From an uncultured Flavobacteriaceae bacterium (GTDB lineage: Bacteria; Bacteroidota; Bacteroidia; Flavobacteriales; Flavobacteriaceae): DNA of 64,000 nt. Each line of letters begins with the position of its first letter. The stretch's first letter is position 1. This document shows, one piece after another, positions 1 through 64,000 of the stretch. Position numbers and translations under genes: made by a program. The stretch lies in contig CANMXP010000002.1 of assembly GCA_947501845.1 (NCBI GenBank), positions 372,001 to 436,000 on the forward strand. The letters are read 5' to 3'. Below the pieces are notes generated by a model that made no database searches, had not been told where the DNA came from, and saw only the letters and a program-made list of their open reading frames with translations.

Positions 1-1
1 T

Positions 2-658
2 ATCACTATAAGAATTAAAGATAATATTGATAATTCTTATTTAGAAAATGTAAATATCTCATGGATGCCTATGATGCAAATGCCTTCCATGCAGCACTCT
101 TGTCCAAAATCTGCGATTGCAAAAATTACAAATAAGAAAACACTCTTCGAAGGGGTTATAATATACCAAATGACAAATGCTAATGGTTCTGGCTGGTCAT
201 TAACATTTAATTATACCGTCAATGGCGAAGATTACATGGCTACCGATACTATTTCTGTATCACAATCTGAAAAGCAAAATGTAGCAAGTTTTATGGGAAT
301 TGATGATAAACATTATATCGTTGCTCTTATTGAGCCTGAAGACCCAATTATTGGTATTAACAATCTTATAGTTGGGTTATACAAAATGGAAAATATGATG
401 TCTTTCCCTGTTGTACAAGATTATACGATTATGTTAGACCCAAGAATGCCTGGAATGGGGAATCACAGTTCTCCCAACAACACCGATTTAGGTTATGATG
501 CTACAGATAGTATGTATCATGGTAATTTATCATTAACCATGACAGGCTACTGGGTACTTAACTTGAAATTAAAGAATATTGAAGGGACTGTTTTAAAAGG
601 TGAAGACGTCACCGAACAAGACCCAAAAAGTTCTTTATACTTAGAATTAGAGTTCTAA
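2..658 (+). CDS. Met/His-rich secreted protein, 3' part only (YtkA-like, possibly copper-related)
   Basis: The reading frame is already open at base 2, with no start codon before the first ATG at 65, so the gene begins outside the window and only about 218 C-terminal residues are seen. The visible part opens with a metal-ligand-like stretch (MPMMQMPSMQHSC) and ends in a beta-rich region with MTGYWVLNLKLKN, which resembles YtkA/FixH-like domains that close on a small hydrophobic core. No membrane segment is visible. The Met/His/Cys cluster and the copper-receptor-like gene 190 bases downstream suggest a periplasmic or surface metal (copper) role. That is inference from context; the family assignment itself is tentative. 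Confidence 0.5.
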   Translation: MTIRIKDNIDNSYLENVNISWMPMMQMPSMQHSCPKSAIAKITNKKTLFEGVIIYQMTNANGSGWSLTFNYTVNGEDYMATDTISVSQSEKQNVASFMGIDDKHYIVALIEPEDPIIGINNLIVGLYKMENMMSFPVVQDYTIMLDPRMPGMGNHSSPNNTDLGYDATDSMYHGNLSLTMTGYWVLNLKLKNIEGTVLKGEDVTEQDPKSSLYLELEF

Positions 659-690
659 TTAATATAGATCATCTGAACGAAAGAGGTTAA

Positions 691-803
691 CTGAAAAGTA
701 TCCGTGAATTAAAATTGACGCATCGAGCACAGTCGAGATGTTTTCCAAATAAACACCTTAAAACGCTCTATTGCGCTTGCACTAACGCTGAGATACTTTT
801 CAG
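691..803. repeat. 113-bp element with 12-bp perfect terminal inverted repeats
   Basis: CTGAAAAGTATC at 691-702 is repeated inverted as GATACTTTTCAG at 792-803. The interior holds no gene and contains short GC-richer stretches (ATCGAGCACAGTCGAGAT). It fills most of the gap before the next gene and looks like a small MITE or a large hairpin. No target-site duplication was clear. Confidence 0.5.
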
Positions 804-848
804 ATAATCCCTTTACAAAATCACCTCCTACTTGATAACACTATCGTC

Positions 849-2849
849 ATGAAAAAATTCTTTTTAATAGGTATTTGTTGTATTTGTAGCGGCATCTTAT
901 TTTCACAAGAAAACCCTTCAGAAATAAAAAAAGATACAACCATATTACAAAAGACTATTGTAATTGCACAACGTAAATTAAGTAATTATCGTCAGGAAAA
1001 AACCTTATCCAGTATAGATGCTTATTTAGAAAAAGCAAACAAGGTAACCATGATAAAACGAGGTAATTATGCCTGGGAGCCTGCTCTAAACAACATGGTA
1101 AGCGACCGATTGAATGTCACCATAGATGGAATGCAAATTTTTGGAGCATGTACCGATAAAATGGATCCCATTACATCATACGTAGATGTTTCTAACCTAG
1201 AACAAGTATCTATCAATTCTGGACAAGAAGGCACAGAAAATGGACACTGCGTTGGTGGTGGTATAGATTTACAAATTGCATCTTCTAAGTTTTATAATTC
1301 TGGTTTAAAAACCAGTATTGATTTAGGTTACGAAACTAATAGCAATTACAAAATAACGGGGTTAGACGTGGAGTATTCCAGTAATAAATTTTATCTAGCT
1401 ACAGATGCCATATTTCGTAAATCGGATAATTACAAGGCTGGCAACAACAAAGAAATATTACATTCTCAATTTCAGAAATATAATTTCTCAATTCAAGGAG
1501 GCTATAATTTAGACAATAATCATCTACTAGAAACCAATATTATATATGACAAAGCTACAAATGTTGGCTACCCTGCTTTACCAATGGATGTTTCTTTAGC
1601 TGAAGCTTTAATAACATCTGTAACACACAGATATAGGAACGATGTTACCAAGATAAAATCACTAGAATCTAAATTATATTTTAACACCATAACGCATATT
1701 ATGGATGATAGTAATCGTCCTGATGTACCAATAAGAATGGATATGCCTGGGTGGAGTGATACCTTTGGGTTTTATAGCAAAGCAACTCTAAAAGAAAAAA
1801 AACATAATCTATTTGTCAACTTTAACGGGTTTTACAATAGGTCGTTAGCAGAAATGACCATGTACCCAAACGATCCAAATCAACCAGATATGTTTATGTA
1901 TACCTGGCCTGATATTAGAACGCTTTACACAGGTTTATATATGAGTGACAACATTATTTTAAACCCTAAAGAATCTATTTCAACAACATTAAGGCTTGGT
2001 TATCATCAAAATAAAATTGCAAAACAAGTGGGTGTAGAAAGTTTACAAATTTTTCACCCAGATATTAGTGATTCTAAAAACCGTTTTCTACTAAGTTTTT
2101 CTGGGGCATATACTATTAAAAAAGATAGGTTTGATGCAGCTTTAGGCATTGGTTATGGAGAAAGAGCCCCTTCTGTTAGTGAAGGATATGGGTTTTTCTT
2201 ATTTAACAGTTTTGATAATTATGATTATATAGGCAATCCCAATTTAAAAAATGAAAAAGCTTTTGAGTTTAATACTAAAATCAATTTTAAATGTCATGCA
2301 TTAAAACTTGGCATTACATCGTCTTTCTTTCATATATCAAACTATATTATTGGAGAAATAGATGATGCTATAAGTCCCATGACTATTGGTGCCAATGGTG
2401 TAAGGTTATATGAGGCTTTAAATCATGCTTCAATTTTTGATGTTTTTCTTAATACAAGTTATAATCTCTCAAAAAAAATATCATTTAATAGTTCTATAGG
2501 ATACAATCATGGTGTAGGTAGCAATAACAAAAACTTACCTTTAATTAAACCTTTTTCATATCTAACAGAAATAAATTATACCACTCAAAAATTTAATGTG
2601 GCATTACAACTAAAAGGAAATGGCAATCAAAGTAAATACAGTGGTTTTTATGGAGAAGATAAAACACCCGCTTACGCTATTTTAAATCTTAATCTAGGTA
2701 ATATACTATATTTAAAAAACAACAAACTTGTTTTTAAATATGGTATTGAAAATATTTTAGACGCTAATTATTCAACTTATGCAGACTGGAACAACATTTC
2801 AAGGCAAGGAAGAAATGTTTACCTAAATGCTTCCTATATATTATTTTAA
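849..2849 (+). CDS. TonB-dependent outer-membrane receptor, OprC/NosA-like (probable copper uptake)
   Basis: A 666-residue outer-membrane receptor with signal peptide (cleavage near FSQ, residue 20), a plug domain (about 30-150) and a 22-strand-type barrel ending in aromatic-rich strands (NASYILF). There is no N-terminal carboxypeptidase-like domain, unlike the other receptors in the window. The plug carries IFGACTDKMDP, with Cys101 and Met105 forming a CxxxM pair. In Pseudomonas OprC a CxxxM pair binds copper, and the surrounding DGM.IFGACTDKMDP..SYV is the conserved block of that family. It follows a Met/His-rich secreted protein gene, which fits metal uptake. Its stop overlaps the convergent gene by 4 bases. 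Substrate is inferred from the motif; alternatives are another transition metal. Confidence 0.75.
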   Translation: MKKFFLIGICCICSGILFSQENPSEIKKDTTILQKTIVIAQRKLSNYRQEKTLSSIDAYLEKANKVTMIKRGNYAWEPALNNMVSDRLNVTIDGMQIFGACTDKMDPITSYVDVSNLEQVSINSGQEGTENGHCVGGGIDLQIASSKFYNSGLKTSIDLGYETNSNYKITGLDVEYSSNKFYLATDAIFRKSDNYKAGNNKEILHSQFQKYNFSIQGGYNLDNNHLLETNIIYDKATNVGYPALPMDVSLAEALITSVTHRYRNDVTKIKSLESKLYFNTITHIMDDSNRPDVPIRMDMPGWSDTFGFYSKATLKEKKHNLFVNFNGFYNRSLAEMTMYPNDPNQPDMFMYTWPDIRTLYTGLYMSDNIILNPKESISTTLRLGYHQNKIAKQVGVESLQIFHPDISDSKNRFLLSFSGAYTIKKDRFDAALGIGYGERAPSVSEGYGFFLFNSFDNYDYIGNPNLKNEKAFEFNTKINFKCHALKLGITSSFFHISNYIIGEIDDAISPMTIGANGVRLYEALNHASIFDVFLNTSYNLSKKISFNSSIGYNHGVGSNNKNLPLIKPFSYLTEINYTTQKFNVALQLKGNGNQSKYSGFYGEDKTPAYAILNLNLGNILYLKNNKLVFKYGIENILDANYSTYADWNNISRQGRNVYLNASYILF

Positions 2850-4051
2850 ATTTTGCCTAAATAAGCATCTGTTTTTGTTCTAATAATATTCATTAGAATA
2901 AAAACAATTCCAAGAGGCAATAACAAACTAAACAGAAATAATAACAGGTAATAGTTTGGCAAAAAGCCTTTTTCGAAGTAAAACAGGATTCCTTGAATAC
3001 CCAGGATTAACTCGGTAAAAACAAAGCCCAAAACAAAAATGATAATTCCAAGATTTAAAGTTTTGTTGAACGTGACCAATAGATTTTGCAAAATAAACGT
3101 AAATAAAAATCCCGAAATAACTCCCAACATTACTAAATGAATAAACCCGATTATAAAATTACGATGCTGGTATACCACAGTTGAAAATTCTGGAAATAAC
3201 GAAAACAAACTTAAAGCCGTTTTTAATACAAAACAAAACATCGAAAAACCAAGCGTAATATTTATAAGTTTTGATTGCTTATTAAAAAGAGGGCGTAGTT
3301 TAGGGTAAGTCAGCTTTAAAAAGAAAACCAGCATTATACTTTGTAGAAGTACCCCAATACCATTAGCATAAAATAATAATTTATGATATGCAAACCATTG
3401 TACAGGTAAAGCCAGAGTTAAAATTGTTGAAACTATTAGCAACCTGAAAAAAAATTTAAACGCCTTAGAGTTTTTAATCTTTAGCACATGAAAAATCATA
3501 GCAAAGACAGCTATTAAAAACCAACCATTAAATTGAAAATGCAAAAAGAATTGGATGGCTATTTGATAAAATGCCGAAGCTTGGCCTAACATAGATACTG
3601 CTGGACCTAAACACCAAACACCTATTGTAGACAAGAGCATAAATAAGAGGGAAGCTTTTAACAAATAATGTGTTGTCGTCGATTTTACTTTTTGATGCTT
3701 CCAAATAAGGTAAACAAAATAATAACTACAAAATATATGCAAAGTTGAAAACGATATAGAAACGGCAGCATATCCTTGCAAAGGAAAACTAACCATCATA
3801 CCAACAACTGCAAATTCTGTAACCCAAAACAAACGGTTAAATACCTTATTGTTTTCAGGAACAAAATAATGTACCATAAGTGTAAATAGCATCAAATAAA
3901 CCCACCCCAACATTGCAACATGTGAGTGTGCATGGGTTAAAAACCTATAATTAAAACCAGTCGGGTCAACATGTGTATATCGTAATACCAAGCCCATTAA
4001 GGCCGCTATTAGGAAATTAATTAAACATGCAATGACAAATTTTTTGGGCAT
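2846..4051 (-). CDS. Polytopic membrane protein, haem-copper oxidase subunit I-like/NnrS-like
   Basis: A 401-residue protein with about 11-12 hydrophobic helices across its whole length. Near the N-terminus it has a His-rich helix start (LTHAHSHVAMLGWVY), and further histidines lie in later helices (TLHIF, FFLHFQF, GFIHLVML), the pattern expected of haem or metal ligands in the haem-copper oxidase subunit I and NnrS superfamilies. It lacks the full set of catalytic motifs of a respiratory oxidase, so it is more likely a haem-binding sensor or accessory protein. It lies downstream of the Ric and Rrf2 genes on the same strand, but a strong hairpin terminator separates it from them. A role in nitric-oxide response is inferred from the neighbours. 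Confidence 0.5.
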   Translation of the reverse strand: MPKKFVIACLINFLIAALMGLVLRYTHVDPTGFNYRFLTHAHSHVAMLGWVYLMLFTLMVHYFVPENNKVFNRLFWVTEFAVVGMMVSFPLQGYAAVSISFSTLHIFCSYYFVYLIWKHQKVKSTTTHYLLKASLLFMLLSTIGVWCLGPAVSMLGQASAFYQIAIQFFLHFQFNGWFLIAVFAMIFHVLKIKNSKAFKFFFRLLIVSTILTLALPVQWFAYHKLLFYANGIGVLLQSIMLVFFLKLTYPKLRPLFNKQSKLINITLGFSMFCFVLKTALSLFSLFPEFSTVVYQHRNFIIGFIHLVMLGVISGFLFTFILQNLLVTFNKTLNLGIIIFVLGFVFTELILGIQGILFYFEKGFLPNYYLLLFLFSLLLPLGIVFILMNIIRTKTDAYLGKI

Positions 4052-4158
4052 AAAATCTATTTACCTGTTTAAAGATAATAAGTTCTTTGATTTAAAGCGG
4101 GTTTTCATTCCTGTGAAGGTAAGAATCCATCCAGAAAATAATGAGTTATACCAAATTT

Positions 4159-4198
4159 AAAATTCCAGAAAGCAAAAAATAGCTTTCTGGAATTTTTT
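4159..4198 (-). terminator. Hairpin terminator after ric
   Basis: AAAATTCCAGAAAGC pairs with GCTTTCTGGAATTTTTT around an 8-base loop. Runs of A and T flank both sides, so it can act in either direction; on the minus strand it ends the ric transcript before the next gene. Confidence 0.8.
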
Positions 4199-4229
4199 AG
4201 TATTAATCAGTATCAATAGGGGTTAATCA

Positions 4230-4961
4230 CTAACTAAATTGTTGTTCCAGTTTAATAGCTTCAGGAAACAAAATGTTATTTTCTAAATGAATATGTAAAT
4301 GCAAATCCTTTTCAAATTCCTCTAACATAGCATAAGTCACTCTAAACGTATTGCACGCATCAGCAGGAGGCATATAGTTGTTTGTTAATTTTGCAATTTC
4401 TCTAAAACGAACCCCTTCGTTATCATGCTCATCCTTCATCATGGCTATGGGATTTTCAACAGTACCAAAATGAGGCGCTTGTATTCCTGATTTACTAATA
4501 GTAGCATTGATCATTTTCTTAATAAATGGAAATAGAATGAGTTCTTCCTTTTTCATGTGTGCCGCTAACTCTCCCGAAGATGCCTCAAAGTGCTCATTTA
4601 TTTTTAATAATTCGGGGTGCCTTTCTCCATGCACTCTACAAAGCTTATTTAAAAATTGAAGTAATACGGGTACTTTCTCTTCTACGTAGCGATGATGCTT
4701 TTTTTCAATATAATCAACCAACAAATCTAACGGCCACGATTTATAATCTATATGCTCACCTCCTGTAGCATTTAAAACACTTTGAAGTTTATCCAATAGT
4801 TCGGATGCGGCTATGCCATTCTTACTACATACCTCCTCTACTGTTCTATCTCCGCGACAACAAAAATCTATGCCATAGTTACTAAAAACAGCTGCAGTTC
4901 TAAAATCCTCGGCAACAAATTGTCCGATCTGTTTTTGTGAATCTTTAAGTATTGTTTCCAT
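4230..4961 (-). CDS. ric: Iron-sulfur cluster repair di-iron protein Ric (ScdA/YtfE family)
   Basis: A cytoplasmic di-iron protein that repairs iron-sulfur clusters damaged by nitric oxide or peroxide. The 243 residues match the family length. Residues 1-60 form the ScdA_N domain with the typical YGIDFCCRG motif (paired cysteines). The rest is a hemerythrin-like four-helix bundle supplying iron ligands: HHRYVEEK, HGERHPELL, AAHMKKEEL, KDEHDNEG and HLHIHLENNILFP. It is transcribed just downstream of an Rrf2-type regulator gene (51-base gap). A palindrome in that gap resembles one in front of the regulator itself, so direct control by it is likely. Confidence 0.93.
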   Translation of the reverse strand: METILKDSQKQIGQFVAEDFRTAAVFSNYGIDFCCRGDRTVEEVCSKNGIAASELLDKLQSVLNATGGEHIDYKSWPLDLLVDYIEKKHHRYVEEKVPVLLQFLNKLCRVHGERHPELLKINEHFEASSGELAAHMKKEELILFPFIKKMINATISKSGIQAPHFGTVENPIAMMKDEHDNEGVRFREIAKLTNNYMPPADACNTFRVTYAMLEEFEKDLHLHIHLENNILFPEAIKLEQQFS

Positions 4962-4979
4962 AATAATTATTTTTAATTC

Positions 4980-4993
4980 GGATAATTTTATCC
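4980..4993. promoter_or_regulatory. Candidate Rrf2 operator in front of ric
   Basis: GGATAATTTTATCC is an inverted repeat of the half-site GGATAA. It lies 18 bp upstream of the ric start and matches 12 of 14 positions of the palindrome over the promoter of the adjacent Rrf2 gene (5492-5505). The regulator is inferred from proximity. Confidence 0.55.
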
Positions 4994-5012
4994 TATTTTA
5001 ATTCAAATTTTT

Positions 5013-5447
5013 TTATATCTTTAAAAATGATGCCCCAGACTTAATATTAAGTGCTAATTCTTCAAGATTGGTATTTTCTAGCATAGACCTCAATTCTTCC
5101 CTTACGGATTTAAATTTATGATGCACAGGACAGGGGTGCTCTTCATTACAAGTGTGAAGCCCTAATCCGCAACCACTGTAAATAGCATCTCCATCAATGG
5201 CATTAACTATATGTGATAATTTTACTGAAGAAATTAATGCTTTTTCAATTTCAAAACCGCCATAGGCACCTTTGGTAGAACTAATAACACCATGTCTCAC
5301 TAAATCCTGAAGTATTTTAGCAGTAAATGCCTCGGGCGAATTAATCTCTTTAGCAATAGCTTTAAGGCTAACGCGAACACCCTTATAAGAGCTTAGCGCA
5401 ATAAAAATTGACGCTTTAATACCATATTCGCAAGCTTTAGAAAACAT
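5013..5447 (-). CDS. Rrf2-family transcriptional regulator (NsrR/IscR type)
   Basis: A 144-residue DNA-binding regulator starting at MFSKACEYG, the usual Rrf2 start. An in-frame start 33 bases upstream would add an atypical extension and is rejected. Residues 1-80 form the winged helix-turn-helix (SLKAIAKEINSPEAFTAKILQDLVRHGVI). The C-terminal half carries three cysteines (YSGCGLGLHTCNEEHPCPVH), placed as in Fe-S-binding members such as NsrR and IscR. Together with ric it forms a minus-strand pair, so it probably senses nitric oxide or redox stress through a cluster. A palindrome overlaps its own -7 element, implying autorepression. Confidence 0.9.
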   Translation of the reverse strand: MFSKACEYGIKASIFIALSSYKGVRVSLKAIAKEINSPEAFTAKILQDLVRHGVISSTKGAYGGFEIEKALISSVKLSHIVNAIDGDAIYSGCGLGLHTCNEEHPCPVHHKFKSVREELRSMLENTNLEELALNIKSGASFLKI

Positions 5448-5490
5448 ATAGATTATAAATTTAATACAAAAATAAGCCATTCTTTCAATA

Positions 5491-5506
5491 AGGACAAATT
5501 TATCCT
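5491..5506 (-). promoter_or_regulatory. Promoter of the Rrf2 gene overlapped by a palindromic operator
   Basis: On the minus strand TAAATTTG (5502-5495) fits the Bacteroidota -7 consensus TAnnTTTG. It is embedded in the imperfect palindrome AGGACAAATTTATCCT, whose core resembles the site before ric. A repressor bound here would cover the -7 element. Confidence 0.55.
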
Positions 5507-5560
5507 AATTAAAATTGATTCTATTTATACCCAAGGTTTAACCCATTGAATTATTGTATT

Positions 5561-5574
5561 TACGGATTACCGTA
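5561..5574 (+). promoter_or_regulatory. CRISPR-locus palindrome, copy 1 (before TPR-cas1-cas2)
   Basis: TACGGATTACCGTA differs at one position from the palindrome between tracrRNA and cas9 (12684-12697, read on the minus strand). A candidate -7 element TACATTAC begins at 5597, 22 bp further on, and the start codon of the TPR-protein gene is at 5648. No TTG -33 element is visible at the usual distance, so an activator site is plausible. It could instead serve the divergent Rrf2 gene, but no -7 element stands at the mirrored distance on that side. Confidence 0.6.
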
Positions 5575-5647
5575 CCCTACTGATAACCAATATACTTACA
5601 TTACAGCTAAATTGTACAATAAGCCATAAACCTTAATACCATTTTAG

Positions 5648-6559
5648 ATGAATAAATTTCTAACACTAATCCTGCTTTTCTTAATCAATTTTGGGTTTTC
5701 ACAAGAAATAAAAAGTGAGTCTCATCAAATAATTAAACCAAGAAACATTTATTTAAATGGAGGAATGCGCACTGCATTTGGAGGCAAATCCAGGACCTTT
5801 TTAAAAATAGATTTACCACCAAATACTGTACAGTGGTACTATAGTTTCTCTACATCAAAAGGAAAAAGTGGTATTAAAAACCTCAATTTGGCATTACAAC
5901 TTTCAAGTTTATTTTCAGGCTCTGGAGCAATAAGCTCAACTGCTATGTCATCAATTAAAGTACCTCCAGGTTCGGGTTCTATTGATATTTATTTATGTGA
6001 CCGCAAAAACATTGACCTTTTTCAAGATAAAATCGACAATAAAGGTGGAACTTTTTATCATATCATAGAAGGCACTGTAGAAAACACCAAACAAGCAGTT
6101 GTTCAAATTAACGATGTTAAAACCAACACCTGGTATTTGGGGATAAAAAACCCTAGCTCGCTAGATGGCATCAATATATCTATTGAAGTCGTTGCCATAA
6201 CCGAAGAAATAATAACAAAAGCAAAATCACCAGAACAAGAAAAAGCAGAACTATATGGTAGTATTGGATGGGCTCAATTTGAGAAGGGAGATTACCTAAA
6301 ATGTATTGAATATTGCGATAAAGCAAATGCAGAATACAAACTGGGCTGGGTAAATGCCAATAAGGGACTTGCCCAGCTTATAATAGGGCAAGAAGCTATA
6401 GCAACAGAAACTTATATAAATGCAATTAGCTTGATTAAAAAGCAAACAAACCCAGATTATATATTTAAAGAAGTGCTAAAAGATATCAATAATGCTTTAA
6501 GAGTAAATCCAGAATTAAAAGGAGCACTAGAAATTAAAAAACTTATTGAGTGGCAATAA
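5648..6559 (+). CDS. Secreted/periplasmic protein with C-terminal TPR region, overlapping cas1
   Basis: A 303-residue protein of no recognised family. Residues 1-19 (MNKFLTLILLFLINFGFSQ) are a Sec signal peptide. Residues about 25-195 are beta-rich with a glycine/serine-rich stretch (LFSGSGAISSTAMSS). Residues about 200-300 look like two or three tetratricopeptide repeats (GWAQFEKGDYLKCIEYCDKAN; GLAQLIIGQEAIATETYINA), a protein-binding scaffold. Its last 10 bases overlap the GTG start of cas1, and it is the first gene of the cas1-cas2 transcript. A palindrome shared with the cas9/tracrRNA promoters lies upstream. Export conflicts with a direct role in adaptation, so a chance operon or an envelope-linked accessory role are both open. 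Confidence 0.7.
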   Translation: MNKFLTLILLFLINFGFSQEIKSESHQIIKPRNIYLNGGMRTAFGGKSRTFLKIDLPPNTVQWYYSFSTSKGKSGIKNLNLALQLSSLFSGSGAISSTAMSSIKVPPGSGSIDIYLCDRKNIDLFQDKIDNKGGTFYHIIEGTVENTKQAVVQINDVKTNTWYLGIKNPSSLDGINISIEVVAITEEIITKAKSPEQEKAELYGSIGWAQFEKGDYLKCIEYCDKANAEYKLGWVNANKGLAQLIIGQEAIATETYINAISLIKKQTNPDYIFKEVLKDINNALRVNPELKGALEIKKLIEWQ

Positions 6560-7440
6560 TTAAGAAAACCTTACTATTTTCCAATAAATGTTCAATAACG
6601 ACCAAACATGAGCAATTAGTTGTTAAATCTGAAACAAGAAACACAACCATACCCATAGAAGACGTTGGGTTTATAGTAATTGATAACCCCGAAATATATA
6701 TAAGTGTTACCACTTTAAATCTACTTATTGCAAATAATGCCTCTGTAATTATCTGCAATAAAATACATTTGCCCAATGGCATGTTTTTAAATTTAAACAG
6801 CCATCATATCCAACAAGAAATATTTAAGTACCAAGTAGAAGCAAGCCTCCCTTTAAAAAAGCAATTATGGCAACAAACCATTGTTGAAAAAATTAAAAAC
6901 CAAGGTATACTATTAGAAAAAATAACCCAAAGAAATAATACGTTTGACTATTTAGCGAGCAAGGTTTTAAGTGGAGACACCTCAAATATGGAAGCAGTGG
7001 CTGCTAATTTTTACTGGAAATCCTTTTTCGAAATTAATTTTAAAAGAGCACGTTTTGGCAGCTACCCCAATAACTTTTTAAACTACGGTTATGCTATTTT
7101 AAGGGCAGCTACGGCCAGGGCTTTATCGGGCAGTGGTTTGCTAAACACGCTGGGCATACATCATAAAAGCAAATACAACGCATTTGCCTTGGCAGACGAT
7201 ATTATGGAACCCTTTAGACCCATTATAGACGAAGCCGTTTATACCATCATGCAGCATTACGATGAAGAGGATTTAAATACAGAAATAAAATCTGTACTAC
7301 TTCAAACCCTAACAAGAACCGTTTATTTTAAAGACGAAAAAAGTCCGTTAATGGTAGCGCTTCAAAAAACGGCAAGTTCGTTACAACAATGCTATTCTGG
7401 GAAAAGAAAAAAAATCAAGTATCCCAAACTATGGAACTAA
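6550..7440 (+). CDS. cas1: CRISPR integrase Cas1 (type II-C)
   Basis: Cas1 is the metal-dependent nuclease-integrase that, with Cas2, inserts new spacers at the leader end of the array. The 296 residues match type II Cas1. The start is GTG at 6550, giving MAIIKKTLLFSNKCSI, the standard type II N-terminus; no better ATG exists. The metal triad is visible as Glu148 (NMEAVAANFYW), His205 (LGIHHKSKYN) and Glu220 (ADDIMEPFRPIID), matching Glu149/His205/Glu220 of Streptococcus Cas1. The gene overlaps its upstream neighbour by 10 bases and cas2 by 10 bases, so all three are probably translationally coupled. No csn2 or cas4 is present, as expected for II-C. Confidence 0.97.
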   Translation: MAIIKKTLLFSNKCSITTKHEQLVVKSETRNTTIPIEDVGFIVIDNPEIYISVTTLNLLIANNASVIICNKIHLPNGMFLNLNSHHIQQEIFKYQVEASLPLKKQLWQQTIVEKIKNQGILLEKITQRNNTFDYLASKVLSGDTSNMEAVAANFYWKSFFEINFKRARFGSYPNNFLNYGYAILRAATARALSGSGLLNTLGIHHKSKYNAFALADDIMEPFRPIIDEAVYTIMQHYDEEDLNTEIKSVLLQTLTRTVYFKDEKSPLMVALQKTASSLQQCYSGKRKKIKYPKLWN

Positions 7441-7760
7441 ATGGCTATAGAATTATGTGGTTATTTGTATTTTTCGATTTACCAACAGAAACTGCCAAAG
7501 ACAGAAAAAATGCTTCTGGTTTTAGAAAAAATATTCTTAAAGATGGCTTTACCATGATGCAATATTCTGTATACATAAGGCATTGCGCCAGCGGCGAAAG
7601 TGCCGATGTACACGAAAAACGTATTAAAAGGCTACTCCCTCCTTTAGGCAAAGTAAGCGTACTTAGAATTACAGACAAACAATTTGGCAATATTATAAAC
7701 TTTTGGGGCAAAATAGAAGTCCCTAAAGAATCTCTACCAACCCAATTGGAACTGTTTTAA
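7431..7760 (+). CDS. cas2: CRISPR adaptation protein Cas2
   Basis: Cas2 is the small ferredoxin-fold dimer that bridges Cas1 dimers during spacer integration. The start chosen is ATG at 7431 (MELNGYRIMWLFVFFDLP), which gives 109 residues, the normal length. The longer frame opening at 7389 would run through the end of cas1 and adds residues foreign to the family. The first beta strand with its conserved aspartate (FVFFDLPTET) and the MQYSVYIRH strand are characteristic. It overlaps the end of cas1 by 10 bases. The CRISPR array starts 105 bp downstream. Confidence 0.95.
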   Translation: MELNGYRIMWLFVFFDLPTETAKDRKNASGFRKNILKDGFTMMQYSVYIRHCASGESADVHEKRIKRLLPPLGKVSVLRITDKQFGNIINFWGKIEVPKESLPTQLELF

Positions 7761-7865
7761 AACAAAAAAACACCTCAATCTTGCCTTATCACTGCAAAAA
7801 AGAAGCATTTTTTAAAACGATATTTTCGCTTAACCACATGACTACCAGAAGGTAACAAACCAACT
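7761..7865 (+). other. Probable CRISPR leader
   Basis: An AT-rich 105-bp stretch without a gene lies between the cas2 stop and the first intact repeat. The opposite end of the array carries a truncated repeat, the usual mark of the old, leader-distal end, so new spacers are expected here. No promoter was clear. Confidence 0.5.
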
Positions 7866-9208
7866 AATATCGTGTTTCCTAATCTTTAATCAAACTACAA
7901 CACCCGCATCACTCATGTTTGTTGACTCTAAAATATCGTGTTTCCTAATCTTTAATCAAACTACAACCATGCACTTTGTGTTAAGGTTAACCATGACAAT
8001 ATCGTGTTTCCTAATCTTTAATCAAACTACAACCATGTTGCCTATAGCATCTATCATGCCTATAATATCGTGTTTCCTAATCTTTAATCAAACTACAACG
8101 GGCGTGGATAGTGTTTATTTTAGGGACTGAATATCGTGTTTCCTAATCTTTAATCAAACTACAACTGAACGGAAGCCTTGTAAACCCTGTTTTCGAATAT
8201 CGTGTTTCCTAATCTTTAATCAAACTACAACTGTCTGATTCTCAGATGTTGCAATTATAGAAATATCGTGTTTCCTAATCTTTAATCAAACTACAACGGA
8301 TTTACCACCATCCCTAACAATATTTAGAATATCGTGTTTCCTAATCTTTAATCAAACTACAACACTAAATCTGTAGTTAAAATGTCAAAAGATAATATCG
8401 TGTTTCCTAATCTTTAATCAAACTACAACAATTCCATTCTTATTACGTCTGCTATGTGAAATATCGTGTTTCCTAATCTTTAATCAAACTACAACTGAAA
8501 GATGTGAACACCACTCAACAGAATTAATATCGTGTTTCCTAATCTTTAATCAAACTACAACGCATTTTTAATTTGATCTTCCTGGGCTAACAATATCGTG
8601 TTTCCTAACCTTTAATCAAACTACAACCTAGCGCAAACTAATTGAGTTAGTTTTTGCAATATCGTGTTTCCTAACCTTTAATCAAACTACAACTATGGAT
8701 GGCGACTATACTGATTTTAAAGAATATCGTGTTTCCTAACCTTTAATCAAACTACAACTAAGTCGGTGTAGTTATATTGGTTTTCAACAATATCGTGTTT
8801 CCTAACCTTTAATCAAACTACAACCAAAACAAAGACAATTAAAAACAAAAGCGAAATATCGTGTTTCCTAACCTTTAATCAAACTACAACGGGCAATCCC
8901 ACACCCATTTTAGTGGCATCAATATCGTGTTTCCTAACCTTTAATCAAACTACAACGGATGTTCCTTTGTTGTTTTCTACATATAAAATATCGTGTTTCC
9001 TAATCTTTAATCAAACTACAACGGTAACGTACCTGATCGAACCTGTGTTGCAAATATCGTGTTTCCTAATCTTTAATCAAACTACAACTATGTAAACAAC
9101 TATTGCACCTCGAGCTTAAATATCGTGTTTCCTAATCTTTAATCAAACTACAACATGTCGGTCTTTGTTCTCATATGCAACCCTAATATCGTGTTTCCTA
9201 ATCTTTAA
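7866..9208 (-). CRISPR. Type II-C CRISPR array, 20 full repeats plus one truncated, 20 spacers
   Basis: The repeat unit is 36 bp, reading AATATCGTGTTTCCTAATC... to ...CTACAAC on the plus strand. Full repeats start at 7866 and recur every 66 bp. Spacers are 30 bp, except spacer 13 (8694-8722), which is 29 bp. The last unit (9185-9208) keeps only the first 24 bp on the cas9 side. Repeats 12-17 (8592-8956) carry a T-to-C change (CCTAACC for CCTAATC); repeats 1-11 and 18-21 do not. The crRNA strand is minus: the repeat read that way begins GTTGTAGTTTGATTAAAG, the usual II-C start, and pairs with the tracrRNA anti-repeat. Transcription therefore runs from the truncated end toward the leader, an arrangement described for II-C loci, where promoters can lie inside the repeats. 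Confidence 0.99.
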
Positions 9209-9242
9209 ATGTCAATGAACTTAATATTTATAAATTTAGTAA

Positions 9243-12200
9243 TTAAATTTTCTTTAGCTTTCCCGAAACTAAGACTTTAACTTTTATAGGATTGAAAGTT
9301 AACCAACCTGTTTTTCCTTCTCCATAACTTTGTATTCTAATATAATATGGAGAAGTATTTTCTTGTATAGTAGCTTCACTATTCAATCTAAATTCATAAA
9401 ATTTTGACGATAGTTTCTGCACTCTATACAAACGTTCTCGTAAAACTTTATAGTCTGGATTTTCCCAATCAATTTCATCTTCATTTACTCCTAATAAAAA
9501 CATGTCGTTAATATGCAAAGTAGTTACTATTTCTTCGCCTTCAAATGGTAATTTATAAATTGAAGTTCCTTGTTTTTTTCGTTCTACAACAGTCCAAAAA
9601 GTAACAACATCTTCTTTTAGGTCTCCACTTGTATCTTTATAAATTAAGACATGATGGTTATTCCTAGGGTTTACCCATTTGTTTACATTACTTTTTAACT
9701 GTTCTGCTCCGCTAAAGTTTTCTTTCATTCTTACTTTTAAAACTGGTACTGGGTCGCCATTCTTATTTGGTAAAAATATTTGTGGTTGTTTTACACCATG
9801 CTCATCAACAATAAAAAAGGTGTTTGTTGGAATTTTTCCTTTTTCAAAGCCTCCTAGCTGTTGTATTCGCTTTAATATTAACAACCTAATAGTTTCGTCT
9901 ACAACTTTATCTATATGTTTGGAAGTCGTTAAACTATCTATCGGTTTACGTACATGAAAGGCTTCGTCACTAAATGGCGCACTACGCCTACCAAAAACGG
10001 TTTCCTTATGCAATTGCCCTCTAGCAGCAACACCTTTATTTTTGTGTTTTCTTCCGTTCTTTTCTGTTATATGCGTTCTAACCGTAATATCATTTTTTAT
10101 ACACTTATGAGACACCAAAATATTATCAACAGCTTTTTCTGCATCATACCTAAATGTTTTCCAAGGCATCGGAAAATCTTTTAATTCTGGCTTTCTGTTA
10201 TATCTGTTCCATTTAGACAACTCTTGTACATATGAAACTTTGGTACATGCCATTACTAAGGCATCAATGGCATGATGGCGATGGTCTTCGCGAGATTTAG
10301 AGTTTTCTGTATTTAAAACATGATTTAAGCCCCATTTGTGGCGTAAATTAGAGGTTACCTGCCCAGGCGAAACCGTTACCTTGTTACATATTTTAGAAAG
10401 ATAATTTTTAGCTTCTTTACTTATATACCTCGTATCATTTAACTGTCGTGAGGTAAAATCATCATCAAAATTTTGCTGAACAAACCTTTTAAACTTTTGA
10501 TATGCATTGGGATATTCTTTAGTATCCGAAAACAATTTTAAAGCACGTTCTTTAATGGTTGCCCAATTAGCTTCGTCTTTTCCATAAAACTCAAAAGGCG
10601 TTTTAGCTCCTTTTTTTCTATTCTCATTGGCCCAACACAAGGTTTTGTTTCCAAAGCTATCATTTAACGACCTGCTCCATGGATGAATATGTTCTATTTG
10701 AACTTCTCCCGAAAACAAATCTGTTATTGATATTGCTTTTCCTGTATAAGGGCAGGTTTTTTTACATTCTTCCCAGAGTTTAAATTTTAAAATATTCTCA
10801 TGTGTTATGCGCACATATTTTTCTACTTCACTTTTAATTCTATCATTTTCGCGCTCCAATCGTTTTTGATTTCTTCTAATTTGATTGCGTTTAGATTTAG
10901 ATGATTTTAAGTCGCGAGCCATCTCTACCTTTATTTCGTCAACCGCCCCGTAGTCATCAATTAATTCATTAACCAATTTTCGCAACTCAAACAAAGCCGT
11001 TATTACTATAGGGTTTTTTATAGATTGAATTTCTTTATCGGCATACTTATCTACTGGTAATCTTTCTAATAAAGCACTATGGTTGATTGAAGATGAATGG
11101 TGATATAATTTTTTTAACCGCCTATCATTAAATCCAAAATCTTTACGAAGCAACCCTTTAATCGTATCGGTATAGCCTCCCTTAATTTTAGTATGGACTA
11201 TATCCTCTACATTATCAATTAGTTCTAATTGTTTTTTATTATTTTCTAAAGAATCCTTTTGCCACTTGTCTCCAAAAGCATTTTTTATGCCCCCCATGGC
11301 TACAGCCACATCGTAGGCATAACCCTGTTGTAAAAACGGTAAAATATTAGAAATGGCTTTTCTACTTAAACTGGCATAACCATCTTTTACATTAAACTTT
11401 GAAATGGCTTCGGCCTGTGTTTCGGTGAAACCCCAATTTTTAATAGCATACGCTTTTAAATTGGACTTACTATCAAAAAAGTACAAAACATGCCAAATAT
11501 CATCCTGCTCCTTTGGAGTAAAATCGAACCATTTTTTACCAAAGTACTTTTTATGGGATAAATTGGAAATGGTATGTGTACCACCTATTTTATCATCATC
11601 TTTAAAATTAAACTTATATTCTGCACTTTCTTTACCAATAAGTTTTCTTATTCTTTTAAAAACAGGCTTTTCTATAGAAAACAGAAAACCAACAATTTTT
11701 TGCTTTTCTTCATGACTTATTTTAGTCCCGTTACACTCTACAGTATTTACCCATTGCCAAACTCTAAATTGTTCAAAAACAATAGCGCTTAACGGGCATT
11801 TAGTTTTTGTTGGCTCGAAAGGGCAACTGCCCACCAGGTGTTTTTGAGAACGCAACGGGCGCTGATGAAATAAAATACCATCTTCATTATAACCATCTAA
11901 TTTTCTGCCTCCAAAAAGTGTTTTCAAGTCATCATCTAAAACAGTATGAAATTGCGCTTGTTTCTTCCAAATCAACTCAAATTCATCTATATACATTTTT
12001 CGTGTAGTGTACCTATTTCTTATACGCTCTAAACCGTTTTGAAAAGGTTGATGTTCTTTAGGGGAAATTTCAAATAGGTACGAACCCAATGTTTTTTCTT
12101 TAATACGCTCTGTAGTTTCTGTAATCCCTATTTTTCCTTCTTTAGTATTACCCTTAAAAATAGCGCCATCATCTGCCCCGCCTTTTCTACTATTACTTAA

Positions 12201-12629
12201 AAACCCTCTGCGTTGAATTAAATGATAAAAGATTCGCCCTATTTCTTCTAAAGATAATTTTTCGTGCAATGCTCTGCTCCTTAACTCATAAGGATTTAAC
12301 GCAAACCATGAAGTTAATTTTTCCGAAGGAAATTGTTTGGTTTTTTTCCATGCATCAAAATCTTGATCCTGTAACGGGCACATATTATATTTAGAAAGTT
12401 CTTTAAGCAGTTTTTTCTTTCTTAAACGCCTTCTAAAAAACTGTCTTCTTACACCTCTGGCTCCTGTTCTATTGGCATTTTTAGACATTTCATTGTCGCC
12501 ATCTCCCAAATTATCTACACCCATTGGAAAAATCCTACTACCAATACCAAGTATTTTATTTTGACTGTTGTCAATTATTGCCCAACCTATACTATTAGTC
12601 CCTAAATCCAGCCCTAAAACTTTTGTCAT
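9243..12629 (-). CDS. cas9: Type II-C Cas9 endonuclease
   Basis: The RNA-guided double-strand DNA nuclease of the locus, 1128 residues, in the compact II-C range. RuvC-I is at the N-terminus (GLDLGTNSIGWAII, Asp8), followed by an arginine-rich bridge helix (RRQFFRRRLRKKKLL). RuvC-II holds Glu569 (IKVEMARDL). The HNH domain has QIEHIHPWSRS with His647 and the NENRKKG helix. RuvC-III has DHRHHAIDALVMA with His786 and Asp789. All catalytic residues are present, so it should be active. The C-terminal 250 residues are the PAM-interacting region; the PAM cannot be read from sequence. It is convergent with the array and divergent from the tracrRNA. A TACATTTA -7-like element lies at 12660-12653. Confidence 0.98.
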   Translation of the reverse strand: MTKVLGLDLGTNSIGWAIIDNSQNKILGIGSRIFPMGVDNLGDGDNEMSKNANRTGARGVRRQFFRRRLRKKKLLKELSKYNMCPLQDQDFDAWKKTKQFPSEKLTSWFALNPYELRSRALHEKLSLEEIGRIFYHLIQRRGFLSNSRKGGADDGAIFKGNTKEGKIGITETTERIKEKTLGSYLFEISPKEHQPFQNGLERIRNRYTTRKMYIDEFELIWKKQAQFHTVLDDDLKTLFGGRKLDGYNEDGILFHQRPLRSQKHLVGSCPFEPTKTKCPLSAIVFEQFRVWQWVNTVECNGTKISHEEKQKIVGFLFSIEKPVFKRIRKLIGKESAEYKFNFKDDDKIGGTHTISNLSHKKYFGKKWFDFTPKEQDDIWHVLYFFDSKSNLKAYAIKNWGFTETQAEAISKFNVKDGYASLSRKAISNILPFLQQGYAYDVAVAMGGIKNAFGDKWQKDSLENNKKQLELIDNVEDIVHTKIKGGYTDTIKGLLRKDFGFNDRRLKKLYHHSSSINHSALLERLPVDKYADKEIQSIKNPIVITALFELRKLVNELIDDYGAVDEIKVEMARDLKSSKSKRNQIRRNQKRLERENDRIKSEVEKYVRITHENILKFKLWEECKKTCPYTGKAISITDLFSGEVQIEHIHPWSRSLNDSFGNKTLCWANENRKKGAKTPFEFYGKDEANWATIKERALKLFSDTKEYPNAYQKFKRFVQQNFDDDFTSRQLNDTRYISKEAKNYLSKICNKVTVSPGQVTSNLRHKWGLNHVLNTENSKSREDHRHHAIDALVMACTKVSYVQELSKWNRYNRKPELKDFPMPWKTFRYDAEKAVDNILVSHKCIKNDITVRTHITEKNGRKHKNKGVAARGQLHKETVFGRRSAPFSDEAFHVRKPIDSLTTSKHIDKVVDETIRLLILKRIQQLGGFEKGKIPTNTFFIVDEHGVKQPQIFLPNKNGDPVPVLKVRMKENFSGAEQLKSNVNKWVNPRNNHHVLIYKDTSGDLKEDVVTFWTVVERKKQGTSIYKLPFEGEEIVTTLHINDMFLLGVNEDEIDWENPDYKVLRERLYRVQKLSSKFYEFRLNSEATIQENTSPYYIRIQSYGEGKTGWLTFNPIKVKVLVSGKLKKI

Positions 12630-12652
12630 GATTTTTATATATTCAATGAAGC

Positions 12653-12660
12653 TAAATGTA
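12653..12660 (-). promoter_or_regulatory. Candidate -7 element of cas9
   Basis: TACATTTA on the minus strand resembles TAnnTTTG. It lies 23 bp from the palindrome at 12684-12697 and about 24 bp before the cas9 ATG. No TTG is found at -33. Confidence 0.5.
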
Positions 12661-12683
12661 CAAAAAACAATGGTAGTTTTTCT

Positions 12684-12697
12684 TACGGTAAACCGTA
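12684..12697. promoter_or_regulatory. CRISPR-locus palindrome, copy 2 (between cas9 and tracrRNA)
   Basis: TACGGTAAACCGTA is an inverted repeat of TACGGT. Exactly 23 bp separate it from the tracrRNA -7 element (starts 12721) and 23 bp from the cas9 -7-like element (starts 12660, minus strand). It is thus centred near -44 of both promoters, where an activator would act. The minus-strand reading matches 13 of 14 bases of the palindrome before the TPR-cas1-cas2 operon. Confidence 0.65.
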
Positions 12698-12720
12698 CAG
12701 CTATATGCAGATTATTTTAT

Positions 12721-12728
12721 TATATTTG
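12721..12728 (+). promoter_or_regulatory. -7 element of the tracrRNA promoter
   Basis: TATATTTG is a perfect match to TAnnTTTG. It predicts a transcript start near 12735, just before the anti-repeat. There is no TTG at -33. Confidence 0.7.
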
Positions 12729-12734
12729 TTTTAG

Positions 12735-12824
12735 ATTAAACATCCTAATCTTTAATCTTATTACAATAAGGCTATATGCCGTAGACAAAAAGTCTTTAGT
12801 CCTGCCTCGGTGGGACTTTTTATT
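12735..12824 (+). ncRNA. tracrRNA of the type II-C system
   Basis: The RNA that pairs with crRNA and loads Cas9. The anti-repeat at 12744-12767 shares CCTAATCTTTAATC and then TACAAT with the plus strand of the CRISPR repeat, with a 4-base mismatched bulge between the two blocks, as in other II-C duplexes. It is followed by AATAAGGCTATATGCC, the small GGC/GCC nexus hairpin typical of II-C tracrRNAs. A terminator hairpin at 12798-12817 (AGTCC...GGACT, CTCG loop) runs into TTTTTATTT. Predicted length is about 90 nt. It is divergent from cas9 and on the opposite strand to the crRNAs. Exact ends are inferred. Confidence 0.92.
12798..12824 (+). terminator. tracrRNA terminator
   Basis: A GC-rich stem (AGTCCTGCC with GGTGGGACT) with a tetraloop is followed by TTTTTATTT. 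It forms the 3' hairpin of the tracrRNA. Confidence 0.85.
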
Positions 12825-12930
12825 TATTGCAGATTAGAATCGGGCGAAAACTTTAAAACTTATTTTAACATGAGCTCGATATAAATTATATTCAAAAACA
12901 ACCGAGTTAATAGTTTAAAAAACAGTGTCT

Positions 12931-13012
12931 TGTCATGTCGACAGAGCGAAGGATGAGCGACGAGACATCTCAATAAAGTGAGATTCCTCCTCGTTTCTCG
13001 TTCGGAATGACA
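12931..13012. repeat. 82-bp REP-like palindromic element
   Basis: TGTCATGTCGA at the left end pairs with TCGGAATGACA at the right, and ACATCTC faces GAGAT around a short AT loop. The ends match the element at 36352-36432 (TGTCATGTCGA... AATGACA) and are related to the tandem units at 14810-16322. It lies in the gap after the tracrRNA; a 60-codon frame across it is only the palindrome translated. Confidence 0.7.
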
Positions 13013-13127
13013 TGGTTTTTTTGATAAAAAGTTTAAAAACACTGATTATCCGTTTTTAATATGTCGAACCCAGATTACTTTAACTTACCGCTACAACCTA
13101 AACAACAACTGTTTATATTCGTATCGC

Positions 13128-13559
13128 CTAGTCCTTAACTATGCTATGAACAACAACATAAGCACCTTTTCTACTTTGTTGCTGAAAATTGCCATCGCAA
13201 ACATCCCAAAGGCCCTTGCGAAATTCGACTTCAAGCCTAGCAAGCTTAATGTTTTTATTTTTAGAGAGGTAATTTTCTAAGTCGTTACGGTTAATCTTGC
13301 TCTTGCAAAACTTTATATAATAATCTTGGTTAGAATGCCTAACATAAGCTTCTTTATGCTTGGTAGCCACACCGTTTTTTTTAACAAAGCTTTTAAAAAT
13401 TACTGGGGCAGAAACAATATATTTTCCATCTCCTATTGGTATATCCTCTACTATATTTTTTGGTGTACTTGCCGTTTTTTGACTGGAGCAGGACATCATA
13501 AAAAAACACATTATACATGCCAGTATGTATAAGCTATTTTTTTGTTCTGGTTTTTTCAT
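13128..13559 (-). CDS. Hypothetical lipoprotein
   Basis: A 143-residue protein of no recognised family. Residues 1-25 form a lipoprotein signal with the lipobox FFMMSCSS (Cys near 24), so it should be anchored to a membrane facing the periplasm or surface. The remainder is a small mixed alpha/beta domain with many lysines and two cysteines (KFCKSK, WDVCDGN) that could pair after export. It stands alone in gene-poor DNA between the CRISPR locus and a small HTH gene on the same strand. Function unknown. Confidence 0.7.
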   Translation of the reverse strand: MKKPEQKNSLYILACIMCFFMMSCSSQKTASTPKNIVEDIPIGDGKYIVSAPVIFKSFVKKNGVATKHKEAYVRHSNQDYYIKFCKSKINRNDLENYLSKNKNIKLARLEVEFRKGLWDVCDGNFQQQSRKGAYVVVHSIVKD

Positions 13560-13626
13560 TGTTTAAATTTAGTTTAAAGGGGAAATAAGTTTACGTTCAC
13601 GAGTCCTCACAGCAACAAATAGTATT

Positions 13627-13869
13627 TTATCCCTTGTTGGATTTACCCCATTTTTCAACCTCTATAAAAAAATCTGATAGCTTTATATCTCGAGATTCAC
13701 AGATTTTCTGAAGAGTATCTATACGCATGGAGTATTTTTTGTCTCCCACAATCCTTCTAACGGTTTTTTCATCAATATTATGATCTAATGCGAATGCTCT
13801 TTTAGATTTAGCATTTTTAATCCATTTATCAGATATGAAACCACATATTAATCTATTTACGTTCTCCAT
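13627..13869 (-). CDS. Small XRE-type helix-turn-helix regulator
   Basis: An 80-residue protein made almost entirely of one DNA-binding domain. The helix-turn-helix is KRAFALDHNIDEKTVRRIVGDKKYSM, followed by IDTLQKICESRDIKLSDFF, the typical closing helices of Cro/CI-type (XRE) domains. Such single-domain proteins usually act as dimers at palindromes near their own gene. A perfect 22-bp palindrome starts 32 bp upstream of its ATG (13901-13922). It could control the non-coding region to its right or its own transcription. A phage or plasmid origin is possible, but nothing else mobile of that kind is adjacent. Confidence 0.75.
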   Translation of the reverse strand: MENVNRLICGFISDKWIKNAKSKRAFALDHNIDEKTVRRIVGDKKYSMRIDTLQKICESRDIKLSDFFIEVEKWGKSNKG

Positions 13870-13900
13870 TAAAACAAATTAAGATGTTAGAGGTTAATTT

Positions 13901-13922
13901 AATGCGGATAATTATCCGCATT
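13901..13922. promoter_or_regulatory. Perfect 22-bp palindrome, candidate operator
   Basis: Perfectly symmetric: AATGCGGATAA followed by its own reverse complement. It lies 32 bp upstream of the small HTH gene and 14 bp before TATATTTG (13937-13944), a plus-strand -7 element. It could therefore govern both directions. Its half-site GGATAA is the same as in the Rrf2/ric palindromes, though the spacing differs. Confidence 0.6.
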
Positions 13923-13936
13923 TGTAAATATTTTAC

Positions 13937-13944
13937 TATATTTG
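13937..13944 (+). promoter_or_regulatory. Plus-strand -7 element in front of non-coding DNA
   Basis: TATATTTG fits TAnnTTTG exactly and points into about 460 bp without a recognisable gene, suggesting a non-coding transcript starting near 13951. Confidence 0.45.
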
Positions 13945-14069
13945 ACTCTAAATTTTTAATTTTGCGATTCTTCGTATAGAAAATATCTGAAGCTGTCGCT
14001 TTGAGTCTCTAAATTGAAAACTGGTAATTTTTGCACATGAGATGATAAGCAGATTTGCTCACGTCTATG

Positions 14070-14149
14070 GGTGTGGGTTCTCTTATTAGTGGTTAGGTAT
14101 ACCAGTACCTCTAGTGCAGTAAGTTGAGTTCCACGCCTTTTTTGTTTTT
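14070..14149 (+). ncRNA. Candidate structured RNA ending in a terminator-like hairpin
   Basis: GGTGTGGG (14070-14077) can pair with TTCCACGCC (14129-14137, with wobble), enclosing an inner hairpin AGGTA-TACCAG-TACCT. A T-rich run (TTTTTTGTTTTT) follows at once. It lies downstream of the -7 element at 13937. The fold is predicted by eye; it may be the 3' part of a longer small RNA. No known RNA family was recognised. Confidence 0.4.
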
Positions 14150-14410
14150 ATGTACAAAAGGCTTCATGGGGTACTTATCTTGTTTTAGTCAACTTGAACT
14201 TAAAATACCCAGACCCTGTGAGATATTGTAACAGGTCGGACACAGGAATCTGGGTTTGTTCAACTTACAATTTTGGGTGCTTCTAATGTAGAATCAGGAC
14301 ACTCAAAATTTGTTTAGATCCCGCTAAAAATCGGGATTAATTCAACTTACAATTTTTAGTGCTTCGCCTAAGGGCGAATTCTTAAAATTGAGTTTCATTA
14401 ACATTAAAAA
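14150..14410. other. Non-coding stretch with serial hairpins
   Basis: No gene is seen. It holds successive inverted repeats: ACCCAGA/TCTGGGT, AATTTTGGGTG/CACTCAAAATT, ATCCCG/CGGGAT and CGCC/GGCG nested within CAATTTTTA/TAAAATTG. The block TCAACTTACAATTTT occurs twice (14259 and 14341 regions), each followed by a variant of GGGTGCTTC. The origin is unclear. Confidence 0.4.
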
Positions 14411-14418
14411 CTTAAGCC

Positions 14419-14754
14419 ATGCCAGAAACCAAAATCCAAAAATTACCGCACCGTTTTTTACTATCGTACTATATTACCATAGCCTCATTAATTGTGTTAA
14501 TAGATAAATCCCACTTAACACATACTGTTAAAAAGCATTGTAAAACAGCGCTAAAAGCAATTGGAATTATTTATGGGAACCAGAGCCACAACACAGGAAT
14601 ACATGCTTTATATACAAAAGAATTCGATGTGTTTTTTAAATCGTTTCCACCTGCTTATTTTAATAATCGAGGACTAATCTCTGTCGATTTAATGGTTAAA
14701 AGCATAAAACTATGCATGGCAACAAACGATGTCGTGCATATAGCAGGAGAGTAA
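14419..14754 (+). CDS. Hypothetical protein
   Basis: A 111-residue protein starting with MPETKIQKLPHRF. No family or catalytic motif is recognised. A moderately hydrophobic segment near residues 13-28 (FLLSYYITIASLIVLID) could be a membrane helix or a buried helix. The remainder is basic, then mixed. It stands alone between hairpin-rich DNA and the GIY-YIG repeat array, with no operon partner. Codon use looks like its neighbours. It may be a real accessory gene, but coding status rests only on the open frame and an ATG start. Confidence 0.45.
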   Translation: MPETKIQKLPHRFLLSYYITIASLIVLIDKSHLTHTVKKHCKTALKAIGIIYGNQSHNTGIHALYTKEFDVFFKSFPPAYFNNRGLISVDLMVKSIKLCMATNDVVHIAGE

Positions 14755-15175
14755 CATAACTTTAAAGATATAGGTCCTGAATGGTCTTGTCTTTTAATGA
14801 AAAATACCCTGTCATTCAGAAGGAGGCACGACTGAAGAATCTAAAACTGTTTTTGTCTACAGATAAATGTATAAATACAAAAATCGTATAAACTCTTGGT
14901 GTTCATTGAGTATTTAGTTTTATTGAGATTCTTCGCTTGCCTAGGCCACACCCAGCACATATCGCTCTGAATGACATAATTGCTTCGAAATGTCATTCAG
15001 AAGGAGGTACGACTGAAGAATCTAAAAACTGTTTTTGTCTACAGATAGATGTATAAATACAAAAATCGTATAAACTCTTGGTGTTCATTGAGTATTAATT
15101 TTATAGAGATTCTTCGCTTACCTAGGCCACACCCAGCACAAGTCGCTCTGAATGACATTTTTGAGCAAAACCTCC

Positions 15176-15591
15176 TGTCATTCAGAAGGAGGCACGACTG
15201 AAGAATCTTTTAAATAGTATCATTAAGAAACTGCCACTTGGGATTGATATTCGAAATTAGGCTATTCTTTTTTTCTCTACTCCAGCCTTTGATTTGTTTT
15301 TCCCTTTTTATAGCATCTTCAATTTCAAAAAAATGTTCATAATGGATCAGGTAAAAACATCTATATTTTGAGGTAAAAGCCTTAGAAAAAGGCTCAGGAT
15401 TTCTGTGATAGTAAAGCCGCTCTTTTAAGTTATTTGTTACTCCAGTATATAGAACTGTTTTTGTTTTGTTAGTAAGTATATAAACATAATAATTATGTGT
15501 TCCTTTTGTTTTCATTTAGTTTTGCGGTTTTTCTTTTTAGATGCTTCGCTTACCTCGGCCACACCCAGCACAAGTCGCTCTGAATGACATT
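15176..15591. mobile_element. Repeat unit carrying a GIY-YIG gene (possible autonomous element)
   Basis: The left 33 bp (15176-15208, TGTCATTCAGAAGGAGG to GAAGAATCT) and right 53 bp (15539-15591, AGATGCTTCGCTT to TCTGAATGACA) match the ends of the other units in the array, but the centre is replaced by a GIY-YIG gene. The short units then look like gene-less derivatives of this one. Mobility is inferred, not shown. Confidence 0.5.
15210..15515 (-). CDS. Single-domain GIY-YIG endonuclease (UPF0213-like)
   Basis: A 101-residue protein that is essentially one GIY-YIG nuclease domain. The family signature is seen as YYVYILTNKTKTVLYTGVT, with the second half of the motif as LYTGVT, then the catalytic arginine helix NNLKERLYYH and the metal-binding glutamate in EDAIKREKQIKGW. 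These small nucleases cut DNA; many are uncharacterised. The stop codon comes one base after the left repeat end, and the right repeat end begins 23 bp upstream of the start codon, so the gene exactly fills one repeat unit. This suggests that the nuclease and the palindromes belong together, by analogy with REP-associated transposases. Confidence 0.9.
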   Translation of the reverse strand: MKTKGTHNYYVYILTNKTKTVLYTGVTNNLKERLYYHRNPEPFSKAFTSKYRCFYLIHYEHFFEIEDAIKREKQIKGWSREKKNSLISNINPKWQFLNDTI

Positions 15592-16336
15592 TTTGAGCAA
15601 AACCTCCTGTCATTCAGAAGGAGGTACGACTGAAGAATCTAAAACTGCTTTTGTCTACAGATAAATGTGTAAATATAAAAATTGTGTACACTCTTGGTTT
15701 TCATTGAGTATTTAGTTTTATTGAGATTCTTCGCTTGCCTAGGCCACACCCAGCACATATCGCTCTGAATGACATAATTGCTTCGAAATGTCATTCAGAA
15801 GGAGGTACGACTGAAGAATCTAAAAAACTGTTTTTATCTACAGATAGATTTATAAATATAAAAATCATGTACACTCTTGGTTTTCATTGAGTATAAATTT
15901 ATAGAGATTCTTAGCTTACCTAGGCCACACTCAGCACAAGTCGCTCTGAATGACATTTTTGAGCAAAACCTCCTGTCATTCAGAAGGAGGTACGACTGAA
16001 GAATCTAAAACTGCTTTTGTCTACAGATAAATGTGTAAATATAAAAATTGTGTACACTCTTGGTTTTCATTGAGTATTTAGTTTTATTGAGATTCTTCGC
16101 TTGCCTAGGCCACACCCAGCACATATCGCTCTGAATGACATAATTGCTTCGAAATGTCATTCAGAAGGAGGTACGACTGAAGAATCTAAAAACTGTTTTT
16201 GTCTACAGATGAATGTATAAATACAAAAATCGTATAAACTCTTGGTGTTCATTGAGTATTTAGTTTTATTGAGATTCTTCGCTTACCTAGGCCACACCCA
16301 GCACAAGTCCCTCTGGATGACATAATTACTTTTCAA

Positions 16337-16684
16337 TTAAAAATTGTTTCTAAACCACACTTTTTGCCATTCGCGCTTAAGGATTAAAAAAGATACTTCT
16401 TCAGAGAGTTTTAATACATCGTCTCCGCTTAGTGCTTTAACCTGTTGCTCTGGCACATCAATAATATAAAGCAGATTTAAATACTCGGTAAATTTTTCTT
16501 GAATTAGCTTATAAATCATTTCATGCAGCAAAAGCTTTAAACTGGTTGGCAGAATGTCTTCATGAAAATCCAGATCGATATTGGCCAAAAGAAAATCCTT
16601 ATTAAGTTGCTGAATTAATTTTTTGTACAAACTGGATTGATTGGCAGCTTCAATCAGTTTTTCGAAAGTGGAAGGTAATTGCAT
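16337..16684 (-). CDS. Conserved-type hypothetical protein coupled to polyprenyl synthase
   Basis: A 115-residue, largely helical, soluble protein without recognised motifs (MQLPSTFEKLIEAANQSSL at the start, WQKVWFRNNF at the end). Its ATG overlaps the stop of the upstream polyprenyl synthetase gene by one base (TAATG), so translation is probably coupled. The end of the palindromic array lies just 14 bases beyond its stop codon, so the array has not interrupted it. Function unknown; the tight coupling suggests a link to isoprenoid metabolism or simply an old operon. Confidence 0.7.
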   Translation of the reverse strand: MQLPSTFEKLIEAANQSSLYKKLIQQLNKDFLLANIDLDFHEDILPTSLKLLLHEMIYKLIQEKFTEYLNLLYIIDVPEQQVKALSGDDVLKLSEEVSFLILKREWQKVWFRNNF

Positions 16685-17658
16685 TATACGTTTCTATTCA
16701 TTAAGCTATTACCAAAATCACGTAAAAGCACTTTTTTCTCCTCAGAGACATCTAGCAACTCTAAAACAGAAAAAGCCTTATTGGTATAATTTTTAATTTC
16801 TTTTCGAGTGGCATCAGAGGCACCAGAGGTATTAAAAATTTGTTTCGCTGTTTCAATCTTAGATTCGTTATCCTTAAGGGTTGTATTAAATAAATCTCTT
16901 AGTTTAGCCTCATTATCTTGATTAGAAAACTCCAGAGCTTTTAAATACAAATAGGTTTTTTTGTTTTCAATAATATCGCCACCAACCTGTTTCCCAAAAC
17001 TTTCAGGGTTTCCAAAAACATCTAAATAATCGTCTTGTAATTGAAAAGCAATGCCTAAATTTCTTCCAAACTCGTAAATGTTATTTTGATCGGTCTCTGA
17101 TGCATTGGCAACTATAGCACCCATTTTCATGGCAGCCCCTACCAAAACAGCCGTTTTATATTCAATCATTTTTAAATATTCTGGAATGCTAACATCGTTT
17201 CTGGTTTCAAAATCAACATCATATTGCTGACCCTCACAAACCTCTATCGCCGTTTTGCTAAACAGTTTTGCTAAGCATTGAAACGTATTGGCCTCATAAT
17301 TTTCGAAAAGTTGGTAGGCCATAATCAACATAGCATCACCAGAAAGAATGCCTGTATTAATATCCCATTTTTCATGCACGGTTTCTTGCCCACGACGCAA
17401 AGGCGCATCATCCATAATATCATCATGAACCAGCGAAAAGTTATGAAAAACCTCAATGCTTAGCGCCGCATCTAAAGCCTTTTTATAATCGCTATTAAAA
17501 ATTTCGGCTACCATTAAAGTTAAAACAGGCCGTAACCGTTTGCCTCCTAAACCTAAAATATATTGAATAGGTTCATAAAGGTTTTTGGGTTCTTTTAATG
17601 TTGAGTATTTCTCTAAATAAGCAACAAATTCTTTTTGATATTTTTCTACTGAAAGCAT
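16684..17658 (-). CDS. Polyprenyl synthetase (trans-prenyltransferase)
   Basis: A cytoplasmic 324-residue enzyme that condenses isopentenyl diphosphate with an allylic diphosphate to build longer isoprenoids (quinone side chains or undecaprenyl precursors). Both aspartate-rich motifs are present: first HDDIMDDAPLRRG and second FQLQDDYLDVFG, and the GGKRLRP substrate loop lies before them. These define the all-alpha isoprenoid synthase family. Product length cannot be fixed from sequence alone. The gene is first of a two-gene unit with a small hypothetical protein and is divergent from the tetR-led efflux operon. Confidence 0.95.
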   Translation of the reverse strand: MLSVEKYQKEFVAYLEKYSTLKEPKNLYEPIQYILGLGGKRLRPVLTLMVAEIFNSDYKKALDAALSIEVFHNFSLVHDDIMDDAPLRRGQETVHEKWDINTGILSGDAMLIMAYQLFENYEANTFQCLAKLFSKTAIEVCEGQQYDVDFETRNDVSIPEYLKMIEYKTAVLVGAAMKMGAIVANASETDQNNIYEFGRNLGIAFQLQDDYLDVFGNPESFGKQVGGDIIENKKTYLYLKALEFSNQDNEAKLRDLFNTTLKDNESKIETAKQIFNTSGASDATRKEIKNYTNKAFSVLELLDVSEEKKVLLRDFGNSLMNRNV

Positions 17659-17741
17659 GGCGCAAAAATAAAGTAAATAGTATTACTAAAAAGCTTACAA
17701 CATATTTAAGTGTTAAAAAAATGTAAAACCTAGGAAACTTT

Positions 17742-17773
17742 TTTGGTTTTCAAAGTTTCCGCTCATATATTTG
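17742..17773 (+). promoter_or_regulatory. Promoter of the efflux operon
   Basis: TTTG at 17742-17745 and TATATTTG at 17766-17773, separated by 20 bp, match the Bacteroidota -33/-7 pattern. The predicted start near 17780 is only a few bases before the ATG at 17783, so the mRNA may be nearly leaderless. Confidence 0.7.
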
Positions 17774-17782
17774 CACCCGATT

Positions 17783-18388
17783 ATGAGAGGAAAAATTATA
17801 CATAAAGCAGCAGATTTATTTCTGACGTTAGGCTTTAAAAGTGTTACAATGGACGATATAGCTCAAGAAATGGGCATTTCTAAAAAAACCATTTATGTAC
17901 ATTTTGCAAACAAAACTAAATTAGTAGAAGCCGTAACATTTGAGTTGTTTGTAACCATTTGTGATGGTATCGATACTATTTGTGATGCTTCTAACAACCC
18001 TATTGAAGAATTATACGACATAAAAATGTTTGTGATGCATCATTTAAAAAGTGAAAAATCATCGCCTCAATTTCAATTAAAAAAATATTACCCACAGATA
18101 TACGATGCTCTAAAACTTAAACAGTTTGAAAAAATGCACGATTCGGTTAAAGAAAGCCTTCAAAAAGGTGTTGATACCGAATTGTTTAGACAGAACATTA
18201 ATGTGGATTTTATATCCAGAATGTATTTTAACGGTATGACCGGTATAAAAGATCAATCTATTTTTCCAAAAGAAATATATAATATGGAGTATTTAATGGA
18301 GAGTTATTTAGAATATCACTTAAGAGCTATCGTCACAGATAAAGGGTTTCAAATATTAAACAAATTTATAACATCAAATCAATCATAA
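17783..18388 (+). CDS. TetR/AcrR-family regulator of the efflux operon
   Basis: A 201-residue repressor-type protein. Residues 1-50 hold the TetR DNA-binding domain (AADLFLTLGFKSVTMDDIAQEMGISKKTIYVHFANKTKLVEA); the rest is the variable helical ligand and dimer domain. The start is ATG at 17783. A TTG 12 bases upstream lies inside the -7 element and is rejected. It is the first gene of the tetR-tolC-hlyD-RND operon (1-base gap to the next gene), so it most likely controls its own operon and responds to an unknown drug or metabolite. Confidence 0.93.
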   Translation: MRGKIIHKAADLFLTLGFKSVTMDDIAQEMGISKKTIYVHFANKTKLVEAVTFELFVTICDGIDTICDASNNPIEELYDIKMFVMHHLKSEKSSPQFQLKKYYPQIYDALKLKQFEKMHDSVKESLQKGVDTELFRQNINVDFISRMYFNGMTGIKDQSIFPKEIYNMEYLMESYLEYHLRAIVTDKGFQILNKFITSNQS

Positions 18389-18389
18389 A

Positions 18390-19733
18390 ATGAAGAACAA
18401 ACTAATTTTTATATTTAGTTTATTATGCTCTATCACTATGTTTTCGCAAGAAAGCACTAAAAGTTTCTCGTTACAAGAAGCTATAGATTTTGCCTTAGAG
18501 AATAACAGAACTGCAAAAAACGCTACACGCGATATTAAAGCAGCCGAAAAGCAAAAGTGGGAAACCATAGCAACAGGTTTGCCTCAAGTAAGTGCCAGCA
18601 TAGATTATCAAAACTTTTTAAAACAACAGGTTTCTGTGATCCCTGCCGAATTTTTTGGCGGTAATCCAGGAGAATTCGCAGAGGTTGTATTTGGTACAAA
18701 ACAAAGTGTTAATGCCTTTGCAAGACTAGAACAGAAAATTTTTGATGGTTCTTATCTAGTTGGCTTACAATCTGCCAAAGTGTTTTTAGAAATCTCAAAA
18801 AATGCTAAGGAGAAAACCGATTTAGAAGTTAGAAAAGCAGTTATTAATGCTTACGGTAATGTGCTCTTAGCCGAAGAGAGCATAAAGATTTTAGAACGCA
18901 ACATTGATGTTTTAAAGAAAAACCTCAACGAAACCACTAAAATATATGAAAATGGTTTAGGCGATGAAGAGAGTGTTGAGCAATTACAAATTACCCTATC
19001 TGGTATAGAAAGTAATTTAAACAATACCTCGCGTTTAAAAACTTTGGCCTACCAAATGTTTAATATAACTATGGGCACCGAGATAGATTCTAAAACCATA
19101 TTAACCGATAATTTAGAAAGTTTAACGGCTCAAAATATTGTTTTAGATTTAATCGACTCGCAGGAAAATATAGAAAACAATATTGATTTTAAAATTGCAG
19201 AAAATGATAAAACGGCAAAAGAGCTACTTTTAAAATTAGAAAAAAGCAAAGCCCTCCCTACTTTAAATGCTTTTGTTAATGCTGGTTATTCTACTTTTAG
19301 TAATGATTTTGTTTTTACAAACAGCAACCAAAAGTGGTTTGGTTCTTCTTTATTGGGTGTTAGTATGAATATCCCTATTTTTAGTTCTGGAGGAAGGAGT
19401 GCATCGACCCAAAGAGCAAGAATTAATCTTGAAAAGGCTAAAGAAGACTTAACGGAAACTCAGCAAAAACTAAAACTTCAAATAGCATCAGCTAAAAGTG
19501 ATTACCAATTTGCTATTGAAGATTATGACAACAAAAAACAAAATTTAAATCTGGCAGAACGCATTGAACAAAAAAATCAGACTAAATTTTTTGAAGGGAT
19601 TGCTTCAAGTTTTGAGTTAAGACAGGCCCAAACACAATTATACAGTTCACAACAAGAGTTTTTACAAGCGATGCTTGATGTTATAAATAAAAAGGCTGAA
19701 TTAGAAACCGTATTAAACACTATAAACAAATAA
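18390..19733 (+). CDS. TolC-family outer-membrane efflux protein
   Basis: A 447-residue outer-membrane channel of the tripartite efflux system. It has a signal peptide (MKNKLIFIFSLLCSITMFSQ), then two OEP halves rich in coiled-coil helices (about 25-220 and 235-445) of the TolC type; the SLQEAIDFALENNRTAKNA start and the final QAQTQLYSSQQEFLQAMLDVINKKAEL helix are typical. It starts one base after the tetR stop and is followed 12 bases later by the membrane-fusion protein gene. Confidence 0.94.
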   Translation: MKNKLIFIFSLLCSITMFSQESTKSFSLQEAIDFALENNRTAKNATRDIKAAEKQKWETIATGLPQVSASIDYQNFLKQQVSVIPAEFFGGNPGEFAEVVFGTKQSVNAFARLEQKIFDGSYLVGLQSAKVFLEISKNAKEKTDLEVRKAVINAYGNVLLAEESIKILERNIDVLKKNLNETTKIYENGLGDEESVEQLQITLSGIESNLNNTSRLKTLAYQMFNITMGTEIDSKTILTDNLESLTAQNIVLDLIDSQENIENNIDFKIAENDKTAKELLLKLEKSKALPTLNAFVNAGYSTFSNDFVFTNSNQKWFGSSLLGVSMNIPIFSSGGRSASTQRARINLEKAKEDLTETQQKLKLQIASAKSDYQFAIEDYDNKKQNLNLAERIEQKNQTKFFEGIASSFELRQAQTQLYSSQQEFLQAMLDVINKKAELETVLNTINK

Positions 19734-19745
19734 TCAATCAATAAA

Positions 19746-20915
19746 ATGAAAAGAATATATTCACTAGTAATCGTAACGCTTGTTTTAGCATCCTGTGGAG
19801 GCGATAAAAAAATGTCTGTTGAAGATATTATAGCGTCTGGTAATTTAGAACAGATAAGAAAAAAGAAATCTGAATTGGATGCTTCTGCTCAAGAAATTTC
19901 TTCTCAATTAAAACAATTAGAATTAGAAATTAAAAAACTAGATCCGCAAGAAAGAATTCCTTTAATTACAACATTTGCGGCTAAAGAAACGGTTTTCAAT
20001 CACTTTGTAGAGCTGCAAGGTAGTGTAGATACTAAGAAAAATCTTGTCATTTATCCTGAGTACCCAGGAACTTTAACACGTGTTTATGTTAAAGAAGGAC
20101 AAAAAGTATCTAAGGGGCAAATACTAGCTAAAATTGATGATGGCGGTTTAAGTCAGCAAGTAGCACAACTACAAATTCAGGCCGATTTAGCTAAAACTAC
20201 TTTCGAACGCCAAGAACGTTTATGGAATCAAAAAATTGGTAGTGAAATCCAGTTTTTACAAGCAAAATCTAATTACGAAGCGCAACAAAGAGCTGTAAAC
20301 CAATTAAAACAACAAGTTGGAAAAACACTTGTTCGCGCTCCTTTTTCTGGTACTATTGATGATGTTATTACAGAACAAGGTAGTGTGGTTGCTTCTGGCC
20401 AATCTCAGCTTTTTAGAATTGTAAACCTTCAAGATATGTATATTGAAACAGATGTACCAGAACGTTACATTTCTAATATTACACCAGGAAAGAATGTGCA
20501 GGTAGAATTTCCAATACTTGGAAAAAAGATGGATGCTAAAATTAGACAGGCAGGAAATTTTATAAACCCAGCAAACCGAACTTTTAAAATTGAAGTGGCT
20601 GTTTCAAATAAAGATAAATCTATAAAGCCAAACTTAACGGCAAAACTTAAAATTAACGATTACAAAAACGAGAAAGCCATATTAATACCTCAAAGTATTA
20701 TTTCTGAAAACGCCGAAGGCCAGCAATACGTATACACCGTTGCAGATAAGGTTGAAAACAAAGCGAAAGCAAAACGTGTTATTATAGAAACTGGGAAAAC
20801 ACAAGGTGATTACATTGAAGTACTTTCTGGTTTAGAAAACGGTAATGAGATTATTGATGAAGGTGCTAGAAGCGTGAAAGATGGACAAGATATAAAAATA
20901 CTTGTTGTAGAATAA
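19746..20915 (+). CDS. RND efflux membrane-fusion lipoprotein (HlyD/AcrA family)
   Basis: A 389-residue periplasmic adaptor linking the RND pump to the TolC channel. The N-terminal LVLASCGGDKK is a lipobox, so the protein is anchored to the inner membrane by lipid. The order is an extra N-terminal coiled coil (residues about 25-65), a lipoyl/hairpin region (PEYPGTLTRVYVKEGQKVSKGQILAKID and the helical hairpin), a beta-barrel domain (VPERYISNITPGKNVQVEF) and a membrane-proximal domain with SVKDGQDIKIL at the end. It lies between tolC and the pump gene. Confidence 0.94.
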   Translation: MKRIYSLVIVTLVLASCGGDKKMSVEDIIASGNLEQIRKKKSELDASAQEISSQLKQLELEIKKLDPQERIPLITTFAAKETVFNHFVELQGSVDTKKNLVIYPEYPGTLTRVYVKEGQKVSKGQILAKIDDGGLSQQVAQLQIQADLAKTTFERQERLWNQKIGSEIQFLQAKSNYEAQQRAVNQLKQQVGKTLVRAPFSGTIDDVITEQGSVVASGQSQLFRIVNLQDMYIETDVPERYISNITPGKNVQVEFPILGKKMDAKIRQAGNFINPANRTFKIEVAVSNKDKSIKPNLTAKLKINDYKNEKAILIPQSIISENAEGQQYVYTVADKVENKAKAKRVIIETGKTQGDYIEVLSGLENGNEIIDEGARSVKDGQDIKILVVE

Positions 20916-20936
20916 TCAAACTAATTCTGAAGACTA

Positions 20937-23900
20937 ATGAGTAAAAACAAAAAACAAAAGAAAAAGGTAGATAAGGAGTTTGGTTTATCGTCATGGGCAA
21001 TTAATAATAAAACAACCATGTATGTTTTAATTGCTTTAATCTTATTTCTTGGTGCTGGTGCATATTTTAGTATGCCCAGAGAGAATTTTCCAGAAATTAA
21101 AGAAACCAAAATTTATATCAGTTCCGTCTATCCTGGAAACACAGCAGAGGATATTGAGAAATTAATAACCGACCCCATTGAAGACAAGTTAAAAACAGTT
21201 AGTAATGTTGTTGAAATCACATCAACATCTCAAGAAGATTATTCTATTATTATTGTAGAATTTGATGAAAAAATATCTGTTGAAGCAGCAAAACAGAGGG
21301 TGAAAGATGAAGTAGATTCTGAAACATCGGGTGAAGATTGGCCAACATTTAATGGGGCTAAAGTAGAGCCTAATGTGTTCGACTTAAGTATGTCTGAAGA
21401 AATCCCAATTTTAAATATTAATATTTCAGGTGATTACCCAGTTGATAAGCTAAAGGAGTACGGAGAATACCTAGAAGACAAAATTGAAAGCCTTTTAGAA
21501 ATAAAGCAAGTCGATATTCGTGGTGCTCAGGAAAAAGAAGTAGAAGTTGCTGTAGACATCTATAAAATGATGGCTGCTCAAGTGAGTTTTAGTGACATCA
21601 TCAATACCATAGGCAATGAAAATATGACCATGTCTGCAGGTAATTTAATTACTAGCGGGCAACGACGTACTATTAGAATTATTGGTGAAATTGACACCCC
21701 TGACGAGCTTGAAAATTTTGTAGTAAAATCTGAAAATAACAACCCTATTTATTTAAAGGATATTGCTCAAATTACTTTTAAAGACGAAGACAAAACAACT
21801 TACGCCAGAGAGTTTGGTGCCCCCGTTGTCATGCTCGATGTTAAAAAACGTGCTGGAGAAAACATGGTGGCTGCGGCAGAACAAATAGAAGTCATCATTA
21901 AAGATGCTGTTGCCAATGTATTTCCACCAGATTTAAAAGTTACTGTAGCAAACGATCAATCTTCTAAAACGATTGGCCAGGTTGACGATTTGGTAAACAA
22001 TATCATATTTGGTATCATTCTCGTGGTTACTGTTTTGATGTTCTTTTTAGGATTTAAAAATGCCCTATTTGTTGGTTTTGCGATTCCTATGTCTATGTTT
22101 ATGTCGCTCATGATATTAGATATGTTTGGTTTTACCATGAATACCATGATCCTTTTCGGACTTATTATGGGACTAGGAATGCTTGTAGACAATGGAATTG
22201 TGTTGGTTGAGAACGTTTATCGTTTAATGAACGATGAAGGCCTAAACAGAATTCAAGCTGCTAAAAAAGGGATCGGTGAGATTGCATTTCCTATTATTAT
22301 TTCTACGGCGACAACTGTAGCAGCATTTATCCCTTTAGGCCTCTGGCCTGGTGTTATGGGGCAATTCATGATATACTTCCCTAAAACTTTAGGGGTTGTA
22401 TTAGGGTCATCACTATTTGTTGCTATTTTCTTTAACTCGGTTATGGTATCTCAATTTATGACTACAGAAGACAAAGACATGCCTTTAAAAAATATTATTA
22501 AAATCTCTGCAATTGTTGGTGGTTTTGGCTTGCTTATCATGCTTGTTGGCGGTGCCTACAGAGGTCTGGGAGCATTAATGATAGTAACCGTTATTTTACT
22601 TTGGGCATACCGCTTATTCTTAAGAGGTTGGGCCAATGGGTTTCAAAATAATGTATTACCAAAATGGGAACGCTTTTACGAAAAAATGCTTCGTGGAGCA
22701 TTAAGCGGAAGAAAACCAGCAATTATAGCTATTGGAACATTTATTTTACTTATTGTGGCTTTTATGGGCTTTGGAGCTTCTGTTGGGAGCCAACGTACAA
22801 AAGTGGAGTTTTTTCCAGACAATACCCCCAATCAAATTATTGTTTATATAGAATATCCTGAAGGTACAGACATTAAAAAAACCAATGCCATTACTAAAGA
22901 TATTGAAGAGCGTGTTTATAAAATTATAAACGAAGAAGCCTATATGCATGGTGATTTTAATTTCCTGACTGAAAGTGCAGTATCTCAAGTTGGTGAAGGC
23001 GCAGGAAACCCACAAACAGATGGTGGTTCTCAAGCAGAAATGCCACATCGTGGTAAAATAACAGCGACCATGCGCGAATATAAGTTTAGAGATGGTGCCG
23101 ATAGTAATGTGCTTCTTAAAAAAGTACAGGAAGATTTAAAAGATATATATCCAGGTGTTGCCATTTCGGTTGAAAAAGATGCTGTAGGTCCACCAGCAGG
23201 TTATCCTATAAATCTTGAACTAGAAGGTAATGATTATGGCGAACTTATTGCCACGGCAGAAAAAATGCGTGACTTTATCAATTCAAAAAACATACAAGGT
23301 ATTGACGAATTGAAAATTGATGTCAACAAATCGAAACCATCCATGCAAGTTCAGGTGGACAGAAAGAAAGCTGGAGAATTGGGCGTAACATCTGGTCAGG
23401 TAGGTCAACAACTACGTAATGCCATTTTTGGAGCCAAAGCTGGTATCTACAAAGAAGATGGCGAAGACTACGATATTTATGTACGTTTTAACAAAGAAAA
23501 CAGGTATAACACGAGTGCTATTTTCAATCAGAAAATAACATTTAGAGACATGGCATCTGGTCAAATTAAAGAAATTCCTGTTTCTGCTGTTGCTAAACAA
23601 AATAACACATCTGGGTTTAGTGCTATAAAGCATAGAGATGTTAGACGTGTAGTAACCTTATACTCTGCTTTAGCTCCTGGGTTTACAGATGCTGGTGCTA
23701 TAGTTTCACAGATTCAAAATGAAATGCAAAGTTTTACAGAACAACCTGCATCTGTTAGGGTTGATTATACTGGACAAATAGAAGAACAAAATAAACAAAT
23801 GGTATTTTTAATGGGTGCATTCTTTACAGGTTTAGGTTTAATTTTCTTCATTCTAATTTTCCAATTTAACTCTGTTTCTAAACCTGGTATTATCATGCTA

Positions 23901-24479
23901 GCTATTTTCTTGAGTTTAATTGGTGTATTTGGCGGTATTGTTGTTACTGGTAGTGCTTTTGTTATTATGATGACCATGATGGGTATTATCTCCCTTGCTG
24001 GTATTGTTGTAAATAATGGGGTGGTACTCTTAGATTACACCCAGCTTTTAATTGATAGAAAGAAAGTGGAGCACGATTTGGAGGATGATCAATACCTTGA
24101 AACTTCAGATTTGCTAGAGGCTATTATTAAAGGTGGGAAAGCGCGTTTACGCCCAGTATTATTAACGGCCATCACAACGATTTTAGGATTAATTCCTTTG
24201 GCAACTGGATTAAACATTAACTTCTTTACTTTGTTTAGTGAATTTAACCCACACATTTATATAGGAGGTGATAATGTTATTTTCTGGGGGCCTCTTGCCT
24301 GGACCGTTATTTATGGATTATTTGTTGCTACGTTCTTAACATTGATCGTAGTACCTATACTGTTTTATTTAGTGACTAAATTCAAAATGTGGCTGTACAG
24401 TAACAGAGCAGCCAAGTACTCTTTAAAAAATGAATTAAAAGAAGCGGAAGCTTTTAATATGGACAAACCATTAAATTAA
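20937..24479 (+). CDS. RND multidrug efflux permease (AcrB/MexF-like, HAE-1 type)
   Basis: A 1180-residue inner-membrane proton-driven pump, slightly longer than AcrB. Twelve membrane helices are arranged in two repeats, each helix 1 followed by a large periplasmic porter domain. The family motif GLIMGLGMLVDNGIVLVENVYR in helix 4 carries the proton-relay aspartate. In the second half the matching helix reads MGIISLAGIVVNNGVVLLDY. The amino terminus has a lysine-rich cytoplasmic extension and the C-terminus an acidic tail. It ends the operon and is followed by a strong hairpin terminator. Substrates unknown. Confidence 0.95.
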   Translation: MSKNKKQKKKVDKEFGLSSWAINNKTTMYVLIALILFLGAGAYFSMPRENFPEIKETKIYISSVYPGNTAEDIEKLITDPIEDKLKTVSNVVEITSTSQEDYSIIIVEFDEKISVEAAKQRVKDEVDSETSGEDWPTFNGAKVEPNVFDLSMSEEIPILNINISGDYPVDKLKEYGEYLEDKIESLLEIKQVDIRGAQEKEVEVAVDIYKMMAAQVSFSDIINTIGNENMTMSAGNLITSGQRRTIRIIGEIDTPDELENFVVKSENNNPIYLKDIAQITFKDEDKTTYAREFGAPVVMLDVKKRAGENMVAAAEQIEVIIKDAVANVFPPDLKVTVANDQSSKTIGQVDDLVNNIIFGIILVVTVLMFFLGFKNALFVGFAIPMSMFMSLMILDMFGFTMNTMILFGLIMGLGMLVDNGIVLVENVYRLMNDEGLNRIQAAKKGIGEIAFPIIISTATTVAAFIPLGLWPGVMGQFMIYFPKTLGVVLGSSLFVAIFFNSVMVSQFMTTEDKDMPLKNIIKISAIVGGFGLLIMLVGGAYRGLGALMIVTVILLWAYRLFLRGWANGFQNNVLPKWERFYEKMLRGALSGRKPAIIAIGTFILLIVAFMGFGASVGSQRTKVEFFPDNTPNQIIVYIEYPEGTDIKKTNAITKDIEERVYKIINEEAYMHGDFNFLTESAVSQVGEGAGNPQTDGGSQAEMPHRGKITATMREYKFRDGADSNVLLKKVQEDLKDIYPGVAISVEKDAVGPPAGYPINLELEGNDYGELIATAEKMRDFINSKNIQGIDELKIDVNKSKPSMQVQVDRKKAGELGVTSGQVGQQLRNAIFGAKAGIYKEDGEDYDIYVRFNKENRYNTSAIFNQKITFRDMASGQIKEIPVSAVAKQNNTSGFSAIKHRDVRRVVTLYSALAPGFTDAGAIVSQIQNEMQSFTEQPASVRVDYTGQIEEQNKQMVFLMGAFFTGLGLIFFILIFQFNSVSKPGIIMLAIFLSLIGVFGGIVVTGSAFVIMMTMMGIISLAGIVVNNGVVLLDYTQLLIDRKKVEHDLEDDQYLETSDLLEAIIKGGKARLRPVLLTAITTILGLIPLATGLNINFFTLFSEFNPHIYIGGDNVIFWGPLAWTVIYGLFVATFLTLIVVPILFYLVTKFKMWLYSNRAAKYSLKNELKEAEAFNMDKPLN

Positions 24480-24560
24480 TCTTTTAATTCAACGCATACA
24501 ACTTGAAATACAGTTGTTATGGAAATCCTTTATCCCTGTGAAGGATTGATTGATAGCAGA

Positions 24561-24590
24561 AAAGCCTCAACGTCTTGTTGGGGCTTTTCG
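24561..24590 (+). terminator. Terminator of the efflux operon
   Basis: AAAGCCTCAAC and GTTGGGGCTTTT form the stem around GTCTT, followed by T-rich DNA. It also lies beyond the 3' end of the convergent SusD gene. Confidence 0.8.
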
Positions 24591-24620
24591 ATTTTATTTA
24601 ATTATAAGTAAATATACTAT

Positions 24621-25901
24621 CTATTGTCCCTCATTTTGTGGGATTGGTAATTGAGTAACAATATTATCTCCTGCTCTATCAACAATTAACTCGGCAAGTC
24701 TATTAAAACGTCTCATGTCTACCCAACGGTGTCCCTCGGCAAACAAGGAATATCGTCTTTCATATAAAAGCTGATCTTCATCTACATTCCCAGCCCCAAT
24801 AGCTCCTAAACCAGCAGCAGCTCTAACCGCATCAACAGCAGCTTCAGCTTCGCTTGCATTTGACGTCATATTAGCCTCTGCATACAACAATAAAAGTTCC
24901 TCGTTTCTTATCATTCCAACAGGAGCCGTACTTGATTGATACACCCATACATCGTGTGTTCCAGGAGTTAAATCTGCAATATTTAAAGGTCCATCTGTTC
25001 TCAAAACAGCTTTATCAACCCTGGCATCTCCAGCTTCTGCAGAATTCACAAAATCAGGATGTGCTATTCTAGCATTCGCCCCTGTTGAATTTAATGCAAA
25101 AAACAATTGGTTTAATGCATCACCCCCAGCAGAAGAAAACTGATAATAAGCTCCTATATCCATAGACCCGTTAATGTCCATAAACGAATCTGCCAAGGCA
25201 CTTATAACCAATGCATCATTCCCTTGGTAAGCAGCTGCTCTGGCTGTTAACGCCCTATTGAATTCTAAATAAGAAACGCCTAACGTATTAGGGGACACAT
25301 CGCCACCAGTCGTTAAATCTGTAGCAGCCGTATTTAATAATCCAACTATTGTTGTTAAAGCGCCATCAAAACTTTCAAAAGCGCCTAAATTATTTGGGTC
25401 TGCAACGTCTGTACGAATACCATTTTGATATAACATCATTAACACACTTAATAGCTCATGTGCCTTAATTGTATTTGCAAAACCCCTAATAGCAGCTTTT
25501 TCGGCATCAGTAAAAGTTTCGGTGGTATTCTCCAGGCCTTCTAATAATAAATTGCATTCTTTAACTACGGCATAACGAGCAGCATACGGTGTTGTTAAGT
25601 AAAAGGCATTATCATCTAAAGTGCCTGTCATTAAATCTCCAGCCCATCTCGGATCAGAACTTTGATGTCTCCAATAATCCCTGCCTAATACAGACCCGAC
25701 ATCTCTTTGGGTATGTAAACGGTCTCTCATATCTGCCAAAATCCCTGAAACAACCTGAGGAAGTTCTGGTCTGGAAAGCCCCTCCGAAATCGATGAGGTC
25801 TGTGGTCCATTTAAGTCTTGCCCGTCTTTAATATCGCATGAATACCAAAAACAAATAGAAAAGACTAAAACTATTATTTTAAATTTATTTGAAATCTTCA
25901 T
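24621..25901 (-). CDS. SusD/RagB-family substrate-binding lipoprotein
   Basis: A 426-residue surface lipoprotein. The lipobox is at YSCDIK (Cys22). The mature part has the mostly helical SusD fold with TPR-like helices; C-terminal signs are LLYERRYSLFAEGHRWVDMRRFNRL and the LPIPQNE ending, both conserved in the family. It forms the lid over its SusC partner, encoded 18 bases upstream on the same strand, and captures nutrient for uptake. The ligand is not identifiable: no glycoside hydrolase or peptidase gene lies next to the pair. Confidence 0.93.
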   Translation of the reverse strand: MKISNKFKIIVLVFSICFWYSCDIKDGQDLNGPQTSSISEGLSRPELPQVVSGILADMRDRLHTQRDVGSVLGRDYWRHQSSDPRWAGDLMTGTLDDNAFYLTTPYAARYAVVKECNLLLEGLENTTETFTDAEKAAIRGFANTIKAHELLSVLMMLYQNGIRTDVADPNNLGAFESFDGALTTIVGLLNTAATDLTTGGDVSPNTLGVSYLEFNRALTARAAAYQGNDALVISALADSFMDINGSMDIGAYYQFSSAGGDALNQLFFALNSTGANARIAHPDFVNSAEAGDARVDKAVLRTDGPLNIADLTPGTHDVWVYQSSTAPVGMIRNEELLLLYAEANMTSNASEAEAAVDAVRAAAGLGAIGAGNVDEDQLLYERRYSLFAEGHRWVDMRRFNRLAELIVDRAGDNIVTQLPIPQNEGQ

Positions 25902-25919
25902 AATGTTTTTTTTAAATTA

Positions 25920-28889
25920 TTAAAGTCCTACCGACAAGTGAAACATAAATCTTTTAGATGATGGAAATGGTGCTACCTCAATTCCAATTCCAGCTGCTGC
26001 AGATCCGAAGTTAGACACCTCAGGATCATAACTGTTATAGTCGAAAATATTGATTAAGTTCCTACCAGAGAAACCTACCTTTACATCTGAGATATTGCCG
26101 CTAAACCATTTTTCCAGACTACTACTAGGAATATTGTAGTAGAGCCCAATTTCTCTCAATTTTAAATACGAGGCATCTTCAACAAATGGTTCTGCATTAC
26201 CTGCTCCAAAAGCAGCTTTTCTAAAATCTCCATTTACCATAACCCCAGCTGGATCAAGGCTTATTTCATCGTAATCTGCACTTGTGTTTCCAAAATCTGA
26301 AAGTAATCGACTTAAATTCACATTATCTCCTCCTTTTTTCCAGTGCCATAAAAACGACAGCGTAAAATCTTTATATCTTAAATTATTATTAAAAGACATT
26401 TGAAAATCTGGTTCTGCATCACCTAAAGTCACGACATTTCCACTAGAATCGTTACCTACAATTTGCGTTGCACTTTTTCCTTCTTCTATTCTAAAGGTAC
26501 CCAATCCAGTTCCAAACCCTTGTGTATCGAATGAATTCACTTTTAACTCTGTGATTTTAGATTTGTTTTTAAACCAAATAATGTTGGAATCCCAAGTGAA
26601 ATCTTCTTCCTTAAAAACACTGGCATTTAAACCAATTTCTACACCATTATTTTCTAACGCCCCCGCATTTGCCCATCTAAAGGTATATCCAGATGAAGGT
26701 GTGTTATCGGCTTGAAGAATTAAATCTTCAACCTGTTTGTTGTAATAAGTAAACTCTAAGGTTATTCTATTGTCTAAAAATCCAGCATCAAATCCAACTT
26801 CCAACTCTTTTTGCCTTTCTGGTTGAATAGATGGGTCTCCTAAGGTTGTTGGTGTAATAATACCTACATTACCATTAACCAAGGAATTAATATAAGTTGT
26901 AAACAAGGCGCCATTGGGTGCAAAGTTTCCTGCTTCACCATATGCAACACGAATTTTAAATTGATTAACAGCTTCAAAGTTCCAGAAATCAAAATTATGT
27001 AAGTTAAATGCTGCTGACGCTTTTGGATAATAAAAGAACTTATTGGCATCACCATTGTTAGAAGATTTATCGCCTCTTAACCCTAGTGTAGCAATTATTT
27101 TGTCTTGATAATTTACTTCCTCCTGTACAAAAAAACCAGCGTCTTCTTGCTCTAATCTAAATTGGTCTACATCTACATTAGCAGCCTGGTCTACATTACT
27201 TTCTGAAGCAATTAGTCCCGTTGATGTTACCCGAATGGTGTTTTGGGAAAATTGCTCGTTAGTAAGACCTGCCTGAGTGGTAAAACTTAAATTATTATCT
27301 GTCATATAATTATGAACCAAAAAAGCATTAAAATTGGCATCGGTATTTTGAGTAGTTCCTTCAGAAGATAATCCGTCTACCCCACCAACAGCAGGACTCA
27401 TAAATTGCAAATCTCTAGGAAAAAACACATCTGTTTTAAGTGTATAAGTATCTACACCAGCTCGCGCAATAAGCTTCAAGCTTTGCTTATCATTACTAAA
27501 CAAATTAATATCTATAGTACCACCTGCTATTAAACGTCTTGTAGATTCGCTATTGGTCATAACATCTCTTGTATGTATTTGATTGGATGAGTTAGCAGGA
27601 TGATCGGGATAGTTTCCATTGGCATCTGGTAATAAAAAATCCCAAGGTCTTGTAAATAATGTAGAGACTCCAATAGTGGTATTACTATTATCATTATTAA
27701 AGAAGCCCCTATCAGAATTCGAATTTATATAGTTACCTGTTAAAGCCAGTTTAATATTATTATTAATCTTATGATCAACATTTAATCTTACCGATTTTTT
27801 ACCAGCTCCTGTTCGTTTAACTATACCATCCTCTTCATTCGTTGTAAAACTTCCAAAAAATGAAGTTTTATCGTTCCCTCCAGATACACTAACATTTGTA
27901 TTGGTTATAAATCCTTTTTCTCCATAAATTTCATCTTCATAATCAATTAAAGTTCCAGCATTTTCGGCTGCGGTATACAAGGCACCTTCACCATAAACAC
28001 TTTCTGCCAATGCTGCTGTCCAATTTCTTTGTCCCAATAAATTAACAGCCTCGTTCCAACCAACGGCCTGTGTGAATTTAACCTTGGTTTTCCCCTGTTT
28101 TCCTTTTTTCGTTGTAATGATAACAACACCTGCAGCAGCACGAGACCCATAGATAGCCGAAGCCGAAGCTCCTTTTAATATTTCAATATTGGCTATATCG
28201 TCTGGATTAATATCGGCAATTCTGTTCGATGCATTATCTTGAGAATCTGTTGATGACGCACCGCCACCAGCTGCATTAGATATTTCGTTTAGCCCGCCTG
28301 CAAATACACTGTTGTTATTTACATAAACACCGTCAATAATGTATAAAGGTTGCCCATTACCATTAATAGAAGTCACCCCTCTTAACTTCACCGAGATACC
28401 CCCTCCAGGGGCTCCAGAAGCCTGAGTTATTTGGGCACCTACAAATTTACCTGCCATAGCACCATCTAAAGTTTGTGGGGGGGTTCGTCCTGCCAAATCA
28501 TCGGCAGAAACAGATGCTACTGCATTAGCTGCATTACTTCGTTTAACAGAAGATGCTAAACCCGTAATAACGACTTCTTCTAACGACTCTGCCGACTCTT
28601 GCAGAGTCACATTTATAGTTTTAGCCTCGCTCACTAAAACCTCAAGGGTTTCAAACCCTAAAGAAGAAATTTTTAATGTCACAGGAAAACTGTTGACATT
28701 TAAACTAAAACGCCCATCAAAATCTGATGTCGTTCCCGTTTGTGTTCCTTTAATAATAATATTTGCACCTGGTAAAGGCAAATTTGTTGCTCCATCTGTT
28801 ATCGTTCCCGAAATCTGCTGTGAAAAAGCCATTACAGGAATAAAAGACAACAATGTTAGGAGCAATTTAAATTTTAAAAGTTTGCTCAT
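25920..28889 (-). CDS. SusC/RagA-family TonB-dependent transporter
   Basis: A 989-residue outer-membrane transporter that works with the SusD protein encoded next. The signal peptide ends near AFSQQ, residues about 24-110 are the carboxypeptidase-D regulatory-like domain (ISGTITDGATNLPLPGANIIIKGT), then the plug (LRGVTSINGNGQPLYIIDGVYV, with the SusC-type SLEEVVITG linker), and a 22-strand barrel. The first 100 residues and the upstream DNA are strongly similar to those of the next receptor gene, although the rest is not. The ligand is unknown. Confidence 0.95.
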   Translation of the reverse strand: MSKLLKFKLLLTLLSFIPVMAFSQQISGTITDGATNLPLPGANIIIKGTQTGTTSDFDGRFSLNVNSFPVTLKISSLGFETLEVLVSEAKTINVTLQESAESLEEVVITGLASSVKRSNAANAVASVSADDLAGRTPPQTLDGAMAGKFVGAQITQASGAPGGGISVKLRGVTSINGNGQPLYIIDGVYVNNNSVFAGGLNEISNAAGGGASSTDSQDNASNRIADINPDDIANIEILKGASASAIYGSRAAAGVVIITTKKGKQGKTKVKFTQAVGWNEAVNLLGQRNWTAALAESVYGEGALYTAAENAGTLIDYEDEIYGEKGFITNTNVSVSGGNDKTSFFGSFTTNEEDGIVKRTGAGKKSVRLNVDHKINNNIKLALTGNYINSNSDRGFFNNDNSNTTIGVSTLFTRPWDFLLPDANGNYPDHPANSSNQIHTRDVMTNSESTRRLIAGGTIDINLFSNDKQSLKLIARAGVDTYTLKTDVFFPRDLQFMSPAVGGVDGLSSEGTTQNTDANFNAFLVHNYMTDNNLSFTTQAGLTNEQFSQNTIRVTSTGLIASESNVDQAANVDVDQFRLEQEDAGFFVQEEVNYQDKIIATLGLRGDKSSNNGDANKFFYYPKASAAFNLHNFDFWNFEAVNQFKIRVAYGEAGNFAPNGALFTTYINSLVNGNVGIITPTTLGDPSIQPERQKELEVGFDAGFLDNRITLEFTYYNKQVEDLILQADNTPSSGYTFRWANAGALENNGVEIGLNASVFKEEDFTWDSNIIWFKNKSKITELKVNSFDTQGFGTGLGTFRIEEGKSATQIVGNDSSGNVVTLGDAEPDFQMSFNNNLRYKDFTLSFLWHWKKGGDNVNLSRLLSDFGNTSADYDEISLDPAGVMVNGDFRKAAFGAGNAEPFVEDASYLKLREIGLYYNIPSSSLEKWFSGNISDVKVGFSGRNLINIFDYNSYDPEVSNFGSAAAGIGIEVAPFPSSKRFMFHLSVGL

Positions 28890-29026
28890 TGTATAATTTA
28901 TTTGAATTAGTCATGTTAAATATCTTAAAAATATGTTAATATTCATAATAATTTATTAAATAAATTAACAATTTAGCAAAGTTTAACTCTTATTATTGAG
29001 AATTTACCAAAACACAAAATTGAACA

Positions 29027-29058
29027 CAAAAAGCCCCATGAAAATCTTCATGGAGCTT
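29027..29058 (-). terminator. Terminator after the second TonB receptor
   Basis: On the minus strand AAGCTCCATGAA pairs with TTCATGGGGCTT, followed by a T run. It separates this gene from the SusC/SusD pair. Confidence 0.8.
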
Positions 29059-29078
29059 ATAAATAATATTTAATATGA

Positions 29079-31958
29079 TTACTTCAACTTGAAGCTAAGC
29101 CTGGCAAAAAGGAAACGCCCTCCTATACCAAATTGCTGTGCTCGTCTTGACCAATCAAAACGGCCACCACTCCTGTTAGTACCTCCGTCTGAGAATTCTT
29201 CGGCTGCTCGATCTGGATAAATATCTAACAAGTTATTCGCTCCTACTGTTAATGTTAAGCTTTCTGAAGCTTTATAGCCAAAAGATAAATCGGTAACTAG
29301 CTTTGTTCCAAAAACCTGTTGTCTATCAATATTGGTTGTCGCTTCGGTTACCTCTCCAAAATATACATTCCTTAAAAACACATTAAATTTCCCTGAGGTT
29401 AAATTATTGGTTAAATTCAACTTCGTTCTAGGCACAGCTTCCTCTAGATAAACTCTACTATCTTCGGGGAAATACGTATCAACTAAACCAGCATCTTCTA
29501 AAATTTGGGAAGCCTTTATAGGGCCTACCTTTTTTGTTTTAGAAAAAGTTCCTGATAAATCTGATTTTAAGCGCATGTTGGTCCCCAAATTAGCTTTGTG
29601 AGTAATTACGATATCCAATCCTTTAGATTCTGTATCTATAGCATTCGCGAAAAATGATGCCGCAGAAGCATTGGCCTGAGCTAATTCAGCGGCAATACCC
29701 GCACCACTAAATTGTCCTGTATATACCACACGATCGTCTATCCCTACAAAATAACCATCAACGGTTATACTCATATTGGCATCTGGCAATTTAGCTGTTA
29801 ACCCTAAACTAATACTTCTAGAAGTTTCTTCTTTTAGCTCTGGAATTCCTAATATTTTCGCAACTCTGCTATCATTGGCAAAAGTTCCAACTTCTACTGG
29901 ATTCCCGTTTTGATCAAATATGGTAGACGTAGAATTAAAGTTCAGCTGGTGCAAAGAAGGCGCTCTAAAACCTGTATTTAAAGCCGCTCTAATATTAACA
30001 TTTTCACTAGCTTTTAAACGTGTCGCCAACTTAAAATTGATGGTTGAACCAAAATCTGAATAATTTTCAAAACGCGTAGCAAAACTAGCTAAAAAGGTTT
30101 CGGAAAAATCCGCCTCTAAATCAAAGTATCCTGCAATACTACTTCGCCCTCTAGACAACTCGTTATTGGGGCTAAATCCAGGGAATACTTGTGAACCGCC
30201 AGGTCTGGAATTTCCAAAGAAATCCTGAGCCGCCACTTGAGAAGCTAAAGTTATAACTTGTCCCTCTGCCGTATACCTTGAATATGATGCTTCTTCACCT
30301 GCTTCTATTTCATAATTTTCCAACCTATATTCTGCACCAAATGCCACATTAAGTCCGTTAAGAATATCATCATAAAACTGATTGATATCCAGGTTAACCG
30401 TATTCTGCATAAAGTTAAACCCTCCAGCATCAAATGTGGTTGGAGAGGCATTTTGAAAAGAGGCGTTAAAGGTATTACCAATAGTATACAAAAAGGCATT
30501 CCTACCCCAAGTATTACTTAAATCTACATTCCAATCGTTTATTTTCCCTTTTATTCCTACAGCAAAAGACTTATCGGTTATCGTCGAATTAATTTCTGGT
30601 AAAAAACCATTGAAATAAGCTGGTGTATAGGTTCTACTTTGATTTGGCAGTCTATAAAACCCAGCAGAGTTTCCCTTTCTGGAACTTGTCCCTGCAAATG
30701 AATATAGCTCTGTACCATTATCATCCAATGGTAAAGATAGATTAGCAAAAAATCGGCCGCCTCTTACTTCCGATTGACCTACACGCATGTTAAAATCGCT
30801 TCTCACCAGCCCTCTTGCTGCTAATTCTGCTTCTGTGTTATCTGCACTTAAAATAGGCTGAAGTTCTGCTTGGGTAGTAGCGCCCCCTAAATTAATACCA
30901 GCAGCATTGGCATACTGTATAACGTCGGTCACATCATCACCATCTAATAAATCCACTAAATTATAGCCATCATTATTAGCAAACCTTTCAACCGTATTAT
31001 AAAGGTTAAAAACATTACCTTCCCATTCTTTCATTCTACCATAGTCTTCTCTAAAATCGAAATCTCCTGTAAAATTGATAAATCCTCCCTTATCTCCTAA
31101 AGAGATTCCATAATTAGCACTAATATTGACTGTTTCTCCGTCTACACCTCCGGTTTGGTTGTTAGCATTTTTTGTAAAATTGGCTCCGGTTGTAACATTT
31201 AATGTCAATTCGTTAACATTATTGTTTAGTACAATATTGATAACCCCAGCAATGGCGTCCGATCCATATTGAGCAGCTGCACCGTCTCGTAAAACCTCTA
31301 ATCGCTGAATGGCGCCAGATGGAATGGCATTTAAATCGGTTCCTACACTACCACGACCAAAGGTTCCATTAACATTGACTAAAGATGAATTGTGTCTTCG
31401 CTTTCCATTAACTAAAACAAGTACCTGATCGGGTCCCAACCCTCTTAAAGATGCAGGATCAATGTGATCTGTTCCATCTGAAATTGTTTGCGTGTTTGAT
31501 GTAAATGAAGGCGCAACAAAATTTAAAATCTGATTTAAATTAACTTGTGGCCCTTGTGATGTCAGTTCAGAGATATCAATAACATCAACTGGAACTGGGG
31601 TGTCTACTGCTGTTCGACTCGGGTTTCTAGACCCTATCAAAACGACCTCATCTAAAGCAACGCCTTCTTCTAACGTTATATTTATTTTCTGAGTAGAGGA
31701 CACATTAACCTCTTGGGTGTCAAACCCTACCGAAGACACAACCAGAGTTACAGGGAAACCACTTACGCTTAAAGTAAAGTTTCCATCAAAATCTGAAATA
31801 GTCCCTGTAGTAGTTCCTTTAATAATAATGTTTGCCCCTGCTAATGGCAAATTTGCTGCTCCGTCTATTATCGTACCTGAAACCTGCTGTGATAAAGCTA
31901 TAGCAGGTAAAAAAAATAACAAAGTTAGAAGCATTTTAAATTGTAAAAGTTTGCTCAT
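29079..31958 (-). CDS. TonB-dependent receptor with carboxypeptidase-regulatory N-domain
   Basis: A 959-residue outer-membrane receptor, start chosen at MSKLLQFKML to match its paralogue (an ATG 12 bases upstream is also possible). The signal peptide ends near ALSQQ, residues about 22-105 are the carboxypeptidase-D regulatory-like domain, then the plug (DPASLRGLGPDQVLVLVNGKRRH, GAAAQYGSDAIAGVINIVL) and the barrel ending ARLSFKLK. The plug is of the broad siderophore/peptide-type receptor class, not SusC, and no SusD gene follows. The ligand is unknown. Confidence 0.93.
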   Translation of the reverse strand: MSKLLQFKMLLTLLFFLPAIALSQQVSGTIIDGAANLPLAGANIIIKGTTTGTISDFDGNFTLSVSGFPVTLVVSSVGFDTQEVNVSSTQKINITLEEGVALDEVVLIGSRNPSRTAVDTPVPVDVIDISELTSQGPQVNLNQILNFVAPSFTSNTQTISDGTDHIDPASLRGLGPDQVLVLVNGKRRHNSSLVNVNGTFGRGSVGTDLNAIPSGAIQRLEVLRDGAAAQYGSDAIAGVINIVLNNNVNELTLNVTTGANFTKNANNQTGGVDGETVNISANYGISLGDKGGFINFTGDFDFREDYGRMKEWEGNVFNLYNTVERFANNDGYNLVDLLDGDDVTDVIQYANAAGINLGGATTQAELQPILSADNTEAELAARGLVRSDFNMRVGQSEVRGGRFFANLSLPLDDNGTELYSFAGTSSRKGNSAGFYRLPNQSRTYTPAYFNGFLPEINSTITDKSFAVGIKGKINDWNVDLSNTWGRNAFLYTIGNTFNASFQNASPTTFDAGGFNFMQNTVNLDINQFYDDILNGLNVAFGAEYRLENYEIEAGEEASYSRYTAEGQVITLASQVAAQDFFGNSRPGGSQVFPGFSPNNELSRGRSSIAGYFDLEADFSETFLASFATRFENYSDFGSTINFKLATRLKASENVNIRAALNTGFRAPSLHQLNFNSTSTIFDQNGNPVEVGTFANDSRVAKILGIPELKEETSRSISLGLTAKLPDANMSITVDGYFVGIDDRVVYTGQFSGAGIAAELAQANASAASFFANAIDTESKGLDIVITHKANLGTNMRLKSDLSGTFSKTKKVGPIKASQILEDAGLVDTYFPEDSRVYLEEAVPRTKLNLTNNLTSGKFNVFLRNVYFGEVTEATTNIDRQQVFGTKLVTDLSFGYKASESLTLTVGANNLLDIYPDRAAEEFSDGGTNRSGGRFDWSRRAQQFGIGGRFLFARLSFKLK

Positions 31959-32215
31959 AATATTTTTCATTTGAATTAGTTAGCTTAAATATCTAAAAAA
32001 AATATGAATATTCATACAAATAATGTGAGTAAATTTGTATTTCGATAAAATATAGAAGTCATTTTTAAGAATATAATAAAGTAATCTTTATTTAAATCTT
32101 TGTAAAAAACGTTATCCTACAAAGTAATATCTTCATAAATTTGCAATCTGTTTAATGCATTAAACCCATTACTTAATTTGCTTAAAGTAGTAAGAATGCA
32201 CATCAATTTTTAACT

Positions 32216-33970
32216 ATGTATAGAAGTCATAATTGTGGCGAATTAAACGCCACAAATATAAATGAAGACGTAACCCTTGCGGGTTGGGTTCAAAAGTCTC
32301 GTGATAAAGGATTTATTGTCTGGATAGATTTACGGGACCGGTATGGAATCACGCAATTGGTTTTTGATGAAGAACGTACTTCGAAAGACATGATGCAACA
32401 AGCTCAAAACCTAGGTCGCGAATTTGTAATTCAAGTGAAAGGGACCGTTATTGAACGTGCTTCGAAAAACCCTAACATACCAACTGGGGATATTGAAATA
32501 CTTGTTTCCGAGTTAAATATATTAAATGAGGCATTGGTTCCTCCTTTTACCATAGAAGACAAAACAGATGGCGGCGAAGATTTACGTATGAAATATCGCT
32601 ACCTGGATATACGCAGAAACCCCGTAAAAAATAGTTTGATTTTTAGACATAAAGTCACTCAAGAAGTTAGAAACTATTTATCTAAAGAAGGTTTTATAGA
32701 AGTTGAAACACCTTATTTAATTAAATCGACACCTGAAGGCGCACGTGATTTTGTAGTACCATCGCGTATGAACGAAGGTCAGTTTTACGCCTTACCACAA
32801 TCTCCCCAAACTTTCAAGCAATTGCTTATGGTTGGTGGTATGGATAAATATTTTCAGATTGTAAAATGCTTTAGGGATGAGGATTTAAGAGCAGATAGAC
32901 AACCAGAATTCACACAGATAGATTGTGAAATGGCATTTATTGAGCAGGAAGATATTTTAAATGCTTTTGAAGGATTAACACGCCATTTGTTAAAAGAAGT
33001 AAATGGAGTTGAAATAGAAAAGTTTCCAAGAATGCTCTATGATGATGCCATGCGCCTATATGGTAACGATAAGCCAGACATACGTTTTGGGATGGAGTTT
33101 GGTGAATTAAATGAAGTTGCTCAACATAAAGATTTTAATGTATTCAATTCAGCAGAATTAGTAGTTGGTATCGCTGTTCCGGGAGGTAATAGTTACACTA
33201 GAAAAGTAATAGATAAATTAATTGACTGGGTAAAACGTCCGCAAATTGGTGCTTTAGGAATGGTTTATTGTCGTTGCAATGACGATGGCTCTTTTAAATC
33301 TTCGGTCGATAAATTTTATGACCAAGAGGACTTAGCTAAATGGGCAGAAGTCACTAATGCAAAAGCTGGTGATTTAATTTGTGTGTTATCTGGCAATAAA
33401 AATAAAGTACGCGCGCAATTAAGTGCCTTACGTATGGAGTTAGCAGAACGTTTAGGCTTGCGTAAACCAGACGAGTTTGCTCCGCTTTGGGTTATGGACT
33501 TTCCTTTATTGGAATGGGACGAAGAAACAGAACGCTACCATGCCATGCACCATCCATTTACATCACCAAAACCAGGACAAATTGAATTGCTAAAAACAGA
33601 TCCTGGTGCTGTAAAAGCCAATGCTTACGATCTTGTGTTGAATGGAAATGAAATAGGTGGTGGATCCATAAGAATTCATGATAAGGAAACACAGTCTTTA
33701 ATGTTTGATTATTTAGGGTTTACGCCTGAAGAAGCTAAAGCACAGTTTGGCTTTTTAATGGATGCCTTTCAATATGGTGCACCACCTCATGGTGGTTTAG
33801 CTTTTGGATTGGACAGATTGGTTGCTATTTTAGGCGGACAGGAAACGATTAGAGATTTTATTGCGTTCCCTAAAAATAATTCGGGCCGTGATGTTATGAT
33901 AGATGCACCTGCTCCAATTGACGATGAACAACTAACAGAACTAAGTTTAAAACTTAATTTAAAATCATAA
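32216..33970 (+). CDS. aspS: Aspartyl-tRNA synthetase
   Basis: The class II enzyme that charges tRNA-Asp; 584 residues, the usual bacterial length. An N-terminal OB anticodon-binding domain ([31 protein letters not shown]) is followed by motif 2 ([18 protein letters not shown]) and the bacterial GAD insertion domain. Motif 3 is [17 protein letters not shown] single-gene unit with its own terminator; the upstream 245 bp separates it from a divergent TonB receptor gene. Confidence 0.97.
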
Positions 33971-33975
33971 AATTT

Positions 33976-34003
33976 AAATCCTGCTCTTTGCAGGATTTTT
34001 TAT
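33976..34003 (+). terminator. aspS terminator
   Basis: AATCCTGC-TCTTT-GCAGGATT followed by TTTTATT, immediately after aspS and 13 bp before the next gene. Confidence 0.85.
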
Positions 34004-34015
34004 TAATTTTATAAA

Positions 34016-35803
34016 ATGCCTCTAAGCAGTAAAAGCCTTTTACGCAAATTTTTAATTTGGAAGTACAAACATATTTCTGAACTTCAATTTATCTATATCC
34101 TAAGTATTCTAGTTGGTTTTTTAGCAGGAATGGGCACGGTGCTACTTAAAAACTTAACGCATTATATTCGGTTACTTTTTGAATTAGATTTCTTTAATGA
34201 TTATAAAAACTCACTTTACTTTATATTTCCTATTATTGGTCTTTTACTGGTTTACATTATAAAACAAACCTGGTTAAAAAAGCATATAGGCCATGGTATT
34301 TCTTCAACCTTATATGCTATTTCAAAACTAAACGGTATCATCCCGAGATATAATATTTATGCGGCATTAATAACAGCGCCTTTAACTGCTGGTTTTGGTG
34401 GATCGGTCGGTTTACAAGGTCCAGCCGTAAGCGTAGGCTCTGCTTTAGGATCTAATGCTGCGCGCTTATTCCATATGAATACCAAAACAAGGATGCTTTT
34501 AATTGGTTGTGCTGCTGCTGGTGCTATGGCATCTATGTTTAAAGCTCCAATCGCTGCTATCATTTTTGCCGTTGAAATATTTAGTTTGGATATCGCTTTC
34601 ACCTCATTAGTACCTTTATTATTGGCTTCTGTTTCTGCGGTCGTAACTTCTTATATGTTTTTAGGAACCGATGTTTTATTACGATTTGAACTAACTGATA
34701 AATTTGAAGTTAACGACATCTTGTTCTATATCGTTTTAGGACTTGTAACAGGCATGGCATCTGTATATTTTTCAAAAGTATTTTTTGGTATTACCAATTT
34801 CTTTAAACAATTTGAAAGTCGTGCCAAACGCTTATTAATTGGAGGTATCGCTATTGGCTCTATGCTGTATTTTATTCCGCCTCTTTATGGTGAGGGTTAT
34901 GGCATTATGAATAACCTTTTAAAAGGCGATCATTTAGCAGCCATAGGCACAACGCCTTTTAATTTAGATTTATCTAATATCTGGATCGTTATCGCCCTAT
35001 TACTTGGTATAGCAATTTTTAAGGCTATAGCTATGACGACTACTTTTGGTGCTGGTGGTGTTGGCGGCGTGTTTATTCCAACGCTTGTTATGGGTAGCGC
35101 CCTAGGGAATGCTTTTGCTAAAATTATCAATAATATTGGTTTAGATTTTCAAGTATCAGAATCGAACTTCACCTTAATTGGTATGACGGGGTTAATGGCT
35201 GGTGTGCTACATGCTCCACTTACAGCAATCTTCCTTATTGCAGAAATTACGGGCGGATATGAGCTATTTGTGCCTTTAATGATAGTATCGACTATTTCAT
35301 TTGCTATGACCAAGTATTATGTTTCTCATTCTATTTACACGCTTAAACTAGCAGAACGCGGTGAGTTGATGACGCATGATAAGGATCAAAATGTATTAAT
35401 GGTTTTAGATATTGATAAAGTTATAGAAACAAATTTTATCATCTTAAAACCAGAAATGAAACTTGGTGATATATTGAAGAAAGCCGTTGCAAAATCTTCT
35501 CGAAATCATTTCCCCGTGGTTAATGATGAACATGAATTTTTGGGTGTTATTCGTCTAGATGATGTAAGGCATATCATGTTTAACTCCAACCTTTATGACA
35601 AAGTTGATGCCTCAAGCTTGATGCATGCGGATGCCGGTATTATTGTTTATGAAGAACATTCCATGAACGATATTATGGATAAATTTAAAAGCAGTGGCGC
35701 GTGGAATCTACCTGTTGTTAAACATGGTAAATATTACGGATATATCTCAAAATCTAAATTACTAACAGCCTACAGGCAGCAATTAATTAATTTCACTAAA
35801 TAA
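34016..35803 (+). CDS. ClC-family chloride channel/transporter with CBS domains
   Basis: A 595-residue membrane protein: residues about 20-430 form the ClC fold with many helices, and residues about 440-590 hold two CBS regulatory domains (HFPVVNDEHEFLGVIRLDD and WNLPVVKHGKYYGYI). Conserved ClC stretches include GFGGSVGLQGPAVSVGSALG, AAAGAMASMFKAPIAAIIFAVEI and GAGGVGGVFIPTLVMGSALGN. At the external gate position, where ClC exchangers have Glu in GxEGP, this protein has Gln134. That could make it a channel or change proton coupling. It follows aspS after a terminator and precedes a small membrane protein. Confidence 0.93.
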   Translation: MPLSSKSLLRKFLIWKYKHISELQFIYILSILVGFLAGMGTVLLKNLTHYIRLLFELDFFNDYKNSLYFIFPIIGLLLVYIIKQTWLKKHIGHGISSTLYAISKLNGIIPRYNIYAALITAPLTAGFGGSVGLQGPAVSVGSALGSNAARLFHMNTKTRMLLIGCAAAGAMASMFKAPIAAIIFAVEIFSLDIAFTSLVPLLLASVSAVVTSYMFLGTDVLLRFELTDKFEVNDILFYIVLGLVTGMASVYFSKVFFGITNFFKQFESRAKRLLIGGIAIGSMLYFIPPLYGEGYGIMNNLLKGDHLAAIGTTPFNLDLSNIWIVIALLLGIAIFKAIAMTTTFGAGGVGGVFIPTLVMGSALGNAFAKIINNIGLDFQVSESNFTLIGMTGLMAGVLHAPLTAIFLIAEITGGYELFVPLMIVSTISFAMTKYYVSHSIYTLKLAERGELMTHDKDQNVLMVLDIDKVIETNFIILKPEMKLGDILKKAVAKSSRNHFPVVNDEHEFLGVIRLDDVRHIMFNSNLYDKVDASSLMHADAGIIVYEEHSMNDIMDKFKSSGAWNLPVVKHGKYYGYISKSKLLTAYRQQLINFTK

Positions 35804-35847
35804 ACCTTTAGGGTCGTTTTATTATAGCACTCAAACCCAATACACTC

Positions 35848-36078
35848 ATGAAATATCTTATTCTTATTTTATTTTTAGCAGCTTTAGGAAGTATTTTAAC
35901 TGGTTATTTTTTAGAAAATGAATGGTCTCAAAAACTCATTGGTTTTGGTGTTGTTGGATTATTTTTTATTGTGTTTCCTTTGTTTTCTTATTACCGATGG
36001 AAAGGTAAAGATGTTAAAGATTATATGCTTACTAAAGAAAACCTGGATAAGATGCGGGAACGTGAAAGGAAAAGTTAA
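35848..36078 (+). CDS. Small two-helix membrane protein
   Basis: A 76-residue protein with two hydrophobic helices (residues about 3-21 and 31-50) and a charged C-terminal tail (YRWKGKDVKDYMLTKENLDKMRERERKS). No family is recognised. It begins 44 bases after the ClC gene on the same strand and may be cotranscribed. Coding is supported by its clean membrane-protein layout and an ATG start; function unknown. Confidence 0.7.
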   Translation: MKYLILILFLAALGSILTGYFLENEWSQKLIGFGVVGLFFIVFPLFSYYRWKGKDVKDYMLTKENLDKMRERERKS

Positions 36079-36128
36079 CTGTAGTTCGATTCTAATTTAA
36101 CTCGATACAGATTTATTTTTATTTAAAT

Positions 36129-36202
36129 GTCAGGTTAAGCGCAGTCGAAACCTAATTAAAACAACTCAATTTTTAAGACCTTTCGACTGCGCTCAAGGTG
36201 AC
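36129..36202. repeat. 74-bp REP-like palindrome
   Basis: GTCAGGTTAAGCGCAGTCGAAA pairs with TTTCGACTGCGCTCAAGGTGAC around an AT-rich loop. One of two palindromic elements in this 400-bp intergenic gap; nothing coding is seen here. Confidence 0.7.
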
Positions 36203-36351
36203 GCTTTATTTATTGAGCTTCTGTCTATTTCTTTATAAATTTTATGTCGAGTTAATTTAAAAACTCTGCCAAACAATTAGCACCATTCGTGTGTCAAAAA
36301 TCTTTTAATTCAGATTCCGTCTTTCAATAAAAACTCACTACACTAACTCAA

Positions 36352-36432
36352 TGTCATGTCGAATGAGGTACGATGGAGACATCTCATAATAATGCTTTAT
36401 ATTATGGGATTTCTCCTAACGTCTAAATGACA
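36352..36432. repeat. 81-bp REP-like palindrome
   Basis: The ends TGTCATGTCGA and AATGACA, with inner ACATCTC and GGATTTCTC, match the element at 12931-13012. It lies downstream of tadA. Confidence 0.65.
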
Positions 36433-36481
36433 CAGCATATAGAACTTATCATCTTAAATAGTTTAATACTTAGAAATACTA

Positions 36482-36931
36482 TTAGTTCAAATTCCGCTTT
36501 TCAATAAAAAACCGCCTCATTAACTCTGAAGCCTCATTTGCCAATACACCACCTTTTATAATCGTTTTAGGATGTAATTTTGTGTTTAAACCTATGCAGC
36601 CGCGTTCTTCATCTCTGGCACCATAAACAATATGGGAGATCTGACTCCAATATAAAGCCCCTGCACACATTTGGCAAGGTTCTAAAGTCACATAAAGCGT
36701 ACACTTTTTTAGGTATTTCCCTCCTAAAAAATTAGCAGCTGCTGTAATAGCCTGCATTTCTGCATGTGCCGTAACATCAATTAATGTTTCTGTTAAATTA
36801 TGCCCCCTAGCTATTATTTTATTATCAATAACAATAACTGCTCCTACAGGAACTTCTCCTTTTTCATAAGCAGTTTCAGCTTCCTGAAGCGCTTTTTTCA
36901 TAAAGTATGTATCGTCAAAAGGTTCTATCAT
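36482..36931 (-). CDS. tadA: tRNA-specific adenosine deaminase
   Basis: A 149-residue zinc enzyme converting adenosine 34 to inosine in tRNA-Arg. The cytidine-deaminase-type active site is complete: TAHAEMQAI (His ligand and catalytic Glu) and TLEPCQMCAGAL (two Cys ligands). The YWSQISHIVYGARDEERG region supports TadA over guanine deaminase. The gene is divergent from dxs, 41 bp away. Confidence 0.93.
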   Translation of the reverse strand: MIEPFDDTYFMKKALQEAETAYEKGEVPVGAVIVIDNKIIARGHNLTETLIDVTAHAEMQAITAAANFLGGKYLKKCTLYVTLEPCQMCAGALYWSQISHIVYGARDEERGCIGLNTKLHPKTIIKGGVLANEASELMRRFFIEKRNLN

Positions 36932-36957
36932 AAAAGCAAAAATACAATTTCAAATAG

Positions 36958-36965
36958 TACATTTG
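36958..36965 (+). promoter_or_regulatory. -7 element of dxs
   Basis: TACATTTG fits TAnnTTTG. It lies 7 bp before the dxs ATG, so transcription should start at or next to the start codon (leaderless mRNA). No clear -33 TTG was seen. Confidence 0.6.
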
Positions 36966-36972
36966 TAATCGC

Positions 36973-38736
36973 ATGCAAAAATTATTAAATCACATTAACA
37001 CACCAGAAGAGCTCCGTCTTTTAAACCAAAAAGACTTACCGCAACTTGCCAAAGAATTGCGCGAGTTTATAATTAATATTGTTGCTACCAAAGAAGGGCA
37101 TTTAGGCGCCAGTTTGGGCGTTGTGGAATTAACGATTGCGCTGCATTATATTTTTAACACACCCGAAGACCAACTTATTTGGGATGTGGGACATCAGGCT
37201 TACGGGCATAAAATACTAACTGGTAGAAAAGATATATTCCATACCAACAGGCAAATAGGTGGCTTAAGTGGTTTTCCTAAGCGGGAGGAAAGTGATTATG
37301 ATGCTTTTGGTGTTGGACACTCCTCTACATCAATCTCGGCCGCTCTTGGTATGGCCATCGCCTCTCAATTAAAAGGGGATATAAAAAAACAGCATATTGC
37401 TATTATTGGTGATGCTTCTATTGCCAGTGGTATGGCTTTTGAAGGTTTGAACCATGCTGGAGTGACGGATGCCAATTTACTGGTAATTTTAAATGATAAT
37501 GCTATTGGGATTGACCCCAGTGTTGGGGCATTGAAACAGTATTTAACCAATGTTAAAAAAGGTACTCAAAAACAAGATAATATTTTTGAGGCTTTAAATT
37601 TTGACTACTCGGGACCTATTGACGGCCATGATATAGATACTATCATTTCGGAGCTAGAACGCTTAAAAACCATAAAAGGTCCTAAATTTCTACATGTTAT
37701 TACGACCAAAGGAAAAGGTTTAAAACAAGCTGAAGAAAATCAGGTTAAATACCACGCACCAGGAAAGTTTAATGCACAAACTGGCGATTTAATTGTAACA
37801 TCTGAAACCATCCAAGCACCTAAATACCAAGATGTATTTGGACATACTATCGTAGAGCTTGCAAAGCTAAATAAAAATATTGTAGGTATTACACCTGCCA
37901 TGCCTACTGGAAGCTCATTAAAATATATGATGGATGAAATTCCTGAACGCGCTTTCGATGTTGGTATTGCAGAACAACATGCTGTCACATTAGCAGCTGG
38001 TATGACTACCCGAGGCTTAATACCCTTTTGCAATATTTACTCCACTTTTTTACAACGTGCTTACGATCAAATAATACATGATGTAGCACTTCAAAAGCTA
38101 CCCGTTATTTTTTGTTTAGACCGGGCTGGTTTAGTTGGACAAGATGGCGCTACGCATCATGGCGTTTACGACCTGTCATATTTAAGGTGCATTCCTAATC
38201 TTATTATTTTTGCACCCAGAAATGAAATTGAGCTACGCAACATCATGTACACGGTACAATTAGGTTTAGAAAATCCTATTGCGATTCGTTATCCTCGTGG
38301 ACGTGGGGTCACAATAGATTGGAAACAACCATTTTCAAAAATAGAAATAGGTACAGGTGTTCAACTTAAAAAAGGAAATAAATTAGCTGTTTTAAGTATT
38401 GGAGGTATTGCTAAAAATATTACCGAAGCCATTAAAAACTATCATACACCACAAGAAGTTGCACATTATGATATGCGTTTTGTAAAACCTTTGGACAAGA
38501 CACTTTTACACGACATTTTTAAAACTCATAAAACTATTATTACGCTTGAAGATAATACTATAAAAGGTGGATTTGGAAGTGCTGTTTTAGAGTTTGCTGC
38601 AGCAAACCATTATAAAAACAACATACATATATTAGGCATTCCCGATAATTTTGTTGAACATGGAAGTGTTAACAGATTGCATCAGTCTATTGGATTGGAT
38701 GCTAAAAGTTTGACGCTTTATTTTGATAAGATATAA
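36973..38736 (+). CDS. dxs: 1-deoxy-D-xylulose-5-phosphate synthase
   Basis: The thiamine-diphosphate enzyme that starts the MEP isoprenoid pathway from pyruvate and glyceraldehyde-3-phosphate. Its 587 residues are somewhat shorter than the usual 620-640. The ThDP site is GDASIASGMAFEGLNHAG...NDN. The N-terminal GHLGASLGVVELTIAL, the second-domain AEQHAVTLAAGM (catalytic Glu) and RAGLVGQDGATHHG are typical of Dxs rather than transketolase. Single gene, divergent from tadA. Confidence 0.96.
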   Translation: MQKLLNHINTPEELRLLNQKDLPQLAKELREFIINIVATKEGHLGASLGVVELTIALHYIFNTPEDQLIWDVGHQAYGHKILTGRKDIFHTNRQIGGLSGFPKREESDYDAFGVGHSSTSISAALGMAIASQLKGDIKKQHIAIIGDASIASGMAFEGLNHAGVTDANLLVILNDNAIGIDPSVGALKQYLTNVKKGTQKQDNIFEALNFDYSGPIDGHDIDTIISELERLKTIKGPKFLHVITTKGKGLKQAEENQVKYHAPGKFNAQTGDLIVTSETIQAPKYQDVFGHTIVELAKLNKNIVGITPAMPTGSSLKYMMDEIPERAFDVGIAEQHAVTLAAGMTTRGLIPFCNIYSTFLQRAYDQIIHDVALQKLPVIFCLDRAGLVGQDGATHHGVYDLSYLRCIPNLIIFAPRNEIELRNIMYTVQLGLENPIAIRYPRGRGVTIDWKQPFSKIEIGTGVQLKKGNKLAVLSIGGIAKNITEAIKNYHTPQEVAHYDMRFVKPLDKTLLHDIFKTHKTIITLEDNTIKGGFGSAVLEFAAANHYKNNIHILGIPDNFVEHGSVNRLHQSIGLDAKSLTLYFDKI

Positions 38737-38779
38737 CTAGTCTCCTTCATTCCTGCAAAAGTAAGAATCACAAAAAATA

Positions 38780-39466
38780 CTAATTCACATGAAACTTCCA
38801 TACTTGTCCAATTGTTTTGGCCCCAAAGTTATCTGATGTATTAATTTTCCAGTAATACGTTTTTCCTGAAACAACATTAACATCTGAAGTTTCAGAAGAC
38901 AAACCATTTACCAATAAAGGCGGATTCTCTTCTTCTCCAAAATACAACTCATAGGTTAAAACATCATCTGTGTTAGTATCTCCTCCAGTCCATTGTAAGC
39001 TCACTGTTCCAGCGTTTACGGTACCATCATGATTTGGACTCACCAATGCTGCTGTAAACGGTGCGTAATTAGATATCCCAACACCTTCTGTATAAAATGC
39101 TTGAGTTGCTGTTGGTTGTCCTTCATTGCTTTCACTATCTACTGCAATCACACGCCAATAGAATGCTACTGCCTTTTCCAATGTTATAGTAACACTTGTT
39201 GAATTCACTGTACGCTGCTCTACAACATCTGTTAAAGCTCGGTCTTTTGCAACTGTTAATTTATAGCTCACTGCATCATCATCTGGGTCTGTGGCTGCAC
39301 TCCAATTAAAAGCAATGGTATTATCTATACATAATAAATCTACCGACGGGTAAACTAACTGTACCGTTGTTGGTGCAGAATTTGGTGGCGGACCATCACT
39401 TCCCCCACATGCAAAAACAAAAATCATTAAGGTAAAAATGATACTTCCTTTAATTCTCTTTTTCAT
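38780..39466 (-). CDS. Lipoprotein with two fibronectin type III-like domains
   Basis: A 228-residue protein starting at MKKRIKG (an ATG 6 bases upstream is possible). The lipobox is at VFACGG. Two FN3-like domains follow: residues about 30-125 (TVQLVYPSVDLLCID...FNWSAATDPDDDAVSYKLTV) and about 135-228 (PFTAALVSPNHDG...LQWTGGDTNTDDVLTYELYFG). Each has the conserved W and YYW/YWR strands. Likely a surface adhesin or binding module. It lies 10 bases downstream of the large type IX-secreted protein gene on the same strand and is probably cotranscribed. Confidence 0.85.
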   Translation of the reverse strand: MKKRIKGSIIFTLMIFVFACGGSDGPPPNSAPTTVQLVYPSVDLLCIDNTIAFNWSAATDPDDDAVSYKLTVAKDRALTDVVEQRTVNSTSVTITLEKAVAFYWRVIAVDSESNEGQPTATQAFYTEGVGISNYAPFTAALVSPNHDGTVNAGTVSLQWTGGDTNTDDVLTYELYFGEEENPPLLVNGLSSETSDVNVVSGKTYYWKINTSDNFGAKTIGQVWKFHVN

Positions 39467-39476
39467 AATCATTCTT

Positions 39477-42400
39477 CTATTTAATTATCTTAAAAACTAC
39501 AGGTTCTTTAATATTCATTCTAACAAAATAGATCCCTTTATTTAATTTCTGAAAAGGTATTTTTATAAAATTAGAATCCCCTTTATTTATAATATCACTA
39601 AAAAGCAATTGCCCATCGATATTATAAATCTGTATTGGAATTTGCTGTTCTTTAATAGCTGGTAACGTTATCTTTAGATCTTCAATAACAGGGTTAGGGC
39701 TTGCTACAAATTTATTAGAACTATTTGCATTGTTAATGACCTCATTAACCACACCTTCACAGGCTTTGGAAGAAGATATTTCTAAAACCCCAGAACCTAA
39801 TGTTTCTATCTCAAAAGCAGTTTCACTGGTGGTTCTTATATTTTCACCATTAAAAGTAACTATAAATGGAGGTGTCCCGTTATCTATGGTTACCGATGTT
39901 ATATTGGAATTATCCTTAACACGTTTTTCAAAAATAGCATTTAAGGCTTCAGCAGGTGCAATACTAATTTCAAAACATTGCTCGAACGATCTGCCATTTA
40001 CATTAACACATAAAGTATAGTCCCCAACCGCTATATCTTCAAAAATATGAGTTGTTTCAAGTTCTTGGCTTAGGTTTAAACCATTACCTATTAAAGTTAC
40101 CGTATAAGTAACATACGTTTGAGCCACGGCAACTACAACCCTTCCATTGTCTTGACCTTGACATGTTTCGGATATTATTTCAAGAGTGATATTATTTGGG
40201 TTTTCATAACTGGTATCACAAACATCACCAATACCATTCCCATTAGTATCTTTTTGGTCTGCATTTGCCATACTAATACAATTATCGTCCCCATCAAGAA
40301 TACCATCGCCGTCACTATCTCCACAAGCATCACCAACACCGTTCCCGTCACTATCTGCCTGATCTACATTTGAATGCTCTGGGCAATTATCATTAATATC
40401 TAATATGGTGTCGCTATCTGTATCTTGGCACACATCACCAATACCATTACCGTCTGAGTCTGCCTGATCTGCATTTGCAACCTGAGGGCATACATCTACA
40501 TCATTAAGAACACCATCGCCATCTAAATCTCCCGCTGGGTCTATTTCAAATTGCCCTGAAAACACACCTCTACCGTACGTTGATGCAAAAACCATGTTAT
40601 CATCCCTTAAATCCAAATCGGTTACTATAACATTACTCATCCCGTTTTGTGCTTGATTCCATACTGGAGTCACTGACGAAAAATCACTAGTGAACCAAAC
40701 ACCAAGATCTGTACCTATAATGACCTCTTTATAATTTAAAGGGTTCTGTAAAATTGTCTTTACGGGCAAATCTGGTAAATTGCCATCTTTTCTTTCCCAA
40801 TTCGTTCCTCCGTCATTTGTATACCAAATGTTTGTTACTCCATAATTATGCATGGTAACAAATATTTCGTTTTCGTTGGCTCCCAATTCAACATCGGAAA
40901 TACTTCCAACAAAACTTGCTCCTGTTATATCTGACCATACGGGCGTTTCTCCATCTGCATTCTCAACTTTTAAAACGTCCCCTAAAACAGTTCCGACAAA
41001 TAATTTTGATGTGTTTACTGTATATGGAGAAACTGTTAATGCTGTTGGTCTGGATGTTAGCAAAGCGTTAGTTAAATTACTTTTCGTTACTGTTGCTTCG
41101 GATTTTATTTGGGCATATCTTTTAATAATACTGTTTCCTCCTGATGAGTAGTTAGAGTATAAAATATCTAAATTAGAATCTAACGCCTGTGGATTAATAA
41201 ACGATCCATTATTTGTGTCCTCAGAATTGATAGTTACATATTCTCCTATATTGTAATCGTATAAGAACACAAATTTGTTGTAAACAATATTTCCAATAAA
41301 ATAACGATCATTACCATCTTGATCAAAAAAACTATAAGCACCATCGCCTCCTGCTGCTTCAAAAGATGCGTCTGGTTGGTTTTTGTTGGCATCTTGAAAT
41401 AATTGCGTACCATTATCTTGGGCTCCAGCCAGAAAATAATCTCCAGTAAGGGCAGTCGTGGGCGCAACACCTACCGTATAAAATTGCGTAACATTGTATC
41501 CTTTATTTCTGGCACTTATTGTCTCTCCTGCATTATTTGAATAATAAACACCTCCATCATTTACAAACAAAACCTTATTATTATCACCGAGACCGTATAC
41601 CATATTATGTTGGTCTGCATGCACTATAGGCACCTCTAAATCTTTAAGCGGATTACCATTCCTGCCTTCGGTCCATTTAGATATTTGGCTCCATTCTTCA
41701 CCTCCATTAGTAGATTTAAACAAATCGATACCTCCAACATAAACAACATCATCATTAACAGGGTCTACAGATATCATTAAATCGTAAAAGGCCTGACTTC
41801 TTGTAAAATCGTTTGCAGGTATACCAGAATCTGCATCATCTGGAAGTCTTAATCTAGAACTTGTTGAAAAACCATCATCAGTATGTTCTATTATAACAGG
41901 TTCACTATCTCCTCCTTCAGCCAAAATATAAACCTTTTGCGCATTGGTTGCAGAAACTGCTATTTGTGTTCTCTGAACTCCTGAAATCTCATGTATTTTG
42001 CTAAATGTTATACCATCTGCTGAAGACAAAATAGTACCACCCCCATCTCCAAAAATCACACTATTTGTTGTAGCGATCCAAACTTTATTATCTGCACCAA
42101 TCTCAATATCGTTAGGTGCATATTTATTTCCATTCGCTGTTAATGTCAATGAAATCTCAGCCCAATTTAAACCACCATCTGTAGATTTGTATAGCCCAAA
42201 TTCTGGTCCTCCCAAAAATGTATTGGTATTTGCTTCACTGTAAAAAGAGTCGCCTGCTGCGACATAAATTTCTGAAACACCTGCATTATTTCTAACAATA
42301 ACGTCATTAATATGTTGTATTCCAGGCACAAGCACGCCTGTAAAGTCACCACTTCTCGGGTTTAATGAAACATTAACTATTTCAGTAGCTAAAGTGCTTT

Positions 42401-43466
42401 CTATTAAATCGCCAGCTGTTTTTGTAATCATAACTGCAGGAATCGTAACTGTTGCGTCATCTCCACCCATATTAATGGGATCGCCATCAATATTATTCAT
42501 GACTATAACGGCTATTGCTCCAGCATTTTGGGCGCGCTTTACCTTATCGGTAAAATTACAACTTCCTCTTCTTACCAATGCTATTTTGCCATCCAACTCG
42601 GCACTATTAACTAAAGCACTACAGCCATCGTTTGTTTCACCATCGTTATCATTCATCAAAATAACATCTGCAGTAATCACAGAGGTAATTGTAGTTCCAA
42701 AATTTGTTGTTGGTCTATACAGTATATCACCTGCTATAGCAGCTGGAGAGTTCACGGTTAAATTAGTTGCCGATTGAAAGAAACTATCTCCACTCACACC
42801 TCCAAAAACTTTAACCCAGGTATTACCTCTATCTTCAGATTTCCATAATCCATCACCATTTACATCACCATTTACATATGATTCACCTGTACCGACATAA
42901 AAAACATTGGTATTATTTGGATCGTAGGCGATACTCGAAATCGCTAAATTTTCAGGAATATCGACCCTGGTCCATTGCGAATTTGCATTCGAAATACTGG
43001 TATTTTTCCATAGGCCTCCACTAACACCTCCTGCAAAAACAATTTCATTGGTGGTATCGTTAGGATCGAACATAATAGCTCTTGTTCTACCACCAACATT
43101 ATTCGGCCCTCGTTCTACCCAAGCATTGTCAACCTTTTCTCCTGGAACTTTTTGTGTTAAACCATTTAAAGTTCTTTCTTTAGCTAGTTTTTGCTGTAAT
43201 TCTCTTATTTTTTCACGAGTAGGTCGCCCTAATGAAGGGTTCATTTCTAATAAATATTGCTCTTCGAAATATTTATTTGGAGGTATTCTTAATGCTTTTC
43301 TTTCTTTTTTACTAAGTTTTAATGTTTCATTATAAGGATGCGATTCCAAAAAAGATGCGTGTTGTTCTCTAAGTTTATCTATGTTCGAATTTTTAGTATT
43401 CGAAACAAATACAACAACTAAAATGGTAAAAACTGAGGCTATAAATAAAAAGATGTTCTTTTTCAT
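39477..43466 (-). CDS. Large type IX-secreted protein with BNR-type propeller, PA domain and TSP3 repeats
   Basis: A 1329-residue secreted protein. An N-terminal signal helix is followed by WVERGPNNVGGRTRAIMFDPN, the start of a sortilin/BNR-like beta propeller with many xxDGGxxW repeats (STDGGLNWAEI, STNGGEEWSQI). A protease-associated (PA) domain is inserted at about residues 235-360 (VRRGSCNFTDKVKRAQNAGA). Then come calcium-binding thrombospondin type 3 repeats at about 970-1110 (DSDGNGIGDVC, four times) and a type IX C-terminal sorting domain (SPNPVIEDLKI ... KGIYFVRM). No catalytic site was recognised. Probably attached to the cell surface; function unknown. Confidence 0.9.
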   Translation of the reverse strand: MKKNIFLFIASVFTILVVVFVSNTKNSNIDKLREQHASFLESHPYNETLKLSKKERKALRIPPNKYFEEQYLLEMNPSLGRPTREKIRELQQKLAKERTLNGLTQKVPGEKVDNAWVERGPNNVGGRTRAIMFDPNDTTNEIVFAGGVSGGLWKNTSISNANSQWTRVDIPENLAISSIAYDPNNTNVFYVGTGESYVNGDVNGDGLWKSEDRGNTWVKVFGGVSGDSFFQSATNLTVNSPAAIAGDILYRPTTNFGTTITSVITADVILMNDNDGETNDGCSALVNSAELDGKIALVRRGSCNFTDKVKRAQNAGAIAVIVMNNIDGDPINMGGDDATVTIPAVMITKTAGDLIESTLATEIVNVSLNPRSGDFTGVLVPGIQHINDVIVRNNAGVSEIYVAAGDSFYSEANTNTFLGGPEFGLYKSTDGGLNWAEISLTLTANGNKYAPNDIEIGADNKVWIATTNSVIFGDGGGTILSSADGITFSKIHEISGVQRTQIAVSATNAQKVYILAEGGDSEPVIIEHTDDGFSTSSRLRLPDDADSGIPANDFTRSQAFYDLMISVDPVNDDVVYVGGIDLFKSTNGGEEWSQISKWTEGRNGNPLKDLEVPIVHADQHNMVYGLGDNNKVLFVNDGGVYYSNNAGETISARNKGYNVTQFYTVGVAPTTALTGDYFLAGAQDNGTQLFQDANKNQPDASFEAAGGDGAYSFFDQDGNDRYFIGNIVYNKFVFLYDYNIGEYVTINSEDTNNGSFINPQALDSNLDILYSNYSSGGNSIIKRYAQIKSEATVTKSNLTNALLTSRPTALTVSPYTVNTSKLFVGTVLGDVLKVENADGETPVWSDITGASFVGSISDVELGANENEIFVTMHNYGVTNIWYTNDGGTNWERKDGNLPDLPVKTILQNPLNYKEVIIGTDLGVWFTSDFSSVTPVWNQAQNGMSNVIVTDLDLRDDNMVFASTYGRGVFSGQFEIDPAGDLDGDGVLNDVDVCPQVANADQADSDGNGIGDVCQDTDSDTILDINDNCPEHSNVDQADSDGNGVGDACGDSDGDGILDGDDNCISMANADQKDTNGNGIGDVCDTSYENPNNITLEIISETCQGQDNGRVVVAVAQTYVTYTVTLIGNGLNLSQELETTHIFEDIAVGDYTLCVNVNGRSFEQCFEISIAPAEALNAIFEKRVKDNSNITSVTIDNGTPPFIVTFNGENIRTTSETAFEIETLGSGVLEISSSKACEGVVNEVINNANSSNKFVASPNPVIEDLKITLPAIKEQQIPIQIYNIDGQLLFSDIINKGDSNFIKIPFQKLNKGIYFVRMNIKEPVVFKIIK

Positions 43467-43541
43467 ATAAGTAGTAGTCTGGGCTAAGGTGTATTGTTTA
43501 CAAAAATATAGGGATTATCTGTTTTTAAACCCTCAAAACTG

Positions 43542-44885
43542 TTAATTTATATTGATTCCTCTTATTTTATTGAACAATAATATCGCGTTACTATCAGACA
43601 TATTAGAGATAAAACTACAGGCTATAAAAATTCTATCGTAAAGAGCGTTTTGCGTTTCAGCATCGTTTTTGGGTAAAAGGTGAAGCACCAGTATATCGTA
43701 ATTTGATGCTTTATTGGCATAAGAATTATTGATAGCTGTTATGAAAACGTCTAATAAATCGGATAAAATTCTATAACCAGCCATTTCCTTTTCAATAACT
43801 TCTTTACTTTGATATACTTGTTCTATACTAATTTTAATAATGTCATTAATTTGTGCCTCATATTTACTTTTGTCCAGCAAAGCACAATTAAAATCACCAT
43901 TTAATATAGCTTCTTCATTTTGTATAAAAATAGTGACTGCTTCATTTATCAAAGTATTTATTGCCAGGGCTCGTAAATAACTAACTCTATCTTGTGTGTT
44001 TTTTAGTTGATGGTACTTTTTAGTATTTATAGTATCTCTAACTAAATTAATTAAATACTCTAATGCAAATTCTTCTTGAATCAACCCCAGATTGATACCA
44101 TCTTCAAAATCGATTATGGTATAGCAAATATCATCGGCAGCTTCTACCAAAAAAGCCAGCGGATGCCTTGAAAAGCTAATATCTGTGTCGCTCCTTTTTA
44201 ACAAGCCTAATTCATTGACAACATCTATAAACGCTTCTTTTTCACTTTGAAAAAAACCATACTTTTTATCTGCGATATGCTTTGTTGGCTTTTTAGGCAA
44301 AGACTCTTTTGGGTATTTCATAAAAGCCCCCAAAGTGGCATAACTTAATCGCAGTCCACCATCGCGTCCCGCTCTACTTTCGGTTAAAATTTTAAAGCCA
44401 TTAGCATTGCCTTCAAAATCACATAAGTCCTGATACTCTTTTTCGGTTAACTGGTCTTTAAACAATTTTCCATTTCCTGTTTTGAAGTACTCCCCAATTG
44501 CTTTTTCTCCCGAATGCCCGAAAGGCGGATTTCCAATATCGTGAGCTAATGCCGCCGCCGCAACAATAGCTCCAAAGTCGTTAGCTTGATACCCGTGTAC
44601 TCTTTGTAAATATGGATGTTTTTCTAATAATTTCTTGCCAACTAGCCTCCCCAATGAACGCCCAACAACACTCACCTCTAAGCTGTGTGTTAATCGGGTA
44701 TGTACAAAATCGGTTTGCGATAAAGGAATCACCTGTGTCTTATCTTGAAGGCTTCTAAATTCTGAAGAAAAAATAACCCGATCGTAATCCACTTCAAACC
44801 CTAAGCGGGTTTCATCTTGTTCTTTTCGTATACGTTTATTAGTGTCACCAAAGCGCTTTAAGGATAATAATTGTTCCCAGTTCAT
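43542..44885 (-). CDS. dgt: Deoxyguanosinetriphosphate triphosphohydrolase (dGTPase-like)
   Basis: A 447-residue HD-domain enzyme that splits dNTPs to nucleoside and triphosphate. The HD motif ligands are seen as RLTHSLEVSVVGRSLG (His) and AAALAHDIGNPPFGHSGE (His-Asp), with the later Asp in AADDICYTIIDFEDG. The N-terminal EFRSLQDKTQVIPLSQTDFVHTRLTHS is typical of Dgt. Length matches the family. A single gene, minus strand, divergent from the phosphate island. Confidence 0.93.
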   Translation of the reverse strand: MNWEQLLSLKRFGDTNKRIRKEQDETRLGFEVDYDRVIFSSEFRSLQDKTQVIPLSQTDFVHTRLTHSLEVSVVGRSLGRLVGKKLLEKHPYLQRVHGYQANDFGAIVAAAALAHDIGNPPFGHSGEKAIGEYFKTGNGKLFKDQLTEKEYQDLCDFEGNANGFKILTESRAGRDGGLRLSYATLGAFMKYPKESLPKKPTKHIADKKYGFFQSEKEAFIDVVNELGLLKRSDTDISFSRHPLAFLVEAADDICYTIIDFEDGINLGLIQEEFALEYLINLVRDTINTKKYHQLKNTQDRVSYLRALAINTLINEAVTIFIQNEEAILNGDFNCALLDKSKYEAQINDIIKISIEQVYQSKEVIEKEMAGYRILSDLLDVFITAINNSYANKASNYDILVLHLLPKNDAETQNALYDRIFIACSFISNMSDSNAILLFNKIRGININ

Positions 44886-44944
44886 TTTTTTTATTTAAGA
44901 CAAGCAAGATAACTAAATTCAATAATAATTGCCCTCAAAATCTG

Positions 44945-45022
44945 TTAACATTAAGGTAACATTTTGATGATTGTTCTTTAATAATTTGATAACATACAAC
45001 TCATTCTAATATTGGTTCTTTG
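44945..45022 (+). promoter_or_regulatory. PHO-box-like promoter of the lone receptor N-domain gene
   Basis: 11-bp-phased units TTAACAT (44945), GTAACAT (44956), ATGATTG (44967), TTAATAA (44978) and ATAACAT (44989) lie in one register. The register's next unit ends 8 bp before GTTCTTTG (45015-45022), a variant -7 element. Confidence 0.65.
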
Positions 45023-45046
45023 CACCAATTATTTCACTATAAATTA

Positions 45047-45427
45047 ATGAAACATCTAACAACACTTTTTATATTACTTTTTACTACATTTTGTTTTGCT
45101 CAGCATACTGGGTTAATAACAGGTAAATTGTTAGACAAAGAGTTTGATAACAATCCTTTAGTGTTTGCCGATGTTACCATTAAAGGAACTTCCATAAAAT
45201 CTACCACAGACCAAACAGGTTTATTCTTTATTGAAAACTTAGAAGATGGCAACTATACCTTAGTATGTCGTTTTACAGGTTATGAAACTAAGGAATTAAA
45301 AGTAAAAGTAGTTTCAGGAGTATCCGAATTTATCAAAACGTCTTTAGGAGCAAGTACTATTTCTTTAGCCGACCTTGCATCAATTACTAATATCAGTGAA
45401 AAAAGCAATAAAACAGCTTCTCGGTAA
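45047..45427 (+). CDS. Secreted stand-alone carboxypeptidase-regulatory-like domain (receptor N-domain paralogue)
   Basis: A 126-residue protein starting at MKHLTTLFILL (an earlier in-frame ATG at 45020 lies inside the promoter). It has a signal peptide ending near CFAQ, then one complete carboxypeptidase-D regulatory-like domain (GLITGKLLDKEFDNNPLVFADVTIKGT), and stops. It is closely similar to the first 110 residues of the TonB receptor encoded 366 bp downstream (GSVVGKLTDKEYNNEPLAFANVLIKGT) but has no plug or barrel. The two promoters are also alike, so it arose by partial duplication. The frame is intact, so it may be functional. Confidence 0.8.
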   Translation: MKHLTTLFILLFTTFCFAQHTGLITGKLLDKEFDNNPLVFADVTIKGTSIKSTTDQTGLFFIENLEDGNYTLVCRFTGYETKELKVKVVSGVSEFIKTSLGASTISLADLASITNISEKSNKTASR

Positions 45428-45442
45428 CTAATAAATTCGAGC

Positions 45443-45464
45443 GTAGAAAATCATTCTACTTTTT
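45443..45464 (+). terminator. Terminator of the lone N-domain gene
   Basis: GTAGAA-AATCA-TTCTAC followed by TTTTTA, 16 bases after the stop codon. The remaining intergenic DNA up to 45692 is AT-rich with nothing recognised. Confidence 0.6.
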
Positions 45465-45692
45465 ATGCTAATTAACGGTCACCTCCTCTTTTTTAATTTC
45501 ACCAAGTTACTTTAATTATTATCGGAAAATTATCGGAAATTCGACTGAAACACTTTATCTAAATTCTCCTTAATTCGCTGTTTGCCAACATTACAAACAA
45601 CCTTCTCATTGATTTAATAAAAAATCTGTTCTTTTTGAGATGTTTTCAATGTTAATTTATTGTTTCCAAATTAAAAAACAGACCTGTTTTAG

Positions 45693-45770
45693 ATAACATT
45701 TAGATAACTCTTTGATTACTGTTGTTTAATCTAAAGGTAACACAACCTTTACATAGTCTACCGTTCTTTG
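45693..45770 (+). promoter_or_regulatory. PHO-box-like promoter of the TonB receptor
   Basis: Six units in exact 11-bp register: ATAACAT (45693), ATAACTC (45704), ATTACTG (45715), TTAATCT (45726), GTAACAC (45737) and TTTACAT (45748). The last ends 8 bp before the -7 variant GTTCTTTG (45763-45770). The ATG is at 45793. Confidence 0.7.
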
Positions 45771-45792
45771 CAGCTAGAAATTAAAAGAAATA

Positions 45793-48546
45793 ATGAAAAA
45801 AATTTTAGTGTTATTAGCAGTATTTACTGCTACATTTTCGCAAGCCCAAAGTGCTGGTTCTGTGGTTGGTAAACTAACAGATAAAGAGTACAACAATGAG
45901 CCTTTAGCCTTTGCTAACGTATTAATAAAAGGGACTACCAAGGGTACTACTTCAGACTTTGATGGTTATTATAAATTGGAAAGCTTAAGTCCTGGAGCAT
46001 ACACATTAATATTCAGTTTTGTTGGATATGAAACTCAAGAAATAAATGTACAGGTCGTTGCTGGCAAAGTAACCGAAGTAAATGTACCTATGGGTGCTAG
46101 TGCAGCATCTTTAGACGAAATTGTAATTAAAACCACTACTAAACGAGAAAGCGAGACGGCTCTTTTATTGGAACAAAAAAAGGCCGCTGTAATTAAAGAA
46201 AGTATTGGAGCTGAACGGCTAGGTAAAATTGGAGTTTCAAATGCTGCTACAGCAACAACTAAAATATCTGGGGTTACTCGAAGCGAAGGAACTGGAGAAA
46301 TATACATAAGAGGATTAGGGGACAGATATTTGTCTACTACAATGAATGGATTACCAATACCTTCCGATGATGTTGATAATAAAAATATTAATCTAAATTT
46401 ATTTTCAACTAACATAATTGAAAATGTCGGGATTAGCAAAACCTATGCTACTTCTGGCTATGCGGATCAAACTTCTGGAAATGTAGATATCACTTCAAAA
46501 GGATATTCGAAAAAACAATTTTCCGTTAGTGTAGGCTCTGGCTATAACACTAACGTTTTAGGATTAGATGGTGATTTTAAAAGAACCGTTGCATCTGAAG
46601 ATGTTACACTTGGTTTTCATAAAAAACAATTTGCTACTGTTGATTTAATAACGAGACAAGGTTGGGATCCTCTAAGACAAAAGAACGATGGAAACTATAA
46701 CCTATCTTTATCTGGCGGGTATAAGTTTAATGTTTTCGGAAAAGAACTATCAATCTTTGCTTCTGGTTCTCATTCAAAATCTTTTGGATACCAAGAAGGG
46801 ATCTTCAGAAGTTATAGATCTAATATACTAGATAACGAATTTACAGATGTTGAGTCATTTACTACTAATACAAACTCAACTGGGTATGTGAATTTAGGGC
46901 TTAAAATAAACAGTGAAAATAAAATAAAAATAAGCAGCTTATCAGTTAACAGAAGTACTGATAATGTTTATGAACAAGGTAGAAATGGTCTGGGTTATGT
47001 TTTCGATCAAGACCCTCAAGAGGATGGTGCTTTTGTAAGAGACCAAAATTTTAAACAAACTAGGTTGCTTGTTAATCAAATAATTGGTGATCACCAAATA
47101 AACGAAAACAATACCTTAAAATGGGCTGCTGGTTATAATTTTGTCTTGGCAGAAGAACCTAATAGAGTAAGAAATGAGGTTAATATTATAGATATTACTA
47201 CGTCAAATTTAGCTCAATATGCCCATGTTGGTGATTTCCAACAAAGAAAATCTAACCAGAAAATTGAAGATACCGAATATAACGCTTACTTAAAAGATGA
47301 GTTAAGTTTTGGAGAACCAGATGAAGATGAAAAAAAGCCTTTCAAACTTCATATAGGCGCAAATATTCGTAAAAAAGAAAGAGTATTTAGCTCTTTATTT
47401 ATAGGTGTTAGAGCTAGGGATTTTCAAGTTCCATCTGTTGATGATTTCTCGCTAACATTTACAGAAGACAACTTTAATAACGGATTAATTTTAAGAGAAA
47501 GAGATCCTGATAGATATGATGCAGATTTAACGATCTTTTCTGGTTTCGCCAACTTAGATTTTGGGTTGAATAAAAGATTATCGGGTAACATAGGTGTAAG
47601 GTATGAGAAAGATGAAATAAATGTGTTATGGGATGTCGCTAACTTTGTTGGACGTGTAGGCTCCATTGCAAAAGAGTATAGCGAAATATATCCTAGTGTC
47701 AATTTAAAATATGAGCTAAATGAAAAAAACTTTTTGCGTTTTGCTTCAAGTTTAACTCAAACCTTACCAGAGTTTAAAGAGTTATCTCCTTTTGAATATG
47801 TTTCTCCAACTGGTCGTGTTACTAGAGGTGATCCCGATTTAGAAAAATCGGATGTTTTTAATATTGATTTAAAATGGGAATTTTTTCCTAAAAAAAGTGA
47901 GTTGGTTTCCGCTACGACATTTTACAAACAAATTAAAAACCCTATTAACTTAGCATTAACAAGAGGGTCTGCCGGAATTTTTGAATTCTCAAATACAGGC
48001 GAAAAAGCTAATGTATTTGGTGTAGAATTAGAAACAAGATTAAATCTAATTGAAAACGAGGAAGAAGAATCTATTCTTAACTTTAATGCTAATATTACTA
48101 AAATGTGGTTTAATCAGGATCTATTAGAAGAGTTTCAATATAAAGGTGTTACAGAATCAGATTTACAAGGCGCTTCTGATTTAATCTTAAATGGAGCCTT
48201 AAGCTACAACAATCAAAAAGATAAAGAATTTATTGCCACTTTAACAGGTAATTATTCATCAGATAAAATATTTGCATTAGGATCTCCTGAAGATTTTGCT
48301 AATAGTGATATTCTTTATAATGATGAAATTATAGAAAAAGGGTTCTTTACTATGGACTTAGTAGTTAGTAAAAAAATAACAGATAAGTTATTAATAAAAT
48401 TTATTGGAAGAAACCTTCTTAATCCTGATATACAGCAAACTCAATTAATAAGAAATATTAACACAAATGTTGAAACAAATGAAATTGTAAGCTCATATAA
48501 AAAAGGAAGTTTATTAAGTTTGAGCTTAAAGTATACGTTTAAATAA
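45793..48546 (+). CDS. TonB-dependent receptor of the phosphate island
   Basis: A 917-residue outer-membrane receptor. The signal peptide ends near SQAQS, residues about 22-110 are the carboxypeptidase-D regulatory-like domain, then the plug (GEIYIRGLGDRYLSTTMNGLPIPSDD; SGYADQTSGNVDITSKG) and the barrel ending SLLSLSLKYTFK. There is no SusD partner; the gene downstream encodes a beta-helical surface lipoprotein instead, which may assist it. PHO-box-like repeats precede it, so uptake of a phosphorus compound (organophosphate, nucleotide, phytate or similar) is inferred, not shown. Confidence 0.93.
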   Translation: MKKILVLLAVFTATFSQAQSAGSVVGKLTDKEYNNEPLAFANVLIKGTTKGTTSDFDGYYKLESLSPGAYTLIFSFVGYETQEINVQVVAGKVTEVNVPMGASAASLDEIVIKTTTKRESETALLLEQKKAAVIKESIGAERLGKIGVSNAATATTKISGVTRSEGTGEIYIRGLGDRYLSTTMNGLPIPSDDVDNKNINLNLFSTNIIENVGISKTYATSGYADQTSGNVDITSKGYSKKQFSVSVGSGYNTNVLGLDGDFKRTVASEDVTLGFHKKQFATVDLITRQGWDPLRQKNDGNYNLSLSGGYKFNVFGKELSIFASGSHSKSFGYQEGIFRSYRSNILDNEFTDVESFTTNTNSTGYVNLGLKINSENKIKISSLSVNRSTDNVYEQGRNGLGYVFDQDPQEDGAFVRDQNFKQTRLLVNQIIGDHQINENNTLKWAAGYNFVLAEEPNRVRNEVNIIDITTSNLAQYAHVGDFQQRKSNQKIEDTEYNAYLKDELSFGEPDEDEKKPFKLHIGANIRKKERVFSSLFIGVRARDFQVPSVDDFSLTFTEDNFNNGLILRERDPDRYDADLTIFSGFANLDFGLNKRLSGNIGVRYEKDEINVLWDVANFVGRVGSIAKEYSEIYPSVNLKYELNEKNFLRFASSLTQTLPEFKELSPFEYVSPTGRVTRGDPDLEKSDVFNIDLKWEFFPKKSELVSATTFYKQIKNPINLALTRGSAGIFEFSNTGEKANVFGVELETRLNLIENEEEESILNFNANITKMWFNQDLLEEFQYKGVTESDLQGASDLILNGALSYNNQKDKEFIATLTGNYSSDKIFALGSPEDFANSDILYNDEIIEKGFFTMDLVVSKKITDKLLIKFIGRNLLNPDIQQTQLIRNINTNVETNEIVSSYKKGSLLSLSLKYTFK

Positions 48547-48576
48547 ATAAAATATTAAATCATAGAATCATTATAA

Positions 48577-48605
48577 AAACCTCAAAGAAATCTTTGAGGT
48601 TTTCT
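48577..48605 (+). terminator. Terminator after the TonB receptor
   Basis: AAAACCTCAAAGA and TCTTTGAGGTTTTC form a stem with a two-base connection, followed by TTTTT. Confidence 0.8.
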
Positions 48606-48641
48606 TTTTAATAAATGTCACAAAAAACACAAATTATCCTA

Positions 48642-48739
48642 CTTAACCTTTTGGTAACAAAAGAATACGATTTAATAACAAAACGTAACCTATGTTTAAT
48701 ATTGTAATAAACAAGAGGAAAAACAAATCGATTTTCTTT
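48642..48739 (+). promoter_or_regulatory. PHO-box-like promoter of the beta-helix lipoprotein
   Basis: TTAACCT (48642) and GTAACAA (48653) are 11 bp apart, and GTAACCT (48684) and TTAATAT (48695) form a second 11-bp pair in a different register. TTTCTTTG (48732-48739) is the -7 variant. This is the most degenerate of the set. Confidence 0.45.
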
Positions 48740-48770
48740 GCATAACTATTAAAAACAATAAAAATCAAAA

Positions 48771-50831
48771 ATGAAAAAATTATCTTTAAAATTAATTGCT
48801 GTTGCATTAGGATTTGCTGCTATTAATTTAACCAGTTGTAGCTCAGACGATCCAGATCCTATAATTCCTGCTGAGGCTCAAGTTCTTGAAAACTTAGATG
48901 CTGGAATAATGAATGGTACTTTAGAAGGAAGTTACACACTTAATCCATCAACTATTTATAACTTAACAAGTCAATTTATTATAGCAGATGGTGCCACATT
49001 AAATATTCCTGCAGGAACTAAAATTCTAGCAGATAATAAAGGAACAGATATTTATATTGCTGTTTTAAAAGGTGGGGAAATTAATATAAATGGAAATGCT
49101 AGCAACCCTGTTGTCATGTCTTCTGCAGATGGAAACCCTGGAGATTGGGGAGGTTTAACCTTATGTGGAAAAGCTACAACTACTGCTGGTGTTGATGCCC
49201 AAGCTGAAGTTGGTGGTTTCATTTATGGAGGTACTGAGGATACAGATAGCTCTGGAATTATAAGGTACTTACAAATTGTTGGTACTGGAGCTCAAATCAG
49301 CTTAACTTCTCAATATAATGGAGTTTCTTTTTATGCTGTTGGTTCTGGTACATTAGTAGATCACGTAGCTGTAATAAACGGTGAAGATGATGGCGTTGAG
49401 TTTTTCGGAGGAACAGTATCTGTAACCAACTTATACCTAGAGAACAACTATGACGATTCCATTGATTGGACTGAAGGATGGAATGGATCTGTTACGAATG
49501 CTTATATCTCTAATACAAAACTCTTTAAAGGAAATAGTTTCTCAACTGTTTTTGAAGGAGATAAAACAAATGGAAACCCAACTTTTACAAACATTACAGC
49601 TATCTCTACTGTAGGAGGTACTGCATTACAATTTAAATTGCAATCTGGAGCTACTATTAGTGGACTTTCTTTAAGTGGTTATGATACAGATTTAGATATG
49701 AAAGATGCTGGTCCTACTTCTAACATAATCTTCTCTGATGGATATACGCCTGTTGCAATGGTTGAAGACATCGATACGACACCTAATGTAGATGAAAGTG
49801 CTTTTACATTCTCATTAAACACGACTGTTCTTCCTACTGTAGATGTTATGGACTTTGACTGGGTAGAGACAAACTTATCATTTGAAACTAGTCTTTTACA
49901 AGGAGCTGTTACAGGTAATGTGACTTTAGATGCTTCTGTAAACTATACCTTAAACTCTTCTTACATTGTTCAAGACGGTGCAAAATTAACAATTCCTGCG
50001 GGAACAAAAATTACCGCTAGAGATGGTGGTACAGGGGTTTACATTGCTGTTTTACAAGGTGGTGAAATAGACATTCAAGGTACTGAATCTGATCCTGTTG
50101 TAATTGCATCTGCAAATGCAAACGGCGGAGACTGGGGAGGTTTAACCATTTGTGGTAACGCAACAACTACCGCTGGTGTTGATGCTGTGGCTGAAATAGG
50201 TGGTTTTGTTTATGGTGGAACTACCGACAATGATAACTCTGGTTCTATAACATACTTAGTACTTAAAGGAACAGGGGCTCAAATTAACTCTGAATCTCAA
50301 TATAATGGTCTTTCTTTATATGCTGTTGGCTCTGAAACAACTATAGAAAATATATCTGTAATAAATGGTTCTGATGATGGTGTTGAGTTTTTTGGAGGAA
50401 CGGTTTCTGCATCTAATTTATACTTAGAGAACAATGATGATGATTCTATCGACTGGACAGAAGGATGGAACGGATCTGTAACAAATGCTTATATTTCTCA
50501 TACAGTTAGTGGTTTCTCAACTGTTTTTGAAGGAGATAAAGACAATGGAAATCCAACTTTCACCAACATCACTGCTATTTCTAGTGTGGGTGGTACAGGT
50601 TTACAATTCAAAAAACAATCTGGAGGTACAATTACTGGTTTACATTTAGCTGGTTATGATGTAGATTTAGATATGAAAGATGCTGGTCCTACTGCCAATG
50701 TACAAATAGAAGGTGCAGGCGCTGATGTGACTTTAATAGCTGGAGAAACTAGTAAATACACACTAAATTCTGGTAAAGATGCAGCTGCATTAGATATATC
50801 GGGATGGACTTGGAGAAATGCTAGCCTATAG
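48771..50831 (+). CDS. Surface lipoprotein with duplicated parallel beta-helix domain
   Basis: A 686-residue lipoprotein (lipobox NLTSCSSDD). It consists of two tandem copies of one domain, about 35-345 and 350-686. Matching blocks include GDWGGLTLCGKATTTAGVDA and GDWGGLTICGNATTTAGVDA, and SIDWTEGWNGSVTNAYIS in both. The repeated short strands with G/N turns suggest a right-handed parallel beta-helix, as in polysaccharide-binding or lyase folds. No catalytic residues were recognised. It follows the TonB receptor and has PHO-box-like sites, so it may capture a phosphorus-containing polymer or act as a receptor accessory. Family name not recognised. Confidence 0.8.
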   Translation: MKKLSLKLIAVALGFAAINLTSCSSDDPDPIIPAEAQVLENLDAGIMNGTLEGSYTLNPSTIYNLTSQFIIADGATLNIPAGTKILADNKGTDIYIAVLKGGEININGNASNPVVMSSADGNPGDWGGLTLCGKATTTAGVDAQAEVGGFIYGGTEDTDSSGIIRYLQIVGTGAQISLTSQYNGVSFYAVGSGTLVDHVAVINGEDDGVEFFGGTVSVTNLYLENNYDDSIDWTEGWNGSVTNAYISNTKLFKGNSFSTVFEGDKTNGNPTFTNITAISTVGGTALQFKLQSGATISGLSLSGYDTDLDMKDAGPTSNIIFSDGYTPVAMVEDIDTTPNVDESAFTFSLNTTVLPTVDVMDFDWVETNLSFETSLLQGAVTGNVTLDASVNYTLNSSYIVQDGAKLTIPAGTKITARDGGTGVYIAVLQGGEIDIQGTESDPVVIASANANGGDWGGLTICGNATTTAGVDAVAEIGGFVYGGTTDNDNSGSITYLVLKGTGAQINSESQYNGLSLYAVGSETTIENISVINGSDDGVEFFGGTVSASNLYLENNDDDSIDWTEGWNGSVTNAYISHTVSGFSTVFEGDKDNGNPTFTNITAISSVGGTGLQFKKQSGGTITGLHLAGYDVDLDMKDAGPTANVQIEGAGADVTLIAGETSKYTLNSGKDAAALDISGWTWRNASL

Positions 50832-50879
50832 AAATACTTATCGTGTTTTCCTAAAATTAGGTTGACCGATTTTAAATAA

Positions 50880-50916
50880 AAAAACCAGAGAATTTAAATT
50901 CTCTGGTTTTTTTATT
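50880..50916 (+). terminator. Terminator after the beta-helix lipoprotein
   Basis: AAACCAGAGAATT with its perfect inverted copy AATTCTCTGGTTT, followed by TTTTATTT. Confidence 0.85.
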
Positions 50917-51025
50917 TAATACTATTTTTAAGAATGGGGTGTACAAACAAAAATGCTAACCGATAAAATTATTTTTTATTTGCCCAACTTATGGTTAGTG
51001 TTCTTCTCATAAAGTAAAATTATAA

Positions 51026-51081
51026 ATAACATTTTTATAACATAAATAAAAACTTACAAAACTATAAATAGTTTAATTTAA
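51026..51081 (+). promoter_or_regulatory. PHO-box-like site before the secreted CARDB protein
   Basis: ATAACAT-TTTT-ATAACAT is a clear pair of 11-bp-spaced units (51026 and 51037). A weak -7 candidate TAATTTAA (51074) lies 30 bp on, equal to 8 plus two further 11-bp steps. Confidence 0.5.
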
Positions 51082-51107
51082 TTGGTGAATTTAAACCCCA
51101 TAATATC

Positions 51108-52739
51108 ATGAAAAAAACCTCACTTTTCTTATTTTATTTTTTGTGCTTATCGTTTATAATCAGTGCACAAAATTACCACCGTTTCGAAACCTATCCTCTA
51201 AATGATCAAATAGGAGCTTGTAATGAAGCTAGCAATCAAAAGTTTAGAGTAAAAGTAAATATCAACATTGATTATTTATTAGATCTAAATAAATTCTATA
51301 AAATAGATTTAGGAGATAATTTCAACCTTGGTGTTCGATATTGTAAAGTATTGAATCGTAGTAATGGTAGTGGTGATGCCGACTTTGATCTAGATAGTAA
51401 TGCTATCCAATCTCAAATTGATGTTTGTGATTTTTATCGCTACCACCGTTTCGAAACCTTCGAAACTTTAGAAAAAGCCAAAGAAAATATTTGTGGCCAA
51501 ACCACATCTCATGATGGGAGGTGGAAAGCGAATATAAAGATAGCTCAATTACTTACTGTAGGAAAGGTATACTTAATAAATTTGGGTAACGGACTAGGGA
51601 CAAGATACTGTAAGATATTGAATAGACATGATGGTAGAGGTGATGCTGACTTTGATCTAGATAATTTAACAACTCTTCCTAACGAAGTCACAATAGATTG
51701 CAGTGATGTAAAACCCGATTTAGAAGCCGTAAAAGTTTCTGTGAGTTCCAGTACCATAAACCATGGAGAAAATAAAACAGTTAATTATGAAGTAAAAAAT
51801 ATAGGAAAGCTAACTGCCAATCCATCTCGATGCAAGTTTTATCTTTCTAAAAATGGTCGTTTAGTAGACCTGTTAGATAATATATCTATTGGTTCTGTAA
51901 ATGTAAACCAAACAAAAACAGGTTCAGTCACATTAACAATACCTTTAGGCACTGCAACAGATACTTACAATATAGTCATGGAAGTTTCAACAAGTGGTGA
52001 ATCTGACACAGGTAATAACACGATTACTTCCTCTTCTAATTTTAGGGTTAATGGCATTCAAGCACTTCCAAACTTGACATTAGAAAGTCTAAAAATTAAT
52101 GTCACAAATCAAGGTAGTTTCAATGTTTTTCCAGGAGGAAATATCCCAACTTTTAGATACAACTCCTCGACAAATTTTGAAATAAAGATAAAGAATAATG
52201 ACGATGGTGACTCTGGAAATTTTAGTTGCTTACTTCTAGTCTCTGGTTCTAATGATGCATACCCACAACCTAATGGCTTTCCAGTATATAATTTTCGTAC
52301 ATTAAATTTTAGTGGCATAAATGCTAATAGTTCATCCATGCTTGACATTACTGAAACTATTTATGATTATATTGGTGGTTTAGATTTATTAGAAGGTCAA
52401 ACTTACTTTATGTATTTACATATTGATTATGACGAAGATGTTACAGAAAGTAATGAAAATGATTCAGACAATATTTCACATTTTGCCTTTAGGTATAATA
52501 ACCCTACAAACAAAATGTCTAATCCCCAAAAAAACAACCAACAACAATTTTTAATTGACACCTACAACTCTGCTATTCTAAAAGAAAATTATAAAGTAGA
52601 TATCTTTGATCTCACAGGAAGGCTAGTAAAATCAATCAAGTCTGATTCAATCGAACAAGAAAACAAAATTATTAATACCCTACCTTCTGGGCTATACATC
52701 ATTAAAACACCTTCTGGGTTTAGAAAAATAGCAAAGTAA
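51108..52739 (+). CDS. Type IX-secreted protein with duplicated N-terminal domain and CARDB domain
   Basis: A 543-residue secreted protein. The signal peptide ends near IISAQ. Two copies of a domain beginning YHRFET and containing RYCK(V/I)LNR..G.GDADFDLD lie at about 24-108 and 110-200; I do not recognise the family. A CARDB-type adhesion domain follows (PDLEAVKVSVSSSTINHGENKTVNYEVKN). A second such domain lies near 320-470. The last 60 residues are a type IX sorting domain (YKVDIFDLTGRLVKSI ... LPSGLYIIKT). Exported by the gliding-linked secretion system; function unknown. A PHO-box-like pair in front suggests phosphate control. Confidence 0.85.
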   Translation: MKKTSLFLFYFLCLSFIISAQNYHRFETYPLNDQIGACNEASNQKFRVKVNINIDYLLDLNKFYKIDLGDNFNLGVRYCKVLNRSNGSGDADFDLDSNAIQSQIDVCDFYRYHRFETFETLEKAKENICGQTTSHDGRWKANIKIAQLLTVGKVYLINLGNGLGTRYCKILNRHDGRGDADFDLDNLTTLPNEVTIDCSDVKPDLEAVKVSVSSSTINHGENKTVNYEVKNIGKLTANPSRCKFYLSKNGRLVDLLDNISIGSVNVNQTKTGSVTLTIPLGTATDTYNIVMEVSTSGESDTGNNTITSSSNFRVNGIQALPNLTLESLKINVTNQGSFNVFPGGNIPTFRYNSSTNFEIKIKNNDDGDSGNFSCLLLVSGSNDAYPQPNGFPVYNFRTLNFSGINANSSSMLDITETIYDYIGGLDLLEGQTYFMYLHIDYDEDVTESNENDSDNISHFAFRYNNPTNKMSNPQKNNQQQFLIDTYNSAILKENYKVDIFDLTGRLVKSIKSDSIEQENKIINTLPSGLYIIKTPSGFRKIAK

Positions 52740-52758
52740 ACACCCTCTACAAAAACAG

Positions 52759-52788
52759 AAAAGCATCCTAAAATTAGGATGCTTTTTT
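52759..52788 (+). terminator. Terminator after the CARDB protein
   Basis: AAGCATCCTAA/TTAGGATGCTT stem followed by TTTTTTT. It lies between two convergent genes and may serve both. Confidence 0.85.
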
Positions 52789-52815
52789 TGGTTAGCTATT
52801 TTATTGTTCTTAAGT

Positions 52816-53169
52816 TTAAAAACTCTGTTTATCTTTAGTTTCAGATTCTTTTAAACCAGCGATAGCATTAGCATTATAATCTACTTCTTTTACGGTTCCA
52901 TTATTCCAATAAAACCATTTGCCGACTTTTTTACCATTATCATAATTTGCAGAAACGATTTTTTTGCCTTCTGTGTTAAAACTCAACCACTCACCGTGAA
53001 GCTTACCATCTGCTGTATAAGTTCCTGTTTGACTTACTACATCATTGTCATGATAATAAACAACTTCAATTAAGTTAGTTTCTTTATTAAGTTTTAAATC
53101 TCTCTTTTGTTGTGCAAAAGATACCACAGTAATTAAAAAGGCAAAATAAAATAAAATTGATTTCTTCAT
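52816..53169 (-). CDS. Small secreted MORN/YwqK-like repeat protein
   Basis: A 117-residue protein starting at MKKSILFYFAF (a start 30 bases upstream lies within the leader). The signal peptide ends near SFAQQ. The mature part has repeated YxxGxxxGxW strands typical of MORN-like/YwqK variants: GTYTADGKLHGEWLSFNTEG and ANYDNGKKVGKWFYWNNGTV. Such repeats form short beta-hairpin sheets; the biochemical role is unknown. The -7 element TATATTTG at 53204-53197 lies 8 bp from a four-unit PHO-box-like array, so it may belong to the phosphate group, although the units run opposite to this gene. Confidence 0.8.
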   Translation of the reverse strand: MKKSILFYFAFLITVVSFAQQKRDLKLNKETNLIEVVYYHDNDVVSQTGTYTADGKLHGEWLSFNTEGKKIVSANYDNGKKVGKWFYWNNGTVKEVDYNANAIAGLKESETKDKQSF

Positions 53170-53196
53170 AATTATGGGGGTTTTAACATTATATAT

Positions 53197-53252
53197 CAAA
53201 TATACAAATAAGATAACACTAAATCAACATTTACATAACATTAAATTAACAT
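53197..53252. promoter_or_regulatory. Four-unit PHO-box-like array and minus-strand -7 element
   Basis: ATAACAC (53213), TCAACAT (53224), ATAACAT (53235) and TTAACAT (53246) are four tandem units in exact 11-bp register on the plus strand. The minus-strand -7 element TATATTTG (53204-53197) is 8 bp from the array. The units point away from that promoter, so the target is uncertain. Confidence 0.65.
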
Positions 53253-53374
53253 TAAATCCACAACTACATGGTATTAAGCATTTTAAATAAAAAGATTTAA
53301 CATTAGGATTCTTAATAATTACTTAATACTACCATCACATTTAGGTTACTTTAAACTAAGAACTTTGTAAAGTC

Positions 53375-53475
53375 TTAAGACAAACAATTAGTATTTCATT
53401 ATAATCTATTAGTTTTTGTCGACTACATTATTATGATTTCTAATAAGGCTGCCTTGGCCAAGGCAGCCTTTATAT
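53375..53475 (+). ncRNA. Candidate small RNA in the oprP upstream region
   Basis: GAACTTTG (53360-53367) resembles the -7 variants of neighbouring promoters. In front of it, phased units TTAATAA, TTAATAC, ATCACAT and GTTACTT (53312, 53323, 53334, 53345) end 8 bp away. A 26-bp perfect palindrome at 53445-53470 (AAGGCTGCCTTGG then its complement), followed by T-rich DNA, would end the transcript. No coding frame is seen. Entirely predicted. Confidence 0.35.
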
Positions 53476-53495
53476 GCCTTTTATTTAACCCTGAG

Positions 53496-53529
53496 TTAAC
53501 GTTAAATTAACATTAGTATTGGTTCTTTG
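53496..53529 (+). promoter_or_regulatory. PHO-box-like promoter of the OprP-type porin
   Basis: TTAACGT-TAAA-TTAACAT (53496-53513) ends 8 bp before GTTCTTTG (53522-53529). There is no -33 TTG; this is the simplest form of the arrangement. Confidence 0.7.
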
Positions 53530-53553
53530 CAGCGACAAAAACTAATACTTACA

Positions 53554-54744
53554 ATGAGACTTAAAATTACTCTAGTAGCAATTTTTTTATTTGCTATTAA
53601 TGCTATAAATGCACAAAAATCAAACGCTCCAAAATTTGGAAAAGGATTGTTTAACCTGGTAGGCAAAGACAGTACTTGGACCATGAAAATTGGAGCAAGA
53701 ATGCAATTCTTAGCAATTTCTAATTGGGAAGATAATGAAAGCAATGAGTCGAACTTCTTAGTAAGACGTGCTCGTTTAAAATTTGATGGTTACGCATTTA
53801 CACCAAAACTTAAGTATAAATTAGAACTTGGATTATCAAATAGAGATATTTCTGGAGCTTCACCTTTTACAAGTAACGCACCACGCTATATTTTGGATGC
53901 GGTTATGAAATGGAATTTTGCACCAAATTTCGAATTATGGTTTGGTCAAACAAAACTACCTGGAAACAGAGAACGTGTAGTTTCTTCTGGAGATCTTCAA
54001 CAAGTGGATCGTTCATTATTAAACAGTAGATTTAATATTGATCGTGATTTAGGGATCCAACTAAGACATCATTTTAATCTTTCAGATACATTTGTAGTGA
54101 GAGAAATGCTTTCTATTTCTCAAGGTGAAGGAAGAAATATTACTACAGGAAATCTAGGTGGTCATCAATATACTGGTCGTATTGAGTTATTGCCTTTCGG
54201 AAATTTTTCAAGCAAGGGAGATTATAAAGGAAGTGATTTAAAACGTGAAAAAACACCTAAGCTATCTCTTGCCGCTACTTACGATTTTAATAACAACGCC
54301 GTTAAAAACAGAAGTAATCAAGGCTCTTATATGGTTACCGATACTGGTTTTTACGAAACCAATATAAATACTTTATTTATTGATGCCATGTTCAAGTACC
54401 AAGGGTTCTCTTTTATGGCTGAATACGCTGATAGAGATGCCAAAGATCCTTTTGCTAAAAATTCTGATGGTTCGTTAACAGGAGACGAAGTTCAGGTTGG
54501 AAAAGGCCTAAACTTACAAACTGGGTATTTACTAAAAAGCAATTGGGAAATTTCTGGCAGATACACCAATATAGAGCTAGATAGAGCTATTACTGGTAAA
54601 AATCCAGAAAATCAATATACTTTAGGACTCTCAAGGTATTTTGCAGGTCATAAATTAAAAGTACAGACAGATATTAGCCATTTGGAAGTTGAAAACGGAA
54701 ATAATGAGCTTATGTGGCGATTACAATTCGATATTCATTTTTAA
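53554..54744 (+). CDS. OprO/OprP-type phosphate-selective porin
   Basis: A 396-residue outer-membrane porin starting at MRLKITLVAIFLF (an in-frame ATG 27 bases upstream falls in the -7 region). The signal peptide ends near INAQK. The beta-barrel begins DSTWTMKIGARMQFLAI and contains LVRRARLKFDGYAFTPKLKYKLELGLS and LDAVMKWNFAPNFELWFGQTKLPGNRERV, the hallmark stretches of the OprO/OprP family, and ends MWRLQFDIHF. It should admit phosphate or polyphosphate. The PiT transporter gene follows 69 bp later with its own PHO-box-like site. Confidence 0.9.
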   Translation: MRLKITLVAIFLFAINAINAQKSNAPKFGKGLFNLVGKDSTWTMKIGARMQFLAISNWEDNESNESNFLVRRARLKFDGYAFTPKLKYKLELGLSNRDISGASPFTSNAPRYILDAVMKWNFAPNFELWFGQTKLPGNRERVVSSGDLQQVDRSLLNSRFNIDRDLGIQLRHHFNLSDTFVVREMLSISQGEGRNITTGNLGGHQYTGRIELLPFGNFSSKGDYKGSDLKREKTPKLSLAATYDFNNNAVKNRSNQGSYMVTDTGFYETNINTLFIDAMFKYQGFSFMAEYADRDAKDPFAKNSDGSLTGDEVQVGKGLNLQTGYLLKSNWEISGRYTNIELDRAITGKNPENQYTLGLSRYFAGHKLKVQTDISHLEVENGNNELMWRLQFDIHF

Positions 54745-54747
54745 AAC

Positions 54748-54792
54748 ATAACATTTACATAACATAACACTTAGAAACACTTAAGATATTTG
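54748..54792 (+). promoter_or_regulatory. PHO-box-like promoter of the PiT transporter
   Basis: ATAACAT (54748) and ATAACAT (54759) are 11 bp apart. A degenerate third unit, CTTAGAA (54770), ends 8 bp before GATATTTG (54785-54792), a -7 element. Confidence 0.6.
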
Positions 54793-54813
54793 CAAACTTA
54801 TTTTTATTAAATT

Positions 54814-57111
54814 ATGGACAATATATATTTATTAATGCTGATTGCCATTACTGTTTTAGCTATTGCTGATATTGTAGTTGGCGTAAGTAACGATGCTATA
54901 AATTTCCTAAACTCTGCTATTGGTTCTAAGGCCATTTCTATGCGAACTATTATGATCGTTGCTAGTTTGGGTATTTTTATTGGAGCTGTTTTTTCAAGTG
55001 GGATGATGGAAGTTGCGCGTAAAGGGATTTTCGTGCCAGCCATGTTCAATTTTGAAGAAATCATGTATATTTTTATGGCCGTAATGATTACAGACATATT
55101 ACTGTTAGATTTCTTTAATACCCTAGGGTTACCAACATCTACAACGGTTTCTATTGTATTCAACTTATTAGGTGCTGCAGTGGTTATGTCATTAATAAAA
55201 ATTAGTGGTTCAGAGGCTCAAACTTTAGCTAACCTAGGAGATTATATAAACACAAAGAAAGCTTTAGAAATTATTCGAGGCATAATAATGTCGGTATTCA
55301 TAGCCTTTACAGTTGGTGCCATAGTACAATGGATCTCTCGTTTGGTTTTTACTTTTCATTATGAAAAGAAAATAAAAAATTTCGGTGCTATCTTTGGAGG
55401 TATCTCTTTAGCAGCAATAACCTACTTCATCTTTTTAAAAGGGTTAAAAGGGACTCCATATTATAAAGATCTTAAGGGACTTGTTGAAGGTAACGAGCTA
55501 TATATTATACTTGGAAGCTTAGTTTTTTGGACTTTATTCTCTTTTGCATTTCAAAAAGTATTTAAAAAAACCATCTTACTTATTGTAATTGCTGTTGGAA
55601 CTTTTGGTTTAGCACTTGCCTTTTCTGGTAATGATTTAGTAAACTTTATTGGTGTACCAATGGCTGCCTATCATTCTTATGAAGCATGGATTGCATCGGG
55701 TGTTGATGCATCTATGTTTTCAATGGAAGTTCTTGACAAGAAAGTACCTGCTGAGCCATTATTATTATTTATAGCTGGTGGTGTTATGGTACTAACCTTA
55801 TGGTTCTCTAAAAAGGCCAAAACGGTTGCTGAAACCGAAATAAGTTTATCTCGCCAGGGAGAAACGCACGAAAAATTCGAGCCCAATATGTTATCGAGAG
55901 GTGTTGTAAAAGGATCTACTTGGTTAGCCGATGTATTCGGTAAAATATTACCTGTTTCGACTCAAGAAAAAATAGGTAAAAGTTTTGAAAAGCCAGATGT
56001 AATATTAAGAAAAGACCAAAGCATAGATGCGCCTGCTTTTGATATGATTAGGGCTTCTGTAAACTTAATGGTTGCGGGTGTATTAATAGCTATTGCAACA
56101 TCTATGAAATTACCATTATCTACAACATACGTAACTTTTATGGTTGCCATGGGTACTTCTTTTGCAGATCGTGCTTGGGGAAGAGAAAGCGCTGTGTACA
56201 GGGTTGCAGGTGTTCTAAACGTTATAGGCGGATGGTTTGGTACGGCAATTGGAGCCTTTATTGCTGCTGGAATTGTTGTATTTTTAATTAAGTGGAATCC
56301 TAGTGTAATGACACCTATTTTGTTATTACTAACTGTTATTTTATTAGTTAGAAATTACTTATCGCACAAAAAAGGTTCAAGAAAAGTTATTGATGAAGAT
56401 AGCTTAACACAAGCAGAAAGCAGCTCTATACAAGGTGTTATTCATGAAAGTGCAAACAATATAGCCAATGTTGTAAAACGCGGTAATAAAATCTATTCTG
56501 GCGCCATAAGTGGTTTAGCAAAACAAGATTTAGTTTCATTAAAAAAGAATAAGAAAAATATTGTAAAACTCTCTGATGAAATTGAAGAATTACGCGATAA
56601 TATTTTCTATTTCATTAAAAACTTAGACGAATCTAGTTTAGGAGCAAGTAATTTCTACATTAATATACTAGGTTATTTACAAGACATGACCCAGTCATTA
56701 GAATATATTTCTAAAGTAAGTCATAAACATGTAAACAATAATCACAAAAAACTTAAATTCAACCAGATTAAAGAGCTTAAACAAATAGATGAAGCTCTAG
56801 AAACTTTATTTAATACGACAAAAGGGGCTTTTGATTCACAGTCTTTTGAACAAATTGGTGCTATTTTAAATAACAAAAAAGAAATTTTTGACTTAGTTAC
56901 TGAAAAAATACAAAGACAGGTAGAGCGTACTAGAACAGAAGAATCGAGTCCAAAAAACACGACCTTATATTTTAGTCTTCTTTTAGAAACAAAAGATTTA
57001 TTAACGGCAACTATGAATCTCTTAGAAGAATATCATAATGCTCATGATAGCTCTGTAGAGCCTGCAACCCTTACGCCGCCAAACGACAGTTCTGCTGTTG
57101 AAGAAGAGTAA
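54814..57111 (+). CDS. PiT-family inorganic phosphate transporter with C-terminal PhoU-like domain
   Basis: A 765-residue inner-membrane phosphate permease. The two PiT signature stretches are ADIVVGVSNDAINFLNSAIGSKA near the N-terminus and KLPLSTTYVTFMVAMGTSFADRAWG in the second half. About ten or more helices span residues 1-540. The last 220 residues form a soluble helical domain (SIQGVIHESANNIANVVKRGNKIYSGAISGL onward) resembling PhoU-type proteins, a known fusion in Bacteroidota. It completes the porin-permease path for phosphate across both membranes. Confidence 0.94.
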   Translation: MDNIYLLMLIAITVLAIADIVVGVSNDAINFLNSAIGSKAISMRTIMIVASLGIFIGAVFSSGMMEVARKGIFVPAMFNFEEIMYIFMAVMITDILLLDFFNTLGLPTSTTVSIVFNLLGAAVVMSLIKISGSEAQTLANLGDYINTKKALEIIRGIIMSVFIAFTVGAIVQWISRLVFTFHYEKKIKNFGAIFGGISLAAITYFIFLKGLKGTPYYKDLKGLVEGNELYIILGSLVFWTLFSFAFQKVFKKTILLIVIAVGTFGLALAFSGNDLVNFIGVPMAAYHSYEAWIASGVDASMFSMEVLDKKVPAEPLLLFIAGGVMVLTLWFSKKAKTVAETEISLSRQGETHEKFEPNMLSRGVVKGSTWLADVFGKILPVSTQEKIGKSFEKPDVILRKDQSIDAPAFDMIRASVNLMVAGVLIAIATSMKLPLSTTYVTFMVAMGTSFADRAWGRESAVYRVAGVLNVIGGWFGTAIGAFIAAGIVVFLIKWNPSVMTPILLLLTVILLVRNYLSHKKGSRKVIDEDSLTQAESSSIQGVIHESANNIANVVKRGNKIYSGAISGLAKQDLVSLKKNKKNIVKLSDEIEELRDNIFYFIKNLDESSLGASNFYINILGYLQDMTQSLEYISKVSHKHVNNNHKKLKFNQIKELKQIDEALETLFNTTKGAFDSQSFEQIGAILNNKKEIFDLVTEKIQRQVERTRTEESSPKNTTLYFSLLLETKDLLTATMNLLEEYHNAHDSSVEPATLTPPNDSSAVEEE

Positions 57112-57135
57112 AAAGAAACCTCAATAATCATTTTT

Positions 57136-57162
57136 AAAGCACCTCAATGAGGTGCTTTTTAT
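57136..57162 (+). terminator. Terminator after the PiT gene
   Basis: AAAGCACCTCA/TGAGGTGCTTT stem followed by TTATTT, 25 bases after the stop codon. Confidence 0.85.
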
Positions 57163-57181
57163 TTAGCATGATATAAAGATT

Positions 57182-57373
57182 TTAAATGATTTGCTTTAAA
57201 TAGTGCTCTAAATGATTTACATGACCTTTAATAATAAACCCTTTTAGCCTGTTGCTTGTCATGTTCATATTTGATTTATTACTCAGTAATTCCTCCCTAC
57301 TGTCAAAACTTCTAAAGCAGGGTACATCAACACGCATACCATGGAACCATCTATAATCTAGTCGATTTTGGGC
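57182..57373 (-). pseudogene. Remnant of a DinB-family gene (C-terminal fragment)
   Basis: On the minus strand an open stretch without a proper start reads DYRWFHGMRVDVPCFRSFDS and ends KGHVNHLEHYLKQII before a stop. This ending is nearly the same as that of the DinB-like protein encoded at 58494-58955 (YINHLEHHLNQIFKTI), and the preceding part fits the DinB fold. An in-frame stop at 57374-57376 cuts it off and no N-terminal half is found upstream. About 64 codons survive. The rest of the gap (57374-57567) is AT-rich with nothing recognised. Confidence 0.6.
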
Positions 57374-57567
57374 TTACTTTTTCATTTCAATTTTAAGGTT
57401 GTCATACATAGATATATTATCAAAAAAAGTATAAACCAAATAAGATATTCCTAAAATAACACTTCAAAAATTACCCTAATCCTTATTAATATAAAAAACA
57501 CAACATTTCAACGTCTAAACCTTAACTTTCAACGTAAATAGCGTAAATAACTTAAATGATTATTATT

Positions 57568-58431
57568 ATGAAGAAAATTTCTGCTTTGCTTTTAATAGCA
57601 ATTTTTATCGTTTCATGTGTTTCAAAGAAAAAATACATTGCCTTGCAACAAGAAAATGGAGAAATTAAAAGCGAATTACAAAAAACAAGAGTTGCCAAAG
57701 AAGATTTAGAAGCTAAATTTGATAAAATTCAAGCTAGAGTTGAAGCCTATAACTCTAAAATAACAGCGCTTAAAGAAGAAAGCAACTCTAAATTAGAAGT
57801 TGTAGAAAATGTAGCCGTAATGTCTAACGAGACAAAAGCAAAAATGCGCGAAACTTTAAAAAATGTTGATGCTACTAGATTAAGTAACGCAAAAACACTT
57901 AAAGATTCTATGAATTTAGCGGTTGCTTACAACCTTGAAAAAACAATTAGTGAAAGTAATATAAACGAGGACGAAGATTTTGCTGTAAATATTAATGAAA
58001 CTGTTGTTATGATTTCTATTGCAGATAATATGCTATTTAATTCTGGTAGTTATAAATTAAGCTCTAAGGCCGATCCTGTTTTAAAGAAACTAGCCGATGT
58101 TATTAACTCTGAACCTAGTTTAGATGTTATGGTTGAAGGACATACAGATTCTAGAACAATAAATACTGTAAATATTTCTGACAACTGGGATTTAAGTGTT
58201 TTAAGATCAACATCTGTTGTACGCAAACTACAAGAAAAATACAACGTAGCACCAGAGAAATTAATTGCATCAGGTAGAAGTAGTTATCAGCCTATTGCAG
58301 AAAATGATTCTAAAGAAAACAGAGCAAAAAATAGAAGAACAAGAATTATTATTCTTCCAAATATTGACAAGTTTTTTGCTTTAATGGCTGGAAATAATAA
58401 TACTGTCGCTGAGAGTATCGTATTAGATTAA
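57568..58431 (+). CDS. OmpA-family peptidoglycan-binding lipoprotein
   Basis: A 287-residue protein starting at MKKISALLLIAIF (ATG at 57556 would add MIII). The lipobox is at IVSCVSKK. Residues about 20-75 are a coiled coil (YIALQQENGEIKSELQKTRVAKEDLEAKF), followed by a linker. The OmpA C-terminal domain spans about 140-265, with the peptidoglycan-binding core VEGHTDSRTIN ... NWDLSVLRSTSVVRKL ... RSSYQPIAEN ... NRRTRIII. It tethers the outer membrane to the cell wall. Single gene with a strong terminator. Confidence 0.92.
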   Translation: MKKISALLLIAIFIVSCVSKKKYIALQQENGEIKSELQKTRVAKEDLEAKFDKIQARVEAYNSKITALKEESNSKLEVVENVAVMSNETKAKMRETLKNVDATRLSNAKTLKDSMNLAVAYNLEKTISESNINEDEDFAVNINETVVMISIADNMLFNSGSYKLSSKADPVLKKLADVINSEPSLDVMVEGHTDSRTINTVNISDNWDLSVLRSTSVVRKLQEKYNVAPEKLIASGRSSYQPIAENDSKENRAKNRRTRIIILPNIDKFFALMAGNNNTVAESIVLD

Positions 58432-58458
58432 GCAATAAAACGAGTTTAATGAATTATA

Positions 58459-58491
58459 AAAAAGCATCCCAATAATGTGGGATGCTTTTTT
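58459..58491 (+). terminator. Bidirectional terminator after the OmpA lipoprotein
   Basis: AAAGCATCCCA/TGTGGGATGCTTT stem with T and A runs on either side, between the OmpA gene and the convergent DinB-like gene. Confidence 0.85.
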
Positions 58492-58493
58492 AT

Positions 58494-58955
58494 TTAAATT
58501 GTTTTAAATATTTGATTTAGGTGATGTTCTAAATGGTTTATATAATCGTTTATTAGAAATCTTAAATCGGATATTTCACCACTATCTAACTCTATTTCAT
58601 AATTAAGAGTTTCCTCTGTTTGTTGTCTTATTACATAACAAATTCTATTGTTGATTGCTAACCAAAAATCAGTAATTTCATTTAAATCGGCATGTTGGTA
58701 ATCATTTGCCTTTACCAATTCGTCCTGTTTATACAGCCGTATTCTATAAGGTTTATTTTCAGTCTGAATTTCGGTAAATCTTTGCAGGTTGTTTATCCCA
58801 GAGTCAACAAGATGTCCCAAGATCTCTTTCTTTGACCACTTTTTAGGTGATGATTTTTGAGTCCATTCAAAATTTGAAACTTGTGGTATATATTCCAAGC
58901 CCCATTTTATTAAGCCTTCTAATTTGTTAACTGCTTCTTTCATTTTAATTTTCAC
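58494..58955 (-). CDS. DinB-family putative metal-dependent enzyme
   Basis: A 153-residue soluble four-helix-bundle protein of the DinB/YfiT superfamily. Members bind a metal through three histidines and include thiol transferases. The first His lies in KKEILGHLVDSGINNLQRF and the other two in the C-terminal YINHLEHHLNQIF, matching the family pattern. A basic start (MKIKMKEAV) leaves two possible start codons. A decayed relative lies about 1.1 kb away. The substrate is unknown. Confidence 0.85.
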   Translation of the reverse strand: MKIKMKEAVNKLEGLIKWGLEYIPQVSNFEWTQKSSPKKWSKKEILGHLVDSGINNLQRFTEIQTENKPYRIRLYKQDELVKANDYQHADLNEITDFWLAINNRICYVIRQQTEETLNYEIELDSGEISDLRFLINDYINHLEHHLNQIFKTI

Positions 58956-58985
58956 CCCCCTTATTTATCACCAATAAATATGACC

Positions 58986-59492
58986 TTAATCTATTTTTTG
59001 AAGCATCCCGATTTGGTCTATCTCATTCTGTGAATTTTTTCTCTCTTCAAACTTATTAACATCAACAACATATGTTTTAGAAATAGAATCATGCCACCCT
59101 TTACCGTTTGCTCCTAAAAAGGACAATCCGTCAAAAGGAATTAATCGACAAAAACTTCTCTTAAAAATATCCATATGTGAGGGCTTATCTCCATTAGACA
59201 AAACAACCATTGTTTTAGTAACATATTTCCCTAACGTTTTGTTAGTAAGACCTTCCATTATAAAATAGTATCCTATCATTATAGTATACGTATATATATA
59301 ATCTTGTATGGTTGAAAGTTCTGCTAGAAAATTATTTAGCGTATAATTTCCAGTGAATTCTCCGATATAAAAAAACAAATAGGTAATTCCATAAACTATT
59401 GCATATTGGGGTACTAAATCAATAAGATAGTTTACAAAACGCATATTCTTACTTGCAAGAAGATCTTCAGTAATTTGAAAATTATTTTTCAT
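58986..59492 (-). CDS. RDD-family membrane protein
   Basis: A 168-residue inner-membrane protein with three hydrophobic segments. It carries the RDD family landmarks: MRFVNYLIDLVPQYAIVYG (R and D of the first helix), TLGKYVTKTMVV after the second helix, and FKRSFCRLIPFDGLSFLG...GWHDSISKTYVVD near the end. RDD proteins have been linked to ion transport in some cases, but the role here is unknown. It is upstream of the DinB-like gene on the same strand, 30 bp apart. Confidence 0.88.
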   Translation of the reverse strand: MKNNFQITEDLLASKNMRFVNYLIDLVPQYAIVYGITYLFFYIGEFTGNYTLNNFLAELSTIQDYIYTYTIMIGYYFIMEGLTNKTLGKYVTKTMVVLSNGDKPSHMDIFKRSFCRLIPFDGLSFLGANGKGWHDSISKTYVVDVNKFEERKNSQNEIDQIGMLQKID

Positions 59493-59542
59493 AAGGGCTG
59501 GTTTACTTAAATTTATTAAAAAATAAATATAACCTTTTAAAA

Positions 59543-59572
59543 AGAAAAAAGCACCCTAAAAAGGGTGCTCTG
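59543..59572 (-). terminator. Terminator of nrdA
   Basis: On the minus strand AGCACCC-TTTTT-AGGGTGCT is followed by a T run (TTTTTTC). It ends the nrdB-nrdA unit. Confidence 0.85.
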
Positions 59573-59606
59573 TGCCTGATAAATTATTTTTAAATGAACT
59601 TATTTG

Positions 59607-62090
59607 TTAAGATCCACACATCAAGCAATCATCACCTTCTCCAGCTTTCGCCTGGGCAATGAGTGCTTTCATTTCCTCTGCAGTCATGGGTTCAACTTCT
59701 GGCACATTCTGTTGCGCAAATTTTGCCGCGTTTTTAGCTGCCACTTGTTTCTTTTTTGCTTGTTCTTCTTGTAAGTCAACATTATTAACTTCCACAACCT
59801 CTGCTGCTGGCTCTTCTTTCTTAGTTGTTTTTAAAGTAAACTTAATAGCATCTACCGCACTCTTAGTACGTAAGTAATACATACCTGTTTTTAAACCGCT
59901 TTTCCATGCATAAAAATGCATGGATGTTAGTTTAGCCATTGTAGCACCTTCTAAGAATAAGTTAAGTGATTGTGACTGATCTATAAAGTAACCTCTTTGA
60001 CGAGACATATCTATAATATCTTTCATACTTAACTCCCAAACTGTTTTATATAAGTCTTTAATATCTTGCGGAATAATATCAATATCTTGTATAGAGCCAT
60101 TGGCTCTCATAATATCTTGCTTTAAGCTTTCATCCCAAAGTCCAAGATCGATTAAATCTTCTAATAAGTGCTTATTTACAACAATAAACTCCCCAGATAA
60201 CACACGGCGTGTATAAATATTAGATGTATAGGGTTCAAAACACTCATTATTACCAAGAATTTGCGATGTTGATGCTGTAGGCATAGGCGCCACTAACAAG
60301 GAGTTACGCACACCGTTTTTTAGCACTTGTTTACGTAGTTTCTCCCAATCCCAGTTACCACTTAATTCCTTGTCATCTAGATTCCATAAGTTATGTTGAA
60401 ATTGGCCTTTACTTATTGGAGAACCTTCATAAGTTTCGTAAGTACCATCCTCTTTTGCTTCTTCCATACTCGCTGTAACTGCTGCATAGTAAAGCGTTTC
60501 AAAAATATCCTGATTTAATTTTTTAGCAGCATCACTAGTAAAAGGCATACGTAGTTTTATAAACGTATCTGCTAATCCCTGAACACCTAAACCTATTGGC
60601 CTGTGGCGCATGTTAGAATTTTCGGCTTCTTTTACTGGATAATAATTCCTATCAATAACCCTGTTTAAGTTTTTAGTAACGCGCTTTGTAATACGGAATA
60701 ATTCTTTATGGTCGAATTCTCCATTTTTAATAAACATTGGTAATGCAATAGATGCTAAATTACATACAGCAACCTCATCTGGCGAGGTGTACTCTAAAAT
60801 CTCCGTACATAAATTTGAAGAACGAATGGTTCCTAAATTTTGCTGATTGGATTTACGGTTTGCAGAATCTTTGTACAGCATATACGGTGTACCTGTTTCT
60901 ATTTGAGATTCTAATATTTTCTCCCAAAGCTCTCGCGCTTTTATAGTTTTACGTCCCTTGCCTTCGGCTTCATATTTTAAATATAAGGCTTCAAATTCTT
61001 CACTATGTGTTTCTGGTAATCCTGGGCACTCATTAGGACACATTAAAGTCCATTCACCATCTTCTTGTACACGCTTCATAAATAAATCTGAAATCCACAT
61101 CGCATAAAATAAATCACGCGCACGCATTTCTTCTTTACCATGATTTTTCTTTAAATCCAAGAAATCAAAAATATCTGCATGCCAAGTTTCCAAGTAGATA
61201 GCAAAACTTCCCTTACGCTTCCCGCCTCCTTGATCTACATAACGCGCTGTGTCGTTAAACACACGAAGCATGGGCACGATACCATTACTTGTACCATTAG
61301 TTCCTGCAATATAACTACCTGTAGCACGTACATTATGCATCGCCAAACCTATACCGCCAGCAGATTGTGAAATTTTTGCTGTTTGTTTTAAAGTGTCATA
61401 TATACCGTCTATACTATCTTCTTTCATTGTTAAAAGAAAACAAGACGACATTTGTGGTTTTGGTGTACCTGAATTAAATAGTGTTGGTGTAGCGTGTGTA
61501 AAATATCTTTTAGACATTAACTCATAGGTCTCAATAGCGGCATCTAAATCATTAAGATGAATCCCTATTGAAACACGCATAAGCATATGTTGAGGACGTT
61601 CGGCAATAACACCATTTAACTTTAAAAGATAAGAGCGTTCTAAGGTTTTAAAACCAAAATAATCGTAACCAAAATCACGGTTGTATATAATAGTAGAATC
61701 AAGACGTTCTTTGTTAGCCATGATCACTTCATACACTTCATCTGATAAAAGTGGAGCATCTTTACCTGTTCTTGGATTTACATATTTATGTAAATCTTCC
61801 ATAACACTACTAAAAGATTTTTTAGTGTTTTTATGTAAGTTAGAAACCGAAATACGTGCAGCTAAACGCGCATAGTCTGGATGCACTGTCGTCATGGTTG
61901 CAGCAATTTCTGCAGCAAGATTATCAAGTTCACTCGTTGTTACACCATCGTACAACCCTTCAATCACACGCATTGCTACTTTTAATGGATCAACTAATTC
62001 GTTTAATCCATAACATAATTTTCTCACTCTAGCAGTGATTTTGTCGAACATGATCTGCTCTTTTCTTCCGTCTCTTTTTATTACATACAT
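59607..62090 (-). CDS. nrdA: Class Ia ribonucleoside-diphosphate reductase, large subunit
   Basis: The 827-residue catalytic subunit that reduces ribonucleotides to deoxyribonucleotides. An N-terminal ATP-cone ([25 protein letters not shown]) gives allosteric control. The active site is complete: the first redox cysteine in [31 protein letters not shown] with the radical cysteine and glutamate, and [28 protein letters not shown]. The C-terminal tail ends CLMCGS, the shuttle cysteine pair. The lysine- and alanine-rich linker before it is long. It lies 202 bp downstream of nrdB. Confidence 0.97.
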
Positions 62091-62292
62091 ACTTATTACA
62101 CTTTTTAGGTTTCCTGATACACCTTCAGAAAAATGGTTAGTCTATTACTCTAAAATTTAATTCTAATGGTTAGTTAGATAAAAATCAGTTGCTTGGGTTA
62201 ATCAATAAAAGGCTATTAATCTTTCCATTTTCATGGAAATGTCATTCTAATTGAATTTTCAAAAAAGAAATCTTCGAAAATTAGGGGCTCAA

Positions 62293-63273
62293 TTAAAAAT
62301 CAGCATCAAAGCTGAATTTGTCCTTTTCTTCTTCTTTATTAAGGACACCTGCTTTTTGATATTCGGATACGCGTTTCTCAAAGAAATTTGTTTTCCCTTG
62401 TAACGAAATCATATCCATAAAATCAAACGGGTTAGCTGTATTATATTCTTTTTCGCAGCCTAATTCGTTTAACAGTCTATCGGTCACAAATTCTAAATAT
62501 TGTGCCATTAAAACTGCATTCATACCAATTAAACTTGCTGGTAAAGATTCTGTTATAAATTCACGTTCAATATCTAAAGCATCCACTAATATTTCTCTAA
62601 TACGAGATTTTGGAACCTTATTTATTAAATGTTTATTATGTAAGTGTACCGCAAAATCGCAGTGTACACCTTCATCGCGAGATATTAACTCATTGGAGAA
62701 TGTTAAACCTGGCATTAAACCTCTTTTTTTCAACCAGAAAATCGAGCAAAATGCTCCAGAAAAGAAAATACCTTCAACTGCTGCAAATGCAATTAAACGT
62801 TCTGCAAAACTTGGAGATTCAATCCATTTTAAAGCCCAATCTGCTTTCTTTTTAATCGCAGGAAAGTTCTCTAAAGCATTAAATAGCAGGTCTTTTTCTT
62901 TTTCGTCTTTTACATAAGTATCTATTAAAAGAGAGTAGGTCTCACTATGAATATTCTCCATCATAATTTGAAATCCGTAAAAGAATTTCGCCTCACTATA
63001 TTGTACTTCGTTTACAAAGTTCTCAGCTAAATTTTCGTTTACAATACCATCACTTGCAGCAAAAAATGCCAAAATGTGCTTTATAAAATAACGTTCGTCA
63101 TCATTAAGTTTTGTGCTCCAATCTGTAAGATCTTGATGTAAATCAATCTCTTCTGCAGTCCAAAAACTTGCCTCCGATTTTTTATACCACTCCCAAATAT
63201 CATGGTGTTGAATTGGAAAAATAACAAAGCGATCTTTGTTTTCTTGTAAAATCGGTTCTATAGCCTGAGACAT
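62293..63273 (-). CDS. nrdB: Class Ia ribonucleoside-diphosphate reductase, small subunit
   Basis: The 326-residue ferritin-like radical subunit. Iron ligands and the radical tyrosine appear in [13 protein letters not shown] (Glu106, His109, Tyr113), and a later ligand set in [14 protein letters not shown]. The presence of Tyr113 at the radical position argues for a normal tyrosyl-radical enzyme rather than a Tyr-less variant. It precedes nrdA and is probably cotranscribed with it. Confidence 0.96.
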
Positions 63274-63331
63274 TGTTTTTTTAAATTTTTTATAAAATAT
63301 TGGACGAAAATTTCTTTCGATTTGGGAATAA

Positions 63332-63339
63332 CAAAGATT
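63332..63339 (-). promoter_or_regulatory. Candidate -7 element of nrdB
   Basis: AATCTTTG on the minus strand differs from TAnnTTTG only at the first base. It lies about 58 bp upstream of the nrdB ATG. The remaining bases to 63567 show nothing recognised. Confidence 0.35.
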
Positions 63340-63567
63340 GAAAATAGAAGTTGAAAAAGAAAGGCTTTGTCATAAACATTGTCAACAAGTTTTTAACAAA
63401 ACTTAGCAGCCCTCTGTTTTCAAAGGAAAGCCCTACAACAATTTAAACAACTGAAAATCAATAATTTAAATTTAATCATCTTCGCTTAAGCCCTATAAAA
63501 TAAGGATTCTTAGTTTTCAAAAAATGTACAAAAAAGAAGGGTTTATTTTAAAAAATTAAAATAGCTT

Positions 63568-64000
63568 TTAGCCATTTTTTTTAGAATTTGCAACCTTCTC
63601 TAATTCCATGTACCAGTCTTCTCCAAACTTTCTAATCAAGGCTTCTTTTACAAATTTATAGATTGGGATTTGCAATTCTTTACCTAGGGTACAGGCATCA
63701 TCGCAAATTTGCCATTTATGATAATTCACCGCTGAAAATTCACTGTAATCTTGAACTCTTATAGGATACAAATGACAAGACACTGGCTTTTTCCAAGAAA
63801 TTTCTCTCTGGTTGTAAGCAGCTTCTATACCACAAAGCGCTACTTTTTTTTCGTCGAAAATAACGTAAGCACAATCTGCTCCATCAATTAAAGGCGTTTC
63901 CAGTTCACCATCTTCGGTAGTCACATATGTTCCTTGAGATTCTATAGCTTCAATTCCCGCTTTACGCAAAAAGGGCTTTACTTTTGGATAAATATCTTTG
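63568..64000 (-). CDS. DUF3109-family protein, 5' end outside the window
   Basis: The minus-strand frame is open to the end of the window (reading KDIYPKVKPFLRKAGIEAIE), so the start lies beyond 64000 and about 144 C-terminal residues are visible. The cysteines in DGADCAYV, KKVALCGIEAAY, KPVSCHLYPIR and QICDDACTLGKE are typical of DUF3109, which has a cysteine arrangement like that of Fe-S or zinc-binding YkgJ-type proteins. The function is unknown. It ends in KKNG, about 290 bp upstream of nrdB. Confidence 0.85.
   Translation of the reverse strand, partial: KDIYPKVKPFLRKAGIEAIESQGTYVTTEDGELETPLIDGADCAYVIFDEKKVALCGIEAAYNQREISWKKPVSCHLYPIRVQDYSEFSAVNYHKWQICDDACTLGKELQIPIYKFVKEALIRKFGEDWYMELEKVANSKKNG

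Follow-up and report, generated by a model that had tools for sequence, protein, structure and literature searches.

Two copies of one palindrome serve the three promoters (TPR-cas1-cas2, cas9 and tracrRNA) of a type II-C CRISPR-Cas locus from a Flavobacteriaceae genome, and our comparisons support its role as a conserved promoter element, common to cas9/tracrRNA and cas1-cas2, that keeps a constant spacing to the -7 hexamer. Its likely regulator, judging from sequence, is a NarL/FixJ-type response regulator (RR) encoded in the operon of a TPR-DesK-type histidine kinase. We consider it probable that this RR binds the palindrome and acts there as an activator of CRISPR and other promoters.

The palindromes of the CRISPR-Cas locus

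The window is the whole 64-kb stretch of DNA that was analyzed, part of a 5.37-Mb genome. The locus comprises the following features:

5561..5574, no strand: palindrome TACGGATTACCGTA, predicted activator site (sequence; orthologous site in locus L036; sites upstream of cas1 in other RR-bearing loci)
5597..5604, plus strand: predicted -7 element TACATTAC, 22 bp from the palindrome, identical in L036
5648..6559, plus strand: gene for a TPR-containing secreted-type protein, between promoter and cas1 (Pfam TPR_1, below the curated cut-off)
6550..7440, plus strand: cas1, GTG start as listed (Pfam PF01867)
7389..7760, plus strand: cas2 (Pfam PF09827)
7866..9208, minus strand: CRISPR array with repeats of about 36 bp (one repeat variant present in 14 exact copies)
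9243..12629, minus strand: cas9, 1128 aa, type II-C-like layout (Pfam RuvC_III, HNH_4)
12653..12660, minus strand: cas9 -7 element TACATTTA, 23 bp from the palindrome (-7-like hexamers at gaps of 21-24 bp in the cas9 promoters of relatives)
12684..12697, no strand: palindrome of the divergent cas9/tracrRNA promoters (sequence; conserved in relatives)
12721..12728, plus strand: tracrRNA -7 element TATATTTG, 23 bp from the palindrome
12735..12825, plus strand: tracrRNA with terminator-like GTCCTGCCTCGGTGGGACTTTTT (anti-repeat 12743-12757; ends estimated by eye)

The presence of cas9, cas1, cas2 and a tracrRNA, with no csn2 or cas4 among the genes identified at the locus, places it in type II-C; between 5.6 and 12.8 kb, the remaining listed open reading frames with a minimum length of 80 aa are the TPR gene and short frames that overlap the cas genes. 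A gene similar to the TPR gene occurs in L036 and none in L037, L135 or L136, and the cas2 start in several relatives corresponds to the internal methionine of MELNGYRIMW. Support for the tracrRNA comes from an anti-repeat of 15 nt at 12743 that matches the array repeat; an Rfam search over 12600-13000 returned no match.

The sequence-only reading of this stretch had described the palindrome pair and spacings of 22, 23 and 23 bp to the -7 elements; the pair was confirmed to the base at 5561-5574 and 12684-12697, and the coordinates reproduce the spacings. The first copy, TACGGATTACCGTA, faces the TPR-cas1-cas2 operon across 22 bp and TACATTAC, which is two bases away from TAnnTTTG. The second, TACGGTAAACCGTA (minus-strand reading TACGGTTTACCGTA), is common to two divergent promoters and leads across 23 bp to TATATTTG towards tracrRNA and across 23 bp to TACATTTA (12660-12653, minus strand) towards cas9. 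These are the only exact copies of TACGGNNNNCCGTA (TACGGN4CCGTA) in the window, a number reached in 0 of 100 dinucleotide shuffles, and none lies inside the CRISPR array. Rather than being scattered in many copies, the exact motif is uncommon in the whole genome, with 4 copies against 8 for a reversed control pattern; with at most one mismatch there are 42 copies against 137 for the control. The motif is therefore rare in this genome.

A fixed promoter architecture

The site of L036 that is orthologous to the 5561 palindrome scores 21.4 bits in the matrix described below. Away from cas genes, the recurring promoter unit consists of the palindrome, 22 bp and TAnnTTTG: among 49 intergenic non-cas sites (palindromes with at most one mismatch) around RR genes, drawn from loci partly related to one another, TAnnTTTG was found at exactly 22 bp in 32 and at 21-23 bp in 36. 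Class II activator sites are characterized by a constant position immediately ahead of the core promoter, and the predominance of the 22-bp gap agrees with the class II-type activator that had been proposed from the sequence.

Two alternatives start from this same architecture. Fixed spacing to the -7, together with the lack of a TTG -33 element that the earlier reading had observed in all three window promoters, would suit an unusual -33-like element that an alternative sigma factor recognizes without the help of an activator. We judge this very improbable, since the palindrome is symmetric, rare and tied to the RR gene, may be weakened in one of its halves in relatives, and serves two divergent promoters from a single copy. 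The RR could also bind the palindrome as a repressor that keeps CRISPR and defence genes silent until a signal arrives; NarL-family proteins can act as repressors, and it would make sense for defence genes, which are costly, to be tightly shut off at rest. In most cases, however, the site is 22-23 bp ahead of the -7, a position that is better for activation than for occlusion and makes repression a minor contender.

Association with the response regulator

In the genome of the window, the RR gene is present once (G000:C2:131039-131704), behind the genes for the TPR-DesK-type kinase and a small predicted lipopeptide. It lies about 246 kb from the first palindrome of the window, and its operon and the cas genes are not neighbours. 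The RR was present in all 12 genomes of the genus that were searched, and the family was cleanly split by score, at or above 235 bits versus at or below 106 bits, in 36 genomes. The 12 genus genomes hold 34 exact palindromes, 9 of which are intergenic and within 5 kb of the RR gene (binomial p ~1e-15). The RR operon adjoins the cas genes in 7 of the 19 RR genomes outside the genus set (L043, L045, L046, L049, L061, L065 and G415).

The tie between site and RR was examined with a matrix built only from non-cas sites around RR genes, the cas genes being kept out of training. With cuts picked after the scores were known, sites of at least 7 bits preceded cas9 in 16/17 RR-bearing and 5/18 RR-undetected genomes (Fisher p 8e-5), sites of at least 10 bits in 14/17 and 4/18 (p 6e-4), and sites of at least 15 bits preceded cas1 in 16/19 RR-bearing and 0/11 RR-undetected rows (p 7e-6). 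Conservation in related II-C loci, on which the sequence-only reading depends, was thus recovered. Addition of a second sample gave 16/19 versus 6/26 for the cas9 site (p 7e-5), or 16/19 versus 6/20 without distant Cas9s (p 0.001). Tests of independent pairs on the Cas9 tree were not significant, with 3-4 agreements and 0 disagreements (p 0.125-0.25) or, reversed, 2-4 agreements and at most 1 disagreement (p 0.125-0.625).

Note that L064, whose N-terminus is missing, and G134, with a partial cas9, were left out of the cas9 test, and that duplicates recognized by matching cas9 promoters were counted once (G064/L069, G093/L062, G097/L070, G245/L041 and G431/L055). L135 and L136 were counted as RR-bearing through their genomes, G001 and G011, which carry the RR. 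The cas1 count excludes L049, L063 and other loci in which no cas1 was found, and includes L171, from the genome of L049. Its 19 RR-bearing rows (including the window, L171, L135 and L136) differ from the 19 genomes used for the cas9 and the linkage counts (the 17 plus G082 and G415), and one of its 11 RR-undetected rows, L052, comes from genome G028, which has a divergent RR.

Exceptions occur in both directions. The RR is present and the cas9 site absent in L063 and G082, the latter with a TGA in its cas9 reading frame; the cas9 site of G415 is degenerate (6.8 bits), and no strong site lies 1.6 kb or less from cas1 in 3 of the 19 RR-bearing rows (L067, L043 and L054). Conversely, G434 (99% complete) has a perfect cas9 site and four other exact palindromes, yet no RR at E 1e-20, and G245 (99% complete, with the cas9 promoter of L041) has the site and no detected RR. 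G028, counted as RR-undetected, has three sites immediately behind a divergent RR with 28% identity; some RR absences may therefore be divergent RRs below the threshold.

Genomes such as G434 and G245 would be expected if the site belonged to another widely distributed regulator, for example one of the Crp/Fnr type or an unlinked one, and the RR operon were merely a target. A Crp/Fnr regulator comes into consideration because of the N4 spacing of the palindrome, 14 bp with a 4-bp centre being the spacing of FNR-type sites, and the genome of the window holds 26 matches to the cNMP-binding domain. We nevertheless regard another regulator as unlikely: the RR operon lies beside sites in locus after locus, site presence tracks RR presence, and the G028 absence hides a divergent RR next to its three sites. 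A closer neighbour is an Rrf2 regulator (5013-5480, minus strand), divergent from the TPR-cas1-cas2 operon, which with its RIC/ScdA-type partner would tie CRISPR to nitric-oxide/iron status. That the Rrf2 regulator binds the site is scarcely credible, given that in L037 the pair is about 12 kb from cas1, whose palindrome persists, that sites elsewhere cluster with the RR, and that the Rrf2 gene has a different inverted repeat of its own at about 5488-5507 (by eye).

The candidate regulator and its kinase

The NarL/FixJ-type RR favoured here has a receiver domain (PF00072), in which D10, D59, S94 and K117 are invariant in the alignment, D59 across 27 rows. Its predicted model (pLDDT 88) best matches spr1814, VraR and DNA-bound RcsB (PDB 4hye, 4gvp and 5w43), with a fold predicted to be alike over both domains, whereas identity to these proteins is 15-20% and Pfam finds no HTH or GerE model in the C-terminus; the putative helix-turn-helix is called from the predicted fold. 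The kinase is modelled as a TPR superhelix joined to a DesK/VraS-type core, with matches to DesK structures. It has the His-Asp dimerization motif and HATPase domain of DesK/NarX-type kinases: H380-D381 is nearly invariant, N483, D510 and G512 are invariant, and the kinase of L072 has an HATPase_c match below cut-off; Pfam gave no HisKA_3 match.

A small gene predicted by eye to encode an exported peptide belongs to the kinase operon. In 26 of 27 loci inspected, an open reading frame of 50-67 aa lies just upstream of the kinase, and its signal-like N-terminus closes with a lipobox-like cysteine; L183 has no such frame. An IsrR match of Rfam in the peptide leader of L072 was below the gathering score and on the other strand, and was taken as chance.

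The sequences themselves show the site with its spacing and conservation, its clustering with the RR operon, its association with RR presence, and the predicted folds of RR and kinase; from there we infer binding by the RR, its phosphorylation, the activating direction and the signal. The TPR domain of the kinase would sense a signal, possibly the lipopeptide of its own operon, and the RR, phosphorylated at Asp59, would bind TTACGGN4CCGTAA as a dimer. Centred 29-30 bp upstream of the -7, it would recruit RNA polymerase to promoters with TAnnTTTG-like -7s. The single cas9/tracrRNA palindrome would work both ways, the other would drive TPR-cas1-cas2, and further sites, among them those of the RR island, would drive nuclease-like and defence-like genes.

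Relation to known systems

The ComX-ComP-ComA system of Bacillus subtilis consists of a peptide, a membrane kinase and a NarL-type RR, as does the set predicted here, and the ComA box, TTGCGGN4CCGCAA, resembles TTACGGN4CCGTAA in layout. The present system differs in its TPR sensor, in its targets, which include CRISPR and defence-like genes, and in that no peptide-processing gene was identified.

Two-component control of CRISPR-Cas expression, as proposed here from sequence, has a precedent in VicR/VicK, which controls type II-A and I-C CRISPR in Streptococcus mutans according to the review PMC10013973; the present case involves a NarL/FixJ-type RR, type II-C, Bacteroidota and a defined candidate site common to other genes. 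The same source describes control of CRISPR by quorum sensing in Serratia, through acyl-homoserine lactones, and in Pseudomonas aeruginosa. Here too a self-made signal might govern adaptation and interference together, although, unlike in Serratia, the putative signal would be an exported lipopeptide read by a TPR kinase. In Riemerella anatipestifer, a Flavobacteriales relative, deletion of RAYM_RS09735/RS09740 changed the expression of cas9, cas1 and cas2 along with about one third of all genes (PMC5399024). That pair likewise ties a two-component system to these genes, but comprises an OmpR-type RR and a BaeS/PhoR-type kinase in place of the NarL/FixJ and TPR-DesK types; none of 'palindrom', 'LuxR', 'TPR' or 'binding site' appears in the text of the article. 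In the literature searched, with preprints and most subscription journals outside its scope, we found no description of the TACGGN4CCGTA site and no case in which CRISPR is controlled by this RR family or by a system of peptide, kinase and RR.

A proposed wider regulon

The palindrome-22 bp-TAnnTTTG unit is also found within the RR's own island and precedes operons resembling Qat, HEC-01, GmrSD/PD-T4-2, PDC-S06 and type I restriction (PADLOC was run on 28 proteins, a subset of the genes next to sites). Because the unit recurs at the RR/kinase island and at other operons, sites not being confined to CRISPR genes, CRISPR-Cas would be one member of a small wider regulon. Of the single dedicated regulator predicted by the sequence-only reading, the shared activator is therefore retained and the dedication is not. 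The placement of the palindrome ahead of CRISPR-Cas and, in relatives, of other, partly anti-virus genes, as well as beside a sensor-regulator gene pair, suggests that one signalling system co-activates several of them.

To our knowledge, the coordination of many defence systems and the switching on of type II-C CRISPR in Bacteroidota are little understood. If the RR indeed activates these promoters, a single regulator, site and promoter rule would predict co-regulated genes, explain the joint turn-on of adaptation and interference, and offer a handle for finding defence genes by promoter. A bolder reading, tentative and on balance doubtful, would make the peptide system a master switch of Bacteroidota immunity, leading from a lipopeptide (with a structured RNA leader) through the TPR kinase and the NarL-type RR to CRISPR adaptation, interference and guide RNA, Qat, HEC-01, GmrSD-type, PDC-S06, type I restriction and the nuclease island, all under one promoter architecture. 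Were it true, the whole immune repertoire would be raised in answer to neighbours, kin lysis or envelope damage.

Several exact intergenic copies have no good -7 at 22 bp or precede genes with no link to defence (L118, L123, L275; L274). An Avs2-like gene in L130 was not counted as a target: the palindrome is behind the gene, and a -7 at a gap of 20 faces a 201-aa gene on the opposite side. Exact intragenic palindromes in L119, L121 and L134, with no TAnnTTTG at 20-24 bp, were taken as chance, as were five places in the window's genome with a half-site and -7 only (C1:250700, C2:551932, C13:40108, C16:52958 and C20:86666), a pattern that has 10 matches there against 19 for a control pattern. 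Another 11 palindromes, inside kinase genes and with a -7 at 22 bp, were excluded; by eye, they coincide with codons for a conserved ENR..SI.G.I.F-like stretch of the kinase and are probably coding sequence.

A palindrome at the CRISPR-Cas promoters

The palindrome TACGGN4CCGTA is a real, conserved promoter element. It is probably the site, predicted from sequence and gene context, of a NarL/FixJ-type response regulator (RR) encoded in a peptide-kinase-RR operon, which would control CRISPR-Cas together with a few other operons, some of them related to defence. The window features around it are:

4230-5480, minus strand: Rrf2 regulator gene, then a RIC/ScdA-type hemerythrin gene, divergent from the cas1 operon
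~5488-5507: inverted repeat AAGGACAAATTTATCCT, accompanying the Rrf2 gene pair
5561-5574: palindrome ahead of TPR-cas1-cas2
5648-6559: secreted-type TPR protein gene between the cas1 promoter and cas1, as in a relative's locus (L036); loci L037, L135 and L136 have no TPR gene there
12684-12697: palindrome between cas9 and tracrRNA

The sequence-only reading had placed one palindrome at all three promoters of the locus. Both copies lie at the positions it gave, and the distances hold exactly, with 22 bp to TACATTAC (TPR-cas1-cas2), 23 bp to TATATTTG (tracrRNA) and 23 bp to TACATTTA (cas9). The motif TACGGNNNNCCGTA occurs twice in the window and in none of 100 shuffles. A genome-wide search gave four exact copies in 5.37 Mb against eight of a reversed control pattern, and 42 against 137 when up to one mismatch was allowed. 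The remaining two exact copies, at C2:129879 and C11:115025, pointed to the candidate regulator. Besides the CRISPR pair, the strict or near-strict sites seen in this genome are three within the RR island, one between the peptide gene and a gene divergent from it (lacking TAnnTTTG 22 bp away) and one ahead of a two-gene operon on C11.

Conservation and promoter architecture

Scans of the genus and of genome contigs supplied cas9 loci from relatives. Conservation in related II-C loci, a check that the earlier reading proposed, was found: the palindrome, at times with one half weakened, recurs between cas9 and the divergent tracrRNA, beginning 64-70 bp ahead of the cas9 start codon. The composite score is often higher toward tracrRNA than toward cas9. 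At RR loci, TAnnTTTG lies exactly 22 bp from 32 of 49 intergenic non-cas sites and 21-23 bp from 36 of them, the loci being partly related, so that 49 sites are not 49 independent events.

Palindromes followed 22 bp on by TAnnTTTG were also observed in the 3' part of the kinase gene, 80-95 bp before the RR start (e.g., L181:8741 and L133:8001). Such copies probably just encode a conserved part of the kinase; less probably, they belong to an internal promoter of the RR gene. There are 62 instances of the strict unit ACGGN4CCGTA-N22/23-TAnnTTTG, in 33 of 120 family genomes, against five of the reversed control; some of the 62 are of this kinase-internal kind. Thirty-six such sites in 30 fetched loci divide into eight inside genes and 28 outside. 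Among the latter, 11 precede or adjoin RR-island genes (one, L225, may be kinase-internal), two lie ahead of the type I restriction genes hsdR and hsdM, and 15 precede genes to which no link could be given. Counting against the favoured reading are exact intergenic copies that lack a good -7 element at 22 bp (L118, L123, L275) or stand ahead of genes without a defence link (L274).

The candidate regulator

The C2:129879 copy sits in an island with a TPR histidine kinase, the RR and small or nuclease-like genes, namely DUF4177 (below its cut-off), YidD, HSDR_N and SNase. The island is ~246 kb from the CRISPR locus in this genome; a similar one adjoins cas genes in 7 (L046, L061, L065, L043, L045, L049, G415) of 19 RR-bearing genomes, the 19 being 17 of the first sample plus G082 and G415. 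One locus, L171, reads RR, palindrome, DUF4177, YidD, palindrome, cas1, cas2. The window's genus is probably Flavivirga, as palindrome coordinates on one contig are identical between genus member G002 and Flavivirga algicola (L036). Twelve genomes of this genus hold 34 exact palindromes against 55 control-pattern matches; nine of the 34 are intergenic and no more than 5 kb from an RR gene.

The predicted RR structure (pLDDT 88) matches spr1814, VraR and the RcsB-DNA complex, and residues D10, D59, S94 and K117 do not vary across 27 rows. The kinase (pLDDT 81) combines a TPR superhelix, matched by LGN, with a DesK/VraS-like core in which H380-D381 and the ATP-site residues are conserved. Just upstream, 26 of 27 loci have a 50-67-residue ORF with, by eye, a signal-like start, a lipobox-like Cys and often a Pro-, Gly- or Asp-rich tail. 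Its product may hypothetically be a pheromone or, more plainly, an accessory lipoprotein. Locus L183 (4427-7989) has no peptide ORF, and two tandem TPR-kinase genes precede its RR.

Control of CRISPR by VicR/K and quorum sensing is described in the available part of a review (PMC10013973), and in that of a study of Riemerella anatipestifer, deletion of a two-component system altered cas9, cas1 and cas2 (PMC5399024). That system is OmpR-type, whereas the candidate here is NarL/FixJ-type, and those parts of the two papers were not found to describe this RR family or site.

Co-occurrence of regulator and site

Upstream regions were scored with a matrix built solely from non-cas sites, with cuts chosen after the scores were known. 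At 7 bits or more, cas9 has a site in 16/17 RR-bearing and 5/18 RR-undetected genomes (Fisher p 8e-5; Mann-Whitney p 0.003), and at 10 bits in 14/17 and 4/18 (p 6e-4). For cas1, scores of at least 15 occur in 16/19 RR-bearing rows, window included, against 0/11 others (p 7e-6); without the window the former are 15/18 (p 1e-5). Records without MAG or uncultured in the title, a subset picked after the fact, split 10/10 against 0/4 for cas9 (p 0.001). The second sample, 397 family genomes, contained 16 with cas9 in addition to the window's, of which five repeated the first sample; both samples combined give 16/19 against 6/26 (p 7e-5), or 16/19 against 6/20 without distant Cas9s (p 0.001).

On the Cas9 tree the RR changes nine times and the site six. 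Independent pairs differing in RR gave 3-4 agreements and no disagreement (p 0.125-0.25), and those differing in site 2-4 agreements and at most one disagreement (p 0.125-0.625), neither significant.

Exceptions run both ways. Two genomes, each 99% complete, have a perfect (G434) or good (G245) cas9 site with RR undetected; L063 and G082 have the RR and a cas9 without a site, that of G082 (C3:238980-242363, L235) being a cas9 relative whose frame is interrupted by a single TGA. In RR-undetected G028, two exact palindromes and a near one follow immediately on a divergent RR of 28% identity, which itself comes after a TPR kinase and a small ORF of exported type, so the threshold for absence is too strict in at least this genome.

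A wider set of genes

Relatives carry sites, each with a -7-like element at a distance of 22 bp, ahead of QatA (L268), the set XRE-HEC-01A-HEC-01B (L269), a GmrSD_N gene resembling NsnA/PD-T4-2 (L271) and, at L128, a small KTSC-like gene followed by a PDC-S06-like gene. Their -7 elements (TTATTTTG, TATATTTA, TATTTTTA and TACATTTA) all deviate from TAnnTTTG, and L269 and L271 both belong to G434, a genome with RR undetected. PADLOC gave strong matches for 5 of 10 proteins in a first set; for three of 10 in a second (type I R and M, TerY), with one weak (Cas2b); and for one of eight in a third (an Avs2-like gene, not downstream of a site), with two weak.

Surroundings of the RR operon

The operon leader resembles a structured RNA (L072:11578-11758, minus strand, and 21 further loci; alignment A5). 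The L072 leader has no credible Rfam match. The stem GGGAAGT/ACTTCCC shows paired changes, with 4 of 9 pairs altered on both sides and 90.9% of cells paired, and none of 500 shuffles reached its covariation score; of 22 rows, 10 and 8 do not form its two outer pairs, and a pair-types measure was not above shuffles. A second, sequence-variable complementarity, found by script without a control, interleaves with this stem and could form a pseudoknot.

Most RR loci have a gene of ~230-410 aa divergent from the operon (e.g., L072:11945-12679, a copy without Pfam or PADLOC matches). Many loci carry CAAATGTA, with a -7 element TACATTTG facing this gene.
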